Part shown: piece after piece, positions 1 to 64,000 of the stretch
Layout of the letters: each line of letters starts with the position of its first letter
Numbering within the stretch: position 1 is the first letter of the stretch
Notes under the pieces: generated by a model
Told to the model about the DNA's origin: nothing
What the model saw: only the letters and a program-made list of their open reading frames with translations
Database searches by the model: none
NCBI RefSeq assembly: GCF_025629245.1
Contig: NZ_JANZXN010000015.1
Span: 292,615-356,614 of the forward strand
DNA length: 64,000 bases
Source of the DNA: Natronobiforma cellulositropha
GTDB lineage: Archaea > Halobacteriota > Halobacteria > Halobacteriales > Natrialbaceae
Direction: 5' to 3'
Program-made: the position numbers and the translations under genes

Positions 1-114
1 CGAATGCTTTTACCAAGAAGGTTTGTACCAGCCGAACGAACGGTGTCTTCGCCTCAGATCATATGATTAGTTGATAGGTGTCGTACTCAAATAACTGGTC
101 TGGTGTTCTGGTTC

Positions 115-642
115 ATGACCGACGCGCTCGCACGGTATCTCACCGTCGAGAGCGAGGATGATCTGACCCGGATCGTCTTCGGCGTTCTGGAGCTGCTCGC
201 TGGAATCCTCGAGTTGCCCGAAGGAGTGTTTTCGACCGGCTGCGATGTCGATTTCTATATCCGCATCGACTCACGGACCTCTCAGGCCCCAGACACACTG
301 ATTTTTGCCGTCAACGGCTTTCTCACCGACGAGTTTGGTGGGACAAACTTCCCGCTCATTCACGCGTGTTCCAGGGGACCGCGAATCGTCCCGACGCCGC
401 AACTAATCTTCGACTAAGTCCGGAACAGCCATATGGCCCGCAAGGAAGCGCGAACGCTACTTAGCGCGATCAGCCCCACCGGAGCTGGGACAACAGCCCA
501 TACGTCACCCAGTTGGTGCACTTCTGGAGGAGTGGGTTCATTCGCCCTCGAGCTCGTCGAAACAGTTGACAGCACGTGCTATAAGCTGGACGACGTCACG
601 CAATTCCTTCGCGAGGTTCGCACCCTCGCTGAAGAACACTGA
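115..642 (+). pseudogene. Decayed gene of unknown function
   Basis: An open frame from ATG 115 encodes a plausible folded N-terminus (starting MTDALARYLTVESEDDLTR) but meets TAA at 415-417. The same frame reopens at 433 and ends at TGA 640-642 with a convincing amphipathic C-terminus (DDVTQFLREVRTLAEEH). Between about 434 and 560 the better-looking protein lies in the +2 frame (for example HPVGALLEEWVHSP). A nonsense mutation and at least one frameshift fit a broken gene next to the insertion sequence at 766. I do not recognise the family. It could instead be a real 100-residue gene at 115-417 followed by junk. Confidence 0.45.
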
Positions 643-765
643 CGCCCTGTGGCGATTCATCAACCCCCGAAAATGGACCTCGAGCACACCTTCTGCCGGT
701 CGGTTTTTGTGCGCCCCGAGGGCTGAGGCGCACTTCCAGTTGCCTCGAGATTACCGATGAGTACC

Positions 766-777
766 GAGGGTGTCATA
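766..777 (+). repeat. IS left terminal inverted repeat
   Basis: GAGGGTGTCATA, matching the reverse complement of 1823-1834 over all 12 bases. Confidence 0.8.
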
Positions 778-786
778 CAATTCATC

Positions 787-1779
787 TCATGCCACGAGCT
801 TGGTTCGACCCGGATTTTCACCCTGTTCGTAGTTCGTGATGGCAACGATCACTCGGAGACACAGTCCAAGATACACTTCTACCCGCGCATGGGCGCGGCC
901 TCGGGCGCGCAGCGTCCCGAGGCCGCAATCTGAACACGCACCAAACGTTCGCTCAACTTGCGTTCGGCGCTTGTACGTCTCAGCGAGGATCGAACGCTTG
1001 AGCGTGACATCCTCGGTAAATTCATTGATTCGGTCTTCGATGCGGTATTCGATATCGAGCGGATCAGTGGTGTTTCGTGCGTTGTACGGGGCGATCGGCA
1101 CGACTCCTGCTTCCAGCAGGAAGTCGTGCCAATCGAGGATGTCGTAGCCACTGTCTCCGAGCATCCAGATCGGTTGCTTGACGGCGAGCGCGTCACGGGT
1201 GACGCGCATCGCCGTCTCCTTCGAGGCCTGTTTCGCCTGCGTAAACTCCGCTGCGATCGGAATCTTTGGCCCTGCGGAAACGATCGACAGGCCGAACCCG
1301 TAGTAGTACTCTTCGGCCGTTGGGTCGTAGTTCCACGAAGCGTCATCGTTCCACGCGAGGGCTTCGAGATCAGTCGAATCGATTCGGAAGGTAGAGTCGA
1401 GCAGGCCGCAGGCAGCGGCCTGTTCGACGAGGTGGCTGAACACGTCGTCAACGACGAGTCCGAGATCGGTGAGGAAGCGATCGACCGCGTCTCTTGACGG
1501 CGGTCGATCGAAGCCACAGCTGAACCAGACGGCCGTATTCTGGAGTTCTCGGGTAACTGGACGAGGACCGTAGATCCCCTTGTAGTGGCAGTGAAGAAAC
1601 CCTCTGAAGAGTTCTGGCGGATGGTGGTCTCGTGTTCGCCCCCGCTCATCGGGGGCGAACACGTCATACTCACTGAGAAAGTCAAAGTCGAGGTATTCGA
1701 AGAGCGGAAGCGTCTCGACTGCCACGAGATTAAAGAACTCGTCTATCCAAGGCTCATCTTGCAGGGTCGCTGAACTCAT
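787..1779 (-). CDS. DDE transposase (IS4/IS5 type)
   Basis: A 330-residue protein that looks full-length for this haloarchaeal transposase group. Visible catalytic candidates are the first Asp in RIDSTD (about residue 134), the second Asp in GDSGYD (about 209), and the Glu in RRTQVERTFG (about 278). These fit the DDE order of RNase H-fold transposases, which cut and rejoin DNA at the element ends. No stop or frameshift is seen, so the copy may be active. It is read in the same direction as dcd and could receive read-through transcription from it. Confidence 0.88.
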   Translation of the reverse strand: MSSATLQDEPWIDEFFNLVAVETLPLFEYLDFDFLSEYDVFAPDERGRTRDHHPPELFRGFLHCHYKGIYGPRPVTRELQNTAVWFSCGFDRPPSRDAVDRFLTDLGLVVDDVFSHLVEQAAACGLLDSTFRIDSTDLEALAWNDDASWNYDPTAEEYYYGFGLSIVSAGPKIPIAAEFTQAKQASKETAMRVTRDALAVKQPIWMLGDSGYDILDWHDFLLEAGVVPIAPYNARNTTDPLDIEYRIEDRINEFTEDVTLKRSILAETYKRRTQVERTFGACSDCGLGTLRARGRAHARVEVYLGLCLRVIVAITNYEQGENPGRTKLVA

Positions 1780-1822
1780 TCCACCTCAGCGTTCACCCTG
1801 CTCTTTGGTATGCTAACTGTTC

Positions 1823-1834
1823 TATGACACCCTC
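1823..1834 (-). repeat. IS right terminal inverted repeat
   Basis: TATGACACCCTC on the plus strand, the exact inverse of 766-777. It lies 43 bp upstream of the transposase start. Confidence 0.8.
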
Positions 1835-1843
1835 TCCGGGAGG

Positions 1844-2455
1844 CTACTCGAGGTCGCGCCCGCTCGAGCGCTGGTCGCCGCCGAACTCGTGGTCACCGCC
1901 GATCCGCGAGGCCTGCGGGCCGTCCTGGTCCTGGTACTTCGAGCCGCGCCCGCTGCCGTAGGGGCGCTCTGCGGGCGTCTTCAGCTCCGTGAACGTCAGC
2001 TGTGAGACGCGCATCCCCGGCGTGAGCGCGACGGGTGCGGTGCCGAGGTTCGAGAGTTCGAGGGTGATCTGACCTCTGTAGCCCGGATCGCACAGCCCCG
2101 CCGTGGCGTGGACGACGACGGCGAGGCGGCCGAGCGAGGAGCGCCCCTCGACGTGGGCGATCAGGTCCGCGGGAATCTCGACGCGCTCGTGGGTCGTCCC
2201 CAGCACGAAGTCGCCGGGGTGGAGGATGAAGTCCTCGCCGTCGTCGACGACCGTCTCCGTCACGTACTCGTCGACTTCGTGGTCGGCCCCCGGGTGGATA
2301 CACGGGATGTTCGTCCGCCGGAACTCGAGGAAGCGCTCGCCGAGGCGCAGGTCGACGCTCGCGGGCTGAATCTGGAGGTCGTAGTCGTCGATCGGCTCGA
2401 TCACGAGGTCGCCCGCCTCGAGTCGGTCGAGGATGTCGGCGTCGGAGAGGATCAT
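1844..2455 (-). CDS. dcd: dCTP deaminase
   Basis: A 203-residue trimeric dUTPase-fold enzyme that deaminates dCTP to dUTP, the precursor route to dTMP. Conserved segments are visible: the phosphate/substrate motif VEGRSSLGR (residues 102-110) and the HATAG...DPGY..ITLE block (116-133), where Glu133 matches the catalytic Glu of the family. The length and the Gly/Asp-rich tail are usual for haloarchaeal Dcd. A TATA-like TTTTAGG lies just upstream of the ATG on this strand, preceded by paired TTCGCGAA boxes. The IS element begins 9 bp beyond the stop codon. Confidence 0.95.
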
Positions 2456-2487
2456 TACTCGCCAGTCGAAGCACCAGTCCTAAAACC

Positions 2488-2521
2488 TTCGCGAAAGGGA
2501 ACCACTCGTTTCGCGAAAGGG
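2488..2521. promoter_or_regulatory. Paired TTCGCGAA boxes upstream of dcd (candidate operator)
   Basis: TTCGCGAAAGGG occurs at 2488-2499 and again at 2510-2521. The spacing is exactly 22 bp, two helical turns. The core TTCGCGAA is a perfect palindrome in both copies. The pair lies 33-66 nt upstream of the dcd ATG, directly behind a TATA-like TTTTAGG (minus strand). It is in the dcd-pth2 intergenic region, where a dimeric regulator could sit next to the preinitiation complex. The regulatory role is inferred. Confidence 0.55.
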
Positions 2522-2606
2522 GACCAACTCGCTCGCTCGAGGTCCCACTACAGCGCCAGCGCACGATATCACCGCGCATATAGCCCCGGAGACCCTCTCT
2601 CGAGCC

Positions 2607-2945
2607 ATGAAACAGGCCATCGTCGCCAGGACCGACATCGGCATGGGGACCGGAAAGCTCGCCGCACAGGTCGCACACGCCTCGCTCTCGGCGTTCGAAA
2701 AGACCGACTCGAGGGCGGCCTCGGCGTGGAAAGGCGGCGGCCAGAAGAAGGTGGTCCTGAAGGCGAGCGACGAGCGAACCCTCTACGAACTCGCCGAGAT
2801 CGCCGACCACGAGGGCGTCCCGAACGCCGTCATCCGCGACGCCGGCCACACCCAGTTAGAACCGGGCACCGTCACCGCCCTCGCGGTCGGTCCCGCCGAG
2901 GACGACCTGGTCGACCGCGTGACGGGCGACCTCTCCTTGCTGTAG
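2607..2945 (+). CDS. pth2: Peptidyl-tRNA hydrolase, archaeal type
   Basis: A 112-residue Pth2 protein that recycles peptidyl-tRNAs dropped by stalled ribosomes. The family hallmark near the N-terminus is present ([15 protein letters not shown], about residues 12-26), as are a Lys-rich KKVVLKA strand and the C-terminal [13 protein letters not shown] segment. Length is normal for the family. A TATA-like CATATA at about 2576-2581 puts the transcription start close to the ATG, so the message is probably leaderless. It lies upstream of truD on the same strand, with a small antisense gene between. Confidence 0.95.
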
Positions 2946-3016
2946 TCTTCTCGGTGCGCACCGCTGGCGGGGGTTCTTCGGCGTCTCCGATGGAGTCTCC
3001 TCCGTAGGCGCTGTCG

Positions 3017-3268
3017 TCACCCAGTCACGGAGAGCCACAGCGCGACGGCGACGAACACACTCGAGAGGACGAGTGCGCCAGCGATGCCAGCCCGCTTCTC
3101 GAGTGCGCCCTCGTCGTACTCGAGGAGGGCGATCAAAACGGTGGCGGCGAGCACGCCGCCGATCGTGGCGGCGCTCACGCCGCCGCCGCTCAGCACGTTC
3201 GTGGCGACGAGTGTGGTGACTGCGACACCGATTATCGTGAGCCGCTCGTTCAGGGTCGTCGTTGCCAT
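3017..3268 (-). CDS. Small membrane protein
   Basis: An 83-residue protein starting at ATG 3268 ([10 protein letters not shown]). Three hydrophobic stretches (about residues 10-28, 33-48 and 60-80) suggest a three-helix membrane protein with a short polar YDEGALEKR loop. The upstream extension of the frame is not convincing. It is transcribed divergently from truD. No family recognised. Confidence 0.6.
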
Positions 3269-3375
3269 CGTGGGTTGGTCTGGGTTCGACCGCCCGGAGC
3301 TTAAGCCCACCAGACACAGCACGCACACACGAAACCCGAGGAGTCTTTTGGCCGTCGGACCCGAGAGGGAGACGA

Positions 3376-4716
3376 ATGCGCCCGGCACACCCACTCGAGC
3401 AGGCCGTCGGCATCGAACACTACGTCAGCGACACCGACGGCGTCGGCGGCCGCCTGCGCGCGAGCGACGCCGACTTTCGCGTCCGCGAACTCGAGCGCTT
3501 CTCGACCGAGTCGCTCGAGGCGACGACGGACGCCTACCCCCACCTCGTCGTGCGGGCGACGCTCTCGGGCTGGGACACCAACGACTTCGTCTCCCGGCTC
3601 TCCGACGCGCTGGGGATGAGCCGCAGACGCGTCTCCTGGGCTGGTACCAAGGACAAACGGGCGATCACCACCCAGCTGTTTTCGATCTACGGTGCGGAAC
3701 CCGCCGACCTCCCCGAGATCCGCGGCGTCGACCTCGAGATCGTCGGCCGAGCGGGGCGCGCACTCGAGTTCGGCGACCTCGCGGGCAACGCCTTCGAACT
3801 GGCCGTGAGCGACGCCGACCGCCCCGAGAACGCCCCGGCGATCACCGACGAGTTGCGCGCCTTCGCGGACGCCGACGGCGACCAGATCGGCGTCCCCAAC
3901 TTCTTCGGCCAGCAGCGCTTCGGGAGCAGGCGCCCGATCACCCACGAGGTCGGACTCGAGATCGTCCGTGGCGACTGGGAGGGCGCGGTGATGGCCTACC
4001 TCGGCGGGCCGACGGCGAGCGAACCCGAGGAGACCCAGGCCGCCCGGGCGTTCGTCGAGGAGACGCGCGACTGGCAGGCGGCGCTCGAGCGCTTCCCCCG
4101 GGGACTCGGCTACGAGCGCTCGCTGCTCCACGGCCTGGCTGAGAGCGGCGAGGGCAGCGCCCCCACCCAGGAGACGTTCCGTGCGGCGCTCGAGCGTCTC
4201 CCCGACAACCTCCAGAAGCTGTTCGTCCACGCCGCCCAGTCCTACGCGTTCAACCTGATCCTCGGCGAGCGCCTCGAGCGCGGCCTGCCCTTCGACCGGC
4301 CGGTCGAGGGTGACGTGGTCTGTTTCGCGGATCGACAGGCACCCGAGGGGCTGGCGCTGCCGGACGTCGGACGCGAGCAACGCGTCTCCGAACGCCGCCT
4401 GCGCTCTGTCACCCGTCACTGTGAGCGCGGCCGGGCGTTCGTCACCGCCCCGCTGGTCGGCACCGAGACCGACGTCGCCGCGGGCGAACCCGGTGAGATC
4501 GAACGCGACGTCCTCGCGAGACTCGACCTCGAGCCGGGGGACTTCGACCTCCCGGACGACCATCACTCGAGCGGGACTCGACGGGCGATTCTCGTCACCA
4601 CGGAACTCGAGACCGAGGCCGACCCGCTCTCGCTCGCGTTCTCGCTGCCGAAGGGCTCGTACGCGACGGTCGTGATGCGGGAGTACCTGAAGGTGGATCC
4701 GATCGACCTCGGCTGA
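3376..4716 (+). CDS. truD: tRNA pseudouridine(13) synthase
   Basis: A 446-residue TruD. It isomerises U13 in tRNA to pseudouridine. The catalytic motif AGTKDKRA is at residues 89-96 with Asp93 as the nucleophile, and the conserved NFFGQQRFG is at 175-183. A long insertion follows (about 200-300), as is usual in archaeal TruD, then the C-terminal part with [20 protein letters not shown] 3376 was chosen because the 38 residues upstream in frame lack family similarity and the distance from upstream AT-rich DNA fits a leaderless start. Confidence 0.95.
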
Positions 4717-4790
4717 GCGGACGCTCGCCCGAGCGCCCGAGTCGGGCGGTGAAACACACCGGTTTTAGGGAGCGACCACGAACGCCCGCT

Positions 4791-5507
4791 ATGGAGTGTC
4801 GCCAGTGTGGTTCGCCCCTCGAGAGACCCGGGGACTTCTGTCTCGTCTGTGAGGGGGCGAACGCCGACGCGGTCGTCCTCGCGGCCACGCGCGAGCGAGC
4901 GACGCTGACGGTACTCGAGGGCGAGGAGGTGCTCGGCGAGACGACGATCACGACCACGCCCGAGGAGGGTGAGAACGAGGTCGTCGAACTGCGAAACTTC
5001 GCCGGACTGATCGGCGACGAACTGCGCCGCAAGCGCCCCGAAGAGGTGTTCGCTGCAGGCGATCGGGACGTGGTACGGAGCGTTCGCGAGGACGTCCACT
5101 ACGCCTTCTACCGCGTCGACGAGACGGACCCGGTGGGGGACGTGCTCTCGCGTCGCGGGACGCGCGCGCTCGACGTGGTCGAGCGCCCCGTCAGCGAGAA
5201 GATCGGCGGCAGTCACACGACGCTCATCGGCGGCCGAGACGGGATGGGCGTCATCGCGTCGGTCGCGGCGCACCCGCACGTGAAGAAGGTGATTCCGGGA
5301 CCGATCGACGCCGGCGGCAAAGGCTCGCAGTCGGGCCTGCGCGCGAAGGTGACCCGTTCGGACGACGGCGGGAACCTCAGACTGCTCGTCAGAGACGGCT
5401 CGAGCGTCCAGGAGAACCGCATCGTCACCACGGCTCGAGACCGCGAACTCGGCGAACGCGTCCGCGAAGACCTGAACGACGCGCTCGCCGAGGACGGGTT
5501 CCGGTGA
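4791..5507 (+). CDS. DUF2103-type metal-binding protein
   Basis: A 238-residue protein with an N-terminal zinc-ribbon-like pattern, Cys3-Cys6 and Cys17-Cys20, and a well-conserved C-terminal half (EKIGGSHTTLIGGRDGMGVIA and VKKVIPGPIDAGGKG). It resembles the archaeal DUF2103 family of predicted metal-binding proteins, whose biochemical role is unknown to me. ATG 4791 was selected because it begins the Cys pattern directly. It follows truD by 74 nt, and its stop overlaps a possible GTG of the next small gene. Confidence 0.8.
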   Translation: MECRQCGSPLERPGDFCLVCEGANADAVVLAATRERATLTVLEGEEVLGETTITTTPEEGENEVVELRNFAGLIGDELRRKRPEEVFAAGDRDVVRSVREDVHYAFYRVDETDPVGDVLSRRGTRALDVVERPVSEKIGGSHTTLIGGRDGMGVIASVAAHPHVKKVIPGPIDAGGKGSQSGLRAKVTRSDDGGNLRLLVRDGSSVQENRIVTTARDRELGERVREDLNDALAEDGFR

Positions 5508-5560
5508 CCGACTCGCAGCCCCCAGCCTTTTCGGTCTCGATACTGTCAGATTCCTCCACC

Positions 5561-5755
5561 ATGGTCGCCCGCGAAGACGCCGTGCTGGCGCTCGTCGCCG
5601 TGCTCGCCCTCAGTGGTCCCCTCCTCCGGACGTTCGTCACCGTCTCGGGACGGGGGACGGCCGTGCTCGCGATTCCGCTCGTCCCGGCGGGCTTTCTCGC
5701 GGCGCTCCTGGTGATCGTCGGCGAACTGTTCGTCGCCCAGCGCGTCGTCTCGTGA
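5561..5755 (+). CDS. Small two-helix membrane protein
   Basis: A 64-residue protein from ATG 5561 with two hydrophobic segments (about 7-25 and 35-58). A longer form from GTG 5504 would overlap the preceding stop codon (GTGA) and add 19 residues. The ATG form is preferred because it starts just before the first membrane helix. No family recognised; it precedes the ribosomal protein gene on the same strand. Confidence 0.55.
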   Translation: MVAREDAVLALVAVLALSGPLLRTFVTVSGRGTAVLAIPLVPAGFLAALLVIVGELFVAQRVVS

Positions 5756-5806
5756 CGACCGGAACTCAACAGGTTTAAGCGTCCCCTGCGGGTAGCATCG
5801 GGTATT

Positions 5807-6076
5807 ATGGCCAAGCAAGGGAAGCGAATTGTTGGCAGTGCAGGCCGCTTCGGCGCGCGCTACGGCCGCGTCGCCCGACGACGCGTCAGTGAGATCGAAC
5901 ACGACATGAACCACGCAGAAGTCGACGACACCGACGTCACCCGCGTCGGCACCGGTATCTGGCGCAACGAGGACACCGGCGAACTGTTCACCGGCGGTGC
6001 CTACCGGCCGGAGACGCCCGCTGGCCGGACCGTCACGCGCTCGATCCGCGCCGCACTCGGCGAAGACAACGAATAA
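5807..6076 (+). CDS. rpl37ae: Large ribosomal subunit protein L37Ae
   Basis: An 89-residue L37Ae/eL43 protein with the family core [19 protein letters not shown] at residues 13-31 and ...[17 protein letters not shown] at the end. The zinc-ribbon segment that carries four cysteines in most archaeal and eukaryotic homologues contains no Cys here. It reads as Asp/Glu/Thr-rich ([20 protein letters not shown]) with the GTGIW core kept. A TTTAAG TATA-like box lies about 35 nt upstream. It heads a compact L37Ae-rpoP-pcc1 series. Confidence 0.92.
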
Positions 6077-6105
6077 ACCCCACCGGTTCGTATCTACACC
6101 GTCAC

Positions 6106-6240
6106 ATGAGCTACAAGTGCTCCCGCTGTAAGCGAGACGTCGAACTGGACGAGTACGGTGGCGTCCGCTGTCCCTACTGCGGACACCGCGTCCTCCTGAA
6201 AGAGCGCAGCCGCGACGTGAAAGAAGTCTCGGTGCACTGA
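6106..6240 (+). CDS. rpoP: DNA-directed RNA polymerase subunit P
   Basis: A 44-residue zinc-ribbon protein with Cys5-x2-Cys8 and Cys22-x2-Cys25 followed by basic [10 protein letters not shown]. This is the archaeal counterpart of eukaryotic Rpb12 and part of the Rpo3-Rpo10-Rpo11-Rpo12 assembly platform. The gene starts 29 nt after rpl37ae and is followed 21 nt later by pcc1, the same order seen in many euryarchaea. Confidence 0.95.
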
Positions 6241-6261
6241 GAAGCCGCACACCGCCTTCGA

Positions 6262-6522
6262 GTGTCTTCTCACACCGCCTCACTCGAGTTCGAAGCCGAC
6301 TCCACCGAGAGCGCCCGCCTCCTCACCGCGAGCGTCGCTCGAGAGGTCGGCCAGATCGACGACGAACGCTCGGCGACGACCATCCGTCGTGAGGGCTCGA
6401 CCGTCGTCTGTGAGGTCACGGCGACGGACGTAACCGCGTTGCGTGCGGCGCTCAACACCTGGTTCTCGCTCGTCTCCGTCGCCGAGTCCGTCCACGCCAT
6501 CGGTGAGCGGGCGCTCGAGTGA
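6262..6522 (+). CDS. pcc1: KEOPS complex subunit Pcc1
   Basis: An 86-residue Pcc1-type protein with a GTG start. Pcc1 dimerises within the KEOPS complex that makes the universal t6A modification of ANN-decoding tRNAs. The beta-alpha-beta fold is visible as an acidic N-terminal strand (ASLEFEADS), a helix and the C-terminal LRAALNTWFSLVSVAESVHAIG. The length is typical for archaeal Pcc1. Position directly after rpoP supports the assignment. Confidence 0.85.
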   Translation: MSSHTASLEFEADSTESARLLTASVAREVGQIDDERSATTIRREGSTVVCEVTATDVTALRAALNTWFSLVSVAESVHAIGERALE

Positions 6523-6554
6523 ACCGGGAACCGCTGCACCGGCTACCGAGCCCG

Positions 6555-7133
6555 TTAGGCGACGGCGAATCCGCTCACGAGGACGTAGCCACCGACGAGC
6601 ACTAACACCGTCGAGACGAGCCACCGGTCGAGTCGCTCCGAGATGCCGTCGACGACGACGCGCGAGACGACGAGACGGGCGACGAGGAAGACGAAGCCAG
6701 CACCGATCACGTACGACGTGACGACGAGCGCCAGTTCGCTCCTCGAGAGGTCGGCGAAGAACGGGATGTAGACGGCGAGGTTCTCACCGCTGAGACCGAT
6801 GCTCGCGCTGGTGACGACACCGACCCGGCCGACAGCGTTCGGCACGGGAATGGACTGTTCGACCGTCGTCTCCGGCGGGCGACGGAAGAGACCCCAGAGA
6901 CCGATGCTGAGGGGGAGGACGCCGAGGAGGAACGTCCACTCGTGAAAGAGTTCGGCGGCGACGGCCGCGCCGACGACTGCGGCGACGAGTCCGACACCGA
7001 AACCGACGGAGTGGCCGACGAACACCTCCCAGCTCCGATACTCGTTGTCCGCACAGAAGACGCCGACAACGAGGAGCGCATCGAGGTTCGTCACGACGAA
7101 CAGCCACAGACCGACGAGCAAGAGAGTCTCCAC
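6555..7133 (-). CDS. Cadmium-resistance/LysE-like membrane transporter (CadD family)
   Basis: A 192-residue integral membrane protein with about six hydrophobic segments. The N-terminal signature [22 protein letters not shown] and the mid-protein [15 protein letters not shown] resemble CadD-type exporters, which are named after cadmium efflux in Gram-positive bacteria; the ion is not predictable here. GTG 7133 was selected because a TATA-like GATATAC lies about 30 nt further upstream and the extra 30 residues of the longest frame are not membrane-like. Confidence 0.75.
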
Positions 7134-7297
7134 GGACGGTACGAACGTCCCACCGGACCCGTATATCGCTTCCTCTCTATGGCGCTCGCTCGCCGGTGTG
7201 GCGACCGTCAGACAGCGCGCCACGTACCCTGCTCACCCCACGCGGTCGGACATCGATACCGCCGGGGTTTATCAGTCAGGGACTCGAGGGTCGAGGT

Positions 7298-7672
7298 ATG
7301 CAGGGTAATCTACCACCAGAAGCGCAGGAGAAAATCGAAGAACTACAGGGACTCCAGGAGACCGCCCAGACCGTCGCGGTCCAGAAACAGGAGTCACAGT
7401 CCTCGCTCACCGATGCGGAGAACGCACTCGAGGAACTCGAGAACATCGACGAGGACGCCCAGATGTACCGGCAGGTCGGCGAACTCCTCGTCGCGACCGA
7501 CTACGACGACGCCCAGGACTCACTCGAGGAGAAAGTCGACAGCTTAGAGATCCGTCTCGAGACGCTCGAGAAGCAAGAACAGCGCGTCCAGCAGCAGTTC
7601 GAGCGTCTCCAGGGCGAGCTCGAGGGACTCCTCGGCGGCGGCATGGGCGGCCCGAGCGCGGGCGGCGCCTGA
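7298..7672 (+). CDS. pfdB: Prefoldin beta subunit
   Basis: A 124-residue prefoldin beta subunit. Two long coiled-coil helices (about 5-45 and 70-115) flank a short beta-hairpin segment ([19 protein letters not shown]). The archaeal prefoldin hexamer (two alpha, four beta) hands unfolded proteins to the thermosome. A Gly-rich tail ([12 protein letters not shown]) follows the second helix. The ATG begins the conserved [18 protein letters not shown]-terminus. Confidence 0.95.
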
Positions 7673-7676
7673 GCCG

Positions 7677-7964
7677 ATGACGCACCCGGCCCGAGCGGTC
7701 GCCGATGGTGGCCACGACGAACCGTCAGACGAAGCGGTCGTCACCGCTGCCTCGGAGGCCGCAGAGGGCGTCATCTTCGACCACTACAAACAGTCGGCAG
7801 TTCGTGACCTCGACGTCACCGTCACGTTCGAGGAGGGCGTCCTCGAAGTCGACGTCTACCTGAACGTTCCCGGGGCGGACGAGACGACTGCCGACCCCGA
7901 GACCGTCACCGACGAGGCCGTCGCCGCGGCACGCGACGCCGTCGACACGCTCTTCGGCGAGTAA
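7677..7964 (+). CDS. DUF3194-type protein
   Basis: A 95-residue acidic protein starting 4 nt after pfdB, which indicates co-transcription. It matches what is known of archaeal DUF3194 proteins, which commonly sit beside the prefoldin beta gene. A helix (SDEAVVTAASEAAEGVIFDHY) is followed by strands (DLDVTVTFEEGVLEVDVYLNV). Function unknown; a role alongside prefoldin is suggested only by neighbourhood. Confidence 0.75.
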   Translation: MTHPARAVADGGHDEPSDEAVVTAASEAAEGVIFDHYKQSAVRDLDVTVTFEEGVLEVDVYLNVPGADETTADPETVTDEAVAAARDAVDTLFGE

Positions 7965-8043
7965 GGTCTCGTTACACCCACTTTTCGCGGTCCGTGACCG
8001 TCAGTGATTTCTCTCCGATGGTGTCGGATGTTAATGTGTGAGC

Positions 8044-8049
8044 TATATA
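8044..8049 (+). promoter_or_regulatory. TATA box for the SCP2-like/hydrolase pair
   Basis: TATATA within AGCTATATACTCG. Transcription would start near 8072, which excludes GTG 8060 and supports GTG 8084 as the start of the following gene. Confidence 0.55.
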
Positions 8050-8083
8050 CTCGTTCTCGGTGCAGCACATCGGTGGTGATACA

Positions 8084-8512
8084 GTGAACGAAACCGAACT
8101 CGGCACCCACGAGTGGTGGGAGACGTACAAGGAGACGGTGAACAGCGATCCGGAACTCGAGGTACGCGGTCACGACAAATTCAACGAAAATTTCTACGTG
8201 CAGATGGGCGACGAGCGCGTCCTCCTCGAGATGGCAGACGGCAAGATCGACACCGTGGTTCCGAACCCGACGCTGAACCACCGCTGGACGTTCGGGGTCG
8301 AAGGCGACCGCGAAGCCTGGGAGGAGTTCGTCCAGGAGACGCCGCCACCGTTCAACCACGAGATCATCGCCTCACACTATCGGACGGCGGTCCGAAACGA
8401 GGACGGCCACCTGCAGCTGACCGGTGACAACAAGAAGATCTTCCAGAACCTCAGGGCGTTCCAGCGGACGCTCGAGTTGATGCGTGTCGCCCACAACAAC
8501 GGAGGTGCCTGA
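8084..8512 (+). CDS. SCP2-like small protein
   Basis: A 142-residue soluble acidic protein that resembles SCP2 sterol-transfer-like proteins (NFYVQMGDERVLLEMADGKIDTV, then a helical C-terminus ending FQRTLELMRVAHNNGGA). In that fold a hydrophobic tunnel binds lipids or acyl groups. The resemblance is by eye only. GTG 8084 fits the TATA position better than GTG 8060. It is separated from the next gene, an alpha/beta hydrolase, by 1 nt, so the two are very likely translated together. Confidence 0.6.
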   Translation: MNETELGTHEWWETYKETVNSDPELEVRGHDKFNENFYVQMGDERVLLEMADGKIDTVVPNPTLNHRWTFGVEGDREAWEEFVQETPPPFNHEIIASHYRTAVRNEDGHLQLTGDNKKIFQNLRAFQRTLELMRVAHNNGGA

Positions 8513-8513
8513 G

Positions 8514-9479
8514 ATGAGTTCCGCCCACCAGCCAGGCGAGGTCGAACCGATCACCGGCAAGTACGTCTACGCCGACATCGGGGGCGTCACCCACCGGGTG
8601 TACGTCGAGGAGAACGGTCCCGAGAACGGAACGCCGCTGCTCTGTCAGCACACGGCGGGTAACAACTGCCAGGAGTGGCGTCACGTCCTCACCGACGAGG
8701 AGATCACCGACGAGTTCCGCGTCATCGCCTACGACCTGCCGTACCACGGCAAGTCGGTCCCGCCAACCACCCAGGAGTGGTGGACCGAAGACTACACCAT
8801 GACCGCGCGGAAGTTCGCCGACTCCGTCGTCGCCATCGCCGACGCGCTCGACCTCGAGGACCCCATCTACATGGGCTGTAGCATGGGTGGCAACCTCGCG
8901 CTCGAACTCGGTGACTGGTATCCCGACCGGTTCCAGGCGCTGATCGGTCTCGAGTGTTCGGCCTACAGTCCCGGCTTCTACATCGACTGGCTCGACCACC
9001 CACACGTGAACACGACTGAGGTCAACGCCTACTCCTGCTGGGGCCTGATGGCTCCGCAAGGTCCCGAAAGTGCCCTCCGTGAGACGATGTACCTCTACGA
9101 GCAGGGCGCGACGGGCGTGTTCAAAGGCGACCTCTACTACTACTCGGTCGACCACGACTACCGTGACAAACTCGATCAGGTCAACGCCGACGAGTGCCCG
9201 CTGTTCATCGTCAACGGCGAGTACGACTACCTCACCACGCCCGAGGACGGCCGCACGGCCGCCGAAGGCATCGGTGAGGGCGCCACCGCCGTCGAGATGA
9301 AGGGCATCGGCCACTTCCCGATGAGCGAGAACCCGGAACTGTTCAACGCCTACATCAAAGAGGTGCTCGCGGCCGTCACCGGCGAGCGCGAGGAGGACCT
9401 CCCCGACGAACTCACTCCCGAGGACGTCGGCATCGAATACCACCCACCGGGTCCCACTCGAGAGAAACCGGCCGAGTAG
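8514..9479 (+). CDS. Alpha/beta hydrolase
   Basis: A 321-residue alpha/beta hydrolase. The nucleophile elbow GCSMGG is at 121-126 (Ser123). The acid is probably Asp238 (NGEYDYLT) and the base His267 (GIGHFP). The oxyanion-region motif reads LLCQHTAGN rather than the common HG. Such proteins cleave esters or C-C bonds in ring-cleavage products. Coupling to an SCP2-like protein suggests a hydrophobic acyl substrate, but that is inference. A T7 tract at 9553 lies about 75 nt beyond the stop. Confidence 0.85.
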   Translation: MSSAHQPGEVEPITGKYVYADIGGVTHRVYVEENGPENGTPLLCQHTAGNNCQEWRHVLTDEEITDEFRVIAYDLPYHGKSVPPTTQEWWTEDYTMTARKFADSVVAIADALDLEDPIYMGCSMGGNLALELGDWYPDRFQALIGLECSAYSPGFYIDWLDHPHVNTTEVNAYSCWGLMAPQGPESALRETMYLYEQGATGVFKGDLYYYSVDHDYRDKLDQVNADECPLFIVNGEYDYLTTPEDGRTAAEGIGEGATAVEMKGIGHFPMSENPELFNAYIKEVLAAVTGEREEDLPDELTPEDVGIEYHPPGPTREKPAE

Positions 9480-9552
9480 CCACCGACTCGGCCCGTTACG
9501 TCAGAGATGCGTCGAAATCCCCGTCTCAGGGGCTGACTCGAGACCACGCCTG

Positions 9553-9559
9553 TTTTTTT
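9553..9559 (+). terminator. Poly-T terminator candidate
   Basis: A run of seven T on the coding strand, 74 nt downstream of the alpha/beta hydrolase stop and in otherwise GC-rich DNA. Archaeal transcription commonly ends at such U-tracts without a required hairpin. Confidence 0.5.
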
Positions 9560-9671
9560 GCGGTTGATCCACGGTCGCTTTCCCCAACTCGAACGAATCT
9601 CACTCACAGAGATCATTCCGGTAATCTCCTCTTGCAAAAGAACTATATGACATCTGTTCGTTCACCGACCC

Positions 9672-9809
9672 ATGCGAGATGTGAGCGCGCGTCGCGGCCG
9701 GTACGTCCAGGACGAGACGGCCGACGGGAGCGTGCGCATCTACGACACCGAGAACGAGCAGGCCTGGATCGAGTCCGACATGGCGCTCTCGATCGCCTGG
9801 CTCGTCTGA
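9672..9809 (+). CDS. Small conserved haloarchaeal protein (possibly DUF7331)
   Basis: A 45-residue ORF (MRDVSARRGRYVQDETADG...WIESDMALSIAWLV) with a basic start, an acidic middle and a hydrophobic, Trp-containing end. I recall similar small haloarchaeal proteins catalogued as DUF7331, but cannot confirm this. Upstream AT-rich sequence (AGAACTATATGACAT, about 9640-9654) provides a TATA-like box, consistent with a leaderless start. Confidence 0.6.
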   Translation: MRDVSARRGRYVQDETADGSVRIYDTENEQAWIESDMALSIAWLV

Positions 9810-9943
9810 GAGGTGCGTAGCGTGGGGGGATTCGTCCGAGCCAGCAGCGAGCGCACGCTACCGTTTACACCACCGCGGTCCAGAGACTCGCGTCTCACGC
9901 ACTCGAGCGAGACCGGTGGCGATACGCTCGAGCGAATCCGCGC

Positions 9944-10498
9944 TCAGATCGACTCACAGATCGCGAGGAAGTTCTCGAACACTTCGTCGCCCTCGTCGGT
10001 GTGGGCGACTTCGGGGTGCCACTGGACGCCGTAGAGGTGGCGCTCGGTGTCGCTCATCGCCTCGACGCCACAGACATCGCTCTTCGCGGTGCGCGTGAAC
10101 CCCTCCGGGACCTCCTTGACCTCGTCGGCGTGACTCGCCCAGACGCGCGTCTCGGGGGCGAGCGAGCCGATCAGCGGATCGTCCTCCTCGAGTACGTCGA
10201 CGGTGACGTCGGCGTAGCCGCCGTACTCGCCGCTGCCGACGCGGCCGCCGAGTTTCTCGCCGATGATCTGCATCCCGAGACAGATGCCGAGGACGGGCAC
10301 GTCGCCCTCGAGGTAGTCGGCGCTGTGGCCGATCCGGTCCATGTCCGGCCCGCCCGAGAGGACGATGCCGTCGGCGTCGACCTCTTCGGGGGGCGTCTCG
10401 TTGTCTATCAGTTCCGTCTCGATCCCGAGGTCGCGAAGCGCCCGGTGTTCCAGGTGGGTGAACTGCCCGTGGTTGTCCACCACGACGATCTTCGTCAT
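9944..10498 (-). CDS. guaAA: GMP synthase, glutamine amidotransferase subunit A
   Basis: A 184-residue class I glutaminase that supplies ammonia for XMP to GMP conversion. Archaea encode it separately from the ATP-pyrophosphatase subunit, which is not in this window. The catalytic Cys73 is in GICLGMQ, with His161 and Glu163 in WHPEV. ATG 10498 gives the conserved MTKIVVVDNHGQFTHLEHR start; the 35 residues upstream are not family-like. Confidence 0.95.
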   Translation of the reverse strand: MTKIVVVDNHGQFTHLEHRALRDLGIETELIDNETPPEEVDADGIVLSGGPDMDRIGHSADYLEGDVPVLGICLGMQIIGEKLGGRVGSGEYGGYADVTVDVLEEDDPLIGSLAPETRVWASHADEVKEVPEGFTRTAKSDVCGVEAMSDTERHLYGVQWHPEVAHTDEGDEVFENFLAICESI

Positions 10499-10589
10499 TG
10501 CCCCTCGGTAGCGAGGGAAGCGATAAAAACCGTCCGAAAGGCGCATCTCGCCCGCCACACTTATCGCTCGCGCTCGAGTCTCCACACCC

Positions 10590-10727
10590 ATGCCCGTCGA
10601 CACCAGCCAGTACGAACACCCGGCGTGGACGAGCGCGCTCGCGACGGTCGGTGGCTACCTCCTCGTCCTCGCGCTCCTCTTTCTCGCGCTGTTCGTCCTC
10701 CCGTGGCTCCTGTTCGCGCTGCTCTGA
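10590..10727 (+). CDS. Small single-helix membrane protein
   Basis: A 45-residue ORF. A polar N-terminus (MPVDTSQYEHPAWTSALAT) is followed by about 25 strongly hydrophobic residues running to the stop. It is divergent from guaAA, with a TATA-like ACTTATCG about 25 nt upstream, so the message is probably leaderless. Function unknown. Confidence 0.6.
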   Translation: MPVDTSQYEHPAWTSALATVGGYLLVLALLFLALFVLPWLLFALL

Positions 10728-10803
10728 ACGCGTTCACACTCGAGTAGGCCACCGTGATCGCCACTCGTCGCATTCATACCGCTCCCCCCGAAACCCGGAT
10801 CGT

Positions 10804-11001
10804 ATGGAGTTCCGTCAGCGACTCGTCGTCGCCTGTCTCTGGTTCGCCGTCGCGGGCGTGATGGCGCTCTCGCTCGAGCCGACGATGCCCTCGAGCGGCA
10901 GTGAGTACGCCCGCCTCGGCGTGATCGCCCTCGCGTTGCTGTTGGCTGTGATCTACCTGACCAATCCGAAGGGGTACGTCAGTAAGAGCCGCTTCGAGTG
11001 A
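10804..11001 (+). CDS. Small two-helix membrane protein
   Basis: A 65-residue protein with two hydrophobic segments (about 7-24 and 38-52) separated by a loop (EPTMPSSGSEYARL) and a basic C-terminus (NPKGYVSKSRFE). Upstream TTCATACCG resembles a TATA element. It ends 1 nt before the convergent synthase gene. No family recognised. Confidence 0.6.
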   Translation: MEFRQRLVVACLWFAVAGVMALSLEPTMPSSGSEYARLGVIALALLLAVIYLTNPKGYVSKSRFE

Positions 11002-11002
11002 G

Positions 11003-12529
11003 TTAGTCGTCGGCGAGCGCGCGCGTCGCGTGCTCGTCGGCGAGCAGTCGGTCGAGCGCGTCGACCATCGCGGTCACGCTCGCGCGAGTGATGTCGGCCT
11101 CGCTTCGGGCGACGCTGACGGTGCGGTCGTCGCGGCTCATCGTCACCTCGACGGTGACGACGGCGTCGGTACCGCCGGTGATCGCGTCGACGTGGAACGC
11201 CTCGAGCTGGGCCTCCCCGGCGGGACCGAGCGCCTCGCGGACGGCCGAGACGGCGGCGTCGACGGGACCGGAGCCGGTGCCTGCGGCGACGCGTTCTTCG
11301 CCCGCGACGTCGAGACGGACGCTCGCGGTCGGGACGGGACCGCCGCTCGTCGCGTTCAGGTCGAGCAACCTGACCATCCGCTCGTGGTCGTCGCCGGTGA
11401 CGTCTTCGGCGACGGCCAGGAGGTCGGCGTCGGTGACACGGCGGCCGCGGTCGCCGAGTTCGGTCACGCGGCGGGCGACCTCGGCGACCTCCTCGTCGCT
11501 GGCGTCGAAGCCGTGTTCCTCGAGTGCGGCTCTGACGCCCGCGCGCCCGGCGTGTTTGCCGAGGGCGAGGCGGCGCTCTCTGCCGACGGTCTCGGGCGGG
11601 TACGGCTCGTACATCGCGTCGTCTTTTAGCGTCCCGTCGGTGTGGATGCCGCTCTCGTGGGTGAAGGCGTTCTCGCCGATGACGGCCTTGTTGGGTGCGA
11701 GCGGGATGCCGGTCGCCCGCGAGACGGTCTGGGCGAGGTCGTAGAGCTGTGTCAGGTCGACAGTCTCGACGCCGTAGACGTGGGAGAGACTGATCGCGAC
11801 CTCCTCGAGTGCGACGTTGCCCGCGCGCTCGCCGAGTCCGTTGACCGTACAGTGGACGAGATCGGCACCGGCGGCGATGGCCGCGAGCGCGTTCGTCACG
11901 CCCAGGCCGAGGTCGTCGTGGGTGTGGGCGCTGACGGGACCGAGGTCGGCGAGTCGGGAGACGGTCTCGTAGGTCCGTTCGGGACCAGTGTGGCCCACGG
12001 TGTCGGCGAAACAGACCCGGTCTGCGCCCGCCTCGAGTGCGGTGCCCATCAGTTGCTCGAGGTAGTCGAGGTCGGCGCGCGAGCCGTCCTCGCCGATGAC
12101 TTCGACCCAGAGACCCTCGTCTTTGGCGTAGGCGACGAGGTCTGCGGTCTTTTCGCGGACCTCCTCGCGCGTCGAGCCGACCTTGCCCTCGACGTGGCGG
12201 TCGCTCGCCGGGACGACGAGGTGGATGCCGTCGACGCCACACTCGAGTGCGAGGTCGACGTCGCCTCTGATACCGCGACAGAAGCTCGTCACGCGGGCGT
12301 CTAAGTCGAGTGCGGTGACGCGGGAGATGCCCTGGCGTTCGCCGGGACCGGTACAGGCGCTTCCGGCTTCGATGACGGAGACGCCGGCGCGCTCGAGTGC
12401 CTGGGCGATCTCCACTTTTTCGTCCGGGGAGAGCGAGACGCCTGGGGCTTGCTCGCCGTCACGGAGTGTCGTATCGAGAAGTTCTATCGTCCGGTCGTCG
12501 GAGACGGACAGTGAGTCGCGACCAATCAT
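11003..12529 (-). CDS. cimA: (R)-citramalate / 2-isopropylmalate synthase
   Basis: A 508-residue acyl-CoA condensing enzyme of the LeuA/CimA group. The catalytic barrel begins with ELLDTTLRDGEQAPGVS and carries the metal site in SAHTHDDLGLG and NGLGERAGN. The last 120 residues form the regulatory domain (AFHVDAITGGTDAVVTVEV). The substrate (pyruvate or 2-oxoisovalerate) cannot be fixed by eye. CimA is preferred because of HLVVPASDRHVEGK, which I recall from haloarchaeal citramalate synthases. An in-frame GTG at 12562 would add 11 residues but overlaps an upstream leader ORF. Confidence 0.85.
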   Translation of the reverse strand: MIGRDSLSVSDDRTIELLDTTLRDGEQAPGVSLSPDEKVEIAQALERAGVSVIEAGSACTGPGERQGISRVTALDLDARVTSFCRGIRGDVDLALECGVDGIHLVVPASDRHVEGKVGSTREEVREKTADLVAYAKDEGLWVEVIGEDGSRADLDYLEQLMGTALEAGADRVCFADTVGHTGPERTYETVSRLADLGPVSAHTHDDLGLGVTNALAAIAAGADLVHCTVNGLGERAGNVALEEVAISLSHVYGVETVDLTQLYDLAQTVSRATGIPLAPNKAVIGENAFTHESGIHTDGTLKDDAMYEPYPPETVGRERRLALGKHAGRAGVRAALEEHGFDASDEEVAEVARRVTELGDRGRRVTDADLLAVAEDVTGDDHERMVRLLDLNATSGGPVPTASVRLDVAGEERVAAGTGSGPVDAAVSAVREALGPAGEAQLEAFHVDAITGGTDAVVTVEVTMSRDDRTVSVARSEADITRASVTAMVDALDRLLADEHATRALADD

Positions 12530-12542
12530 GAGTGGAGGTTCG

Positions 12543-12620
12543 TCAGTACCGTCGAATTTCACGGCCAGCCGCCTGGGGGCGACTTCGTCTATCCTCCACA
12601 GTGGGCGTATCGTCTGCCAT
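12543..12620 (-). other. Leader ORF of the citramalate/isopropylmalate synthase gene
   Basis: An ATG-started ORF of 25 codons (MADDTPTVEDRRSR...IRRY) whose TGA lies 13 nt before the ATG of the synthase at 12529. A TATA-like TTAACTA sits about 30 nt upstream of its ATG, so this would be the first start codon met by ribosomes on a nearly leaderless transcript. It may be a regulatory uORF or simply part of the leader. No homology known. Confidence 0.35.
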
Positions 12621-12760
12621 GTGTACTCCTATGTCTGCGCGTCACGATAGTTAAGGATAGTGGTTTCGAGGGCCGTACAGTACGGGCGTTCGATCCGGTA
12701 TCGCTCGACTGGGGTGATCGGCGACACCTCGCACGTGTCCCTGTCGGAGGGCGCTGGCAC

Positions 12761-13408
12761 TCACTCGGTCAACGAAGCGACGACGACGTTCTTTCCTTTC
12801 GTGTCGTCGGGTTTGTACTCCCTGATGGAGACGTCGTACCGATCGTCGAGCGCTGAGACGACACACCGAGTCGGTACGCCGCGCTCCGGGTGTGTCTCAC
12901 AGAGTATCGTCTCCGGGAGGGTACCCAATCCAGAAATGATACTCTGCTCTGCCCCCTCGCAGTCGAGTACGAGCACGTCAGCCGACGACAGCTCAGACGG
13001 GGACGTAACCTCGACATCCCCGTGTTCGCCGTAGACGCCGATCGGGTCGCCGACGATCGTGTGGACGACGTCGACGCTGGAACGGTTCACCCAATTCGTC
13101 TCGAGGGTCTCCGTCCCTCGCCGGATCATGCTCGCAGACCCATCGTACGCGGTCACGTGTGCTGCGCCACTCTCGAGCGCGTGTACCGTCGACACGCCGC
13201 GGCCGAATCCCACGAGTTCGACTGTATCACCCTCGCCGACCCGTTCGTGAATAGCGTTTATTAAACCCTTCTTATAATCTGATTTTTCGTCAGTAATGTC
13301 GAAGAGTGGTTGATCACGTACGGCCACACCCGCGAGCACGCGGTACTTTAGCGGTAAGTATCCGCGGATAGTCCTATTGTAGACATATTTTGGAACCTGT
13401 ATGACCAT
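12761..13408 (-). CDS. FkbM-type SAM methyltransferase
   Basis: A 215-residue protein with an AdoMet-binding motif (VELVGFGRG, 63-71), a following acidic strand end (AYDGS, 87-91) and the FkbM-like LDCEGAE at 148-154. FkbM-type enzymes O-methylate sugars and polyketides and are often near surface-glycan genes, but no glycan genes are visible here. The gene is less GC-rich than its neighbours, and its start lies in a clearly AT-richer patch (about 13250-13540). The isolated context suggests a transferred gene. Confidence 0.75.
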   Translation of the reverse strand: MVIQVPKYVYNRTIRGYLPLKYRVLAGVAVRDQPLFDITDEKSDYKKGLINAIHERVGEGDTVELVGFGRGVSTVHALESGAAHVTAYDGSASMIRRGTETLETNWVNRSSVDVVHTIVGDPIGVYGEHGDVEVTSPSELSSADVLVLDCEGAEQSIISGLGTLPETILCETHPERGVPTRCVVSALDDRYDVSIREYKPDDTKGKNVVVASLTE

Positions 13409-13559
13409 AGGAGACTGAGCACATTTACGACAGTTAAATATAATTGCCGTAGAGGAACAGCTTCTGGTATCGAGACGTGCCGTCTGTCCCGACAGTTCAC
13501 ACCAGAATACGACAACAATTTCGAGCTAAAGTGGTGGTCGAGCACTGTCTCGAGCTGTC

Positions 13560-13907
13560 TCACTCTGTGAGAGTGAGTCGATCACCGGCGGTCACCCCAT
13601 CGGCAGCCCCCGCAGGAAGTTCGACGATGGTGTCCGCACGCGCTCGAGCGTAGCTGACGAACGGCCGCATGCGCTCGACGCGTTCGACGACGCCGTCGAC
13701 GAGCCAGCAAACGTCGAGGGGGGCGAAGACGAACAGCATGTGGATGTCGCGCGTCTTCGCCGTCTCGAAACGGAAGACGAGCGCGTACTCCTCGGGAATC
13801 CGTCGCCGGAACATCAGCCCGCGTGTCTGGCTCACGAGCGAGTCGGCGAACTCGAGGTCCGTCGCCAGGACCTCCGTGTCACCGTCGCGTTCGGCGATGA
13901 GTCTCAC
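13560..13907 (-). CDS. DUF192 family protein
   Basis: A 115-residue DUF192 protein with the family pattern SLVSQTRGLMFRRRIPEEYALVF, then DIHMLFVFAPLDVCWLVDG and VVERVERMRPF. The start is taken as GTG 13907 because the 66 residues upstream in frame are Arg-rich noise. DUF192 members are small beta-rich proteins, often secreted in bacteria; no signal peptide is seen here. It is divergent from the FAD oxidoreductase. Function unknown. Confidence 0.82.
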   Translation of the reverse strand: MRLIAERDGDTEVLATDLEFADSLVSQTRGLMFRRRIPEEYALVFRFETAKTRDIHMLFVFAPLDVCWLVDGVVERVERMRPFVSYARARADTIVELPAGAADGVTAGDRLTLTE

Positions 13908-14053
13908 GACTGGCGGTCGTCGGCGGCGGCCAAAAAGGTTCTCGCCGCCGGCGCTCGTAAGGGGCAATGGATTTAGTTTCGACGTGCGTACTCGCGGACA
14001 GATCCGATGGCTCGAGTACCGACGTACCGGGGGAGTGGGGTGAAACAGCAGCG

Positions 14054-15796
14054 ATGACACGAGTTGCGGTTCTCGGCGGCGGCGTCGCGGGACTCTCCGC
14101 CGCACAGGAACTCGCCGAGCGCGGCTTCGACGTCACCGTCTACGAACGAAACGACCGCTTCGGCGGGAAAGCCCGGAGCATTCCGGGACCGACCGTCGAC
14201 GGCGGTTCGAAAGCGCTCCCGGCCGAACACGGCTTCCGGTTCTTCCCGGGCTTTTACCGCCACGTCGTCGAGACGATGGAGCGCATTCCGGCCGGCGAAC
14301 ACCGTGAGGGGGATGCCAGCCCGGATCGCCCGGGGCAGACGGTCGCAGACCACCTCGTTCCGACCGATCAGATGCTGCAGGCGATGGTGACGGCCCCCTC
14401 GAGAGTCGTCAGCACGGAGTCGCCACAGTCACTCGGTGAGTGGCGCGAGCGACTCGTCACGGTGTTCGGCAGCACCAACGTCCCGCCCGACGAGTCGGCC
14501 TTCTTCGTCGACCGGCTACTGACGCTGCTGACGAGCAGCGAACGACGCTGGGACGAGGAGTACGAACACGTCTCCTGGTGGGAGTTCGTCAACGCCGAGG
14601 CGATGTCGTCCGCCTACCAGGCCCACCTCGCCTACGGCATCACGCAGTCGCTGGTCGCGATGCGCCCCGAGGTCTCGAGTACACGCACGATCGGCCGGAT
14701 ATACACGCAGATGCTGCGCGGCCTGTTCGACGGGCGCGTCCACGCCGACCGACTGCTCGACGGCCCGAGCAACGCCGTCTGGATCGACCCCTGGGTGGCC
14801 CACCTGCGCGACCTCGGCGTCACACTCCACCCGAACGCGACGGTGACGGCGCTCGAGTACGACCCGGCCGACCGGTCGAGCGCGGGCGGTCTCTCGGGTG
14901 TCCGAATCGACCACGACGGACGCGAGCGCCGGGTCGAGGCCGACTACTACGTCCTCGCGGTCCCCGTCGAAGCCGCGAGACGGCTGGTTACGTCCGAGAT
15001 GGCGGCCGACGCGCCCGCACTCGCCGACCTCGAGCGGATCGACACCGCCTGGATGAACGGTCTCCAGTTTTACCTCGCCGAGGACGTACCGACCGTCCGC
15101 GGCCACGGCATCTTCTACGACTCGCCGTGGGCGTTGACGTCGATCTCACAGCGACAGTTCTGGCCCGCGTTCGACCGCCACGTCGACGGCGGTGTCGAGG
15201 GCATCCTCTCGGTGATCATCTCCGAGTTCGACGCGCCGGGTGTCGTCTACGAGAAACCCGCCCGCGAGTGTACCCGCGAGGAACTCGCGACCGAGGTGTG
15301 GACACAGCTCAAACAGCACCTCAACCGTGAGGAGACGGTTCTGTCGGACGACCAGCTCCTCGAGTGGATCGTCGATCCGGCGCTACGCGAGACCGACGAG
15401 GGGACGCTCGTCAACGACGAGCCGTTGTTGATCAACACCGTCGGGACGCGCCAGTACCGCCCGCCGGCGGACGTCTCGCTCTCGAACCTCGTGCTCGCGG
15501 GTGACTACGTTCGCACGCACACCGACCTCGCCAGCATGGAGGCCGCCAACGAGGCTGCCCGCCGCGCCGTCAACGCCATCCTCGAGCGCGAGGGCCGCAG
15601 CGACCGGTGTCGCCTCTTCACCTTCGAGTGGCCAACGGTGCTCGAGCCAGCGCGTCGCGCCGACGACGTGCGCGTCCGCCTGGGTCTGCCTCATCCGGGT
15701 ATCGCCTCACCGGTCATCTGGGACGGCTACCGGCGCGTCCGCGACGCCGGTCCCGCGCCGGTCGCGCGGCTGCTCGGTCTCGAGCGCGGGCGCTGA
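14054..15796 (+). CDS. FAD-dependent amine-oxidase / carotenoid-desaturase-like oxidoreductase
   Basis: A 580-residue flavoprotein. The N-terminal FAD motif [19 protein letters not shown] (6-24) is followed by the acidic YER end and FGGKARS. The C-terminal flavin motif [27 protein letters not shown] is typical of the phytoene desaturase / hydroxysqualene dehydroxylase branch. The region [14 protein letters not shown] is characteristic of that branch. The substrate is probably an isoprenoid, but carotenoid, squalene-derived and other roles cannot be separated here. ATG 14054 was chosen because it directly precedes the FAD strand. Confidence 0.85.
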
Positions 15797-15844
15797 CTCG
15801 AGCGGCGGAGGCTTTTCGTCCATCGCTCCCGTATCCCCGCGAGC

Positions 15845-16429
15845 ATGGAGAAAACGCCGCGGGGGACCGCCGTCGGCGTCGACGACCCCTACGAGTTCGC
15901 GGGCGTCTGTGACCACCTCACGGACGACGGGCGCTGTCGCTACGCCGTCGACCACTTCGCACACGACCCCGCCTTCGCCCGAGAGCGAGCGCGCGAGGCG
16001 TACGCCTGCCCGGTCGTCGACCCCGATTCGAACACCGACAGCGCCGGCCACGACTGGGCGGCGTGTCCCCACTTTCGCTCGCGGAGCGACGGACGCGAGT
16101 GCGTCCGCTGCGGACTCGAGGAGCGCCTCGACGCCCACTCGAGCGAGCGGCCGCTGCTCGAGGAACACCACCTCTCTTACGCCGGGGGACTTGAGGCGGC
16201 AAGCGCTGGTGCGTCAGAACCCGACGGCGAGCGCCCGAGCCACGAGATTACGGTCTCGCTCTGTCGGTGGTGTCACGCGAAGGTCCACACCTCGTGGGCG
16301 CGCCTCACCGACGACGTGTCACCCGACCCGGAGGCTATCGCCGCACTCGAGACGCGTCGGGGCAAGGAACTCGAGGAGACGACGTTCGAGTCGGCGGCCG
16401 AGCGCTACGAGCGCCGCCGTGACGGGTGA
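15845..16429 (+). CDS. HNH-like Cys/His-rich protein (possibly DUF7097)
   Basis: A 194-residue protein with three Cys/His clusters: CDHL...CRY near residues 22-32, CPHF...CVRCG at about 76-91, and LEEHHLSY...SLCRWCHAKVH from 105 to 148. The EEHHLSY plus CxxCHxxVH arrangement resembles an HNH/McrA-type zinc finger endonuclease core. I recall haloarchaeal proteins of this kind being called DUF7097 but cannot verify it. Whether it cuts DNA is unknown. It follows the oxidoreductase by 48 nt. Confidence 0.65.
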   Translation: MEKTPRGTAVGVDDPYEFAGVCDHLTDDGRCRYAVDHFAHDPAFARERAREAYACPVVDPDSNTDSAGHDWAACPHFRSRSDGRECVRCGLEERLDAHSSERPLLEEHHLSYAGGLEAASAGASEPDGERPSHEITVSLCRWCHAKVHTSWARLTDDVSPDPEAIAALETRRGKELEETTFESAAERYERRRDG

Positions 16430-16627
16430 TCAGTCGATGATGTCGCCGATCTGTCGGGGTTCGCCGCGTAGCGTCGGCTGTTTGGCGACGATTTTCAGCA
16501 CGTCGTGGTCGGTCACCTCGTGGTAGGGTTTCTCGGTCGCCTCTTCGATCAGGTCGCGCTCGAGGCGGAACTCGGTTCCTTCGTAGACTACGTCGACGCC
16601 GTGGTCGTCGAATGCGAGTGTCGTCAT
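16430..16627 (-). CDS. Small conserved protein (DUF5800-like)
   Basis: A 65-residue acidic protein (MTTLAFDDHGVDVVYEGTEFRLERDLI...) with a beta-hairpin-like start and a helical end. It is similar to what I recall as DUF5800 in haloarchaea. It converges with the HNH-like gene with no intervening base. Function unknown. Confidence 0.7.
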   Translation of the reverse strand: MTTLAFDDHGVDVVYEGTEFRLERDLIEEATEKPYHEVTDHDVLKIVAKQPTLRGEPRQIGDIID

Positions 16628-16752
16628 AGCCGGGGCTATGGCCTGCGACGAGAAAAGCGAGCGGGATGCGTTCGACGGTCGTCGGCCGTCCGTCAGACGC
16701 GTGGCGCACGGCGCGCGGGGTTTATTATCCGGGGGTCACATTGGGTCAGAGT

Positions 16753-17613
16753 GTGGCGTTCAGTAGCGATCCGCTCGACGAACTGCGCGTTCCCGACGGC
16801 ACGAGTGCCCAGGAACGCGACCTCGTGACCGACGGTGACGTGATCGTCGGTGCCCGGTCGACGGTCGAGTTCGGCGTTCGCGGACACAACGTCCTCGCCG
16901 GTGAGGGGACCCGATTCGGCGGCTCGATCGAGGCGAGCGGCGACTGTCGGCTCGACATGTGGTGTGACGTCGCGGACAACGTCCTGGTGGGAGAGAACGC
17001 CTACCTCGGCGAGCGCGTCCACATCGCCGGCGAGTTGAAAGTCGCAGGCGACCTCGACATCGGCGACGACGTCGAAATCGAGCAGGGCTTCGAAGCCAAC
17101 GGCTGGATCGTCATCCGGAACCCGATGCCGACCATCGTCTTCCTGTTCGTCTACCTCAAGCACCTCCTGTTGATCGGCGAAGACGACGCCGCCCAGCGCC
17201 TGCTCTCGCAGTTGACCGACGGCGGCGAGGAGGCGGCGCCGGTCGGCGACCCACTCGTGATCCCCCGCAACGCCTCGGTCAACGACGACGCCTGGCGCGT
17301 CTCGACACCCGCGACCATCGGCGACGAGTGCCGTCTGCACGGTAACGTCCGCGCTCAGACCATCGACGCCGGCGAACGGAACAACATCTTCGGCAGCCTC
17401 CGCGCCCGCGGTGACGTCGCCGTCGGCGAGGGGACGAAGATCCACGGCGACGTCACCACCCGCGACGGCTCGGTCAGCCTCGGGCCGGACGTACGCGTCC
17501 TCGGTGACGTCTCCTGTACCGACCTCGAGTTAGGACCCGGCGCGGAGGTCGACGGAACGATGCGCGCCGACGGCGAGATCACGATGCAGACGACCGAGCG
17601 CGACCTCGAGTGA
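16753..17613 (+). CDS. Bactofilin-like polymer-forming beta-helix protein
   Basis: A 286-residue protein built of short repeating strands with Gly-Asp turns, for example VFGVRGHNVLAGEGT-type repeats, ALGERVHIAGELKVAGDLDIGDDVEIEQ-like strands, and SLRARGDVAVGEGTKIHGDV in the second half. The two beta-helix halves are split by a hydrophobic segment (PTIVFLFVYLKHLLLIG, about residues 131-147). Bactofilins polymerise without nucleotide and shape cells; haloarchaeal members have been described as halofilins. TATA-like TTTATTAT at 16721-16728 supports GTG 16753. Confidence 0.65.
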   Translation: MAFSSDPLDELRVPDGTSAQERDLVTDGDVIVGARSTVEFGVRGHNVLAGEGTRFGGSIEASGDCRLDMWCDVADNVLVGENAYLGERVHIAGELKVAGDLDIGDDVEIEQGFEANGWIVIRNPMPTIVFLFVYLKHLLLIGEDDAAQRLLSQLTDGGEEAAPVGDPLVIPRNASVNDDAWRVSTPATIGDECRLHGNVRAQTIDAGERNNIFGSLRARGDVAVGEGTKIHGDVTTRDGSVSLGPDVRVLGDVSCTDLELGPGAEVDGTMRADGEITMQTTERDLE

Positions 17614-17773
17614 GACCGGTCGAACGCGGCCGCAGCCTCGAGTACCGGACCAGTCGAATACGGCGACTGTCCCCTCGAGCGTACATTCAGGACCTGTCAC
17701 CACCCACACTCTTAATAGCGACAGTTGTGATAGAGTGACATACGCATGGGAGAAGCAACCATAACACACCGAC

Positions 17774-17778
17774 GGAGG
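17774..17778 (+). promoter_or_regulatory. Shine-Dalgarno site of etfB
   Basis: GGAGG five bases before GTG 17784. The leader is about 43 nt from the expected transcription start (TATA-like TTAATAG near 17712), so this operon is translated from a real ribosome binding site, unlike most leaderless genes in the window. Confidence 0.6.
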
Positions 17779-17783
17779 GAACC

Positions 17784-18647
17784 GTGCGATCTGTCGTTCT
17801 GACGAAAGGTGTCCCCGACTTCAGCGAGGGAGCCGTCTCCTTCAACGAAGAGGGTCACTTAGAGCGCGGGAAGACGCCGACGGTCATGAACCCGAACGAC
17901 CGCTTCGCACTCGAGGCGGCCCTCCAGACGCGGGTACGACACGGCGGGCACGTCAGCGCGATGAGTATGGGACCTCCCGGCTACGCGAGCGTACTCGAGG
18001 AGGCGATGGCCGACATCTACGCCGACGACCTGTACTTGCTCTCTGACCGCGAACTCGCCGCCTCCGACACCTGGGCGACGGCGATTACACTCTGTAGCGC
18101 CATCGAGAAGTACGAACGCGAGGTTGCCCCCGTCGACCTCGTGTTCGCCGGCTTCAAGACCGCAGACGGCGAGACCGGCCAGACCGGCCCCCAGACCTGC
18201 TGGGGGCTCGAGTGGCCAATCGTCACCCACGTCCTCGCGCTCGACATCGATCCCGACGAGGGCCGGCTGCGCGCGAAACGGCTGGTCGAGGGCGACGTCG
18301 ACGAGATCGAGACCGTCGAAGCGCCCTTACCCTGCGTCGTGGTGGCGGACCCCGAGTTCGCGCCGACCTACCGCAAGGCGTCTCACCGCCTCGAGCACAA
18401 GCGCCTGCGCGCCGAGACCGAAGCGCGCGGCGAGGAGTACGAAGACCACCTCACCACGTGGGATCACGTCGACCTCAATCTCGACTCCGAGTACATCGGT
18501 CTCGACGGCTCGCCCACCATCGTCTCCTCGGTCGATCCGATTCCGAAAGCGCCCGCCGAACGCGAGGCGACGATGGTCGACCCCGACGACGGCGAGGCGA
18601 TGGAATCGGTGTTCGAGGAACTGACTGCGTTCGCCGGAGGTGACTGA
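17784..18647 (+). CDS. etfB: Electron transfer flavoprotein beta subunit
   Basis: A 287-residue EtfB/FixA protein. It pairs with EtfA to carry electrons from dehydrogenases to the quinone pool, binding AMP or a second flavin. Visible family blocks are LTKGVPDF at the start, NPNDRFALEAAL (36-47), the GPPGYASVLEEAMA segment and FAGFKTADGETGQTGPQ. The GTG start has a GGAGG site 5 nt upstream. It is followed at a 1-nt gap by etfA. Confidence 0.93.
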   Translation: MRSVVLTKGVPDFSEGAVSFNEEGHLERGKTPTVMNPNDRFALEAALQTRVRHGGHVSAMSMGPPGYASVLEEAMADIYADDLYLLSDRELAASDTWATAITLCSAIEKYEREVAPVDLVFAGFKTADGETGQTGPQTCWGLEWPIVTHVLALDIDPDEGRLRAKRLVEGDVDEIETVEAPLPCVVVADPEFAPTYRKASHRLEHKRLRAETEARGEEYEDHLTTWDHVDLNLDSEYIGLDGSPTIVSSVDPIPKAPAEREATMVDPDDGEAMESVFEELTAFAGGD

Positions 18648-18648
18648 G

Positions 18649-20232
18649 ATGGGACTCGACCCCGAGGAGTTCACCGTCGACGAACTCACCGACGAACTCG
18701 AGACGGTCGACGACGCCGACGAACTCAGCGCCGTCCTCGAAGCCGAACGCGCCGGGCAGAACCGGAAGACCGCTCGAGAGGCGATCCACCGCAGACTCGA
18801 GGCGGTCGACGCCTTCGACGACGCTGGCAGCGACGGGGCAGACGAGGCGAGCGAGGAGGCGGAGACCGAAGGCGAGTACGAGGAGACCCGCGAGGAGGTA
18901 GGGGAGGCGGCCGAGGGCGAAGCGGAAGAGGCTGCGGAGGAAGACGCGGCCGACGCCGAGGGCGGACCTCGTGAGCCGAGCGAAGCGGCCCAGGAGGAAG
19001 ACGGTCTCAGCCACCCGACCGCCGACAAACGCCACGTCCGGGCGCTCAGCGGCGGCGACTACCGGGACATGTGGGTCTTCTGTGAAGTCCAGCAGGGGGA
19101 ACTGCTCGAGGTCTCGAAGGAGATGCTCGGGAAGGCCCGCGAGTTGATGGACCAGTACGCGGCGGACTACGAGGAAGAGCACGTCGTCGCCTTCCTGATG
19201 GGCGACGACTGTGAGGGACTCGCCGAGGAGTGTATCGCCTACGGTGCGGACGTCGCCGTCTACCACGACGACGACCGCCTCGAGCGCTTCCTGCACAAGC
19301 CCTACAGCGAGATCGCCGCGCACATGGCGCGCGGGCAGGGGACGGTCGAGAGCACCGACTGGCGCGCGTACGACGAACCGCGCTACGTGCTGTTTCCGGC
19401 GACGAACAACGGCCGGGACCTCTCGGCGCAGGTCCAGGCCGAACTCGACTCGGGGCTGGCCTCCGACTGTTCGGACCTCTACATCGAGGCGACCGAGATC
19501 TCGAATCCCGTCAAGACCGGCGAACCGGGCGTGAAGAAGACGTTCGAGCGAGTCTTACACATGAAACGGCCGGACTTCTCCGGCTTCGAGTACTCGACGA
19601 TCCTCTGTCTCGACAACCCCGACCGCGACTTCCACCCGCAGGGGTGTTCGGTGATCCCCGGCAGTTTCGAGCCGATGGATCCCGACCCAGACCGGGAGGG
19701 ACTCGTCGTCGAACACGACATGGAACTCGAGGAGGAGTGGTTCGCCGTCGAGGTGACCGAACACGACGAACTCGAGGCGGGCGTCGACCTGACCGGCCAC
19801 GAGGTCGTCGTCTGTCTCGGCCGCGGCATCGGCGACGACCCGACGCTCGGCGTCGAACTCGGTCTCGAGTTGGTCGACGCATTCGACGACGCCGCCCTCG
19901 GCATCACGCGGGGCATCGTCACCTCCTCCTACCAGTTCGAGGGCCACGTCGAGGAGTACACCAAAGAGGAGCGCCAGATCGGCGAGACCGGCCAGATCGT
20001 CGCGCCGCCGCTGTACATCGCCGCCGGCGTCTCGGGGGCGATCCAGCACAAAGTCGGAATGGACGAATCGGAGACGATCGTCGCGATCAACACCGACACC
20101 GACGCCCGCATCCGTGACTTCAGCGACTACTTCATCGAAGGCGACCTCTTCGAGGTGTTGCCACGGCTCACCGAGGCGCTCGAGGCGGGCGAACTCGACG
20201 TGACGGCCGTCGCCGACGGAGGTGAGGACTGA
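18649..20232 (+). CDS. etfA: Electron transfer flavoprotein alpha subunit
   Basis: A 527-residue EtfA/FixB, about 200 residues longer than a standard EtfA. The extra length is an N-terminal helical region (residues 1-55) and a Glu/Ala-rich linker (about 60-125). The normal domain follows (HVRALSGGDYRDMWVFCEVQQGELL), then the FAD-binding C-terminus ending PPLYIAAGVSGAIQHKVGM and AINTDTDARI. It is translationally coupled to fixC by a 1-nt overlap. Confidence 0.92.
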   Translation: MGLDPEEFTVDELTDELETVDDADELSAVLEAERAGQNRKTAREAIHRRLEAVDAFDDAGSDGADEASEEAETEGEYEETREEVGEAAEGEAEEAAEEDAADAEGGPREPSEAAQEEDGLSHPTADKRHVRALSGGDYRDMWVFCEVQQGELLEVSKEMLGKARELMDQYAADYEEEHVVAFLMGDDCEGLAEECIAYGADVAVYHDDDRLERFLHKPYSEIAAHMARGQGTVESTDWRAYDEPRYVLFPATNNGRDLSAQVQAELDSGLASDCSDLYIEATEISNPVKTGEPGVKKTFERVLHMKRPDFSGFEYSTILCLDNPDRDFHPQGCSVIPGSFEPMDPDPDREGLVVEHDMELEEEWFAVEVTEHDELEAGVDLTGHEVVVCLGRGIGDDPTLGVELGLELVDAFDDAALGITRGIVTSSYQFEGHVEEYTKEERQIGETGQIVAPPLYIAAGVSGAIQHKVGMDESETIVAINTDTDARIRDFSDYFIEGDLFEVLPRLTEALEAGELDVTAVADGGED

Positions 20233-21932
20233 TGGCGATGCGCCGGACCGACGGCGGCGCTGAGGAGGGCTACGAACACTACGAGGCGATCGTCGTCGGC
20301 TGTGGACCCGGCGGGGCTGCCGCCGCCTCACGGCTGGCCGACCACGGCGTCGAGACGCTGGTGCTCGAGCGCGGCGTCGAAGCCGGGTCGAAGAACGTCT
20401 CGGGTGGGCTGATCTACGCCGAGGAGTCGGCCCCCTACACGATCGACGACCTGTTTCCGGGGATGCGCGAGGCGGTCGGCGAGCGTCCCATCACCGACTA
20501 CTACATCCACAACATCGCGGGGAAGAAGGTCAAGACCTACGACCTGACCCGCCTCCACGAGCACGACACCGACTGGTGTGACGCCGTCCTCAGGCGGCGG
20601 ATGGACGCCTGGCTCGAGGCGCGCGTCCACGAGAAGACGAGCGAGACCGGCGGCGGCGTGCTCACGGGCGTCCGCGTCAACGGCCTGTTGCGCGAGAACG
20701 GCGAGATCGTCGGCGTCACGTGTGACGAACTCGATCCGATCACGGCGGACCTCATCGTCGCCGCCGACGGCGTCAACTCCGAACTCGCACGCGACGCCGG
20801 ACTGATGGACTGGGAGGAACCCGACGAGTGGTTCCAGGGCGTCAAAGCCGTCGTCGAGATGGACGGCGAACGCATCGAGGACCGCTTCGCCATCGGCGCG
20901 GACGAGGGGGTCGCCCACCTGTTCTCGGGTGACCTCTTCGAGGGCGTCCGCGGCGGCGGCTTCCTCTATACGAACGCCGACACGCTCTCGATCGGGACCG
21001 TCTTCCACCTCGACAGCCTCGTCGAAGAGCGCGCCGAACCGCACGAACTGCTCGACGCGTTGCTCACCCATCCGCTGCTCGCGCAGTGGCTCGGCGAGGA
21101 GTACCGTGAACTCGAGTACTCGGCAAAACTCGTCCCGGATTCGAAGAAGGTGGCTCACCGCGAACCCTACCGCGACCGGCTGGTGCTCGTCGGCGACGCG
21201 GCCGGACAGATGCAGGCACAGGGACCGATCATCAAGGGGATGAACCACGCGGTCACTGCGGGTGCGCTGGCGGCCGACGCCTTCGCGCGGACCCGAAGGG
21301 ACGCGGACACCGAGTCCGCCGGTCGGGCCTACACTTCGATGCTCGAGGAGTCGGGAACGATGGGCAAACTCCGGCCACGGCGCTACGAGTACACGAGCGT
21401 CGTCAGCGAGCGCCCGCTCGTCACCAGGGTCGTCGAGGGCGTCTTGAACTCGCCCGTCGGCGGCGTCGCGGTCGGCAACCCGCTCGCGAAGCGCCTGCTC
21501 GGGCGGGCGTACAACTCGCCGCTGCTCGTCGGGATGTTACCCGACACCGAGACCGGCTACGTCACGCTGCCGTCGGTCATCGGTGAGAAACTCGGGCGGA
21601 CGGTCCACTGGGAGAACGAGGTCGAACCGCCCGCGCTGGTCGACCGGATCGGTGAGCTGACCTACGATACTGACGTCGGGAACCCGCACATCCGCCTGCG
21701 TGACGAGTCCTACGCGGCCAGCGGTGCGGCGGTCACCGCCTGTCCCGTGAGCGCCGAGGACTTCGGCGGTGGCTGTTACCGTGCGGAGACGGTGAAGACC
21801 AACGGCACCGAAGAGACGCTCGTCAGCCTCGACACCCAGCCCTGCGTCGAGTGTGGCACCTGTGCCATCGTCGCCGACACCGAGTGGGAACACCCCCGCG
21901 GTGGCAAAGGCGTCGAGTTCAGACAGGGCTGA
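20232..21932 (+). CDS. fixC: Electron transfer flavoprotein-quinone oxidoreductase with fused ferredoxin (FixC-FixX)
   Basis: A 566-residue flavoprotein. The FAD motif VVGCGPGGAAAASRLADHG is near residues 17-35, and GDAAGQMQAQGPIIKGMNHA is the second flavin motif. It accepts electrons from EtfAB and reduces quinone at the membrane. The last 70 residues carry TACPVSAEDFGG...CYRAE and CVECGTCAIV, an Fe-S site that in many bacteria is the separate FixX protein. The pattern is thus a FixCX fusion. An ATG overlaps the etfA stop (TGATG). Confidence 0.9.
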   Translation: MAMRRTDGGAEEGYEHYEAIVVGCGPGGAAAASRLADHGVETLVLERGVEAGSKNVSGGLIYAEESAPYTIDDLFPGMREAVGERPITDYYIHNIAGKKVKTYDLTRLHEHDTDWCDAVLRRRMDAWLEARVHEKTSETGGGVLTGVRVNGLLRENGEIVGVTCDELDPITADLIVAADGVNSELARDAGLMDWEEPDEWFQGVKAVVEMDGERIEDRFAIGADEGVAHLFSGDLFEGVRGGGFLYTNADTLSIGTVFHLDSLVEERAEPHELLDALLTHPLLAQWLGEEYRELEYSAKLVPDSKKVAHREPYRDRLVLVGDAAGQMQAQGPIIKGMNHAVTAGALAADAFARTRRDADTESAGRAYTSMLEESGTMGKLRPRRYEYTSVVSERPLVTRVVEGVLNSPVGGVAVGNPLAKRLLGRAYNSPLLVGMLPDTETGYVTLPSVIGEKLGRTVHWENEVEPPALVDRIGELTYDTDVGNPHIRLRDESYAASGAAVTACPVSAEDFGGGCYRAETVKTNGTEETLVSLDTQPCVECGTCAIVADTEWEHPRGGKGVEFRQG

Positions 21933-21935
21933 GCG

Positions 21936-22292
21936 ATGGCGACCTACGGCCCTCGGATCGCCGCCCTCGAGCGCCGGGCCGAGCGCGACCGCGAGGCGTT
22001 CGACCCCGAAGCAGCGACAGCCGACGACGCGACGGTCTACCTCCGTGAGGGGGCGGGCCAGGCCATCTGGCTCTACGTCGAGGCGCGAACCGGGGGTCGT
22101 CTGGTCGCGTTCTCTCCGGCGGAACTGCGGGCGCTCGAGCGCGCGATGAACACCTGGTTCGAACTCTACGCTCGCTGCCACGGCGTCGAGTTGGCGGCGG
22201 CGTTCTCGATCCGTCAGGCGGCCGAACTCCTCCTGGATACGCGAAACGTCCTGGATACGGCACAGCTATTGACGCACGTTCCACCTCGATGA
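21936..22292 (+). CDS. Unknown protein at the end of the etf operon
   Basis: A 118-residue, mostly helical, Arg/Ala/Leu-rich protein starting 3 nt after fixC, so almost certainly in the operon. Trp-containing segments (GQAIWLYVEARTGGR, MNTWFELYARCHGVEL) are the best conserved-looking parts. I do not recognise the family. Its place suggests an accessory factor of the Etf-quinone oxidoreductase system. Confidence 0.7.
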   Translation: MATYGPRIAALERRAERDREAFDPEAATADDATVYLREGAGQAIWLYVEARTGGRLVAFSPAELRALERAMNTWFELYARCHGVELAAAFSIRQAAELLLDTRNVLDTAQLLTHVPPR

Positions 22293-22373
22293 ATCACCGT
22301 ACTGGCAGGATACGCGACCCAGTGAGACCCACCTCGCGAAAACGGCCAGTCAGGAGACCGGCCGCGACGACCG

Positions 22374-22880
22374 TCAGTCGGCGCGGGAAGTGGTGGGTGA
22401 GGTAATCGGTGCGTCCTCGGCCGGGGCGTCCCGCTCGAGTGTGTCGGCGGGTTCGTCAGCGTCCGCCAGCGCCTGGTGTGCGTAGAACGCGACGGCGAAG
22501 TCGCGCGGACTCGGAATCGCACAGGCGAGCCACCCGATCACGGCCGCGTTCACGGCGAGAGGGGTCGCCGGTGTGAGTCCGCCCGTTGCGGCCAGCAGAC
22601 AGACCGGGAGCGTCAGCGAGAGCGGCATCAGTGCGGCCACGCGAAGCACCCACGCGGGTTCGTCACCGGTCGGGTTCGGTGTGACGACCGCCAGTGGGCG
22701 GCGCAGGTGCGCGCTGAACCCAGCCTGTCCGGCCGCTGCCGGGTCGGGGACGAACTCGAGCGTGTACTCGATTCGGGCGAGGCGCAACACGGCGGCGTGG
22801 GCGAGTTCGTGGACGACGATGCCGAGACCGACGGCGAGTACGAGGGCGACGCCAGCAGCGACGGCATCGAGACCGGTCAT
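22374..22880 (-). CDS. Membrane metalloprotease-like protein (HExxH)
   Basis: A 168-residue protein from ATG 22880 with an early membrane helix that contains HELAH at residues 24-28, as in site-2-type (M50) zinc proteases. There are three or four hydrophobic segments in total and an acidic tail (EPADTLERDAPAEDAP). The second zinc ligand motif (such as NxxPxxxLDG) is not obvious: PNPTGDEP is a weak match. It may be a DUF3267-like protein. Protease activity is therefore uncertain. Confidence 0.65.
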   Translation of the reverse strand: MTGLDAVAAGVALVLAVGLGIVVHELAHAAVLRLARIEYTLEFVPDPAAAGQAGFSAHLRRPLAVVTPNPTGDEPAWVLRVAALMPLSLTLPVCLLAATGGLTPATPLAVNAAVIGWLACAIPSPRDFAVAFYAHQALADADEPADTLERDAPAEDAPITSPTTSRAD

Positions 22881-23145
22881 CGGTGGTCTCCACTCGTCAC
22901 ACCGCCCGTCTGCTCGCCGTGTCGGTCGCCGACTGCCCCGTCTGCGGACGTACTGATCACGCACGCTGGCAGAAACACGCTGGCCGCATGGGAGTGAGGC
23001 TTCACGTGTCGGTACATTATTACGGCGGACGAGTCTCGAGCCGCCTCGAACGCTCGGACCGGCCGCTCCGGGTCGGCCGGGTAGGTGCGCCCGCGCACAA
23101 CCCACCCTATTAACAATTAAGTAGTGTGCGGTGTTATGACATCCC

Positions 23146-23877
23146 ATGGCATTCACGGGAGAGCTCGAGTTCGGTCACGACGACCGCAGGCGGATCTACG
23201 AGTACGTCGAGCGCCACGGAGCGGCCGACCTCGACGAGACGTGCGAGCGCCTGGGTATCGATCCGGGTGGCTTTCGCCACCACGTTGCCATCCTCAAACG
23301 CGACGGGCGGCTGGAGGAGACCGACGGAACGCTCCGCGTCGCCCTCGACGCGGGTGCCGAAGAGGAGTACGTCACCGACGACTTCGAGTTTCACATCCGA
23401 CCGGCGATCCAGGAGGACCTCTCGGGCATCGTCGGCGCGATCAGGCAGGTCGTCGACGAACGGACCTACATCGTCGCCGAGAGCGTCGCCGACGAGGTCG
23501 ACCACCAGGACGCGCTCTTGCGCCACAACGAGTTCGAGTCGCGGATGTTCTTCGTCGCGACGGTCGCCGACGAGGTCGTCGGCTGGGTCCACCTCCACGC
23601 GCCAGAACTCGACAAACTCGCCCACACCGCCGAACTCACCGTCGGCGTCATCGAGGAGTACCGCGGCCGCGGCATCGGCTCACACCTCCTCGCACGCGGA
23701 CTCGAGTGGGCGGGGGCGAACGGCTACGAGAAGGTCTACCAGAGCGTGCCCTCGACGAACGAGGAGGCGATCGTCTTTCTCGAGGATCACGGCTGGGAGA
23801 TCGAAGCCGTCCGCGAGGGCCACTACAAACTCGACGGCGCGTACGTCGACGAAGTGATGATGGCGATCGGTCTCTGA
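23146..23877 (+). CDS. HTH-GNAT fusion acetyltransferase
   Basis: A 243-residue protein. Residues 10-70 look like a winged helix (RRRIYEYVERHGAADLDETCERLGIDPGGFRHHVAILKR). Residues 85-243 are a GNAT fold with the acetyl-CoA loop EYRGRGIGSHLLARGLEWA and the late NEEAIVFLEDHGWE segment. GNAT enzymes move acetyl from acetyl-CoA to an amine; the DNA-binding-like domain suggests autoregulation or a nucleoid-linked substrate. Upstream TTAACAATTAAG (about 23111-23122) is a good TATA region for this leaderless start. Confidence 0.8.
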   Translation: MAFTGELEFGHDDRRRIYEYVERHGAADLDETCERLGIDPGGFRHHVAILKRDGRLEETDGTLRVALDAGAEEEYVTDDFEFHIRPAIQEDLSGIVGAIRQVVDERTYIVAESVADEVDHQDALLRHNEFESRMFFVATVADEVVGWVHLHAPELDKLAHTAELTVGVIEEYRGRGIGSHLLARGLEWAGANGYEKVYQSVPSTNEEAIVFLEDHGWEIEAVREGHYKLDGAYVDEVMMAIGL

Positions 23878-23902
23878 TCTTCTTCACACCTGCTTTCCGC
23901 TG

Positions 23903-24871
23903 TCAGTTCACTCGCGCTTCGACGTACTCGTCGTTGAGTTCCCACTCTCCGTCCTCGCCCCGGACCATGTACTCGCCGTAGAAGGGGACACGGTTCGCTG
24001 CCACCGTCTCGAACGCCGCGCGAATCTCGTCTCTGCCCAGTTCGCCCATCGGTTCGAGGTCGTCGTTTCGGTTCAGACACCCTTTCAGGTAGCCGTCGTG
24101 GGTCACCCGGATGCGGTGGCAGTTCGCACAGAACGACGCGTTCTCGACGGGATCGACGATCTCGACCATGCCGCCACCGATCCAGTACCGCCGCCGGCCG
24201 TGCATCTCGCGGCGTTCGATCTCGTCGGCCTGTTCGGCGAGCCAGTCGTGGACGCGTTCGATCTCGATCGCCCACTCCGGCCTGCCCGTCAGCTCCGGCA
24301 TGTACTCGATCAGCTGTAACTGGAGGCCGTCGTTTGCGGCGACGTGCTCGACCATCTCCGGGACGTAGCCCGCGGTCTGCTCGAAGACGACCATGTTCAG
24401 CTTCACCGGGTCGAGACCCGCCTCGAGTGCCGCGTCGACGCCCTCGAGCACCCGGTCGTAGGCGCCGGTCTTCGTGACAGCGGCGAAGGTCTCGGCGTCG
24501 AGGGCGTCCTGCGAGACGTTCACGCGCTCGAGTCCGGCCTCGACCAGCGCCTCGGCGCGCTCCGGGAGGAAGGTGCCGTTGGTCGTCAGCGAGACCGCCA
24601 TCGACGCCGGGACGCGCGAGACGATCTCTTCGACGTCCTGGCGGAGCAGCGGCTCACCGCCGGTGAATTTGACGCTGTCGATGCCGAACTCGGCAGCGAC
24701 CTCACAGACGCGGACGACGGCGTCAGTGCTCATCTCGTCGTCCTGCGGCTCCATCGGTCCACGCGTATCCCCCATTCCCTCGTTGTGACAGTAGACACAG
24801 TCGAAGTTACACCGGTCGGTGAGCGAGATCCGAATGCCCGTGACCTCGCGCCCGAACTCGTCGGCCAGCAT
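23903..24871 (-). CDS. moaA: GTP 3',8-cyclase (molybdenum cofactor biosynthesis)
   Basis: A 322-residue radical-SAM enzyme catalysing the first step of molybdopterin synthesis. The N-terminal cluster motif CNFDCVYC is at about residues 21-28, with [10 protein letters not shown] following. The second, substrate-binding cluster appears as FCANCHRIR and GCLN in the C-terminal third. ATG 24871 starts the conserved [21 protein letters not shown] segment. The partner moaC is not in this window. Confidence 0.95.
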
Positions 24872-25044
24872 ACCCCTCGCTTGTGGGTGAATCCGCTTAA
24901 ACACGCGGTCGGAATCGGCCTCGAGTAACCACTTTTGATTACCCCCTCCGGCAGTCTCGACGCCGGTACCAGTGGCAGCGGACGGCAGCAGGGTCCTTCG
25001 AGACACCCCACACCACTCATACCGCTGGCCGTGGTGGACTCCCC

Positions 25045-25704
25045 ATGAGTACGATCGCGGAACTCACCGTGCCGGCCGACGAGTTCGCCCTCCGACGGAC
25101 ACTCGAGCGCCTCGAGTCGCTCGTGGTCGACGTCGAACGCGTCGTCGCGTACGATCCGGATCACCTCATGCCGTTCGTCTGGCTGGCGGGCAACGAGGCG
25201 GAGATAGCCGTACTGGACGACGAACTGCACCGCGATCCGAGCGTCGAGTCAGTCACGCTGTTGACCGACCTCGGCGACGAACGCCTCTACCGGATGGAGT
25301 GGGTCGACGACGTCACCGTCCTGTTACACGTACTCACCGAGGAGGAGGCGACGGTGTTGCAAGCGACGGGTGAGCACTCGCAGTGGCGACTGCGCATCCT
25401 CTTTCCCGAACGCGATGCGCTCTCGCGAACGTACGAGTTCGCCACCGACCAGGGCTTCTCGCTCGACATCCAGCGCATCCACGAACTCGACGACGATCGC
25501 TACGGCCGTCACGGACTCACCGACGCACAACACGAGACGCTCGTCAGAGCACTCGAGCGGGGGTACTACGAGATTCCACGCCACGCAGACATGGAGGAAC
25601 TGGCCGCGGATCTCGGTATCTCTCACCAGGCGCTCTCGGAGCGACTTCGTCGCGCACACAAACGCCTCGTCGAGGATGCGATCGAACTCGGCCCGCGGGA
25701 GTGA
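25045..25704 (+). CDS. Bat-type helix-turn-helix transcriptional regulator
   Basis: A 219-residue bacterio-opsin-activator-like protein. Its N-terminal 150 residues are the poorly conserved sensor-like half. The C-terminal HTH-10 domain reads [22 protein letters not shown], then [26 protein letters not shown]. It is divergent from moaA and probably leaderless behind a TCATACC TATA-like box. A paralogue with the same layout lies at 50410. Regulated genes unknown. Confidence 0.88.
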
Positions 25705-25771
25705 CCGGTCCTGAACGTTCCTCGTTTCAGTGAATGAAAAAGCATACCCACGCGCAGCCGAACACGTCACC

Positions 25772-25960
25772 ATGGACGACGAAACTCTCAGGGAGCAGCG
25801 CCGACTCGTCGAACTCATCTCAAAGGAGGGGTGGAACGTCACGAACGTCGAACTTTCCGTTTTCGACTACCAGCTTCCAGACAGACAGGGTCCTGAAGTG
25901 ACCATGACGATCACCGCCAAAAAGCCCTGCGACGACGACAACCCCTACCGAGTGAAGTGA
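25772..25960 (+). CDS. Small conserved haloarchaeal protein
   Basis: A 62-residue protein (MDDETLREQRRLVELIS...) with one helix, then alternating strands (WNVTNVELSVFDYQLP and EVTMTITAKKPC). ATG 25772 is preferred over GTG 25730 because of the AT-rich, TATA-like AAAAAGCATACC just before it. Family not recognised. Confidence 0.6.
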   Translation: MDDETLREQRRLVELISKEGWNVTNVELSVFDYQLPDRQGPEVTMTITAKKPCDDDNPYRVK

Positions 25961-26012
25961 GCGAGGCCCCAGGACCTATCCATTGGTTATATTCTACGGA
26001 ACTATTTAGTGG

Positions 26013-26027
26013 TTGTACAGTATACAA
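26013..26027. promoter_or_regulatory. Palindrome at the amidohydrolase start (candidate operator)
   Basis: TTGTACAGTATACAA, a 5-bp inverted repeat (TTGTA/TACAA) with a 5-bp spacer, ending 6 nt before ATG 26034. An AT-rich TATA-like TATTTAG lies about 20 bp further upstream. A repressor bound here would cover the transcription start of this leaderless gene. Regulatory role inferred. Confidence 0.4.
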
Positions 26028-26033
26028 ACAATC

Positions 26034-27155
26034 ATGGGCGAGAACGACCGAACGATTACCCACATCGGTGAGGTCGAGCGGATCGTCGACACCGACTTCC
26101 ACTTGACTGAACAGCAAGAGACGATTCTCCCGTATCTCGAGGAGCCGTTCGACAAGGTCCTCAACGTCGATTCGGGTCGCGTTCGCGGGCAGGTGGATGG
26201 TGGCTACCTTGGCCAACTCTACCCGTCCGCGGGACATCTGACGCCGACCGACACCGGAAAAGCGGAGTCAGACGACATCCGTACGCCGGAAGACGTCGAG
26301 CGCGGGATGGACCTCATGGGCGTCGACGAGGCGATTCTGACGCCTGGATTGAACCTTCGACTCGGACTCGTCCACCACGACGAACTCGCCGCGGCGTTCG
26401 CGACCGCGTACAACAACTGGCTCCTGGATGCGATACTCGACGCCGACCGATCGTTCTACGGGGCGATGACGGTCGCACCCCAGGAGCCAGCGAAGGCGGC
26501 CGAAGAGATCGAGCGGCGAGCGGGTGAGAAGTCGATCGTAGCGGTACAGATCCCCGGCGGCGGTGTCACCCCGCCACTTGGGCGCGAACGGTACTTCCCG
26601 ATATACGAGGCGGCCGAACGGGCGGGTCTGCCGGTCATGATCCACAACGCCGCGACCGGAATCGTCGGGAACTATCCCCTCCAGTGGCGGGGAACGAAAC
26701 GCTACATCGACGTCCACGTCCCCTACCATCCCGCCGAGCAGATGTGGCACCTGACGACGCTCCTCACCGCCGGGGTTCCCGTCCGATTTCCCGACCTGAC
26801 GTTCGTCATGCAAGAGTGTGGCATTGGCTGGATTCCCTACTTCATGCGCCGCTACGACAACGAGTACGCGAAAAAGAGCGAGGACGCCCCACTACTCGAG
26901 AAGACGCCGAGTGAGTACCTCGACGACCAGTTTTACTTCACGAGCCAGCCGACTGAAGGCGCGAACGACCCGGAGTACCTCTGTGCCGTCGTTCGGCTGT
27001 TCAACGGCGCACAGAACCTGCTGTTCTCGTCCGACTATCCACACTACGACTTCGATTATTCGGATACGCTGTTGAAGGCGTTACGCCCGGAGTTTACGGA
27101 CGAAGAGATCGAGAACGTGTACGGACGAAACGCCGCCGACGTATTTGCCCTCTAA
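26034..27155 (+). CDS. Amidohydrolase family protein (ACMSD/decarboxylase-like)
   Basis: A 373-residue TIM-barrel hydrolase of the amidohydrolase_2 type. Metal-site candidates are DFH near residue 24 (VDTDFHL), the mid-barrel His in PVMIHNAA (about 204), and the Asp in SSDYPHYDF near 340. Relatives decarboxylate or hydrolyse aromatic and ring-cleavage acids. The Rieske ferredoxin gene begins 1 nt after its stop, which is unusual for a hydrolase and implies a linked redox step. ATG 26034 fits the promoter; the upstream in-frame ATG at 26013 lies inside a palindrome. Confidence 0.85.
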   Translation: MGENDRTITHIGEVERIVDTDFHLTEQQETILPYLEEPFDKVLNVDSGRVRGQVDGGYLGQLYPSAGHLTPTDTGKAESDDIRTPEDVERGMDLMGVDEAILTPGLNLRLGLVHHDELAAAFATAYNNWLLDAILDADRSFYGAMTVAPQEPAKAAEEIERRAGEKSIVAVQIPGGGVTPPLGRERYFPIYEAAERAGLPVMIHNAATGIVGNYPLQWRGTKRYIDVHVPYHPAEQMWHLTTLLTAGVPVRFPDLTFVMQECGIGWIPYFMRRYDNEYAKKSEDAPLLEKTPSEYLDDQFYFTSQPTEGANDPEYLCAVVRLFNGAQNLLFSSDYPHYDFDYSDTLLKALRPEFTDEEIENVYGRNAADVFAL

Positions 27156-27156
27156 G

Positions 27157-27522
27157 ATGGAACCGAACGAACCGCTCCACTACGTCGCTGAGACGGACGA
27201 ACTCGAGGAGGGCGGCCGCCTCATCACCAGCATCCGTGGCCGGGAAATCGCCGTCTTCAACCGCGAGAACGAGTACTACGCGCTCGCAAACTACTGCGTC
27301 CACCAGGGTGGTCCCGCTTGCGAGGGTCGCCTCTCCGGCCGCCTCACCGAGGACGAGCGCGGGGAACTCGTCTACGAGGACGACGACGAGTTCGTCTGCT
27401 GTCCCTGGCACGGCTGGGAGTTCAACATCGAGACTGGGCGCAGTCTCGCCCACCCCGACCGCTACCGAGTACCGACCTACGAGACGGCCGTTCGCGACGG
27501 AAAACTCTACGTGAGACTCTAG
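27157..27522 (+). CDS. Rieske [2Fe-2S] ferredoxin-type protein
   Basis: A 121-residue soluble Rieske protein. Cluster ligands are visible as CVHQG (about residues 46-50) and CCPWHGWEF (about 83-91). No membrane anchor or oxygenase domain is present, so it resembles the ferredoxin component of ring-hydroxylating dioxygenases. It is coupled to the amidohydrolase by a 1-nt gap. The oxygenase and reductase partners are not in this window. Confidence 0.88.
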   Translation: MEPNEPLHYVAETDELEEGGRLITSIRGREIAVFNRENEYYALANYCVHQGGPACEGRLSGRLTEDERGELVYEDDDEFVCCPWHGWEFNIETGRSLAHPDRYRVPTYETAVRDGKLYVRL

Positions 27523-27663
27523 AATGTTCAGCACCTCCTCCAGCCAGAACGTCGGCGAACTCCCCATCCGGCGACACGACACACCACCGCTCGGCCACCA
27601 GCGCATCGTCTACGGTCTCTATATCCGGCCATGGTCACGTGCGCTCCGGCGGGACGAGTACCG

Positions 27664-28185
27664 ATGAGTGACGTCGCCTTCATCGAGGGCGAGCGCGTCT
27701 CGCTCCGTCCGCTCGAGGAGACGGACGTCGATTTCCGCCACCGTTGGGAGAACTCGGCGCACGTTCGTGCGGCGATGCGGGGCCACGGCCCGAAACCTCG
27801 TCACGCACTCGAGCGAGTCGACGGCGACGCGTTCGAGTTCGTCGTCGTCGGCGAGGGCCGTCGCGTTGGCTACGTCGCCGTCCACAGCATCGACACCTAC
27901 GACGGCCACGGGACGATCAGCTACTGGATCGCGAGACCGTATCAGGACCGTGGCTACGCGACGGAGGCGGTCTCGTTGGTAGTCGAGTACGCGTTCACCG
28001 ACCTGCGTCTCCACCGGGTCCGCGCCGACGTACGCGACTTCAATACCGCCTCACAGCGAGTGTTAGAGCGCATCGGGTTCGAACGGGAGGGCTGTCTGCG
28101 AGAGAGCCGGTTCGTCGACGGTACCTACTGCGATCGGTACTGTTACGGCCTGCTCGCATCGGAGTGGGGACGAGACCTCAGCTGA
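27664..28185 (+). CDS. GNAT acetyltransferase, RimJ/RimL-like
   Basis: A 173-residue GNAT enzyme of the ribosomal-protein Ser/Ala acetyltransferase-like group. The start GERVSLRPLEETDVDF, the acetyl-CoA loop PYQDRGYATEAVSLVVEYAF and VRADVRDFNTASQRVLERIGFEREGCLRES all fit. The substrate could be a protein N-terminus, an amino acid or an antibiotic. The 11 upstream residues of the longer frame are excluded. It overlaps the tail of the convergent methyltransferase by 8 nt. Confidence 0.85.
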   Translation: MSDVAFIEGERVSLRPLEETDVDFRHRWENSAHVRAAMRGHGPKPRHALERVDGDAFEFVVVGEGRRVGYVAVHSIDTYDGHGTISYWIARPYQDRGYATEAVSLVVEYAFTDLRLHRVRADVRDFNTASQRVLERIGFEREGCLRESRFVDGTYCDRYCYGLLASEWGRDLS

Positions 28186-28924
28186 CCAGTCCGGCCCCCA
28201 GTTTGTCGTTCTCGACCGTGCCACCGTCTCGCTGGAGAGACTTCTCGGCGTTGACGATCGAAGTTGTATTGTGGAGGTACTCGGCGGCGAACTCCGCGAA
28301 CGCGTCGTTGTACTCGACGTTGTCGGCGAGGAACACACCGTCGGTAGCCATCGCGGGCCGCACCGTCGAGAACTCGAAACGCATGTGGTCTGCGTCGTGG
28401 CACGAATCGTGGAGGAACACGTCGACTGTCTCCTCCTCGGCGACGGTCGGCAATACCGCTCGCGCATCGCCGATCCGTAGGTCCCACCACTCTCTGAGTG
28501 TCTCGGACACGACCCAGCCAGTTTCCCTCGACTCGAGGTCCGACGGGAGCAACTCGGTCTCTTCGACGTCGATCGAAATCAAGGTTCCACGGCCATTGTC
28601 CGCGAGCGCCTGGAGGAAGTACGCCGAACTGAGACCGTCGAACACGCCGGTTTCGACGACCGTCTCCGGTTCGACGATTCGTACGATGACGTACAGCAGG
28701 TCGCGCCAGGTTTCGCCAACTTCAGTCGGCCGGTGCTCAGTTCGCTCGAGCGCCGACTGCAAGTCGCCGTAGAACGTGTCGTTCGACCGGAGCGCCGACC
28801 GGTACCGGCGGACCGTCTCCGCATCGGTCCCGAGTAAACTTTCGGTAAATGCTGCTAGCTGTTCATCCGAGAGTTCAATCTCGAAGTTGTAGAAGCAGTC
28901 GGGATATGGACTGTCGGATTCCAT
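28178..28924 (-). CDS. Class I SAM methyltransferase (macrocin/cephalosporin-hydroxylase-like)
   Basis: A 248-residue protein. The AdoMet motif is ETGVFDGLSSAYFLQAL (91-107), the acidic strand end SIDVEE (117-122), then VDVFLHDSCHDADHMRFEF and VFLADNVEYN. The HDxxH stretch is typical of the O-methyltransferase group that includes macrocin methyltransferase. The substrate is unknown. Upstream DNA (28925-28955) is AT-rich with TTTAAG as the TATA-like element. Confidence 0.75.
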   Translation of the reverse strand: MESDSPYPDCFYNFEIELSDEQLAAFTESLLGTDAETVRRYRSALRSNDTFYGDLQSALERTEHRPTEVGETWRDLLYVIVRIVEPETVVETGVFDGLSSAYFLQALADNGRGTLISIDVEETELLPSDLESRETGWVVSETLREWWDLRIGDARAVLPTVAEEETVDVFLHDSCHDADHMRFEFSTVRPAMATDGVFLADNVEYNDAFAEFAAEYLHNTTSIVNAEKSLQRDGGTVENDKLGAGLVS

Positions 28925-28958
28925 AGTATTCGTACAACATACAATTCCTTAAATGTAT

Positions 28959-29267
28959 TCAGAGAACGGGTGGACCGTGGCGGACGGCCCAGACGATGGC
29001 GATGCCGACCGTCATCGCGAGGAGGATACTGCCGCTCTTCCAGGCGAGGAGGAGGACGGCAGCAGTCGCCAGCCACTCGGGAGGGCCACCGGTCACGACG
29101 GCCGGGGCGACGATGGCGACGATCACCGCCCCGGGAATCGCCTCGAGCCAGTGCGTGACGGTCTCCGAGAGGTCTACTTTCCCCATCGCCCAGAGACCGC
29201 CCGCCTTCGTCGCGTAGGTGACGACCGCCATACCGAGGATCGTCGCGAGGACGACACTACTAAGCAC
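28959..29267 (-). CDS. azlD: AzlD family branched-chain amino acid export subunit
   Basis: A 102-residue membrane protein with three hydrophobic helices and the AzlD-like start VLATILGMAVVTYATKAGGLW. In bacteria AzlD works with AzlC to export branched-chain amino acids and their analogues. It overlaps azlC by 8 nt and is the last gene of the racemase-azlC-azlD operon. Confidence 0.88.
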   Translation of the reverse strand: MLSSVVLATILGMAVVTYATKAGGLWAMGKVDLSETVTHWLEAIPGAVIVAIVAPAVVTGGPPEWLATAAVLLLAWKSGSILLAMTVGIAIVWAVRHGPPVL

Positions 29268-30009
29268 GGCGACTCACCGCAGCGAGGCTGCCGAACAGTC
29301 CGCCGACCACGATGTACCACGACCCGGGGAGGACCTCGGCGGCGACGATCGCGCTCGAGCCAGCGACCGCCCAGGGAAAGAGATCACCCGTTCCGTCCCA
29401 GATACCGACGAGGAGCGTGAGGAACACGGCGGTAAACGCGAAGTCGAGTCCCCACCGCTCCGGGTCGTCGACGGCACTCCCGGCAGTCACGCCGACGACC
29501 GTCGCCACGATCCAGAACGAAAAGATCGCCAGACCGCTGCCGAGTAAGAACGCACCCTGAACGTTTCCCGAGCGGTACTCCGCGATGGTCAGCGCCCAGT
29601 TCTCGTCGGCCATGAAGAACGCACTCGAGTACGCCTTCGACGGCGAGAGCGCCTCGAACCAGGGCCTGAGCGCTGCCCCCATCAGGAGATATCGGAGGTT
29701 GACGACGAGCGTGGTCAACACGATGGCGAAGACGGGAACCGGGTCGGCCCACATCTCCATGGCGATCAACTGCGCCGCGCCCGCGAGAACGGCCGCGCTC
29801 ATGAGCGCGGCCTCGACGGCGGTCAGCCCCGCCTGATTCGCCAGCACGCCGAAGACGAGTCCGTAGGCGAACACGCCGAGTGCGATCGGAATACACTTGC
29901 GGTAGCCGTCGACGACGCCCGCGACGGTGAACGGAACCTCCTCGGTCGAGACCACCTCCGGTGTGTCACTCGAGCGCACGTTCTGTGTCACCCCTTCCTC
30001 TGTCTCCAT
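29260..30009 (-). CDS. azlC: AzlC family branched-chain amino acid export permease
   Basis: A 249-residue permease with the AzlC signature YRKCIPIALGVFAYGLVFGVLANQAGL, then AAVLAGAAQLIAMEMW and LVVNLRYLLMGAALRPW. ATG 30009 was used because the long upstream frame is Arg/Ser noise over the preceding gene. It starts 4 nt after the racemase-like gene. The acidic N-terminal 30 residues are a cytoplasmic extension. The cargo may be an amino acid or a product of the neighbouring enzyme. Confidence 0.9.
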   Translation of the reverse strand: METEEGVTQNVRSSDTPEVVSTEEVPFTVAGVVDGYRKCIPIALGVFAYGLVFGVLANQAGLTAVEAALMSAAVLAGAAQLIAMEMWADPVPVFAIVLTTLVVNLRYLLMGAALRPWFEALSPSKAYSSAFFMADENWALTIAEYRSGNVQGAFLLGSGLAIFSFWIVATVVGVTAGSAVDDPERWGLDFAFTAVFLTLLVGIWDGTGDLFPWAVAGSSAIVAAEVLPGSWYIVVGGLFGSLAAVSRRA

Positions 30010-30013
30010 GTGT

Positions 30014-31126
30014 TCAGTCGATTCGGTACGCTTCGACCTGCTCTTCGTCGACGGTGACGCCGAGACCCGGCCGGTCCCGGATGAAGAGCCGTCCACCGTC
30101 GAACTCGAAGGGAGTCTCGATGATGTGGTCCTCCCACGAGTAGTAGACCGAGTCGACCGGCAGGTTGATCGCCGGAGTCGTAGCGACGAGTGCGAGAATC
30201 GCTGCGGTCTTGATCCCGAGGTCGAACGCACAGTGGTGTGAGAGCGAGATGCCCGCGTCGTCGGCGAGACCAGCGAGTTCCTTCGCCGCGAGCAACCCAC
30301 CGGCTGGCACGAGGTCGATCACCCCGACGTCGATCGCATCTCGTTTGACGAGTTCGAGCAGATTGTGTCGGAAGTAGGTGTCCTCGTTCACCGCGATCGG
30401 CGTTCGGAGGCGTTCACGCAGGCGCTGGTACGTCCCGAAGGTGTCGATCCGAATCGGCTGCTCGAGATACTGCAGGTAGACGCCGGCGTCCTCGAGCGCA
30501 GCACCGACGCGGACGGCGTCCTCGACGGTCCAGCCCTCGTTGGGGTCCAGTCGGAACTCCAGTTCACCGTCGACCTCGTCGTCCATCGCGACGATGCGCT
30601 CGACGTCCGTGCGCCAGTCGCGCCCCGCCTTGGTCTTCAACACCGAGAACCCCTCCTCACTTGCGCGAGCGGCGTACGTACGTGACGCTTCTGGCTCGAG
30701 GATGCCGAGACAGGAGGCGAACTCGACGCCGTCGTCGACGTTTCCGCCGAGCAGGTCGGCGACGGGGACCCCGAGTGACTTCCCGTAGGCGTCCCACATC
30801 GCCATCTCTACACCACCGACGAACGGATCGATGTCGAAGTACTGGTAGTGGTCGAACGCGACGCGGAGGGACTCGACCGAAGAGACAGGGCGGCCGATCA
30901 CCTCCGGGGCGAGTTCGTTCTCGAGGATGGTCTTCGTCGAGTCGACCGAGAGCGTCGAGCGCATCTCACCCCACCCCGTCACGCCGTCGGTGGTGGTGAG
31001 CCGGATGAGGACCCGTTCCATATCCCAGAACTCCGTATACCGCGTCACGTACGGCGCGATTCCGCCGTCCTCGAGCGGCGTCACGTCGAGACGGACCGGG
31101 AACACGTCGAGGGCTGTAATTTCCAT
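30014..31126 (-). CDS. Mandelate racemase / muconate-lactonizing enzyme superfamily protein
   Basis: A 370-residue enolase-superfamily enzyme. The active-site residues fall almost exactly on mandelate racemase numbering: Lys164-x-Lys166 (VLKTKAG), metal ligands Asp194 (RLDPN), Glu222 (LEQP) and Glu248 (VNEDT), and an Asp271/His297 pair (VIDLVP, LSHHCAF). This indicates the MR subgroup, which abstracts an alpha-proton from a carboxylate, as in racemases and sugar-acid dehydratases. Co-transcription with AzlCD suggests an amino-acid-like substrate. A palindrome precedes its start. Confidence 0.88.
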   Translation of the reverse strand: MEITALDVFPVRLDVTPLEDGGIAPYVTRYTEFWDMERVLIRLTTTDGVTGWGEMRSTLSVDSTKTILENELAPEVIGRPVSSVESLRVAFDHYQYFDIDPFVGGVEMAMWDAYGKSLGVPVADLLGGNVDDGVEFASCLGILEPEASRTYAARASEEGFSVLKTKAGRDWRTDVERIVAMDDEVDGELEFRLDPNEGWTVEDAVRVGAALEDAGVYLQYLEQPIRIDTFGTYQRLRERLRTPIAVNEDTYFRHNLLELVKRDAIDVGVIDLVPAGGLLAAKELAGLADDAGISLSHHCAFDLGIKTAAILALVATTPAINLPVDSVYYSWEDHIIETPFEFDGGRLFIRDRPGLGVTVDEEQVEAYRID

Positions 31127-31137
31127 ATGGAGAATAC

Positions 31138-31153
31138 TAACGTACGGACGTTA
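31138..31153. promoter_or_regulatory. Palindrome at the racemase operon start (candidate operator)
   Basis: TAACGTACGGACGTTA: perfect 6-bp arms TAACGT/ACGTTA around ACGG. It lies 12 nt upstream of the ATG at 31126, where it would cover the transcription start of a leaderless message. It occurs in AT-rich intergenic DNA. No known regulator is assigned. Confidence 0.45.
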
Positions 31154-31212
31154 TTCCTTTTGGTACAGGTAATTACCATTGGGCCGCAGCTCCAGTCACC
31201 CCGCCGATCGGC

Positions 31213-32673
31213 TCATCCCTTGATATTACAGACTGGAAACGTCCGCGCCACCCGGTGGCCGATGCCGAGTGCGTCCGAGACGCGGACCACCTCGTCGACG
31301 TCCTTGTAGACACCCGGCGCTTCTTCGGCGACGGTCGCTCCGGACTGGGCCTTCACGTAGATCGCCTGTCCCTCTCGCAGGTCGTCTCGCACGTCCTCGC
31401 CCCAGTAGTCGCGCTTGGCCTGCGTTCGACTCATCAGCCGACCCGCGCCGTGGGCGGTCGATCCGAAGGTGAGGTCCATCGACGCCGCACCGCCACAGAG
31501 GACGTAGCTGCCAGCGCCCATGCTCCCCGGGATGATCACTGGCTGGCCGACCTCGCGGTACGCCCGTGGAACCTCGGGGTGGCCCGCCGGGAACGCCCGC
31601 GTTGCACCCTTTCGGTGGACGTAGAGATCGCGTTGCTCGCCGTCGACCGTGTGGGTCTCCCGCTTGGCGATGTTGTGCGCCACGTCGTAGAGGAGGTCCA
31701 TCTCGAGGGTCTCCCACGAGCGCCCGAAGACGTCCGCGAACACCTCGCGCGTCCGGTGGGTGAGCAGCTGCCGGTTCACCCAGGCGAAGTTGATCGCGGC
31801 GTTCATCGCTCCGTAGTACTCGTCTGCGAGCCGGCTCCCCGCCGGTGCGGCGGCCAGTTCCTTGTCGGGCAGCCGTGCTAACAGCGACCCGTGTTCGCGT
31901 TCGATCTTCCGCAGGTAGTCGGTGCAGGTCTGGTGGCCGAGTCCGCGCGAACCGGTGTGGATCAGGATCACGATCTGGTCCGCCGAGAGACCGTAGGCCG
32001 CCCCGACGGTCTCGTCGAAGACGTCCGTCACCCGCTGGACCTCTAGGAAGTGGTTTCCCGATCCCAGCGAACCGATCTGGGTCGCCCCCCGTTCTTTCGC
32101 TCGCTGGGTGACCATCGAGGGATCCGCGCCCGCACGCATCCCCTCGTCCTCACAGTGGCGCAGGTCCGACGCGACCGCGTACCCGTGCTCGAGCGCCCAG
32201 TCGACACCACGGGCGAGGATCTCCTCGACCGTCCCGACGTCGGTCTCGACGACGCCACCGCCACCGAGTCCCGACGGAATCGCCTCGAAGAGCGCGTCGA
32301 CGAGTTCCTCCTCGCGGCCGCGAACGTCCGCGTAGGTCAGGTTCGTCGTCACCATCCGCACGCCGCAGTTGATGTCGTAGCCGACCGCGCCGGGCGAGAG
32401 ACAGCCCTCCTCGGCGTCCATCGCGCCGACGCCGCCGACCGGGAAGCCGTACCCCTGGTGGCCATCCGGCATACAGACCGCGTAGTTCGTGATCCCCGGT
32501 AGCTGCGTCGCGTTACGCAACTGCTCGAGCGTCTTGTCCTCGGCGATCTGTTCGAGAAGTGCCTCGCTCGCGAGCACGCGCGCTGGCACACCCATCTCAC
32601 CCTGTCGTGGAATCTCCCAGACGAACTCACGAATCCGCTCGAGCGTGAGACCGTCCGCGTCGAATGTGGCCAT
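31213..32673 (-). CDS. rtcB: RNA-splicing ligase RtcB
   Basis: A 486-residue RtcB that joins 2',3'-cyclic-phosphate and 5'-OH RNA ends during tRNA splicing and repair, using GTP and Mn2+. The metal-binding Cys is in GYDINCGVRM (about residues 97-106). The His ligands and catalytic region are in GSLGSGNHFLEVQ and HTGSRGLGHQ, and the C-terminal FGSTAHGAGRLMSR holds the conserved guanylation-site His (AHGAGR). It lies 78 nt after its cofactor gene archease on the same strand. Confidence 0.96.
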   Translation of the reverse strand: MATFDADGLTLERIREFVWEIPRQGEMGVPARVLASEALLEQIAEDKTLEQLRNATQLPGITNYAVCMPDGHQGYGFPVGGVGAMDAEEGCLSPGAVGYDINCGVRMVTTNLTYADVRGREEELVDALFEAIPSGLGGGGVVETDVGTVEEILARGVDWALEHGYAVASDLRHCEDEGMRAGADPSMVTQRAKERGATQIGSLGSGNHFLEVQRVTDVFDETVGAAYGLSADQIVILIHTGSRGLGHQTCTDYLRKIEREHGSLLARLPDKELAAAPAGSRLADEYYGAMNAAINFAWVNRQLLTHRTREVFADVFGRSWETLEMDLLYDVAHNIAKRETHTVDGEQRDLYVHRKGATRAFPAGHPEVPRAYREVGQPVIIPGSMGAGSYVLCGGAASMDLTFGSTAHGAGRLMSRTQAKRDYWGEDVRDDLREGQAIYVKAQSGATVAEEAPGVYKDVDEVVRVSDALGIGHRVARTFPVCNIKG

Positions 32674-32751
32674 ACCTAGTCCTCGGCCGTCGAGACTGAA
32701 AGAAGTGTCACCCGGCTCTCGGACGAGCGCAGCCAGCGACTGGTCGCTCGC

Positions 32752-33279
32752 TCAGACGTCGAAGACCACGTACGCTTCCCACCCCGACGCACGCTCCTCG
32801 AGTCGCATCTCCGAGTACGTGACCGCCTTCACCTCGCGTGCATCGACCGAGTCGAGCGGGACGCCGCGAGCGCTCCCCTCGAGCGTCCACGCGTCTTCGT
32901 CCGCGCCGCCGTCTACTCCATCCTCACTCGAGCCGCCGTCTACTCCATCCTCACTCGAGCCGCCGTCTACTCCATCCTCACTCGCGCTGCCGTCCACCCC
33001 ATCTCCCCGTCCTTCGGGGATGGTGATCGACACCTGTACGTCGATGGGAAACTCGAGGCGGACGTCGCGCTGGAAGAGCAGTTCGTCGAGGAAGTCGAAC
33101 AGCAACGCCTCCCTCGACTCGGCGCTCACCGCCAGCGGGAAGCGCTCGCCCTCGGCCGGAAACGCGTCACAGGAGGCTGCTGCCAGTCCATCGGCCAGCG
33201 AAGCGAAGACGTCCTCGAGCGTCTCCCCGGTCGCGAAGACGGCCACGTCGGCGGTGTGTGCCCGCAGTTCGAAGCCCAT
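32752..33279 (-). CDS. Archease with internal repeat insertion
   Basis: A 175-residue archease, the activator that speeds RtcB guanylation and turnover. The start MGFELRAHTADVAVFATG and the end TYSEMRLEERASGWEAYVVFDV are typical, including Asp/His metal ligands. A normal archease is about 140 residues. The extra length is a tandem nonapeptide (SSEDGVDGG) inserted between two strands at about residues 90-125, encoded by 27-bp DNA repeats. ATG 33279 begins the conserved core. It is in an operon with rtcB. Confidence 0.9.
   Translation of the reverse strand: MGFELRAHTADVAVFATGETLEDVFASLADGLAAASCDAFPAEGERFPLAVSAESREALLFDFLDELLFQRDVRLEFPIDVQVSITIPEGRGDGVDGSASEDGVDGGSSEDGVDGGSSEDGVDGGADEDAWTLEGSARGVPLDSVDAREVKAVTYSEMRLEERASGWEAYVVFDV
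32905..33012 (-). repeat. 27-bp tandem repeat inside archease
   Basis: Three near-identical 27-bp copies (32905-32931, 32932-32958, 32959-32985, the last with one mismatch) followed by a degenerate fourth copy (32986-33012). The unit begins GCCGCCGTCTACTCCATCCT and encodes nine residues, so copy-number changes keep the frame. Confidence 0.9.
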
Positions 33280-33421
33280 ACACGCAGCCAGGTCGCGTGC
33301 GATGGTAGTTCCATCGGACCGGTCTCGGCTCACACGGCGGTCCACCGATTCGGTCGACAGCGGTGCGTTCCGCCCGAGGGTGCCGGTGGAATTATATCCG
33401 CGTCCCTGTTACGAAGAGGTA

Positions 33422-33901
33422 GTGAGCGTCAACATCGACAGCCGTGTCGTCGCCCCGGGGAGCGGCGAGTTCGTCGAGGAGGCCTGGGACCTCAAAGAGC
33501 GCATCCACCGCAGTGAGGGGGTACTCAAGCAGCGCCGGTCGTTCTTCACCGACGCCTACCGCCGCTCGACCGTCCACTGCTACCTCCAGAACGGTACCGA
33601 CCTCGTCGGCTTCGCCGCCGTCCGCCGCGACGGCTACATCCTCTTTCTCGCCGTCGACCCGACCTGTCGGGGAGAGGGCATCGGCAAACGCCTGGTCGCC
33701 CGCGTCGTCGAAGACCACCGCTCGGTGACCTGTCACGCCCGGACGACCAACGAGAACGCCCTCCAGTTCTACGAGAACTTCGGCTTCGAGATCAAACGCC
33801 GCATCGACAACTACTACGAGGACGGCGGCGACGCCTACTACCTCAAACTCGGTGCCGACGGCGGCATCGCCGACCGAATCTCCGACCTCGTCCGCCGGTA
33901 A
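33422..33901 (+). CDS. GNAT N-acetyltransferase (RimI-like)
   Basis: A 159-residue GNAT protein with a GTG start, supported by TATA-like ATTATAT at 33391-33397. The acetyl-CoA loop is LAVDPTCRGEGIGKRLVARVV, followed by CHARTTNENALQFYENFGFEIKRRIDNYYEDGGDAYYL, which closely resembles the RimI/Ard1 N-terminal protein acetyltransferase pattern. It precedes the primase gene by 60 nt. Confidence 0.82.
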   Translation: MSVNIDSRVVAPGSGEFVEEAWDLKERIHRSEGVLKQRRSFFTDAYRRSTVHCYLQNGTDLVGFAAVRRDGYILFLAVDPTCRGEGIGKRLVARVVEDHRSVTCHARTTNENALQFYENFGFEIKRRIDNYYEDGGDAYYLKLGADGGIADRISDLVRR

Positions 33902-33961
33902 CCTCTGGTCTCCGGGACGGACCCGGCAGTGTTTTAACGACCCCAACGAGTACTCGAGTCG

Positions 33962-35140
33962 ATGGAGGAGCGAACGCGGGCGTACCTGCGGGGTCGGTTT
34001 CGCGACCACTACCGGCGCACGGAGATCACCCCGCCGCCGGACGCGAACGAACGCGAGTGGGGCTTCATTCCCTGGACGCAGAGCCCCGGCACGACGATGG
34101 TCCGTCACCGCTCGCTCCTCGAACTCGGCGACATCGGCGACTTCCTCGAGCGAAAACGCCCGCGTCACGTCTACTTCTCGGCCGGGCGCTACACCGACCC
34201 CGGCGCGGGGTCGATGGCGGCGAAGGAGTGGCGCTGTTCTGACCTGATCTTCGACCTCGACGCCGACCACCTCCCCGGTGTGACCCTCGGCGAGGACAGT
34301 TACGCAGAGATGCTCGCGACCTGTAAGGGGGCGCTGTTTCGCCTCCTCGACTTTCTCGAAGACGACTTCGCGTTCACTGACCTCGAGATCGTCTTCTCGG
34401 GTGGCCGGGGCTACCACGTCCACGTCAGAGACGAGGCGGTCTTACACTTAGAGCGCGAACACCGCCGCGAAATCGTCGACTACGTCCGCGGCATCGGTCT
34501 CGAGTACGACGACCTCGTCGCGCACGAACCCGTCGCCGGACTCGGACGAAAGACACCCACCCACCGGCGGACGCTCGAGACGAGCGGTGGCTGGGGGAAA
34601 CGCACCCACGACCACTTCATGGCGTTCGTCGACGACCTGCTCGAACTCGACGACGAGGAGGCGCTCGCCCGCCTCCAGGAGTTCGACGGCATCGGTGAGG
34701 GGAAGGCGACGGCGGTGCTCACCGCCGCGCGCGACAACCGCGAGGGACTCGAGGCGGGCAACGTCACCGTCCACACCGCGGTCTCACAGCTCGCAGAGCG
34801 CTTCTCGATGCTCGCCGTCGAACGCGACAACGCGCCCATCGACGAACCGGTCACCACCGACACCAACCGCCTCATCCGCCTCCCCGGCAGCCTCCACGGC
34901 GGCAGCGCACTCGAGGTGTGTCGCCTCGAGCGCGACGAACTCGACGCGTTCGACCCGCTCGTCGACGCCGTCCCCGAGACGTTTCGCGGCCACGAGATCG
35001 CCGTCGACGTGAGCCGTGACGGACTCGTCGAGGTCGGTGGCGAGGCGCTCGAACTCGAGGCTGGCGTCCAGACGCTCCCGGAGTACGTCGCCGTCTTCCT
35101 GCTGGCTCGTGGCTGGGCGGAGAAGGAGAAAGAGCAGTGA
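33962..35140 (+). CDS. priS: DNA primase small catalytic subunit
   Basis: A 392-residue archaeo-eukaryotic primase subunit that makes replication primers. The catalytic aspartates are in LIFDLDADH (about residues 95-103), and SGGRGYHVHVRD (about 142-153) is the conserved nucleotide/metal site. The DTNRLIRLPGSLHGGSALEV block near 300-320 is also family-specific. It is followed by GINS 118 nt later, the usual haloarchaeal arrangement of replication genes. PriL is not in this window. Confidence 0.96.
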   Translation: MEERTRAYLRGRFRDHYRRTEITPPPDANEREWGFIPWTQSPGTTMVRHRSLLELGDIGDFLERKRPRHVYFSAGRYTDPGAGSMAAKEWRCSDLIFDLDADHLPGVTLGEDSYAEMLATCKGALFRLLDFLEDDFAFTDLEIVFSGGRGYHVHVRDEAVLHLEREHRREIVDYVRGIGLEYDDLVAHEPVAGLGRKTPTHRRTLETSGGWGKRTHDHFMAFVDDLLELDDEEALARLQEFDGIGEGKATAVLTAARDNREGLEAGNVTVHTAVSQLAERFSMLAVERDNAPIDEPVTTDTNRLIRLPGSLHGGSALEVCRLERDELDAFDPLVDAVPETFRGHEIAVDVSRDGLVEVGGEALELEAGVQTLPEYVAVFLLARGWAEKEKEQ

Positions 35141-35258
35141 GTGCTCGACGCCGTGACCGTCGTGTCAGCGAGTCCGTCCGTCCGTCGGACGATATCTTTA
35201 CGTTACAGGGTACTGTTCACTCAGCCCAGGACTCTCCCAGAGTCGGTGTGGTGGAAGG

Positions 35259-36176
35259 ATGAACCTCGACGAGTTACGCACGGTGCAGAGCAAGGAGCGC
35301 CAGAAAGACAGCCTCCAGCACCTGCGCCCGTCGTTCTACCAGGAAGTCGCCGACTACATCTCCGAGTTGAAAGCCGAGCGCGAGCGGGTCGCCGCCGCCG
35401 CTGACGATCCCTTTTCGTCGCCGGAGGTCGGCCGCCTCACCGACGAGATCGAGACGGCCAAAGACGTCGTCGAAGCGATCTACGAGCGCCGGATGGGAAA
35501 ACTGGTCAAACAGGCGAGCCTGACGGCTGCAGGGATGTCGGGCAACGACGAGGGGCTGACCGCCGAGGAAGCCGATCTGTTCGACGACCTCGTCGAGCGG
35601 ATTCGCACGAACAAGGGCCGGGTGCTCGACGTACTCGCAGATGGAGCGACCACACCAAGCGACGCCGCTCCGTCGGGTCCGGCCACAGACGTGGCCGGGT
35701 CACCAGCCAGTGCGGAGCCGACTGAAACGGCCACCGCCGACGACACGCCGCCCGTTCCGCCGGACGAGCCGCCTCGAGCGGACCCCCCGGAAACGGACGC
35801 CCAGTCGGCCGACGAAGCGGGCGTCAGCGTCGCCGACGTGATGGGAGGCGATGGACCACCACTCGCTGCAGACGGCCCGGCCGATGGCGACCCAAACCAG
35901 GCCACCACGGACGGTGGAGACGGTCTCGAGAAGGCGTCGGCGGACGGTCTCGAGACCACGGACGAGAGCCACCCCTCGAGCGGCGACGACTCGACTGACA
36001 CCGGTGCCGGCCAGCGCGGAACCGTCGACCGTCTCACCGTCCGCATCACCCGCGATGTCGGGTCGATTCTCGGTGTCGACGACCGCGAGTACACGCTCTC
36101 GAGCGACGATGTCGTCACTCTGCCGCGCCAGAACGCGACGCCGCTGCTCGAGCGCGACGCCGCAGAGCCGTTGTAG
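35259..36176 (+). CDS. GINS replication factor subunit
   Basis: A 305-residue archaeal GINS (Gins51 type). Residues 1-115 are the helical A domain (LRPSFYQEVADYISELK...YERRMGKLVKQASL). Residues about 250-305 are the B domain (LTVRITRDVGSILGVDDREYTLSSDDVVTLPRQNATPLLERDAA). The 130 residues between are a Pro/Ala/Asp/Thr low-complexity linker, much longer than in non-halophiles. GINS bridges MCM and Cdc45/RecJ in the replicative helicase. Adjacency to priS supports the call. Confidence 0.9.
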   Translation: MNLDELRTVQSKERQKDSLQHLRPSFYQEVADYISELKAERERVAAAADDPFSSPEVGRLTDEIETAKDVVEAIYERRMGKLVKQASLTAAGMSGNDEGLTAEEADLFDDLVERIRTNKGRVLDVLADGATTPSDAAPSGPATDVAGSPASAEPTETATADDTPPVPPDEPPRADPPETDAQSADEAGVSVADVMGGDGPPLAADGPADGDPNQATTDGGDGLEKASADGLETTDESHPSSGDDSTDTGAGQRGTVDRLTVRITRDVGSILGVDDREYTLSSDDVVTLPRQNATPLLERDAAEPL

Positions 36177-36230
36177 CCGGGTGCGACGGACAACCGGAAA
36201 ACCTACCTCGGACCGGTCGAACACACCGCT

Positions 36231-36680
36231 ATGCTCGAAGTTGGGGAGGTGGCGCCGGAGTTCGAACTGCAGAATCAACACGGGGAGACAGTTTCGCTCT
36301 CGTCGTTCGAGGGGCGGGTCGTCGTCTACTTCTATCCGCGGGCGAACACGAGCGGCTGTACGACGCAGGCGTGTGAGTTTCGCGACGAGCGTCCGCGCTT
36401 CGACGAGCGAGACGTCGCCATCGTCGGTATCAGTGACGACCCCGTCGAGGACCTCGAATCGTTCGCCGAGGAGTACGACCTCCCGTTCGACCTCGTATCG
36501 GACGAACACGGCGAAGTGTCGACGCTCTACGACTCCTACGGCGAGAAACAGATGTTCGGCAACACCTTCGACGGCGTCTTCAGAAATACCTACGTCGTCG
36601 GTGCCGACGGACGGATCGAAGCCGTCTACGAGGACGTCACGCCCGAGGGCCACGCCGAATCGATTCTGGCCGACCTCTGA
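36231..36680 (+). CDS. bcp: Peroxiredoxin, BCP/PrxQ type
   Basis: A 149-residue thiol peroxidase reducing hydrogen and organic peroxides via thioredoxin. The peroxidatic Cys43 sits in NTSGCTTQACEF, with resolving Cys48 five residues on, as in PrxQ/BCP. The usual Pro of TPGC is replaced by Ser (TSGC). The C-terminal NTYVVGADGRIEAVYEDV is also typical. It stands alone after the replication genes. Confidence 0.93.
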   Translation: MLEVGEVAPEFELQNQHGETVSLSSFEGRVVVYFYPRANTSGCTTQACEFRDERPRFDERDVAIVGISDDPVEDLESFAEEYDLPFDLVSDEHGEVSTLYDSYGEKQMFGNTFDGVFRNTYVVGADGRIEAVYEDVTPEGHAESILADL

Positions 36681-36846
36681 GAGCGGTCCCTCACGGTCTC
36701 TCGTAGTACAACCGGGACAGTCTACGAACTGATCACGTATAGTGAGTGTTTCCAGTAACACGGAGTTTCACTGGACGATCATCCTTACACGATCTTTCAT
36801 ACTACCTATATGTACACCGACGGTGTGAGATACTGTCGTCGTAGCA

Positions 36847-37704
36847 ATGACTACCAACGGTAATTCCGACCTCTCACGACGATCGATTCTCAGACGCAGT
36901 ACGACCGCCGCCGTCGGTCTCTCCGCACTCGCCGTCGCAACACCGGCGACGGCTCAGGACTGCGAGAGCCGCGCGCTCGGGACGGTGGCACTCGACGACC
37001 CGGACCTCCCGATTCGACGCACCGAATCGGAGTGCGTTCCGAGCGGCGTCCCGGGTACGTATACACTCGAGCGCGTCTCACTCTCCGGACCGAACGCCGA
37101 CGAGTTCAGACTCGAGGGTGTGCCCTCGTTGCCGGTGACGCTCGGCTCCGGCGAGTGCCTCGACGTACAGGTGGTCTTCGATCCGACGAGTCCCGGCGAG
37201 AAGGCCGCGGTCGTCACTGCCGAGGGTGAGTGTGTCTCCGAGGCGTTCGGTGCCTCGCAGCAACGATCGGAGTGTGTCCGGTATACGGCGACGGTAACGC
37301 CAGCGAGTGGGACCGACGAGTCACCGGAACCTCCTGCCGATCCACCAGAGTCACCGGAATCACCTACCGATCCACCGGAAGAGCCGCCGGAGTCATCCGA
37401 ATCTCCTACCGATCCACCAGAAGAGTCACCAACGTCGCCGGAGGAATCCGACGACGGGTCCACAGATCCGCCTGAACCGACACTGGAGGAGCCGTCGGTG
37501 GTCACACAGGAGTCTACCGAAACCACGTCGGAGGCGACCTCGGCGTCGTCTACGGACTCGTCAGACGACGTCGGAGACCACCTCGAGTCAGTACAACATC
37601 GCCTCTCCGACCGTCTGGGTGACTCCTCGAGCGAAGACGAAGACACAGAAACGGGCTACATCGACGACCGTCTCGGACAGGTGTTCAGTCGGCTGTTCGG
37701 CTGA
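36847..37704 (+). CDS. Tat-secreted protein with Pro/Glu/Ser repeats
   Basis: A 285-residue exported protein. The twin-arginine signal SRRSILR (10-16) and a hydrophobic stretch end at ATA-QD (36/37). A Cys-containing beta-rich domain follows (about 38-155; SGPNADEFRLEGV and ECLDVQVVFDPTSPGEKAA resemble abnormal-spindle-like/choice-of-anchor D folds). The C-terminal half is SPTDPPEE-type repeats and an acidic Ser-rich tail with no sortase-like anchor. The role is probably at the cell surface; the function is unknown. Confidence 0.75.
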   Translation: MTTNGNSDLSRRSILRRSTTAAVGLSALAVATPATAQDCESRALGTVALDDPDLPIRRTESECVPSGVPGTYTLERVSLSGPNADEFRLEGVPSLPVTLGSGECLDVQVVFDPTSPGEKAAVVTAEGECVSEAFGASQQRSECVRYTATVTPASGTDESPEPPADPPESPESPTDPPEEPPESSESPTDPPEESPTSPEESDDGSTDPPEPTLEEPSVVTQESTETTSEATSASSTDSSDDVGDHLESVQHRLSDRLGDSSSEDEDTETGYIDDRLGQVFSRLFG

Positions 37705-37746
37705 CGAGTGCGTCGGTTCCAGCGAGGGTATTCTCGCCCGACCGCC

Positions 37747-40002
37747 TCACTGGAAGGTGCGGCCGACTTCGCGCTCTTTCGGTTCGGCCTGCTGGAACTG
37801 CTCTTCGATCTCGTCGTAGCGCTCGCGAGTCTTCGGGGTCACACTCGGTGGGACTTCCTCGAGTGCGTGCTCGAAGTGGTCGGCGCCGATGCGGACGTTG
37901 CCGACCGTATCGGGGATGTCCTCCGGGTCGACCGTCTGGATGAACTCCCGGCTCGCGGCCATCGAGGCCTCGCGGCAGACGGCTTCGATGTCGGCACCGA
38001 CGTAGCCGTCGGTCTCGGCGGCGAGCCACTCGAGGTCGACCGCGTCGGCCAGCGGCTTGTTGCGGGTGTGGACCTCGAAGATCGCCCGGCGGGCGTCCTC
38101 GTCGGGGACGGGCACGTGGACGTGGCGGTCGAGTCGCCCCGGACGGAGCAACGCGGGATCGATCAGGTCCGGCCGGTTCGTCGTGGCGATCACGACGACG
38201 TCCTCGAGTTCCTCGAGACCATCGAGTTCGGTCAGCAGCTGCGAGACGACGCGCTCGCCAACGCCGGAATCACCGGTTCGCTGGCCGCGTTCGGTCGCGA
38301 TCGAGTCGATCTCGTCGAAGAAGATCACGGTCGGCGCGTTCGACCGTGCCTTCTCGAAGACCTCGCGGACGCCGCGTTCTGACTCGCCGACGAACTTGTT
38401 GAGCAGTTCGGGACCCTTGATCGAGATGAAGTTCGACTGGGCCTCGTTGGCGACGGCTTTCGCGAGCAGGGTCTTCCCGGTGCCCGGTGGGCCGTACATG
38501 ATGACGCCCTTGGCGGCCTGCATGTCCATCGCCTCGAACACCTCGGGGTACTCGAGTGGCCACTGGATCGTCTCTCGGAGGCGCTCTTTGGTGTCGCCCA
38601 GGCCGCCGACGTTGTTCCAGGTGACGTCGGGAACCTCGACGAACACCTCGCGCAGCGCCGAGGGCTGGATGCCCTTCAGCGCCTCTTTGAAGTCGCGCTC
38701 GGTGACGCGCAGTGACTCGAGGACGTCGGCGTCGATCTCGTCCGACTCCAGGTCGAGTTCGGGGCGGATGCGTCGGAGGGCGTTCATCGCGGCCTCCCGG
38801 GCGAGCGAGGCGAGGTCTGCACCGACGAAGCCGTGGGTATTCTCGGCGTACTGCTCTAAGTCGACCGAGTCCGATAGCGGCATGCCACGGGTGTGGACCT
38901 GCATGATCTCCTTGCGGCCTCCCTTGTCGGGGACGCCGATTTCGATCTCGCGGTCGAAGCGGCCGCCACGGCGGAGTGCGGGATCGATCGCGTCGACGCG
39001 GTTGGTCGCGGCGATGACGGTGACGCGGCCGCGTTCCTCGAGTCCGTCCATCAGGCTCAGTAGCTGCGCGACGACGCGGCGTTCGACGTCGCCACCGGCC
39101 TCTTCACGTTTGGCCGCGATGGAGTCGATTTCGTCGATGAAGACGATCGCGGGGGCGTTCTCTTCGGCTTCCTCGAACACCTCACGCAGTTGCTCTTCCG
39201 ATTCGCCGTAGTACTTCGACATGATCTCCGGGCCGGAGATGGTCTCGAAGTGGGCGTCGATCTCGTTGGCGACCGCCTTCGCCATCAGGGTCTTCCCGGT
39301 GCCCGGTGGGCCGTGCAGCAGGACACCCTTCGGCGGCTCGATGCCGAGCTGTTGGAACAGCTCCGGGTGGCGCATCGGCAGTTCGATCATCTCGCGAACC
39401 TGGTCGAGTTCGCCGTCGAGACCGCCGATGTCCTCGTAGGTGATGTTGGGAACGCTGTCGCTCCCTGGACTGCCGGTCGAGATCTGCTCCGCTGGCGTCT
39501 CCGAGATCTCGATCGTCGTCGAGTCGGTGATGACGACGGTTCCGCTGGGGGCCGTCTCGGCGACCTTCAGCGGCACCGACTGGCCGGAACTCGCCATCGG
39601 GCCGAACGAGAGCGAGAACGGGACCGTCTGCCCCGCGGTGACGGCCTGTCCGCTCAGCTTGTCGCGGACGAGCGGGCCGATGTCACCGCGGATGCGGAGG
39701 TTCTGTGGGAGCGCCACCGTGACCGACGACGCGGGGTTGACGTCCGCCGCGTCGACCGTCACCCGGTCGTCGATGCCGACACCGGCCTCCTGGCGCAGGC
39801 GACCGTCGATGCGAATCACGCCGCGGCCCTCGTCTTCGGGGTAGCCGGGCCAGACGCGCGCGACCGCTCGCCCCTCACCACCGCCGTCGATGAGAATGTA
39901 ATCGCCGTTCTCTAACTCGAGTTCACGCATCGACGCGCGGTCGATCGCGGCCAGTCCGCGACCCGCATCCTTCTGTTTTAAGGGTTTGACGGTAAGTTTC
40001 AT
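37747..40002 (-). CDS. cdc48: Cdc48/p97-type AAA+ ATPase
   Basis: A 751-residue double-AAA unfoldase. The N domain (1-170) is followed by D1 with GPPGTGKT and IVFIDEIDS, then D2 with a second GPPGTGKT and [12 protein letters not shown] arginines are visible in [21 protein letters not shown] and [21 protein letters not shown]. It extracts and unfolds proteins, in archaea probably feeding the proteasome. It is translationally coupled (ATGA) to the upstream Hsp20-like gene. Confidence 0.97.
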
Positions 40003-40253
40003 CGCTGAGCCTCCAGTTCGATACTCAGTACGCCGTTTTTCATAAACGTGTGCGCCTCGTCGGTCTCGTCGGGGAGGTCGAACTCGTACTGGTCGTCCTC
40101 GAGGACGACGATGACGGTTCCGTCCGCGACGTCGACCGATGCCTCCTGGCCGCTGGCACCGAAGTCGATCGCCAGTACGCGCTCGTCTCCGTAGGTGTAC
40201 TGACGGACCAGGTGTCCGCTATCTCGGGTGAGTTTCTCGAGAGTCATGTTCAA
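39999..40253 (-). CDS. Small Hsp20-like protein coupled to cdc48 (DUF7127-like)
   Basis: An 84-residue acidic beta-rich protein ([35 protein letters not shown]...) ending [15 protein letters not shown], a pattern like the last strands of an alpha-crystallin domain. Its stop overlaps the cdc48 start (ATGA). ATG 40253 (MNMTLEK) is preferred because the TATA box places the transcription start within a few bases; ATG 40247 is possible. I recall haloarchaeal DUF7127 for such proteins, unverified. It is a candidate Cdc48 adaptor. Confidence 0.75.
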
Positions 40254-40277
40254 CTAACCCGAGGTAAGCCACACAAG

Positions 40278-40295
40278 TATATAAATGTTTCGCTG
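40278..40295 (-). promoter_or_regulatory. Strong promoter of the Hsp20-like/cdc48 operon
   Basis: On the minus strand the sequence reads GCGAAACATTTATATA: a CGAAAC BRE-like element followed by TTTATATA, 25-32 nt before ATG 40253. This resembles the CGAA-plus-TTTATATA promoters of haloarchaeal heat-shock genes, in line with a stress-responsive Cdc48. Confidence 0.6.
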
Positions 40296-40542
40296 GCTAA
40301 TCGCAGCACGTGACGACGGTGGCAGTTTATCGGTAGGATTGCGGTCCACACCTGATCGTACGCTTTCAGGGAGTGATATCGTCGACGCGTGTACCGGCCG
40401 GCGCGAGGATCCGGGTGCGACCGTGGTCGGTCTCGAGGGTCCAGTAGCGACGAGGAGTACACACTCGAGCGGGTTCGCGACGACCCCGCCCGGCTGCCGA
40501 CCACATCCGAACGTTATACCGGCGACGCCCGTAGGTGTCACC

Positions 40543-41328
40543 ATGGGACAGACCGAGACCATCTCACATCACGGACGAACGACGGCCTACCGTGGGACCG
40601 GCCGCGACCGCCCGGGCGAGACCGTCCTCTACGTCCACGGCAGCAGCGCGACGCGCGACCTCTGGCGGGCCCAGCACCGCCTCGAGCGCGACCGGCCGGT
40701 CGTCTCGCTCGACCTCAGCGGCCACGGCGACTCGAGCGACGTCGACGCCGACCCCGGCTACACGGCGCTCTCGGCGTACGCCGACGACGTCATCGCCGTC
40801 GCCGAGGCGACCGACGCTCGCACGCTCGTCGGGAGCTCACTCGGCGGCGCGGTCGTCCTCCACACCCTGCTCGAGCGCGCCTTCACCCCGGAGGCCGTCG
40901 TCCTCGCGGGCACGGGTGCGCGCATGGGCGTGCTCGAGGACCTCCTCGAGTGGCTCCGCACTGACTTCGAGCGCGCCGTCGAGTTCCTCCACCGCCCGGA
41001 CTGTCTCTTCCACGACGCCGACGACGACCTCCGCGAGCGCTCGATGCAGGCGATGTACGAGACGGGACAGGCCGTCACCTCTCGGGACTTCCTGACCTGC
41101 CACCGCTTCGACGTTCGGGACCAGCTCGGAGCGGTCGACGTGCCAACGCTCGCGGTCTGTGGGGAGCACGACCAGCTGACCCCGCCGTGGTACCACGAGT
41201 ACCTCGCCGAGGAGATTCCCGACGCCGACTGGGTCACACTCGAGGGGTGTGCACACCTGACGATGCTCGAGCGACCCGAGGCGTTCACCGAGGCGGTCAG
41301 TGGCTTTCTCGCCGACCGAGGGTTGTGA
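40543..41328 (+). CDS. Alpha/beta hydrolase
   Basis: A 261-residue alpha/beta hydrolase with HGSSATRDLW as the oxyanion region, the nucleophile Ser in VGSSLGGAV (about residue 96), the acid Asp in GEHDQLTP and the His in GCAHLTMLERP. An upstream TTATACC box at 40514-40520 lies about 25 nt from ATG 40543, marking a leaderless start; the long upstream frame is excluded. The substrate is unknown; similar enzymes are esterases, lactonases or haloperoxidase-like. Confidence 0.85.
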   Translation: MGQTETISHHGRTTAYRGTGRDRPGETVLYVHGSSATRDLWRAQHRLERDRPVVSLDLSGHGDSSDVDADPGYTALSAYADDVIAVAEATDARTLVGSSLGGAVVLHTLLERAFTPEAVVLAGTGARMGVLEDLLEWLRTDFERAVEFLHRPDCLFHDADDDLRERSMQAMYETGQAVTSRDFLTCHRFDVRDQLGAVDVPTLAVCGEHDQLTPPWYHEYLAEEIPDADWVTLEGCAHLTMLERPEAFTEAVSGFLADRGL

Positions 41329-41469
41329 CGGCGATCACCGAGACGGGGCCGTCGTTTCTTACACTCGAGTTTCCAGGTCTCTAGAAAACCACAAACTGTG
41401 ATGGTCCAACGAAGACCGATAGAGCGCCTGCTGAGGAGTGTCGTTCAGGAGGTGAGTGCTATAGATTCA

Positions 41470-42138
41470 TCAAGCAAGACCCAGTGCAGGTACGAGTAGC
41501 AACGAATTGCCGAGTAAGTGCATGATCATACACGCGACGAGGTTCCGACGCCAGACGTAGAGGACGTAGAGGAGCACGACGTTTGCGCCGTTAGTAACGA
41601 GCCACAGCGGCCCAAAAAACGTGACGTGCGGAATCAGGAAGACGACGAAGCTAAACCCAACCGCCAGCCACAATCGGCCGGTGAGTTCCTCCAACCGCTC
41701 GATTACGTAGCCTCGAAAGAGAATCTCTTCGGTAGTCGCCGTCGTCAGGATCAGTGCGACGATGATGGGAAGTGAGAGGGCAACTATCGTTTCCGTCCCC
41801 TCAGGTGATGGGTTCAGAACGGTGGTCGTACCCATCTGCACGACGATACCGGTTAGTCCGAAGACGACCGCCCACAGTACATCCTTTCGATTCGGTCGGG
41901 AGAGACGAATTGAGCCGAGTCCGCGACCCTCGACCCGGAAGATGTAGGTCAGCAGGAGTACGACAGCGACCCAGTTCCAGAGAATAACGGATGGCGGCCC
42001 CTGCGGCCCAACTTCGAGTCCAGCCAGCCGAAGGACTCGTGAAATGTAACTCGGAATATATGCGATTACGAGGCCAAGAAGAACGATTTTCCAGCACGCT
42101 GGACTCGTAGATTCTCGTCCGGATTCGATATTTTTCAT
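41470..42138 (-). CDS. CPBP family intramembrane metalloprotease
   Basis: A 222-residue protein with about seven membrane helices and the CPBP/Abi motifs EEILFRGY (137-144), FLIPHVTFF and the late HLLGN. Related eukaryotic enzymes (Rce1) cleave prenylated proteins; prokaryotic members often give self-immunity to peptides or process them. The codon and base composition around 41470-42170 is less GC-rich than neighbours, suggesting acquisition. It stands alone. Confidence 0.85.
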   Translation of the reverse strand: MKNIESGRESTSPACWKIVLLGLVIAYIPSYISRVLRLAGLEVGPQGPPSVILWNWVAVVLLLTYIFRVEGRGLGSIRLSRPNRKDVLWAVVFGLTGIVVQMGTTTVLNPSPEGTETIVALSLPIIVALILTTATTEEILFRGYVIERLEELTGRLWLAVGFSFVVFLIPHVTFFGPLWLVTNGANVVLLYVLYVWRRNLVACMIMHLLGNSLLLVPALGLA

Positions 42139-42266
42139 CGTCTGCCACCACTGATTTGTACGTATCTATGTCTTCCTCGAGAGTCACTCGGACAAATCAG
42201 GACGTACGCCAGTGTACGACGGCCAGCCGACCCTACCGACACGACGATTCGATGACCAGAGTCGTC

Positions 42267-43142
42267 TCAGACGAGGCCCCACTCCCCTTCGACCCGTGCG
42301 ACCCGTCCGTCGATTTCGGCGTGACTGACGGAGTGTGCGATCGTCTTGAGTTCTGAAAGCGCCTCTTCTGTCAGATCGGACTCATCAGGGAAGAGAAACA
42401 CCCAGTTGGTTTCGATACGGTCGTCGGGACCATCGGGCAGGTCGTCAGGGTCGTTCGACAGCCCCAAGACGTACTGCCCGTCGACGTCGAGGTCGACGCC
42501 GGGTGGGAGCCCGTACTGGCCCGAAATACTGTGATCCTCGGGGAGTTCCTCGAAGACACGCGCGAAAGCGGGATCGGCAATCTCGAGCGGGTCTCGATCT
42601 CCTTCGTAGACTTCGAGGGGAATCTCGAGTCCATCTGCACTGTCACCGAGAATAATGGCGTGCTGACCGATCGCGATCCTCTCGTCGACGATCGTGAACG
42701 CACCGCGCTCACCGGTCTCCTCGTAGTCGGCATCGTCGGCCAGGCTATCGAGGATGTCTTCGGCGTCGAACGACCCGAGGTGAATCACGTTCGCGTGCTG
42801 TACGAGTGTCCCCTCGACGCTCTCTTCGGTGACCTCGACGAACTCGGGAACCGTTTCGAACAGGTCGGGCTCGTACCCGTGGGTGTAGTCGAACCGGAGG
42901 TTCATCTCCGGCTCGAGTTGTTCACTGTTCAGCCAGAATCGAAAGTTGGTGGGATCTTCAGGATCCGCCTCCTCGACGCCCCAGTCGACGTCTGCTACGT
43001 CGATGTGTCCGTCTTCGTCGAGCCAGATCGGCTGACTCTCGTCCGCTTCGGGACGGTCCTGCTCATCACCCGAACCGAGACAGCCAGCCAGTCCCGCACT
43101 CACTGTCGCAATGCTCAGCGTCGCAAATTCTCTTCGTCTCAT
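42267..43142 (-). CDS. Tat lipoprotein of unknown function
   Basis: A 291-residue exported protein. The start MRRREFATLSIATVSAGLAGC has a twin-arginine signal and a lipobox LAGC with Cys21 as the lipidated residue. The mature protein is strongly acidic (DPEDPTNF, DDADYEETGERG), as expected for a surface protein in brine. No recognised domain. ATG 43142 was chosen for the signal peptide; the upstream 129-residue extension is noise. Confidence 0.75.
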   Translation of the reverse strand: MRRREFATLSIATVSAGLAGCLGSGDEQDRPEADESQPIWLDEDGHIDVADVDWGVEEADPEDPTNFRFWLNSEQLEPEMNLRFDYTHGYEPDLFETVPEFVEVTEESVEGTLVQHANVIHLGSFDAEDILDSLADDADYEETGERGAFTIVDERIAIGQHAIILGDSADGLEIPLEVYEGDRDPLEIADPAFARVFEELPEDHSISGQYGLPPGVDLDVDGQYVLGLSNDPDDLPDGPDDRIETNWVFLFPDESDLTEEALSELKTIAHSVSHAEIDGRVARVEGEWGLV

Positions 43143-43470
43143 ACAAAATGACAGTGGGTGCACGAAAAAACGCTGTCGGTCCATGGTGATGGCCAATAGA
43201 AATTCGCCACACTGCGGGTACACGGGACTGTTCACATTCATTCCACCGCTCGAGCGATGTCCGTGAACTCGAGCCTCTCGTGCGACCCGAGGCGTTCGCG
43301 CGCGACGTGCCAGCCTCCGCGCTCGGCGCGAGTATCGTAACAACTGCAACGATTCACACACTGATCGCCGACTCGTCCGGCGATCAGGTGTGCACTGACT
43401 TGCAGTGGCTACTTTCGCTGTGACGTGAGCGCGGGCGCTCGAGGCGGCTGGAAGAGGGCGGTCCGGGAGA
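43143..43470. other. 328-bp gap with a long inverted repeat
   Basis: No gene is evident between the lipoprotein start and the panB stop. The proximal part (43143-43180) is AT-rich and should hold the lipoprotein promoter. At 43357-43392 there is a 14-15 bp inverted repeat (CACACTGATCGCCG and CGGCGATCAGGTGTG, one bulged G) around a 7-nt loop. It could form a hairpin downstream of panB, but no T-tract follows on that strand. Confidence 0.45.
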
Positions 43471-44283
43471 TCAGTAGAGTTCGTCCAGGTCGGCCTGCTC
43501 GTGGCTGTGCTCGTCGGCCGGGAACGCACCGCTCTCGACCGCCGAGACGTAGGCGTCGACCGCGCTCGTCATCTCTCCGCGTACGTCACCGAACTGCTTC
43601 GAGAACGAGGGACTCCACTCGGTCAGCCCGACGGCGTCGTTGAACACGAGCACCTGTCCATCGCAGTCGGGTCCGGCACCGATCCCGATCGTCGGAATCT
43701 CGAGTGCGTCGGTCACCTCGGCTGCGAGGTTCGAGGGGACGTGCTCTAAGACGAGCGCGAACGCACCCGCGTCCTCGTGCTCGCGAGCCAGCTCGAGGAT
43801 GGTCTCTGCCGCCTCCTGGGTCGTCCCCTGGCGTGGATAGCCGCCGAGTCGGTTGACGTGCTGGGGGGTGAGACCGAGGTGTGCCAGCACCGGAATCCCC
43901 AGCTGGACCAGCTTCCGGGTGAGCGCGACGGTGTGGGGACCGCTCTCGAGTTTGACCGCGTGTGCGCCCTCGTCTTTGAGCATCCGCCCGGCGTTTCGGA
44001 CGCTCTCTGCCTCGTCGACGCCGTAGGAGAGAAACGGCATGTCGGCGACGACCATCGCCTCATCGACGGCTCTGGCGACGGCTCCGACGTGGCTCGCCAT
44101 CTCGTCGACGGTGACCGGCAGCGTCGTCTCGTAGCCGAGCGCGGTGTTGCCGACGCTGTCACCGACGAGGATCACGTCGATACCTGCCTCGTCGACGATC
44201 CGCGCCGTCGAGGCGTCGTACGCGGTCAGCATCGTGATCGGCGTCTCACCCGCCTGCTCCTGGAGATCCCTCACCGTGACCAT
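43471..44283 (-). CDS. panB: 3-methyl-2-oxobutanoate hydroxymethyltransferase
   Basis: A 270-residue PanB, which makes ketopantoate from 2-oxoisovalerate and methylene-tetrahydropterin for pantothenate/CoA. Family blocks are ITMLTAYDASTA (16-27), LVGDSVGNTALGYETTLPVT, VKLESG, LAHLGLTPQHV and TIGIGAGPDCDGQVLVFND. Length is typical. No other pantothenate gene is in the window. Confidence 0.95.
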   Translation of the reverse strand: MVTVRDLQEQAGETPITMLTAYDASTARIVDEAGIDVILVGDSVGNTALGYETTLPVTVDEMASHVGAVARAVDEAMVVADMPFLSYGVDEAESVRNAGRMLKDEGAHAVKLESGPHTVALTRKLVQLGIPVLAHLGLTPQHVNRLGGYPRQGTTQEAAETILELAREHEDAGAFALVLEHVPSNLAAEVTDALEIPTIGIGAGPDCDGQVLVFNDAVGLTEWSPSFSKQFGDVRGEMTSAVDAYVSAVESGAFPADEHSHEQADLDELY

Positions 44284-44465
44284 ACCACCCTATTCGAGGC
44301 GAGCGGGTAAACGTCACTGGTCTCCACTCGAGTGCGGTTGTCGCCGATCCGTACGCGCCTGTGCGTCTTCTCGGGTGGTCTCTTTCGAAACGTACTCCGA
44401 GCGCGCCACGGAGCCGGGGCTCGAACACAAGCTTTTTTCACCCGCTCTAACAATTGTGTGTTGAC

Positions 44466-45245
44466 ATGATTGTCGCCGATGGTCTCACGAAGCGCTACGG
44501 AGACGTGACTGCAGTCGATAGACTCGATCTGCGAGTGGACGGCGGAACCATCTACGGGTTTCTCGGCCCGAACGGCGCCGGCAAGACGACGACCATCGGG
44601 ATGCTCACGACACTGGTCGAGCCGACCGCTGGAGGGGCGACAGTCGCTGGTCACGCCACCACCGACCGTGACGCGGTGAAACCCCACATCGGCTACCTGC
44701 CCGACGAACCGCCGGTCTACGACGCGTTCTCCGCCCGCGAGCAACTCGAGTACGTCGCGACGATTCGAGGGCTCGAGGAGGGGTGGGCGGCCGAGCGTGC
44801 CGAGCGCCTGCTCGAGCGTGTCGGGTTGGGAGACAGTGCTGACCGACGGATCGACACCTACTCGCAGGGGATGCGCCAGAAAGTTGGTCTCGTGCAGGCG
44901 ATTCTCCACGACCCGGCGGTGCTCTTTCTGGACGAACCGACCAACGGCCTGGACCCACGTGCCGCCCGCGACGTGGTCGACCTGATCGCGCAACTCACAG
45001 ACGACGGCACGACCGTCTTCCTCTCGACGCACATCCTGCCGGTCGTCGAGGAACTGGCCGACACGGTGGGCGTCCTCCACCAGGGCTCACTCGTCGCCGA
45101 GGGATCACCCGCCGAACTCACACGCCGGGTGACCGACGCAGACGAGTCGACGCTCGAGCAGGTGTTTCTGACCGTCACGGACGACGACTCACGCCTTGCG
45201 ACGAAGACACCGGGCGAGCGTCTCACCCCTGGTGAGGGAGAGTGA
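44466..45245 (+). CDS. ABC transporter ATP-binding protein
   Basis: A 259-residue ATPase of the DrrA/CcmA-like exporter class. Walker A is GPNGAGKTT (about 33-41), the signature is YSQGMRQKVGL, Walker B is VLFLDEPTNGLDP, and the switch His is in FLSTHIL. It overlaps the permease gene by GTGA (4 nt), so the two form one transporter. T-rich CTTTTTTC about 28 nt before the start is the probable TATA region. Confidence 0.93.
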   Translation: MIVADGLTKRYGDVTAVDRLDLRVDGGTIYGFLGPNGAGKTTTIGMLTTLVEPTAGGATVAGHATTDRDAVKPHIGYLPDEPPVYDAFSAREQLEYVATIRGLEEGWAAERAERLLERVGLGDSADRRIDTYSQGMRQKVGLVQAILHDPAVLFLDEPTNGLDPRAARDVVDLIAQLTDDGTTVFLSTHILPVVEELADTVGVLHQGSLVAEGSPAELTRRVTDADESTLEQVFLTVTDDDSRLATKTPGERLTPGEGE

Positions 45246-47674
45246 CCGACGAAGAACCGGTCCCCGCCGGCGGGGACACGGCGACGACGAGTGGGTCCGC
45301 ACAGTCGGTCTCGAGCGTCGACACCGCGCCGGCCGCTCGCGGCGGGCCATCGCCGATCGCGGCGATCCGTGCGATCTCACACGCAGAACGGGCGCAGTTC
45401 GACTACCGACACACCTCGACGCGGCGGAAGAAGGCCCTCGTGTACGTGCTGTTCGCGGCGATGCTCCCGGTATTCGCGCTGTTGCTCTGGGGTGCCTACG
45501 GTATCGGCCAGCGGGTCGGCGCGGGCGAGGCCGACGGCCTGCTCGAGCTGGCCCGGTGGTACCTGCCAGCGGCGGTCGCGATGTACGTGTTCGTCGGTGC
45601 GACGGAGGCGACGAAACGACTGGTCGGCTTCGAGGCCCGCGAGTTACTGCTCACCACCGTCTCGGAACGGACGCTCGTTCTCGGACTGCTCGTTGCGGAC
45701 TTCCGCCAGTCGATGTGGGGGTTCATCGGCCCGACAGCCCTGCTGGTAGCGGTGTTCGCCATCGGCGCTGGCTCACCGACCGTCGTCGTCGCCGCGACCA
45801 TCGCCGCCCTCTCGCTCGCGGTCGCCTCGATGCTCGCGGGCTACCTCCTCGGCCTGGGTGCCCGCCTGGCCCTGCGACGGGCGGGTCTCTCGAGTACGCT
45901 CCGGTCGCTCGCAGGCGGTCTCGGCGGCGTCGGTGTCGTCGTGCTCTCGGCGGCCGGCGGTGTGCTCGTCGGCCGGACCGGGGCAAACGTCAGCTTCGGC
46001 GATCAGGCGTCGTTCGCAGCGATCACGCCGGACGGTCCGCCACCGATTCCGCTGGCGTACTACGCCGATCTGTTCTTCGTCGGCACACCACTCGTCGACA
46101 CCCCGCCGCTGCTCGCGCTGGCCAGCGGCGTTCTCGTCGTCGCGACGGTCCCGGTTTCCCTCTGGCTTCTCGTCGCGCTCACACCACGGCTGTGGTACGC
46201 AGAGTCGCCAGCACCAGCCGATGACACCGACGCCACGGTCTCGCAGACACCGCCCACCGACGGCCGCGAGTGGCCCTGGCTCGAGTATCCGGTGGGCTAC
46301 GTTGCCGACCGGACCGTCCGTCGGTCGGTCCGCACGCCACAACGACTGGCACACCTGCTGTACTACGCCGCCGCGGTGGGGATGCTCGTCGTCATGGGTC
46401 TCGCCGATCCGGCGCTCCCGTTCGTGAGTGTCGTGGGCGGGGCGCTCGTCTGTCTCGGAATCTGGCTCGCCGGTGGGACCGTCGGCCTGAACCCGCTCGG
46501 TGACGAGGGAGCGATGCTCGAGCAACTCGTGCTGGCCGAGCTCTCACCGGCGTCGTTCGTCCGCGCTCGCGTGCTCGCGGGGACGGTGATCGCGCTCCCG
46601 TTCGTCCTCGTCGGCACGGCGCTGTTGGCGGTGTACACACTGTCGCCGACCGACGCGCTGCTCGTCGGCGGCTTCCTCACACTCCTGACGCCGGCGAGCG
46701 CCGCTATGGCCGTCGGCGTCGGCTCACTGCTCCCGAAGACGGAGCCCGGCCGCGTCCTCGAGCGGATCGACGCCCGGCCACCCGAGAAACTCGCGATGCT
46801 CGCCCACGGTGCGGTGACGGTCGTCCTCGCTGCCGGCGGTAGCACGCTCCTGGTCGTGGACGCGACCCCATCGGTGCGCCTGGGCGGTCTCGCCGTCGTC
46901 GCCCTCGCGACGGTGGTCGCAGCCGACAGCGGGTACCGGTTCGCGGTGAGCGCGCTCGCCGACTACGGCCGTCCTCGCCGACCGGACCCGATCTACGCGC
47001 TCGAACTGGCCGTCGGTCTCGCCCTCCTCGGTCTCGTACTCTCGGTCACTGTCACGGAAGGCGTGGTCCTCTTGGCGCCAGTCTCCGGTTCGGGTGCGTT
47101 CCTCGTCGCGTTCGTCGCGGGGTTCGTCGGCTGGGCGGTGGCCGGCGTCGCGTTCGTCCTCGCGGCTGGCTACGGCAGAGACGCCCTCGATATCAGGCTT
47201 CCCACCGCTCGAGATGGCCGATACCTCGTCGGCGGCGTGGTGTCGTCAGTCGCGGTGTACGGGGCGGTCGTCGCGGCCGTCTCGGTTCTGGACGCTCCGG
47301 TCGTCGAACACGCGATCGTCGAGGAGGTCCTCGCCGGTGGTCCCGCGTTCGTGCTCGCCCTGTTCGTCCTCGTCCTCCTGGTCAACGCTCCCGTCGAGGA
47401 GTTTCTCTTCCGCAACGTGATCCAGAACCGGCTCGCACGGACGATTCCTACTGGGTGGGCGATCGCCGTCACCGCGGTCGTCTTCGCGCTCGTCCACCTC
47501 CCGGTCTACGCCAGCGCCGACCCCGTCGCCGTCGCAGTCACGCTCACTCCGCTGGCCGTCCTCGCAGCCATCTGGGGGTGGGTCTACAGCCGGACGGAGA
47601 ACCTCGTCGTTCCGACACTGTGTCACGGCGTCTACAACGTCGTCTCGCTCGGCCTGTTGTACGCGCTGCTCTAG
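45242..47674 (+). CDS. ABC-2-type permease fused to a CPBP metalloprotease domain
   Basis: An 810-residue GTG-started protein with about 16-18 hydrophobic segments. The N-terminal 550 residues resemble an ABC-2 exporter permease (two halves with large helices from about 65 to 310 and 390 to 500). The C-terminal 230 residues carry CPBP motifs: EEFLFRNVIQNRL near 719-731, FALVHLPVYA, and HGVYN near the end. CPBP enzymes cleave peptides in the membrane, so the transporter may process what it exports. It pairs with the upstream ATPase. Confidence 0.85.
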   Translation: MTDEEPVPAGGDTATTSGSAQSVSSVDTAPAARGGPSPIAAIRAISHAERAQFDYRHTSTRRKKALVYVLFAAMLPVFALLLWGAYGIGQRVGAGEADGLLELARWYLPAAVAMYVFVGATEATKRLVGFEARELLLTTVSERTLVLGLLVADFRQSMWGFIGPTALLVAVFAIGAGSPTVVVAATIAALSLAVASMLAGYLLGLGARLALRRAGLSSTLRSLAGGLGGVGVVVLSAAGGVLVGRTGANVSFGDQASFAAITPDGPPPIPLAYYADLFFVGTPLVDTPPLLALASGVLVVATVPVSLWLLVALTPRLWYAESPAPADDTDATVSQTPPTDGREWPWLEYPVGYVADRTVRRSVRTPQRLAHLLYYAAAVGMLVVMGLADPALPFVSVVGGALVCLGIWLAGGTVGLNPLGDEGAMLEQLVLAELSPASFVRARVLAGTVIALPFVLVGTALLAVYTLSPTDALLVGGFLTLLTPASAAMAVGVGSLLPKTEPGRVLERIDARPPEKLAMLAHGAVTVVLAAGGSTLLVVDATPSVRLGGLAVVALATVVAADSGYRFAVSALADYGRPRRPDPIYALELAVGLALLGLVLSVTVTEGVVLLAPVSGSGAFLVAFVAGFVGWAVAGVAFVLAAGYGRDALDIRLPTARDGRYLVGGVVSSVAVYGAVVAAVSVLDAPVVEHAIVEEVLAGGPAFVLALFVLVLLVNAPVEEFLFRNVIQNRLARTIPTGWAIAVTAVVFALVHLPVYASADPVAVAVTLTPLAVLAAIWGWVYSRTENLVVPTLCHGVYNVVSLGLLYALL

Positions 47675-47769
47675 CGCGCTACCGCCCCTCCCACGACCTC
47701 TCTCCGGTGGCACCACCACGATCGGACGGAACGGCGAATTTAAGCCCCTCGCCTCGAGACCTCTCGCCT

Positions 47770-48024
47770 GTGCCGGAACCCGTCGAAACGACCGATCCCG
47801 AGGGCGTCGACTACGGCTGGGTGATGCAGACGACGTTCGTTCTCACCATCGTCGTCGGCGCGCCGATCGTCGCCCTCCTCTCGGTCAACGCAGACCTCCC
47901 GACCTGGGGCGCTCGCGCCGAGTTCGCGATTCGCGTCGGCGCGGTGGTCTGGATCCTGACGGCGCTCTCGGTGTTCGCCTACGCGAAGTACACGCTCACC
48001 GACGACCCGCTCGAGGACCAGTGA
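47770..48024 (+). CDS. Small membrane protein (DUF5822-like)
   Basis: An 84-residue protein from GTG 47770 with two hydrophobic helices (about 19-38 and 49-70) and an acidic tail (TDDPLEDQ). The start VPEPVETTDPEGVDYGWVMQTTF resembles haloarchaeal DUF5822 proteins as I recall them. A TATA-like TTTAAGC lies about 30 nt upstream. Function unknown. Confidence 0.65.
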   Translation: MPEPVETTDPEGVDYGWVMQTTFVLTIVVGAPIVALLSVNADLPTWGARAEFAIRVGAVVWILTALSVFAYAKYTLTDDPLEDQ

Positions 48025-48058
48025 ATTTGCGCGCCTCGAGAACGCGCATACTCGAGAG

Positions 48059-48604
48059 TCAGTAGGTTCTGGGACCGCCGTCGACGTACGCGAACGCCGT
48101 CCCCGCCCGGTCTGCGGTCAGCTTATCTCTGCGCGTGTCGCCGACGAAGAGGGCCCGTTCCGGCGTCGCTTCCAGTCCGTCGACGGCCGCGAGTAGCGGT
48201 TCGGGGTCGGGTTTCTGCGTCTCGACGGTGTCCCTGCCGACGACCGTCTCGACGGCGGTGAGCAGTCCGTGACTCTCGAGGGCGATCCGGCAGGCCGCCT
48301 CGCAGTTGAGCGAGCAGACACCGACGGGCACCGACTGCGTCGCCACGTCGTCGGCGGTGGCGAGACGGGTGGCTGTGCGCGCGCCGTCGCGCTCGTGGGC
48401 GGCGATGGCCGCCTCGACCGGGTCGGCGAGACCGTACTCGGGCGCGGCGAGCAGGAGGTCCCAGAGGTCTCGACTCGGTACGTCGACGGCCGCCGACTCG
48501 TACACCCCGAGGACGTCACTCGCGACCGCACCCCAGTCGACGTCGAGGTGGACGAGCGTGCCGTCGAGGTCGTAGACGACTGCATCGTAGGAAGCGTCTC
48601 TCAC
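48059..48604 (-). CDS. HAD family phosphatase (phosphoglycolate-phosphatase-like)
   Basis: A 181-residue HAD hydrolase. Motif I is VVYDLDGTLV (about 7-16), motif III/IV is visible as GRDTVETQKPDPEPLLAA and FVGDTRRDKLTADRAG. It dephosphorylates a small phosphorylated metabolite. GTG 48604 was selected because it directly precedes motif I; the longer upstream frame overlaps the divergent gene. Confidence 0.82.
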   Translation of the reverse strand: MRDASYDAVVYDLDGTLVHLDVDWGAVASDVLGVYESAAVDVPSRDLWDLLLAAPEYGLADPVEAAIAAHERDGARTATRLATADDVATQSVPVGVCSLNCEAACRIALESHGLLTAVETVVGRDTVETQKPDPEPLLAAVDGLEATPERALFVGDTRRDKLTADRAGTAFAYVDGGPRTY

Positions 48605-48688
48605 GGCTCGCCCTACGCCGGGCGGGTCGAAAGCGATGTCGGTCGGCCGACCACCACCTACTTCTCCTATCCGGGCGTCTCGAGCGAT

Positions 48689-49153
48689 ATGTCGACGAGC
48701 GACGCGCGTGTGAACGCTGGCCGTCTCGTGACCGCCTGGAAGGCACTCGAGCGACGCGTGGCGAACCCGCTCCTGCGGCGCGTGCTGCGTTCGCGACTGC
48801 ACTGGCCCGCGAGCAGGTGGCTCCTGCTCGTCTCCTACGACGGGCGACGCTCGGGCGTCCGGTACTCGATTCCCGTCCTCTCCACCCGACTCGACGGTGC
48901 GTTCGTCGCCGTCACACCCACCGAGGAGACGAGATGGTGGACGAACTTCCGTGACGGCAGACGCTGTACACTCTGGACGCGCGGGCGGCCCCGACCCGGC
49001 GTCGGGACGGTCGTCAGGGGTGACGAGCGCGAGCGCCTGCTCGAGGCTCACTTCGACGCGCAGCCGCTGCTCCGCTGGCTGTTCGGAGCGCCGGCGGACG
49101 CTCGAGTGGACGCGTTTACCGTCCTCCGATTCGAGCAGCTGGACGAGCGCTGA
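48689..49153 (+). CDS. F420-dependent nitroreductase/quinone reductase-like protein
   Basis: A 154-residue split-barrel protein of the deazaflavin-dependent nitroreductase (DUF385) type. RWLLLVSYDGRRSGVRYSIPV, then WWTNFRDGRRCTLWTRGR, fit the family core in which a cofactor pocket is formed. Haloarchaea make F420, so a reductase role is plausible. ATG 48689 is supported by codon pattern. It is divergent from the HAD phosphatase and convergent with the acyl-CoA dehydrogenase. Confidence 0.7.
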   Translation: MSTSDARVNAGRLVTAWKALERRVANPLLRRVLRSRLHWPASRWLLLVSYDGRRSGVRYSIPVLSTRLDGAFVAVTPTEETRWWTNFRDGRRCTLWTRGRPRPGVGTVVRGDERERLLEAHFDAQPLLRWLFGAPADARVDAFTVLRFEQLDER

Positions 49154-49163
49154 GGGCACCTCC

Positions 49164-50345
49164 CTACGGCTCGAGCGAGACGCCTCCCTCGAGGAGCTGC
49201 TTGGCGATGATCGTCTTCTGAATCTCGGTCGTCCCCTCGTAGATCTCGGTCACCTTCGCGTCGCGGTAGAGACGCTCGACGTCGAACTCCGAGACGTAGC
49301 CGTAGCCGCCGTGAAGCTGGACGGCGTCGTTGGTCACGGCCATCGCCGCCTCACTCGCGGTGTACTTCGCCATGCTCGCGAGCGTCGCGCTCTCGCGGTG
49401 GTCACCGGAGTCGCCGCGCGCGCGGACCCGCGCGGCGCGGTGAGTTAGCTGGCGGGCGGTCTCGACGCGGGTCGCCATCTCCGCGAGTCGGTGTCCGACG
49501 GTCTGTATCTCGGCGAGTGGCTTGCCGAACTGGGTACGTTCCTGGGTATAGCTGAGTGTCTCCTCGAGTGCGTGTCTGGCGAGGCCGACCGACTGGGCAG
49601 CGATGCCGAGGCGGCCGTCGGTGAGGATGTGGAAGGCGGCTGAGAGCCCCTCACCGACGGGCGTCAGGCGGTTCTCGGCCGGAATCTCGACGCCGTCGAA
49701 GCTGAGGGCGGTCGTGTCACTCGCCCGCAGACCGAGTTTGTCCTCGGGTTCGCCGACGGTGAGTCCGTCGGCGTCGGCCGGGACGAGAAACTGCGTGATC
49801 GTCTCCGGGTCGGTACGGTCGGTCTTCGCGAAGAGGACGATCACGCCCGCGCGCTCGCCGTTGGTAATCCACTGCTTCTCGCCGTCGAGTACGTAGCCCT
49901 CGACGGTCCCGTCGGCCGTCTCGAGCGGCCGGGCTTGCGTCGAGAGTTCGGCGGGGTTCGATCCGGCGTGTGGTTCCGAGAGGGCGAACGCGCCGACCGG
50001 TCGGCCCGCGGCCATCTCCGGGAGCAGGCGCTCGCACTGGGAGTCGCTCCCGAAGGCCGCGATGGCCGACGTGGCGAGACAGTGGACCGAGAGCGCCGTC
50101 GCGACCGCGAGCGACCCCGCGGCGACCTCCTCGTAGACGAGCGCGGCGGTCAACGGGTCGGTCTCGAAGCCGCCGTAGGTCTCGGGGACGGTCAACCCGG
50201 TGAGTCCGAGGTCCGCCATACCGTCCCAGACCGCTTCCGGAAACTGTCCGCGTGCGTCTGCCTCGGCAGCGACCGGGCGAATCTCCTCGCGGGCGAACTC
50301 GCGAACGAGTTCTCGCACTGCCTTCTGTTCGTCCGAGACGTCCAT
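49164..50345 (-). CDS. Acyl-CoA dehydrogenase
   Basis: A 393-residue FAD flavoprotein of fatty-acid or amino-acid oxidation. Visible blocks are TVPETYGGFE, GAFALSEPHAGSNP, KQWITNGERA, the FAD/helical region (GRLGIAAQSVGLARHALE) and the catalytic Glu in EIYEGTTEIQKTIIAKQLL. ATG 50345 is chosen because the 12 upstream residues are not conserved. Electrons probably go to the EtfAB pair encoded at 17.8-20.2 kb. Chain-length preference is not predictable. Confidence 0.93.
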   Translation of the reverse strand: MDVSDEQKAVRELVREFAREEIRPVAAEADARGQFPEAVWDGMADLGLTGLTVPETYGGFETDPLTAALVYEEVAAGSLAVATALSVHCLATSAIAAFGSDSQCERLLPEMAAGRPVGAFALSEPHAGSNPAELSTQARPLETADGTVEGYVLDGEKQWITNGERAGVIVLFAKTDRTDPETITQFLVPADADGLTVGEPEDKLGLRASDTTALSFDGVEIPAENRLTPVGEGLSAAFHILTDGRLGIAAQSVGLARHALEETLSYTQERTQFGKPLAEIQTVGHRLAEMATRVETARQLTHRAARVRARGDSGDHRESATLASMAKYTASEAAMAVTNDAVQLHGGYGYVSEFDVERLYRDAKVTEIYEGTTEIQKTIIAKQLLEGGVSLEP

Positions 50346-50409
50346 ACCACTTCCTGCGGTCGGAGCCGGCAAAAGTGTCACCCGGGAACGAGCCGTTCTC
50401 GGTCGCTGC

Positions 50410-51075
50410 TCACCCCGTCGCGGTTTCGGTGACCCGCTCGCCCGCGAGCACCTTGTTCGCTCGCCGGAGGCGCTCCGAGAGCGCCTGGTGTGAGATGTCG
50501 AGTTCGTCCGCCAGTTCCTCGAGTGAGACGCCCCGGGGAACGTCGTAGTAGCCGCGCCGGTACGCCTCGCTGATCGCCTCCTCCTGGGGTTCGGTGAGCA
50601 TCGCGGTCTCCGTCAGGTCGCCGTCGCGTCCGGCCTCGACCAGCCGTCGCACGTCGACGCGCGCGCCGGCCGACTCGAGCGCCTCGACCGTCCCCGACAG
50701 CAGGTCGCGGTCGGGAAAGAGGAGGCGAAACGTCCAGCGGTCGCTCGAACAGCCAGCGTCGAGAATCGTTCCGTCGTGGTCGTAGATACACCGGCAGCGC
50801 TCGCCGACGCTCTCGGTGTACTCGAGTCGGTAGAGCCACTCGCCCGCCTCCGGGTCCTCGAGTAAACAGGTCGCCCGGTCGACGCTGTGGTCGCTCGCGA
50901 GCGCCGCGTCGAGCTCCTCGCGCGTCGCCCCGCACATCCAGACGAGCGGCATCGTCTGCAGCGGCCCGTCCGCGACCACGCTCTTGACGCGTACCTCGAG
51001 GTCGGGGAGCGCCTCGAAGGTCCCGGCGAGGGCGACGTCACCGATCGGGAGGGTGACCTCGGCGACGGTCGTCAT
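50410..51075 (-). CDS. Bat-type helix-turn-helix transcriptional regulator
   Basis: A 221-residue paralogue of the regulator at 25045, with the same layout and a C-terminal [52 protein letters not shown]. The N-terminal half is rich in acid and Cys residues (CGATREEL, CRCIYDHDG, DAGCSSD), possibly a redox or metal sensor. It lies just upstream of the acyl-CoA dehydrogenase on the same strand and may regulate it. Confidence 0.86.
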   Translation of the reverse strand: MTTVAEVTLPIGDVALAGTFEALPDLEVRVKSVVADGPLQTMPLVWMCGATREELDAALASDHSVDRATCLLEDPEAGEWLYRLEYTESVGERCRCIYDHDGTILDAGCSSDRWTFRLLFPDRDLLSGTVEALESAGARVDVRRLVEAGRDGDLTETAMLTEPQEEAISEAYRRGYYDVPRGVSLEELADELDISHQALSERLRRANKVLAGERVTETATG

Positions 51076-51243
51076 CGGTTCTCACCCCTGGCCGTCCTGC
51101 CCGTCCGTGTTCCACCCGTGCTCGTCGTGCGCTGACACCGTCTCGCCGTCTCTGTGCGTGGACTCATGATGAGAGAACGACCTCGACAGAGACCTAGCGT
51201 TCTCGGGCGGTTGACCGGCGGGCTTGAGTGTTCCTGCCCGTTA

Positions 51244-52497
51244 TCACCGGAGCCGTGCGAACTGGTTCAACGCGTAGACGATGCGGAGGACGTCGACGCT
51301 CCGTCCGCGGCCGAAGACGAGTTCGTCGGTACGGATCACGTGATCGAGCGTCGCCCGCGAGGCGTGTTCGGGCGCGGCGACGATGCCCGCCTCGGCGTCG
51401 CTCACCCACTCCATCACCCGGAGGTCGCTCTTCGAGTCACCCATGACGAGCGAGAACGGGTCGTCACAGCCGAGCACCTCGAAGGCGTGTTCGACGCCTG
51501 TAACCTTGTTCAGCTCGAGACTGGTGATCTCTGCGGCGTCGGCCTCGTAGTAGCCCACGTCGATCCGCTCGAGGACGTCACGGACCGCCTCGGGAACGTC
51601 TTCGGCGGTCAGGTCGGGCGAGACACCGGAACGCTCGAGGACGGTCCCGATTTCGGGGTCCGCCTCGGCGTAGACTGCGCGCGTCCAGTCGGCTGGTTCG
51701 CCGTCGTCCTCCGGTTCGACGTCGGTCGCCCCCGTGACCGCGTCGGCGAGCACCTCGAGTAAGTAACACAGCGCGTCGTCGACGATCTCGCGCGCTTCGC
51801 TCGAGCCGGTCTCGTAGTTCGGCTTGAGCGTCACGTTGAACTCGTTACCCTGGAGGTGACAGCCACGCCGGAGGCGTTCAGGTGCGTTCGGCAGCACGCT
51901 CGAGCGGACGTCGTCGAAGACGGTGCGAATCTCCTCGTCGAGCGCCTCGTAGAGCAGCCGTTTGGTGTCGCCGCCGTGGCCCGGTGTGAAGACGCCGGTC
52001 CCCGCCTCGTAGACGATCGAGACCGATCCCGAGTGGACGATCTCACTGCCGAGACCCTGGATCGCGAACCCCTTGACGTTCTCGAGGGTTTGGCCCGTAC
52101 AGATGACGATCGGCACCCCGAGTTCGTGAAACTCCGTCAGCATGTGGAGGGTGTCACGCGGAATCTCGTTGTCCGTCCCGCCCGCAGAGCGTAGCGTCTC
52201 GTCGACGTCGAGGACGAGGACGTCGACCGCACGCTCGTACTTCGCCTCGAGGTCGAGCGCGGTGAACGCCTGTTCGCGCGTGGCGTGGGCGGCGACCTCG
52301 GCGAAGGTCTCGCCGGTGGCAAACGCGTCGCGGATCTCGCCCTTGCGTCGCTCGAGTTCGTCGCTCGCTTCCCGCCAGTGCTCGAGGACGACCCTCGAAT
52401 CGATCGCCGGGAAGAGGTCGACGAACTCCTGGTACTCCCGTAGCGTCGCCGTGTCGAACTCGTCGTAGAGCCGGTAGACGAGATCGTATCGCTCCAT
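51244..52497 (-). CDS. HAD superfamily hydrolase with helical N-terminus
   Basis: A 417-residue protein. Residues 1-90 are a helical, acidic region (VYRLYDEFDTATLREYQEFVDLFPAID). The HAD motifs follow: LDVDETL (96-102), the Thr motif ICTGQT (132-137), a cap region of about 180 residues, and VMGDSKSDLRVM near 350. The cap and length resemble the Cof/sucrose-phosphatase branch. Substrate unknown. It is divergent from glucose dehydrogenase. Confidence 0.8.
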   Translation of the reverse strand: MERYDLVYRLYDEFDTATLREYQEFVDLFPAIDSRVVLEHWREASDELERRKGEIRDAFATGETFAEVAAHATREQAFTALDLEAKYERAVDVLVLDVDETLRSAGGTDNEIPRDTLHMLTEFHELGVPIVICTGQTLENVKGFAIQGLGSEIVHSGSVSIVYEAGTGVFTPGHGGDTKRLLYEALDEEIRTVFDDVRSSVLPNAPERLRRGCHLQGNEFNVTLKPNYETGSSEAREIVDDALCYLLEVLADAVTGATDVEPEDDGEPADWTRAVYAEADPEIGTVLERSGVSPDLTAEDVPEAVRDVLERIDVGYYEADAAEITSLELNKVTGVEHAFEVLGCDDPFSLVMGDSKSDLRVMEWVSDAEAGIVAAPEHASRATLDHVIRTDELVFGRGRSVDVLRIVYALNQFARLR

Positions 52498-52573
52498 GCC
52501 CGTCCACACGCAGGGAGGACGATAACTGTTGTTCAACGCCGCTACGACGCGGTTTTGCGGACATTGTTACTCG

Positions 52574-52591
52574 AAAATGAATACCTATTTT
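52574..52591. promoter_or_regulatory. Inverted repeat over the gdh TATA region (candidate GfcR site)
   Basis: AAAAT-GAATACCT-ATTTT, a 5-bp inverted repeat with an 8-bp spacer. The right arm coincides with the TATA-like TATTTTTG about 27 nt before ATG 52617. GfcR in Haloferax controls glucose catabolic genes and sits downstream of gdh here, so autoregulation through this site is plausible but unproven. Confidence 0.35.
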
Positions 52592-52616
52592 TGTCGAACC
52601 CCCCTACCCGCTCGTA

Positions 52617-53690
52617 ATGAAGACTGTTGCAGTCGAACCCGGCGCGGGCGAACCCGTTATCCTCGAGAAACCAATCCCGGAGCCTGCGGCCGGCGAGGCG
52701 CTCGTCAGGACCCTCCGCGTCGGCGTCGACGGGACGGACCACGAAGTGATCGGCGGCGCACACGGCGGTACCCCGCCGGGCGACGACCACCTCGTCCTCG
52801 GCCACGAGGCCGTCGGCGTCGTCGAGGACGCCAACGGCACCGACCTCGAGGAGGGTGCCATCGTCGTCCCGACGGTTCGACGACTCCCCGAGGGGGCAGC
52901 GACGAACGAGTACTTCGAGCGCGGCGAACCGGACATGGCTCCCGAGGGGGCGTACGCAGAGCGCGGCATCGTCGGCGCACACGGCTTCATGGCCGAGTAC
53001 TTCACCAGTCCCGCCGAGTACCTGGTTCCGATCCCCGAAGACCTCGCCTCGCTCGGCTTCCTCGTCGAGCCGATCAGCATCACCGAGAAGGCGCTCGAGC
53101 ACGCCTACGCCTCGCGGTCGGCCTTCGAGTGGACACCCGAGTCGGCGCTCGTCCTCGGCAACGGCAGCCTCGGCCTGCTCACGCTCGCGATGTGTGAACT
53201 CACGCTCGGCTTCGAGCGCACCTACTGTCTGGGACGGCGGGACCGTCCCGACCCGACGGTCGACATCATGGACGAACTCGGCGCGACCTATATCGACTCG
53301 CGCAAGACACCGATTCCGGAAATTCCAGAGACCTACGAGGGAATGGACTTCATCTACGAGGCGACCGGCGTCGCTCCTCACGCCTTCGAGACCATCGAAG
53401 CGCTCGCACCCAACGGCGTGGGGGCGCTCCTCGGCGTGCCCGGCTCCTGGGAGTTCGAGATCGACGGCGGCCGCCTCCACAACGAGTTCGTTCTCCACAA
53501 CAAGGCGCTCGTCGGCAGCGTCAACTCCCACCGCGGCCACTTCGAGTCGGCCGTCGACACCCTCGCACAGCTTCCCGACTGGTTCGTCGACGACCTCGTC
53601 ACCGGCGTCTACGGACTCGCAGATTTCGAGGCAGCGTTCGAAGACGACGATACGACTATAAAAACGGCGATCGAATTCAGCCGTATATGA
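52617..53690 (+). CDS. gdh: Glucose 1-dehydrogenase
   Basis: A 357-residue zinc-dependent medium-chain dehydrogenase oxidising glucose to gluconolactone with NAD(P)+, the first step of the haloarchaeal semiphosphorylative Entner-Doudoroff route. Visible features are GVDGTDHEVI (near the catalytic zinc), the GHEAVGVV block and the Rossmann motif LGNGSLGLLTL (about 178-188). Length and sequence are typical for halophilic GlcDH. It overlaps gfcR by ATGA. Confidence 0.95.
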   Translation: MKTVAVEPGAGEPVILEKPIPEPAAGEALVRTLRVGVDGTDHEVIGGAHGGTPPGDDHLVLGHEAVGVVEDANGTDLEEGAIVVPTVRRLPEGAATNEYFERGEPDMAPEGAYAERGIVGAHGFMAEYFTSPAEYLVPIPEDLASLGFLVEPISITEKALEHAYASRSAFEWTPESALVLGNGSLGLLTLAMCELTLGFERTYCLGRRDRPDPTVDIMDELGATYIDSRKTPIPEIPETYEGMDFIYEATGVAPHAFETIEALAPNGVGALLGVPGSWEFEIDGGRLHNEFVLHNKALVGSVNSHRGHFESAVDTLAQLPDWFVDDLVTGVYGLADFEAAFEDDDTTIKTAIEFSRI

Positions 53691-54322
53691 AAAACGTCGA
53701 CGACCTGATCGAGAGCGCGTCCGAACTCGCAGAACGGGGTCTCGCCAAAGGAGAGATCGCAGACGAACTCAACGTCTCCCGGGAGACTGCCAGCTGGCTC
53801 GTCGAGCGCAGCGGCACCCGGGCGCAGGCGACGAGTCGCCCCTCGACGGGCGGCCCACAGGACATCCACGTCGACTGGAGCGCCATCGGCCGCGACAGCA
53901 AGCGCATGAGCGCCATCGCCGAAGCGATGGCCGACATGCTCTCGAAACACGGCGAGGACGTCGATCTGACGGTCGGGATCGAGAAGGCCGGTGCACCGAT
54001 CGCGACGCTCATCGCCCACGAACTCGGCACCGATCTGGCGACGTACACGCCCGCGAAACACCAGTGGGAGGAAGGCGATATCGCCGACCTCGGCGGGACG
54101 TTCTCGCGGAACTTCGCGACCATCCGCGACCGCGAGTGCTACATCGTCGACGACACGGTCACCAGTGGGACCACCATGCGAGAGACCATCGACGCGATCC
54201 GCTCGGAGGGTGGCGACCCGCTCGCCTGCATCGTCCTCGCCGACAAACAGGGCGTCGACGAACTCGACGGCGTCCCCGTCTACTCGCTGTTGCAGGTCAT
54301 CAGTGTCGGCCAGGAGGAGTAA
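53687..54322 (+). CDS. gfcR: GfcR-type glucose/fructose catabolism regulator
   Basis: A 211-residue protein. Residues 1-45 are a helix-turn-helix (LAERGLAKGEIADELNVSRETASWLVER). The rest is a phosphoribosyltransferase fold with the PRPP-loop VDDTVTSGTTM. In Haloferax volcanii GfcR is a regulator of glucose and fructose degradation genes and its PRTase-like domain probably senses a metabolite. The start overlaps the gdh stop, so enzyme and regulator are co-expressed. Confidence 0.93.
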   Translation: MKNVDDLIESASELAERGLAKGEIADELNVSRETASWLVERSGTRAQATSRPSTGGPQDIHVDWSAIGRDSKRMSAIAEAMADMLSKHGEDVDLTVGIEKAGAPIATLIAHELGTDLATYTPAKHQWEEGDIADLGGTFSRNFATIRDRECYIVDDTVTSGTTMRETIDAIRSEGGDPLACIVLADKQGVDELDGVPVYSLLQVISVGQEE

Positions 54323-54387
54323 ACCACCGGACGTCTCTCGAGACCGACGACGTAACAGCTATCCGACGGAGGTCCCTACTCACCCCT

Positions 54388-54729
54388 ATGACGTTCCAGC
54401 CAAACCGGAGCCTTCCACAGGAAGACGTCGACGAGCGCGTCGAGCGTGCGATCACCGAGAACGACGTCGTCCTCTTCATGAAAGGAACCGAACTCATGCC
54501 CCAGTGTGGCTACTCCCAGCGCGCCCTCGAGTTGATCGGCACCTACCGCGAGGAGTTCGAGACCGTCGACACGCTCGAGTCGCTCGCGGAGTTCCGTACG
54601 GCGCTCTCGGAACACAGCGGCTGGGAGACCATCCCCCAGACGTTCGTCGACGGCGAGTTCGTCGGCGGCTCCGACGTGCTCGCCGAACTCGAAGAGCGCG
54701 GCGAACTCGCGGCGACGCTCGAGGCGTGA
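54388..54729 (+). CDS. Monothiol glutaredoxin
   Basis: A 113-residue Grx4/GrxD-like protein. The active site is PQCGYSQ with Cys40 (CGYS in place of the usual CGFS), preceded by VVLFMKGTELMPQ. The later WETIPQTFVDGEFVGGSDVLAEL supplies the cis-Pro and the GGSD motif. CGFS-type proteins carry or deliver Fe-S clusters. It lies 65 nt after gfcR, with its own leaderless-type start. Confidence 0.9.
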   Translation: MTFQPNRSLPQEDVDERVERAITENDVVLFMKGTELMPQCGYSQRALELIGTYREEFETVDTLESLAEFRTALSEHSGWETIPQTFVDGEFVGGSDVLAELEERGELAATLEA

Positions 54730-54847
54730 CCCTCGCGCGCACGCGAGCCAAAAGGTACAAACGGTTCACTTCGGAATGTAACAGCAGGCCATATATGCCT
54801 CGCGCTCGTATTCCGAACGAGAGACTATCGCTTCACACCTCCCCACC

Positions 54848-55429
54848 ATGTCAACAGAGGACTCCAGACACGTTTATCGGCTCCACTCGACGCTCGAACT
54901 GCCACTCGAGGACCTTCGTGACCACATCGACGACGCCACCTTCCCGGAGGGCGTCACCGACGTGGAGATCACTCGACGAAACAACACCCTGATCCTGAAA
55001 GCCGTCGCCGAAGACGAGACGGTCAGTAAGTACACGCCGACGGCTCAGCTGAAAGCCAGCGTCACCGAGGTCCGCGTCTACGAGGAGGATCCCGACGAGC
55101 GTCGCAACTCCTTCCGCTGGGACGAGGAGGAAGAAGAAGAGATCGAGTCCGAACTCGTCGAGTTCGCCGCGTTCAAAGGCGACCGCGAGACCGTCCTCCA
55201 GAACTCGCTGCTCCAGTACGAGATGTTTCTCGTCCTCTGTGACATCGCTCACCAGGCCGAGAAAGGGACGCTGACGGCCATCTCCGAACGCGGCGGCGAA
55301 CTCGAGGCGACCCGGATCGTCGACGGCGAGGCGCGCCCGGCCGACGTCGAGGTCGTCGAAGGCCCGCGCGACCGGAAGGCCAGCAAGGCGGGCGTCAACT
55401 GGCGGGACAACAAGTTCATCAGCGACTGA
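54848..55429 (+). CDS. Conserved acidic protein (DUF7110-like)
   Basis: A 193-residue protein with an N-terminal alpha/beta part (HVYRLHSTLELPLEDLRDHID...VEITRRNNTLILKAVAEDE), a Glu-run (DEEEEEEIESELVEFAAF) and a C-terminal helical part (ENSLLQYEMFLVLCDIAHQ-like, GVNWRDNKFISD). I recall a haloarchaeal family, DUF7110, of this appearance but could not check it. Function unknown. Confidence 0.65.
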   Translation: MSTEDSRHVYRLHSTLELPLEDLRDHIDDATFPEGVTDVEITRRNNTLILKAVAEDETVSKYTPTAQLKASVTEVRVYEEDPDERRNSFRWDEEEEEEIESELVEFAAFKGDRETVLQNSLLQYEMFLVLCDIAHQAEKGTLTAISERGGELEATRIVDGEARPADVEVVEGPRDRKASKAGVNWRDNKFISD

Positions 55430-55886
55430 GTAAATCGTCGCTCCTCTCTTCTCTCGAGGGTCGTGAGTCGCCGGTAAACTCCCGCCAGTGGCGGAGGCTC
55501 CACATGCCGAGACCGGTACAGACGAGTCCAGCGGCGACGAAGTAGACCACCAGCTGGGTCGCGACGACCTGCTCGGGGTTCGTGACGCCGAAGATGGCTC
55601 CCTCGACGGCCAGCGCGACCAGCACGCCGCTCGCGAGGGCGATGCCGCCGCTCGCGATCAGGACGGTCATCCCGTCGACGCTGTCGTCGTCGAGTCGCCA
55701 GAGCGTCGCGACGAACGCGACGGCGGCCACTAGCGCGTAGTAGGGGAGCCGTCCACTGATGGCGCTCGTCTCACTCGAGATGAGGGCGACGACGCCGACC
55801 ATCGCCGCGGTCAGGACGACCGTGACGCCGACGACGGCCCCGACGACTCGCACCGGTACGCGCGCTGTAACTCGTGCCCAGTCCAT
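55419..55886 (-). CDS. Four-helix membrane protein
   Basis: A 155-residue protein with four hydrophobic helices (about 16-36, 47-62, 73-95, 107-127), a basic N-terminus (ARVTARVPVRVVG) and a charged C-terminus (DSRPSREERSDDLLSR). Its end overlaps the preceding gene by 11 nt tail to tail. Family not recognised. Confidence 0.7.
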   Translation of the reverse strand: MDWARVTARVPVRVVGAVVGVTVVLTAAMVGVVALISSETSAISGRLPYYALVAAVAFVATLWRLDDDSVDGMTVLIASGGIALASGVLVALAVEGAIFGVTNPEQVVATQLVVYFVAAGLVCTGLGMWSLRHWREFTGDSRPSREERSDDLLSR

Positions 55887-55957
55887 GTGCGCAGAAGCGG
55901 ACCCGCGAGGGCAAAAACGTTGAGGCTTCCGGACCGGTCCTCGGTCGGACAGGAAGC

Positions 55958-55964
55958 ATTTATA
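55958..55964 (+). promoter_or_regulatory. TATA box of the HerA-like ATPase gene
   Basis: ATTTATA about 27-33 nt before ATG 55991. It fits a nearly leaderless transcript and selects ATG 55991 over the longer frame. Confidence 0.6.
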
Positions 55965-55990
55965 GACTGCCTGCGAACGCCCGCCAACGG

Positions 55991-57226
55991 ATGGCCGAAT
56001 CGATCGAGCGCTTGGCGGTCTCGGCGGATGGCTTCACGCTCCCCGTCGAGGACGTGCTCACGGGCCGCGGGTTCGTCACCGGCAAGTCGGGTAGTGGCAA
56101 GTCGAACACCGCGAGTGTCGTCGCCGAGGAACTGCTCGAGCGCGGTCTCGGGATGCTGATCGTCGACACCGACGGCGAGTACCGCGGCCTGAGCGCCGAG
56201 TACGACCTGCTCACCGTCGGCTGTGGCGAGGAGTGTGACGTGGACCTCGAGTCGAGCGACGTCGACCGCCTCGTCTCGCGCGCGCTCGAGGAGCGGATTC
56301 CGATGGTACTCGACCTCTCGACGTACCTCGAGACCGAGTCGGCCGAAGACGCCCTCTACGCGGTCGTGCGCGCGCTGTTCGCCGCCGAAGGCGAGTACCG
56401 CCTGCCCTACCTGCTCTTTCTCGAGGAGGCCCACGAGTTCCTCCCCCAGAGCGGCGGCGCGAACGCCGAGTTGAAGCGGCTGCTCGTCCGCGTGGCCAAG
56501 CGTGGCCGGAAACGTGGTCTCGGCATCTGCTGTCTCTCCCAGCGGCCGGCGGCGGTCGATAAGGACTACGTCACCCAGTGTGACTGGTTCGTCTGGCACC
56601 GCCTGACCTGGGAGAACGATACGGCGGTCGTCGGGCGCATCCTCGGCGGCGACGCCGAAGACACCGTCCAGTCGCTCGCCGACGGCGAAGCGCTCGTGCT
56701 CACCGACTGGGACGAGTCGGTCGAACGCGTCCAGTTCCGGCGCAAGCGCACCGAAGACGGCGGGTCGACACCCTCGCTCGAGGACCTCTACGCCGACTCG
56801 CGGGAGACGGCACTCGAGCGCGTCGAGGAGGCGTCCTTCTCGGACGAATCGGCGGCCGACGAGTCCACACCGGAACCGGCGGCCGACGCGGGTTCGGACG
56901 ACGAGGTGTCGGAGAGCGCTGGTGACGCTTCGAACGAGGGGCGCACACGCCACGAGACGCCACCGAGTGCGGGTGATCCTCTCTGGGAGGTCGCCGCGAT
57001 GGTCGTCTACCTCTACGATTCGCTGGCCGCCGTCCACGGCCGGGCGCTTCGACGACTCGAGCGTGCGCTCGCGCGGGCGGTCGTCCGTCTCGACGACCTG
57101 GTGGTCGGCCGGCCCCGAGCGCGGCGGGCGAGTCGTCTCGAGCGGGTACTCTACCGCGTGCTCGCGCTGTCGATCGTCCTCGGTGCGTACGCGCTCGCGC
57201 TCTTCGTGCTGTTCTCGGTGGTCTGA
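55991..57226 (+). CDS. HerA-like ATP-binding protein with C-terminal membrane helix
   Basis: A 411-residue protein. Walker A GKSGSGKSNT is at 31-40, Walker B LLFLEEAHEFLPQ at about 143-155, then VAKRGRKRGLGICCLSQRPAAVDKDYVTQC, which is typical of the HerA/FtsK-like DUF87 group that pumps DNA. After the ATPase core (1-270) comes an acidic linker (DESTPEPAADAGSDDEV), a helical region, and a terminal hydrophobic helix of about 26 residues. A membrane anchor is unusual for HerA. Partner NurA is not nearby. Confidence 0.82.
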   Translation: MAESIERLAVSADGFTLPVEDVLTGRGFVTGKSGSGKSNTASVVAEELLERGLGMLIVDTDGEYRGLSAEYDLLTVGCGEECDVDLESSDVDRLVSRALEERIPMVLDLSTYLETESAEDALYAVVRALFAAEGEYRLPYLLFLEEAHEFLPQSGGANAELKRLLVRVAKRGRKRGLGICCLSQRPAAVDKDYVTQCDWFVWHRLTWENDTAVVGRILGGDAEDTVQSLADGEALVLTDWDESVERVQFRRKRTEDGGSTPSLEDLYADSRETALERVEEASFSDESAADESTPEPAADAGSDDEVSESAGDASNEGRTRHETPPSAGDPLWEVAAMVVYLYDSLAAVHGRALRRLERALARAVVRLDDLVVGRPRARRASRLERVLYRVLALSIVLGAYALALFVLFSVV

Positions 57227-57232
57227 CGGAGC

Positions 57233-57868
57233 TTACCTGCTCGCCTGCGAGCGGTGTGAGTCGCTGGTCCGGCGGCGTCTGTGCAGCCAGTAGACCGGCC
57301 CGGCGACGACCGAAGCGAGCGGGAGCGCGACGACCGCGTTCCCGAGCAGGTAGACCCCCGGTGTCGAGGGCGTGGTCCCGGTGACCAGGAGTTCGACGAT
57401 GCGCAGGCAGACGAGCGTGAGCGCGCCGCCGCCGACGTAGAGCCACGGATTCGGCCGCCAGTCGCCACCCCGTTCGACCCGTGCTGTGGCCGCGGTGTAC
57501 AGTCGGGCGGTCGCGTAGCCGGCGAGGTGGAGCAGGACTCCCAGTGCGACGAGCGCGAGCGCCCCCGCAGGGTGTGGCCGGCCGGTGTCGAAGGCCGCCG
57601 GGCCGACGGCCGCGTACACGCCGAGGTACCCGACCGAGAGGAGGGCCGGCGCGAGTAAGACGCTCGAGGGTACCTGCGCGGTGCTCGCGTCGCCGCCGTC
57701 GGCCGTGTGACCCGTCTCCAGCGTGCGATTCTGGGCGCTCGAGACGCACCGACTGCGTCGGCGCCCGGACGATTCCTGCGTGTCGAACCGGTTCCGCGCT
57801 CGCTCGCCGTCCGGGAGCGAGTGCAGGCCGGTTTCGACCTCCCACTGTCTGTGTCGTCTGTGACTCAT
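57233..57868 (-). CDS. Membrane protein of unknown function
   Basis: A 211-residue protein from ATG 57868. The first 65 residues are charged (RRHRQWEVETGLHSL...NRTLETGHTADGG). Four hydrophobic helices follow (about 65-90, 98-118, 140-160, 170-190), and the C-terminus is basic. It is convergent with the ATPase gene. The exact start is uncertain, since the N-terminal part has a less coding-like composition. Confidence 0.6.
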   Translation of the reverse strand: MSHRRHRQWEVETGLHSLPDGERARNRFDTQESSGRRRSRCVSSAQNRTLETGHTADGGDASTAQVPSSVLLAPALLSVGYLGVYAAVGPAAFDTGRPHPAGALALVALGVLLHLAGYATARLYTAATARVERGGDWRPNPWLYVGGGALTLVCLRIVELLVTGTTPSTPGVYLLGNAVVALPLASVVAGPVYWLHRRRRTSDSHRSQASR

Positions 57869-58228
57869 GTCTCTCGGGTACGGCAGTGACACCCCGCCGG
57901 ACGCCTCGCTCGCCGTCGGCCGCTCGCGGGCCGCCGGTAGTGACAGACGGCGTGACCACTCGAGCGGAAAGGCTTATGGCGTCGGAGGGAAAAGACAGAG
58001 GCGTTCCACTTCCTTCGGTCTTTTCCACGGTGAGCGTGTGCTGTCTTAGCCCCCAGGAACCCCGCTCGCTTTAAATTTTTCACACTCGAGACACATGACC
58101 CGGTGGTGACAGTGCACGCTCGAGCGGCGGCGGCCGAATCCGGCGCTCCCTGCCAGGGGTTTTCACTCACGACGCCAAAGCCGTCTAGAAATATGTACTG
58201 TTTGTGACAGCGCTCACGTCGGGGGTGT
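57869..58228. other. 360-bp gap with inverted repeat and TATA-like elements
   Basis: No convincing gene. A perfect 9-bp inverted repeat (GGAAAAGAC at 57988-57996, GTCTTTTCC at 58018-58026) could form a hairpin with a 21-nt loop. TTTAAATTTT at about 58071-58080 is a strong TATA-like element with no ORF of size after it on either strand. AGAAATATGTACTG near 58188 is also AT-rich. A small RNA gene or regulatory leader is possible. Confidence 0.35.
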
Positions 58229-58888
58229 TCAGGCCGGCTCGGTCTCGTCCGAGCCACTGCGGCCGGGCAGGACCGTGAGACCGGGGACGATCGCCGCCAG
58301 TTTCGCCACGTAGCCGAACTTGAACAGGCCGATCTGGGTGAGCACGCCGAGGACGACCAGCGCCAGAAACAGCGGCGAGGTGACGTCGAACAGGAGGGGC
58401 TCGAGCGCGAGTGCCTCCTGGGCGGCCTGGAACTGTCCCACCGTCAGCGACGCCGAGGCGAACGACGCGCCGACGACGGAGGTGACGACGATCAGCATCG
58501 AGCGGGTGAGCAACAGGCCGAGGAACGCCGCCGCGGCACCGACCGCGAGCGCGAAGGCGATCTCGACGTACCAGGCCTCGGAGACGACCATCGAGGCGGT
58601 CAGTAAGCCGACGAAGGTGCCGACGACGAAACTGAGCGCGGCGACGGTGAACGAGAGGAGCAGGTAGCCGAGGACGCCACCGACCGCTGCGCCGACGACG
58701 ACCGCCGCACCGATGGCGACGGTGCCCTCGAGTCCGACGACGCCACCGACGGTCGGCGCGAGGAGGTAGCCCCCGCCGCCGCCGAGGACGGTTCCGAGCA
58801 GGACGACGCCGTAGACCGAGAGTGCCGCGCCGGCGAACAACAGGACGAGTCCGCTCGCGATCAGTGCTGCCGTGACGATATCTACCAT
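58229..58888 (-). CDS. Polytopic membrane protein (DUF4203/TMEM198-like)
   Basis: A 219-residue, extremely hydrophobic protein with about seven helices. It is Gly/Val/Ala-rich (TVLGGGGGYLLAPTVGG, GAAVGGVLGYLL) and has a short charged C-terminus (GRSGSDETEPA). The arrangement resembles TMEM198/DUF4203-type proteins, but I cannot confirm it. It stands alone. Confidence 0.65.
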   Translation of the reverse strand: MVDIVTAALIASGLVLLFAGAALSVYGVVLLGTVLGGGGGYLLAPTVGGVVGLEGTVAIGAAVVVGAAVGGVLGYLLLSFTVAALSFVVGTFVGLLTASMVVSEAWYVEIAFALAVGAAAAFLGLLLTRSMLIVVTSVVGASFASASLTVGQFQAAQEALALEPLLFDVTSPLFLALVVLGVLTQIGLFKFGYVAKLAAIVPGLTVLPGRSGSDETEPA

Positions 58889-59097
58889 ACCACCTCTACC
58901 GAGTCACGATTCATGAAAGTACCTGTATCGTGTCTTTCACGATTTCGAGCGAGTTTTTGGTGTTCGGACACACCGTTCGCACGGCCTGCGACAACACGCC
59001 GTACTTAGGGCAGATGCTGCCGTCACTCCGGACAGGCGACAACGCCTTCCGAACCCCGAAAAGCTATACGGCTCCTAATTATATTTAATTACACGAG

Positions 59098-60069
59098 ATG
59101 ACAGCCACGTTCCCCGATACGATCAACGTCGACTACACGGACGGCCAGAACGAAGACCCCGAGGACTACCCGAACCTCCAGGAGAAGGTCGAGAAAGCGA
59201 TCGAGGTCACCGAGACCGCGCTGACCGAGTACGAGAACCCCGCCGTGATGTGGACCGGCGGCAAGGACTCGACGCTCGTCCTCTACGTCGTCAAGGAGGT
59301 CGCCGACCAGTACGGCTTAGAGCTTCCGACGGCGATCTTCATCGACCACTACCAGCACTTCCAGGACATCCACGACTTCGTCGACCACTGGGCCGACGAG
59401 TGGGACACCGAGGTCTACTACGCGCGCAACGAGGACATCGGCTCCTACGTCGAGGAGAACGACCTCACCCCCGGTGACGACATCGAGATCGACGCGCTCT
59501 CCGAGCACAACCGCCACCACGTCGAGAACATCCTCGAGTACGAAGACGAGACCTTCCCGTTCCTCCTCGACACCTACGCGGGTAACCACCTGCTGAAGAC
59601 CGTCGCGCTCAACGACGCCTTAGAGGACCTCGAGGTCGACGGCGTCATCTCCGGCGTCCGCTGGGACGAACAGGAAGCACGCGCCGACGAGACGTTCTTC
59701 TCGCCGCGTCACGACCCCGACATCTACCCGCCACACGACCGCATCCAGCCCATCCTCCACTTCGACGAGGCGGCCGTCTGGGAGGCCTTCTGGCACTACA
59801 TCGTCCCCGACTGTGTCGAGGGATTCCCCGAGGAGGGCTTCGTCCCCCAGAACGCCGACGACCTCCCTGAGGGCGTCGGCCAGGACGACATCCCCGTCTC
59901 GCCGAAGTACTGGGAGGGCTTCCGCTCGCTCGGCAGTGAGGTCTCCACCCAGAAGTCGGACGACGAACCCGCCTGGCTCCAGGACCTCGAGGGAACGACC
60001 GAACGCGCCGGACGCGCCCAGGACAAAGAGGACCTGATGGAGCGCCTGCGCGACCTCGGCTACATGTAA
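59098..60069 (+). CDS. PP-loop ATP-pyrophosphatase, PAPS-reductase/CysD-like
   Basis: A 323-residue adenine-nucleotide alpha-hydrolase. The PP-loop is WTGGKDST (52-59), with IFIDHYQHFQDIHDFVDHWA next and GVRWDEQEARADETFFSPR further on. The family fold is that of PAPS reductase and CysD sulfate adenylyltransferase. The redox-active Cys in ECGxH of PAPS reductases is absent from the C-terminus, so it is probably not a true reductase. AT-rich ATTATATTTAATTA lies just upstream, giving a strong promoter. Confidence 0.85.
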   Translation: MTATFPDTINVDYTDGQNEDPEDYPNLQEKVEKAIEVTETALTEYENPAVMWTGGKDSTLVLYVVKEVADQYGLELPTAIFIDHYQHFQDIHDFVDHWADEWDTEVYYARNEDIGSYVEENDLTPGDDIEIDALSEHNRHHVENILEYEDETFPFLLDTYAGNHLLKTVALNDALEDLEVDGVISGVRWDEQEARADETFFSPRHDPDIYPPHDRIQPILHFDEAAVWEAFWHYIVPDCVEGFPEEGFVPQNADDLPEGVGQDDIPVSPKYWEGFRSLGSEVSTQKSDDEPAWLQDLEGTTERAGRAQDKEDLMERLRDLGYM

Positions 60070-60126
60070 CCGTCGGCCGACGACGCGCTCGCCTCGCATC
60101 CGATCACCGTTTTCGCGACGCAGAGC

Positions 60127-60660
60127 CTACTCGAGCGCTCGCTGTCGGCCCTTCGGCACCATCGAACGGAACTCGCCGTGGACGTAGAGACCGACGCCGA
60201 GCGGTTCGCGCTCGCCCGCCAGCTCGCAGGCGGCGATCAGGTAGCCCCAGTCGCCGTCCCACGGCAGTTCCTGGTCCTCACCGCGGACGAACCGGGCGGC
60301 CTGCTCGCGCGTGAGGTCGATCACACAGCGCGTCGCGTGGTGGCCGAAGCGGGCGACGAAGTCGGTCGTCGGCTTCCAGTGTTCCTGACGCGTTCGTAGA
60401 CAGGTCATCCCGAGTGCCTCTACGCTCGTCGGCGTCGGAGCCTCGCCCGCGTAGATCCAGATCCGGCCCGACCCTTTCTCCCAGAAGGTGTACTCCTCGA
60501 AGGTCTCGAGTGGCATCCCGAAGCGCTCTTCGAAGTAGGTACAGACCTCCTCGCGGCTGACTCTGCCCTCGACACGGCGCTCGTCGGCTGTCGCTGGCAG
60601 TCTGTCGAAGCGCTGGCCGACGTTTTCCGCGAGCCCGTCGCCGTCACCGTTCTCGCCCAT
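60127..60660 (-). CDS. Partner protein of the m5C methyltransferase (DUF7122-like, PUA-type)
   Basis: A 177-residue protein whose ATG overlaps the TAA of the methyltransferase gene by 1 nt. The C-terminal half (LGMTCLRTRQEHWKPTTDFVARFG...WGYLIAACELAGEREPLGVGLYVHGEFRSMVPKGRQRAL) resembles the pre-PUA/PUA RNA-binding region fused to RsmF/NSUN methyltransferases in bacteria and eukaryotes. I recall DUF7122 for such haloarchaeal proteins. It is probably the RNA-binding subunit of a split enzyme. Confidence 0.75.
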   Translation of the reverse strand: MGENGDGDGLAENVGQRFDRLPATADERRVEGRVSREEVCTYFEERFGMPLETFEEYTFWEKGSGRIWIYAGEAPTPTSVEALGMTCLRTRQEHWKPTTDFVARFGHHATRCVIDLTREQAARFVRGEDQELPWDGDWGYLIAACELAGEREPLGVGLYVHGEFRSMVPKGRQRALE

Positions 60661-61574
60661 TAGCTCCCCACCTCCAGTTTCGCGACGAAGAAGCCGCCGG
60701 TGTCGTTCTGATGGGGGTAGAGACGGATCGCCCGCTCGAGGCGCTCGTCGTAGGTCTCGCCCTCCCACGCGGTGATCCCCGGTGAGTGCTCGAGGTCGAT
60801 CTCGATCTCACGGAGGTGACAGTCCTCGGCGTCGAGGACGTAGTCGACGACGGCCTCGTTCTCTTCGGGGGCGAAGGTACAGGTCGAGTAGACGACGGTG
60901 CCGCCCTCGCGCGTCGCCTGCACCGCCCGCCGGAGGATGCCCTTCTGGACGCCGGAGACCGACTCGAGGTGGGCTTCGCTCCAGCCGTCGAGCGCGTCGG
61001 GGTTCTTGCGGATGGTCCCCTCGCACGAGCAGGGTGCGTCGACGAGCGCGCGGTCGAACTCGTCGAAGTCGAAGGGCTTCAGCGAGAAGTTCCGGGCGTC
61101 CTGGTGGGTGACCGCGAGCGCGCTCGCGCCGAGACGTTCGGCGTTAAATCGTAGCGAGGAGAGCCGGCCCAGGTTGCTGTCGTTCGCGACGACGGTGCCG
61201 CAGTCGTCCATCAGCGCGGCGATCTGGGTCGCTTTCCCGCCGGGGGCCGCACAGGCGTCCCAGACGCGCTCGCCCGGCTGAGGGTCGAGGACGACCGGCG
61301 GCACCGCGGACACCTCCTCCTGGCCGTGGGTCATTCCGCAAAATGAGACCCAGGTCGAACCCGGTCCCTGCGCGTCGTCGGTGAGGCGCAACACGTGCGG
61401 GTTCCACGCCGCTGCCTCGAACTCGACACCCTCCTCGCGCAACACGGCGGTCGCCCGCTCGAGCGACGCCGCGATGGTGTTGACGCGCACCACGCTCGGG
61501 AGCGGGCGTGCACACGCCTCGAGGAACGCCTCGAAGTCGTCGATAATCGGCCGGTAGCGCTCGAGTGGCTCCAT
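60660..61574 (-). CDS. RNA cytosine-C5 methyltransferase (NSUN/RsmF family)
   Basis: A 304-residue m5C methyltransferase of the NOL1/NOP2/sun family. The SAM site is DACAAPGGKATQIA. The two catalytic cysteines are in VDAPCSCEGT and VYSTCTFAPEENE. Whether tRNA or rRNA is modified cannot be told. The N-terminal RNA-binding part is short and no PUA domain is present; that part may be supplied by the coupled downstream gene. ATG 61574 starts the MEPLERYRPIIDDFEAFL segment. Confidence 0.92.
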   Translation of the reverse strand: MEPLERYRPIIDDFEAFLEACARPLPSVVRVNTIAASLERATAVLREEGVEFEAAAWNPHVLRLTDDAQGPGSTWVSFCGMTHGQEEVSAVPPVVLDPQPGERVWDACAAPGGKATQIAALMDDCGTVVANDSNLGRLSSLRFNAERLGASALAVTHQDARNFSLKPFDFDEFDRALVDAPCSCEGTIRKNPDALDGWSEAHLESVSGVQKGILRRAVQATREGGTVVYSTCTFAPEENEAVVDYVLDAEDCHLREIEIDLEHSPGITAWEGETYDERLERAIRLYPHQNDTGGFFVAKLEVGS

Positions 61575-61707
61575 CTGACTCGAGTTCGAACGGGGTGCGC
61601 TTGTGGGTTTCGAAGCGGTCCGTCTGCACAGGCTGTGCGTCTCACTCACAAACCATGGCCACAATTATACATTAGTGTACACATACGGCCATTAGTGAAC
61701 GAAACCG

Positions 61708-62406
61708 ATGACTACGAACACCAGCTTCGACGTCGACGACGTGGCGGTGATCGGCCGCACGTTCGAGGAGTACTGCCGCTTTTTCGACCTGGAACCCGCC
61801 GACCTCGTCGGCCGGACGGTCCTCGACTGTCCCTCGGGTGCCGCCTCCTTCGTCGCGAGCGCACACGAGCACGGGATCGACGCCACCGGCGCGGACGTGA
61901 CCTACCGCCACTCACCCTCGTCTCTGACCCGGCTCTGCCGTGAGGAGTACGACGAGATGTACGCACAGCTGGCGACCCAGCCCGACGTGTTCAACTGGGA
62001 GGAGTACGGCGGTCTCGAGGAGCGAGCACGCTGTCTGCGGGAGGCGAAGGAGGTGTTTCTGGCCGACTACCCCGAGGGGCGGCTCGCGGGCCGCTACGCC
62101 TACGCCGCGCTGCCCGAGTTGCCGTTCGCTTCGGAGTCGTTCTCGCTCGTCCTCTCGGCGCACTTTCTCTTCCTCTACGGCGACCGCTTCGACGCCGCGT
62201 TCCACCGCGAGAGCCTGCGCGAACTCGTGCGCGTCGCGCGCGACGAGGTTCGGGTCTACCCGCTCGTGGGTCTCGACGGCGAGCGCTACCCCGAACTCGA
62301 GGCCCTACTCGAGACGCTCACCGACGACGGCGCTCGAGCGCGCGTGCGTGAGACGCCCTTCGAGTTCTTCCGCGGGGCGAACGAACTGCTCGTGATCGAA
62401 CCCTGA
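61708..62406 (+). CDS. SAM-dependent methyltransferase-like protein
   Basis: A 232-residue Rossmann-type protein. A motif-I-like VLDCPSGAASFVA (38-50) replaces the usual GxGxG with Cys-Pro-Ser-Gly, followed by GIDATGADVTYR. The C-terminal strands (LVLSAHFLFLYGDRFD...EVRVYPLVGL) look methyltransferase-like. I recall similar proteins in bacteria and haloarchaea with unknown substrate. TATA-like AATTATACATT at about 61663-61673 lies upstream of the ATG. Confidence 0.75.
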   Translation: MTTNTSFDVDDVAVIGRTFEEYCRFFDLEPADLVGRTVLDCPSGAASFVASAHEHGIDATGADVTYRHSPSSLTRLCREEYDEMYAQLATQPDVFNWEEYGGLEERARCLREAKEVFLADYPEGRLAGRYAYAALPELPFASESFSLVLSAHFLFLYGDRFDAAFHRESLRELVRVARDEVRVYPLVGLDGERYPELEALLETLTDDGARARVRETPFEFFRGANELLVIEP

Positions 62407-62442
62407 GGTGGATTTATACTCCCGCCGTGGGTCGTGTGACCT

Positions 62443-63183
62443 ATGGCACAGATCCGCATACAGGGTGAGCCGATCGGCTTCGAGAACCCGACGCTGCTCG
62501 AGGGCTTTCCGGGAATCGGGCTCGTCGGCAAGATCGCCACCGACCACCTGATCGACGAACTCGAGATGGACTACTACGCGAGCGTCCACTGCGAGGGACT
62601 GCCACGCGTCGGCGTCTACCGGACGGGTGATCCGACGGTCCGCCCACCGGTACGGATCTACGCCGACGAGGAGTCGGAACTGCTTGCGCTCCAGAGCGAC
62701 ACGCCGATCGCCGCCCAGGCGGTCGCGAACGTCTCCGCCTGTCTCAGTTCGTGGATGATCGACCACGGCATCAGGCCGGTCTTCCTCAGCGGCTTCCCGA
62801 GCGAGCGAGACGGTGAGCCGGACCTCTACGGCGTCGCGACCGGAGCGGGGAGTGGTCTCCTCGACGCCCACGACATCGCCGATCCCCCCGAAGACGGCGT
62901 CGTCGCCGGGCCGACGGGTGCGTTGATCAACCGCGCGGCCGAACTCGGTCTCGACAGCGTCGGACTCGTCGTCGACGCCGACCCACAGTTTCCCGACCCC
63001 GAGGCCGCCCGCGTGCTCATCGAGGAGGGAATCGCCCCGCTCACCGGTCTCGAGGTGGACGTGACCGACCTCGTCGAACGGGCGGGCGACATCCGCACCC
63101 AGCGTGAACAGCTCGCAAAGCGGATGCGCGACGCCGGTGAACAGGAGAGTTCACAGGCGAAGCCGCTCCGTATGTACCAGTAG
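62443..63183 (+). CDS. Proteasome-assembly-chaperone (PAC2) family protein
   Basis: A 246-residue PAC2/DUF75-type protein. LLEGFPGIGLVGKIATDHLI at the start is the family hallmark, then FLSGFPSERDGEPDLYGVAT and GVVAGPTGALINRAAELGL. Archaeal homologues are thought to assist proteasome assembly, as PAC1/PAC2 do in eukaryotes. The C-terminus (REQLAKRMRDAGEQE...KPLRMYQ) has an aromatic-like last motif. TATA-like TTTATAC lies about 30 nt before the ATG. Confidence 0.93.
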   Translation: MAQIRIQGEPIGFENPTLLEGFPGIGLVGKIATDHLIDELEMDYYASVHCEGLPRVGVYRTGDPTVRPPVRIYADEESELLALQSDTPIAAQAVANVSACLSSWMIDHGIRPVFLSGFPSERDGEPDLYGVATGAGSGLLDAHDIADPPEDGVVAGPTGALINRAAELGLDSVGLVVDADPQFPDPEAARVLIEEGIAPLTGLEVDVTDLVERAGDIRTQREQLAKRMRDAGEQESSQAKPLRMYQ

Positions 63184-63344
63184 CGGTCGCCACCAGCCAG
63201 TCCCCGCCGTTCGACTCGTACACTCCCGCGAGGCGGCGGCCGGCCACCTCCTGGCGTGGCGTACGGTCGCGATTTCGTGGTTGTCACCCGGTCAGAACAT
63301 ATCCAACGCCTTTTGTATCCCGCCGGATATCGGACTGGATAGAG

Positions 63345-64000
63345 ATGTCTACGCAATCCCACGACATGGTCGTCGTCGGCGGTGGAACCGCCGGCTGTTT
63401 CGCGGCGGTGACCGCCGCCCGCGAGGGTCTCGACGTCGTCCTCGTCGAGCGCAAGACCGAAGAGGAGGGGGGACACATCGCCTGCGGTGACGGCATCAAA
63501 GGCGCGAGTTCGTTCCCGGACGTGATCGACCACGACCGACTCGAGGAGGCGTTCACCAACCGTGGGATCACCCGTGCGGTGTTCGAGAATCCGGCGACCG
63601 GCGAGGAGATCGACATCCCGTTCAACGAGACCGGCGGCGTCGTCGACCGCTACAAGTACGGCCAGATCCTCTTAGCGGAGGTCGACCGGGCGGGTGTCGA
63701 AGTTCACTACGAGACCGTCGTCCAGGACGTTCGTCAGGACGGCGATGGGGTCGTGACGGGTGTCGAGACCCGGCGCAACGGCGAGTCGGTGACCTACGAG
63801 ACCGACGTCGTCGTCGACGGCGCGGGGTCGCTCTCGTTGCTCCAGGACAAGATCGACTTCTCGGGGTCGCACTTCGATACCAACGTCAACTACTCGCAGT
63901 TCTGCTCGGCCTACCGCGAAGTGGTCGAACTCGAGGAGCCAGTCGACTGGGACGACGCACTGGTCTTCAAACCGACGGAAGAACTGGGCTACCTCTGGTA
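63345..64000 (+). CDS. Geranylgeranyl reductase family protein, partial at window end
   Basis: The first 218 residues of a flavoprotein cut off by the window edge. FAD motif VVGGGTAGCFAAVTAAREG is at 10-28, then VERKTEEEGGHIACGDGIKGAS. This pattern is that of digeranylgeranylglycerophospholipid reductases, which saturate the isoprenoid chains of archaeal lipids; paralogues act on menaquinone or carotenoids. A TATA-like TTTTGTATC at about 63311 fits the leaderless ATG 63345. Confidence 0.85.
   Translation, partial: MSTQSHDMVVVGGGTAGCFAAVTAAREGLDVVLVERKTEEEGGHIACGDGIKGASSFPDVIDHDRLEEAFTNRGITRAVFENPATGEEIDIPFNETGGVVDRYKYGQILLAEVDRAGVEVHYETVVQDVRQDGDGVVTGVETRRNGESVTYETDVVVDGAGSLSLLQDKIDFSGSHFDTNVNYSQFCSAYREVVELEEPVDWDDALVFKPTEELGYLW

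Follow-up and report, generated by a model that had tools for sequence, protein, structure and literature searches.

Four tandem 27-bp units in a predicted disordered acidic loop of a haloarchaeal archease: a probable young in-frame minisatellite

The archease gene of the haloarchaeon Natronobiforma cellulositropha contains a minus-strand tandem array, in which four 27-bp units follow one another in register, at positions 32905–33012 of the window (the whole stretch of 64,000 nucleotides that was analyzed). This array is very likely a young in-frame minisatellite, which arose by local tandem duplication and is tolerated in a disordered acidic loop of an otherwise normal archease. The gene and its neighbor are located as follows:

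32752–33279, minus strand: archease gene, 175 aa (ATG at 33279–33277, stop codon at 32754–32752; PF01951, E 2.2e-28)
31213–32673, minus strand: rtcB, RNA ligase (PF01139, E 1.6e-162), the next gene downstream, after a gap of 78 bp

Archease is a small protein that assists in RNA repair and activates RtcB guanylylation. The PF01951 match of the archease scored 99.7 bits, against a curated cut-off of 25, and fell into two stretches, the better one at residues 25–97 of the 197-aa ORF that was searched. An AlphaFold model was computed from an alignment of the window protein with 93 relatives (94 sequences in all; mean pLDDT 87.4). With this model, the top Foldseek matches were the solved archeases 4n2p, 1jw3, 8odo and 8btx, and the match to 4n2p (E 1.7e-08, TM 0.79 by target length) identified an archease fold. 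A second archease copy was considered and rejected, as the protein search of the genome gave a single match. Two Pfam matches in G000 were taken to be the halves of this one archease gene, separated by the loop.

Among 138 parsed loci for which flanks were available (a count from two collections, with some genes counted twice), 111 had rtcB downstream of archease on the same strand. No other arrangement was seen in these loci, and in 27 of them rtcB was not found within the flank. The gap was at most 150 bp in 44 of the 111 loci, 150–600 bp in 12 and more than 600 bp in 55; the close spacing seen in the window is thus not universal. The spacing was also considered as a clue to the repeat, but it varies widely and tells little. 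At L058 (positions 3001–4146) the gap contains a 381-aa ORF, membrane-protein-like by eye, and at L065 a 180-aa ORF lies between the two genes.

According to the original prediction, the array consisted of three near-identical copies and a degenerate one, forming an in-frame expansion inside archease. The coordinates given for it were exact, and the reading frame of 175 aa is intact. The units, all on the minus strand, are:

32905–32931, minus strand: copy C, SSEDGVDGG, identical to copy B (27/27)
32932–32958, minus strand: copy B, SSEDGVDGG, identical to copy C (27/27)
32959–32985, minus strand: copy A, ASEDGVDGG, 26/27 against B and C (GCG for TCG)
32986–33012, minus strand: degenerate unit, GRGDGVDGS, 17–18/27 identical

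The degenerate unit matched at 21 of 27 positions once the register was moved by two codons. Along the protein, the peptide GRGDGVDGS is followed by three units of the form (A/S)SEDGVDGG with no interruption. Tandem Repeats Finder (TRF) reported the array at 32905–33003 with a period of 27, 3.7 copies, 94% match, no indels and a score of 170. None of the window's other rows (28 in total) scored above 97, and in 30 windows simulated with a first-order Markov model the maximum was 69. The array is therefore made of near-identical tandem DNA copies beyond chance expectation, with a period divisible by three. A further repeat in the window was found at 37318–37422 (30 bp, two copies, score 97); a 21-bp row that scores 58 overlaps it.

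Given the same peptide, the codon agreement would be expected by chance at about 2.9e-4 per pair of units, if the nine codons were chosen independently. The codons common to the copies include uncommon ones, i.e. AGT (9% of the use for its residue), GTA (9%), GGA (12%) and GAT (17%), and therefore the copies arose by DNA duplication. Third-position GC was 0.61 in the array versus 0.85 in the remaining archease gene. Most of this deficit is peculiar to the window's own array, since the 144 loops of the comparison set were only slightly lower than the core (0.82 versus 0.86). Together, the uncommon codons and the low third-position GC show DNA duplication with little codon polishing. The near-identity of the DNA had been read as a sign of recent tandem duplication, and the data bear this out, two copies being identical and one carrying a single change; judged solely by copy identity, the array appears to be recent.

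A function of the DNA unit as a regulatory site was rejected: its 21-base core had no copy elsewhere in the 3.76-Mb draft genome at three or fewer mismatches (three hits, all in the array). A gene on the opposite strand was also rejected. An ORF of 470 aa on the plus strand runs across the array, but it is the minus-strand archease that has homology and the rtcB neighbor; the stretch of the plus-strand ORF across the array was treated as probable overprinting in GC-rich DNA.

In the AlphaFold model the array lies within the following feature:

32890–33021, minus strand: hairpin loop, residues 87–130, between strands 76–86 and 131–141

Because the two strands bracket this loop, the array is predicted to occupy an expanded beta-hairpin turn that joins two core beta-strands. 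Block pLDDT values for residues 91–130 were 59, 47, 50 and 71, compared with 93–98 for the core blocks, and this part of the loop is predicted to be disordered. The 36 residues from residue 92 carry a net charge of −12, versus −18 for the remaining archease. Both the predicted disorder (pLDDT 47–71) and this charge over 36 residues are those of a haloarchaeal acidic low-complexity region.

For Pyrococcus horikoshii archease, the available part of one study names H9, D12, K117, D141 and the C-terminal I142 as the residues needed for RtcB activation (PMC3973293). For human archease, the available part of another gives D51 and K156, identified by mutation, and the metal ligands D178 and I179 (PMC10944509). 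In the alignments, the equivalents in the window archease (H8, D11, K151, D174 and the C-terminal V175) were all intact, and the metal- and phosphate-binding residues D11, K151, D174 and V175 are thus present. Strand 131–141 reaches K151 at the tip within ten residues, and therefore the start of this strand, together with the loop, would be expected at the end that faces away from the RtcB-binding tip. The window archease resembles the PF01951 archeases of P. horikoshii (4n2p) and human (8btx/8odo) in the whole fold, in the metal/phosphate residues of the tip and in the neighboring rtcB. It differs from the P. horikoshii protein, in which the turn is tight (a few residues), by an acidic insertion of about 40 residues that is predicted to be disordered.

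Archease loops were compared across haloarchaea in 229 parsed loci, corresponding to 179 distinct proteins; parsing failed for two of 231 loci, L087 and L124, which lie on contigs of equal length (112655) and probably represent a single record. The named loci were the best 80 of 244, and the class loci were the best 30, by Pfam score, of 259 genomes matched. For the family Natrialbaceae, to which Natrinema also belongs and which covers 29 genera in the collection, 125 genomes were searched, of which 121 had an archease match and 120 were parsed. A second genome of the window's species or genus was not present among these 125, and variation in copy number between strains is plausible. Apart from the window's own gene (L001), none of the 229 parsed loci contained DGVDGG. 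The comparison of relatives' loops that had been proposed thus showed an array not common to relatives, and a shared ancestral repeat was rejected. Among the parsed loci the unit appears to be specific to this organism, but the kind of event does not.

Across the 179 proteins, the spacing over the loop turn ranged from 39 to 80 residues between anchors (commonest value 41, in 26 proteins), making this the most length-variable place in haloarchaeal archease. The HTAD-to-RD spacing was 63–64 in 162 of the 179 (maximum 84), and the distance from KA to the C-terminus was 25 in 142 (maximum 40). The window archease had the longest turn spacing (80), tied with L008, both among the 179 proteins and among the 120 parsed family genomes, so that some lineage-specific selection is possible. 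The HTAD motif and the activating Lys were found in 179/179 proteins, a result partly built in, as the parser required HTAD-like and KA-like motifs; the C-terminal Asp plus V, I or M was likewise found in 179/179. The loop was conserved neither in sequence nor in length, and 41 pairs with a core identity of at least 90% differed by 2 to 17 residues in loop length. Over 144 loops, acidic residues made up 31% of the loop versus 21% of the core, and longer loops were more negative (rho −0.71).

In a codon-shuffling test, tandem repetition was detected at p<0.01 in 18/179 loops, a proportion that, the sampling being biased, does not equal a population frequency, versus 1/179 core stretches of equal length; about 2/179 would be expected at this threshold from multiple testing. 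At p<0.05 the numbers were 26/179 loops and 5/179 core stretches. Thirteen rows were found at p<=0.001, with periods of 6, 9, 15, 18, 21, 27, 30, 33 and 42 bp. Those other than the window's own are:

Halorubrum vacuolatum (L062): 27 bp, unlike the window's unit in sequence
L012 (G014) and L009: 30 bp
Halorubrum sp. JWXQ-INN 858 (L034): 42 bp
L006, L011 and Natrialba chahannaoensis (L058): 6 bp
L038: 9 bp
L032: 15 bp
L075: 18 bp
L095: 21 bp
L105: 33 bp

The loops of L062, L034, L058 and L012 have tandem repeats in the same hairpin turn as the window archease, but their units differ from that of the window (periods of 27, 42, 6 and 30 bp), and none contains DGVDGG. The 13 rows require 13 changes on a loop-free tree. 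Thirteen independent origins should be taken as an upper estimate: this tree leaves half of its inner branches (88/176) unresolved, and the units of L011 and L058 are similar (both have 6-bp Asp-Ala units). These sequence comparisons show that expansion of the loop has recurred, with repeat units that differ from case to case.

Similar arrays were found elsewhere on the contig. In 464 kb (the window plus 400 kb of the same contig), there were 20 non-CRISPR arrays with a TRF score of at least 80 and a period of up to 120, the window's array included, and in 17 of these the period was divisible by three. Three arrays showed 43–69% acidic residues in the printed frame, which is that of the longest ORF and may be on the wrong strand (as it was for the window's own array). 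The window's array is not special within the genome. Several other repeats were observed on the same contig outside the window. Two CRISPR-like arrays (L235, 2924–7680, and L244, 1633–2723; TRF) have a 30-bp repeat in common and lie in opposite orientation about 174 kb apart. At L241 (16840–16967) a perfect 40-bp repeat is present in 3.2 copies, with no open frame through it and a period not divisible by three. An open frame at L249 (10708–11109) contains degenerate 30-bp arrays, which we take to resemble pentapeptide repeats.

According to the available part of a survey of haloarchaeal low-complexity regions, these are 34% acidic versus 15% in other archaea, they are more abundant in Natrialba magadii than in any other archaeon, and they are suggested to contribute to adaptation to salt (PMC6821194). 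The archease loop is likewise an Asp/Glu/Gly/Ser-rich stretch in a haloarchaeal protein, the likeness being one of composition and not of that paper's criteria. It differs from the regions described in the available part of the paper in that a clear tandem array exists at the DNA level, and the host protein and the position within it are known.

Most likely, the array was produced by several recent rounds of in-frame duplication, which started from a short acidic seed located in a permissive turn. Slippage during replication, which had been assumed originally, and unequal recombination are both candidates for the mutational step, a single sequence being compatible with either. Residues 87–130 would tolerate in-frame changes in length, as the loop is predicted to be surface-exposed and unstructured and apparently lies far from the tip, which binds metal and enters RtcB. 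Since the activating Lys and the C-terminal Asp both lie beyond the loop, retention of the frame is to be expected. Selection seems to act on the composition of the loop (acidic, small and polar residues, which suit high internal salt) and not on its sequence or exact length, and the loop would be nearly neutral toward RtcB activation. Its role, if any, is probably that of a generic acidic, hydrated and flexible surface, tolerated or mildly favored in high salt.

The original prediction also held that repeat number may tune the binding of archease to RtcB; the acidic loop would dock into, or compete for, a positively charged groove of RtcB, with copy number setting the strength. Contact between human archease and RTCB through charge complementarity, together with the binding of archease by RTCB segments 45–64 and 436–444, for which the partner sites are not named in the available part of the study (PMC10944509), would fit such a mechanism. 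The large share of the protein's negative charge that lies in the loop, and its increase with loop length, would fit as well. The available part of the same study, however, places the interface at the conserved tip and reports conformational changes at hairpin 46–51 and region 159–162 of human archease, with no mention there of the loop turn (PMC10944509). From the order of the strands, the turn should sit at the other end of the strand leading to the tip. In P. horikoshii, as in many haloarchaea, there is no more than a tight turn at this place. With a loop that is predicted to be disordered and is unconserved in sequence and length, and with the residues of the tip intact, the tuning claim found no support, and we regard it as very unlikely. 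A further proposal is also very unlikely: haloarchaea would maintain the hairpin loop, a hotspot of mutation, as an acidic tail that is generated by repeats and evolves fast, and changes in its length would adapt archease–RtcB or RNA–RtcB electrostatics to internal salt.

The loop and its repeats could instead have been selected as a halophilic bristle for solubility and hydration, in which length and charge matter and sequence does not. The acidic enrichment of the loops and the correlation between length and charge are in line with this, as is the link to salt adaptation of haloarchaeal acidic low-complexity regions in the available part of the survey (PMC6821194). On the other hand, many haloarchaeal species have a minimal turn (26/179 proteins at the commonest spacing, 41), loop length differs among close species, and an acidic composition may merely mirror what is tolerated; selection of this kind is possible but rather doubtful. 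The draft state of the genome (60 contigs) might suggest that the copy number is wrong through an assembly artefact. This is extremely improbable, as the array is only about 100 bp, the copies are not all identical, the frame is kept, and the 12 other rows at p<=0.001, eight of them from named records, have repeats in the same loop. An array of about 100 bp is shorter than common short reads.

The preferred interpretation, a tolerated young minisatellite, makes the archease array look ordinary and not like a new regulatory device, acidic low-complexity regions being an already published haloarchaeal trait in the available part of the survey (PMC6821194). It illustrates neatly how haloarchaeal proteins can enlarge their acidic low-complexity loops: DNA is duplicated locally and in frame within a structurally permissive turn, repeatedly and with units that differ, while the catalytic tip stays fixed. 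The example is also a caution against taking such arrays for regulatory devices. If the loop were instead a repeat-generated acidic tail maintained at a mutational hotspot, it would give evolution a knob with which to tune tRNA splicing and RNA repair. Haloarchaeal archeases offer a natural series of loop lengths, 39–80 residues between anchors, which is ready for testing whether the loop matters.
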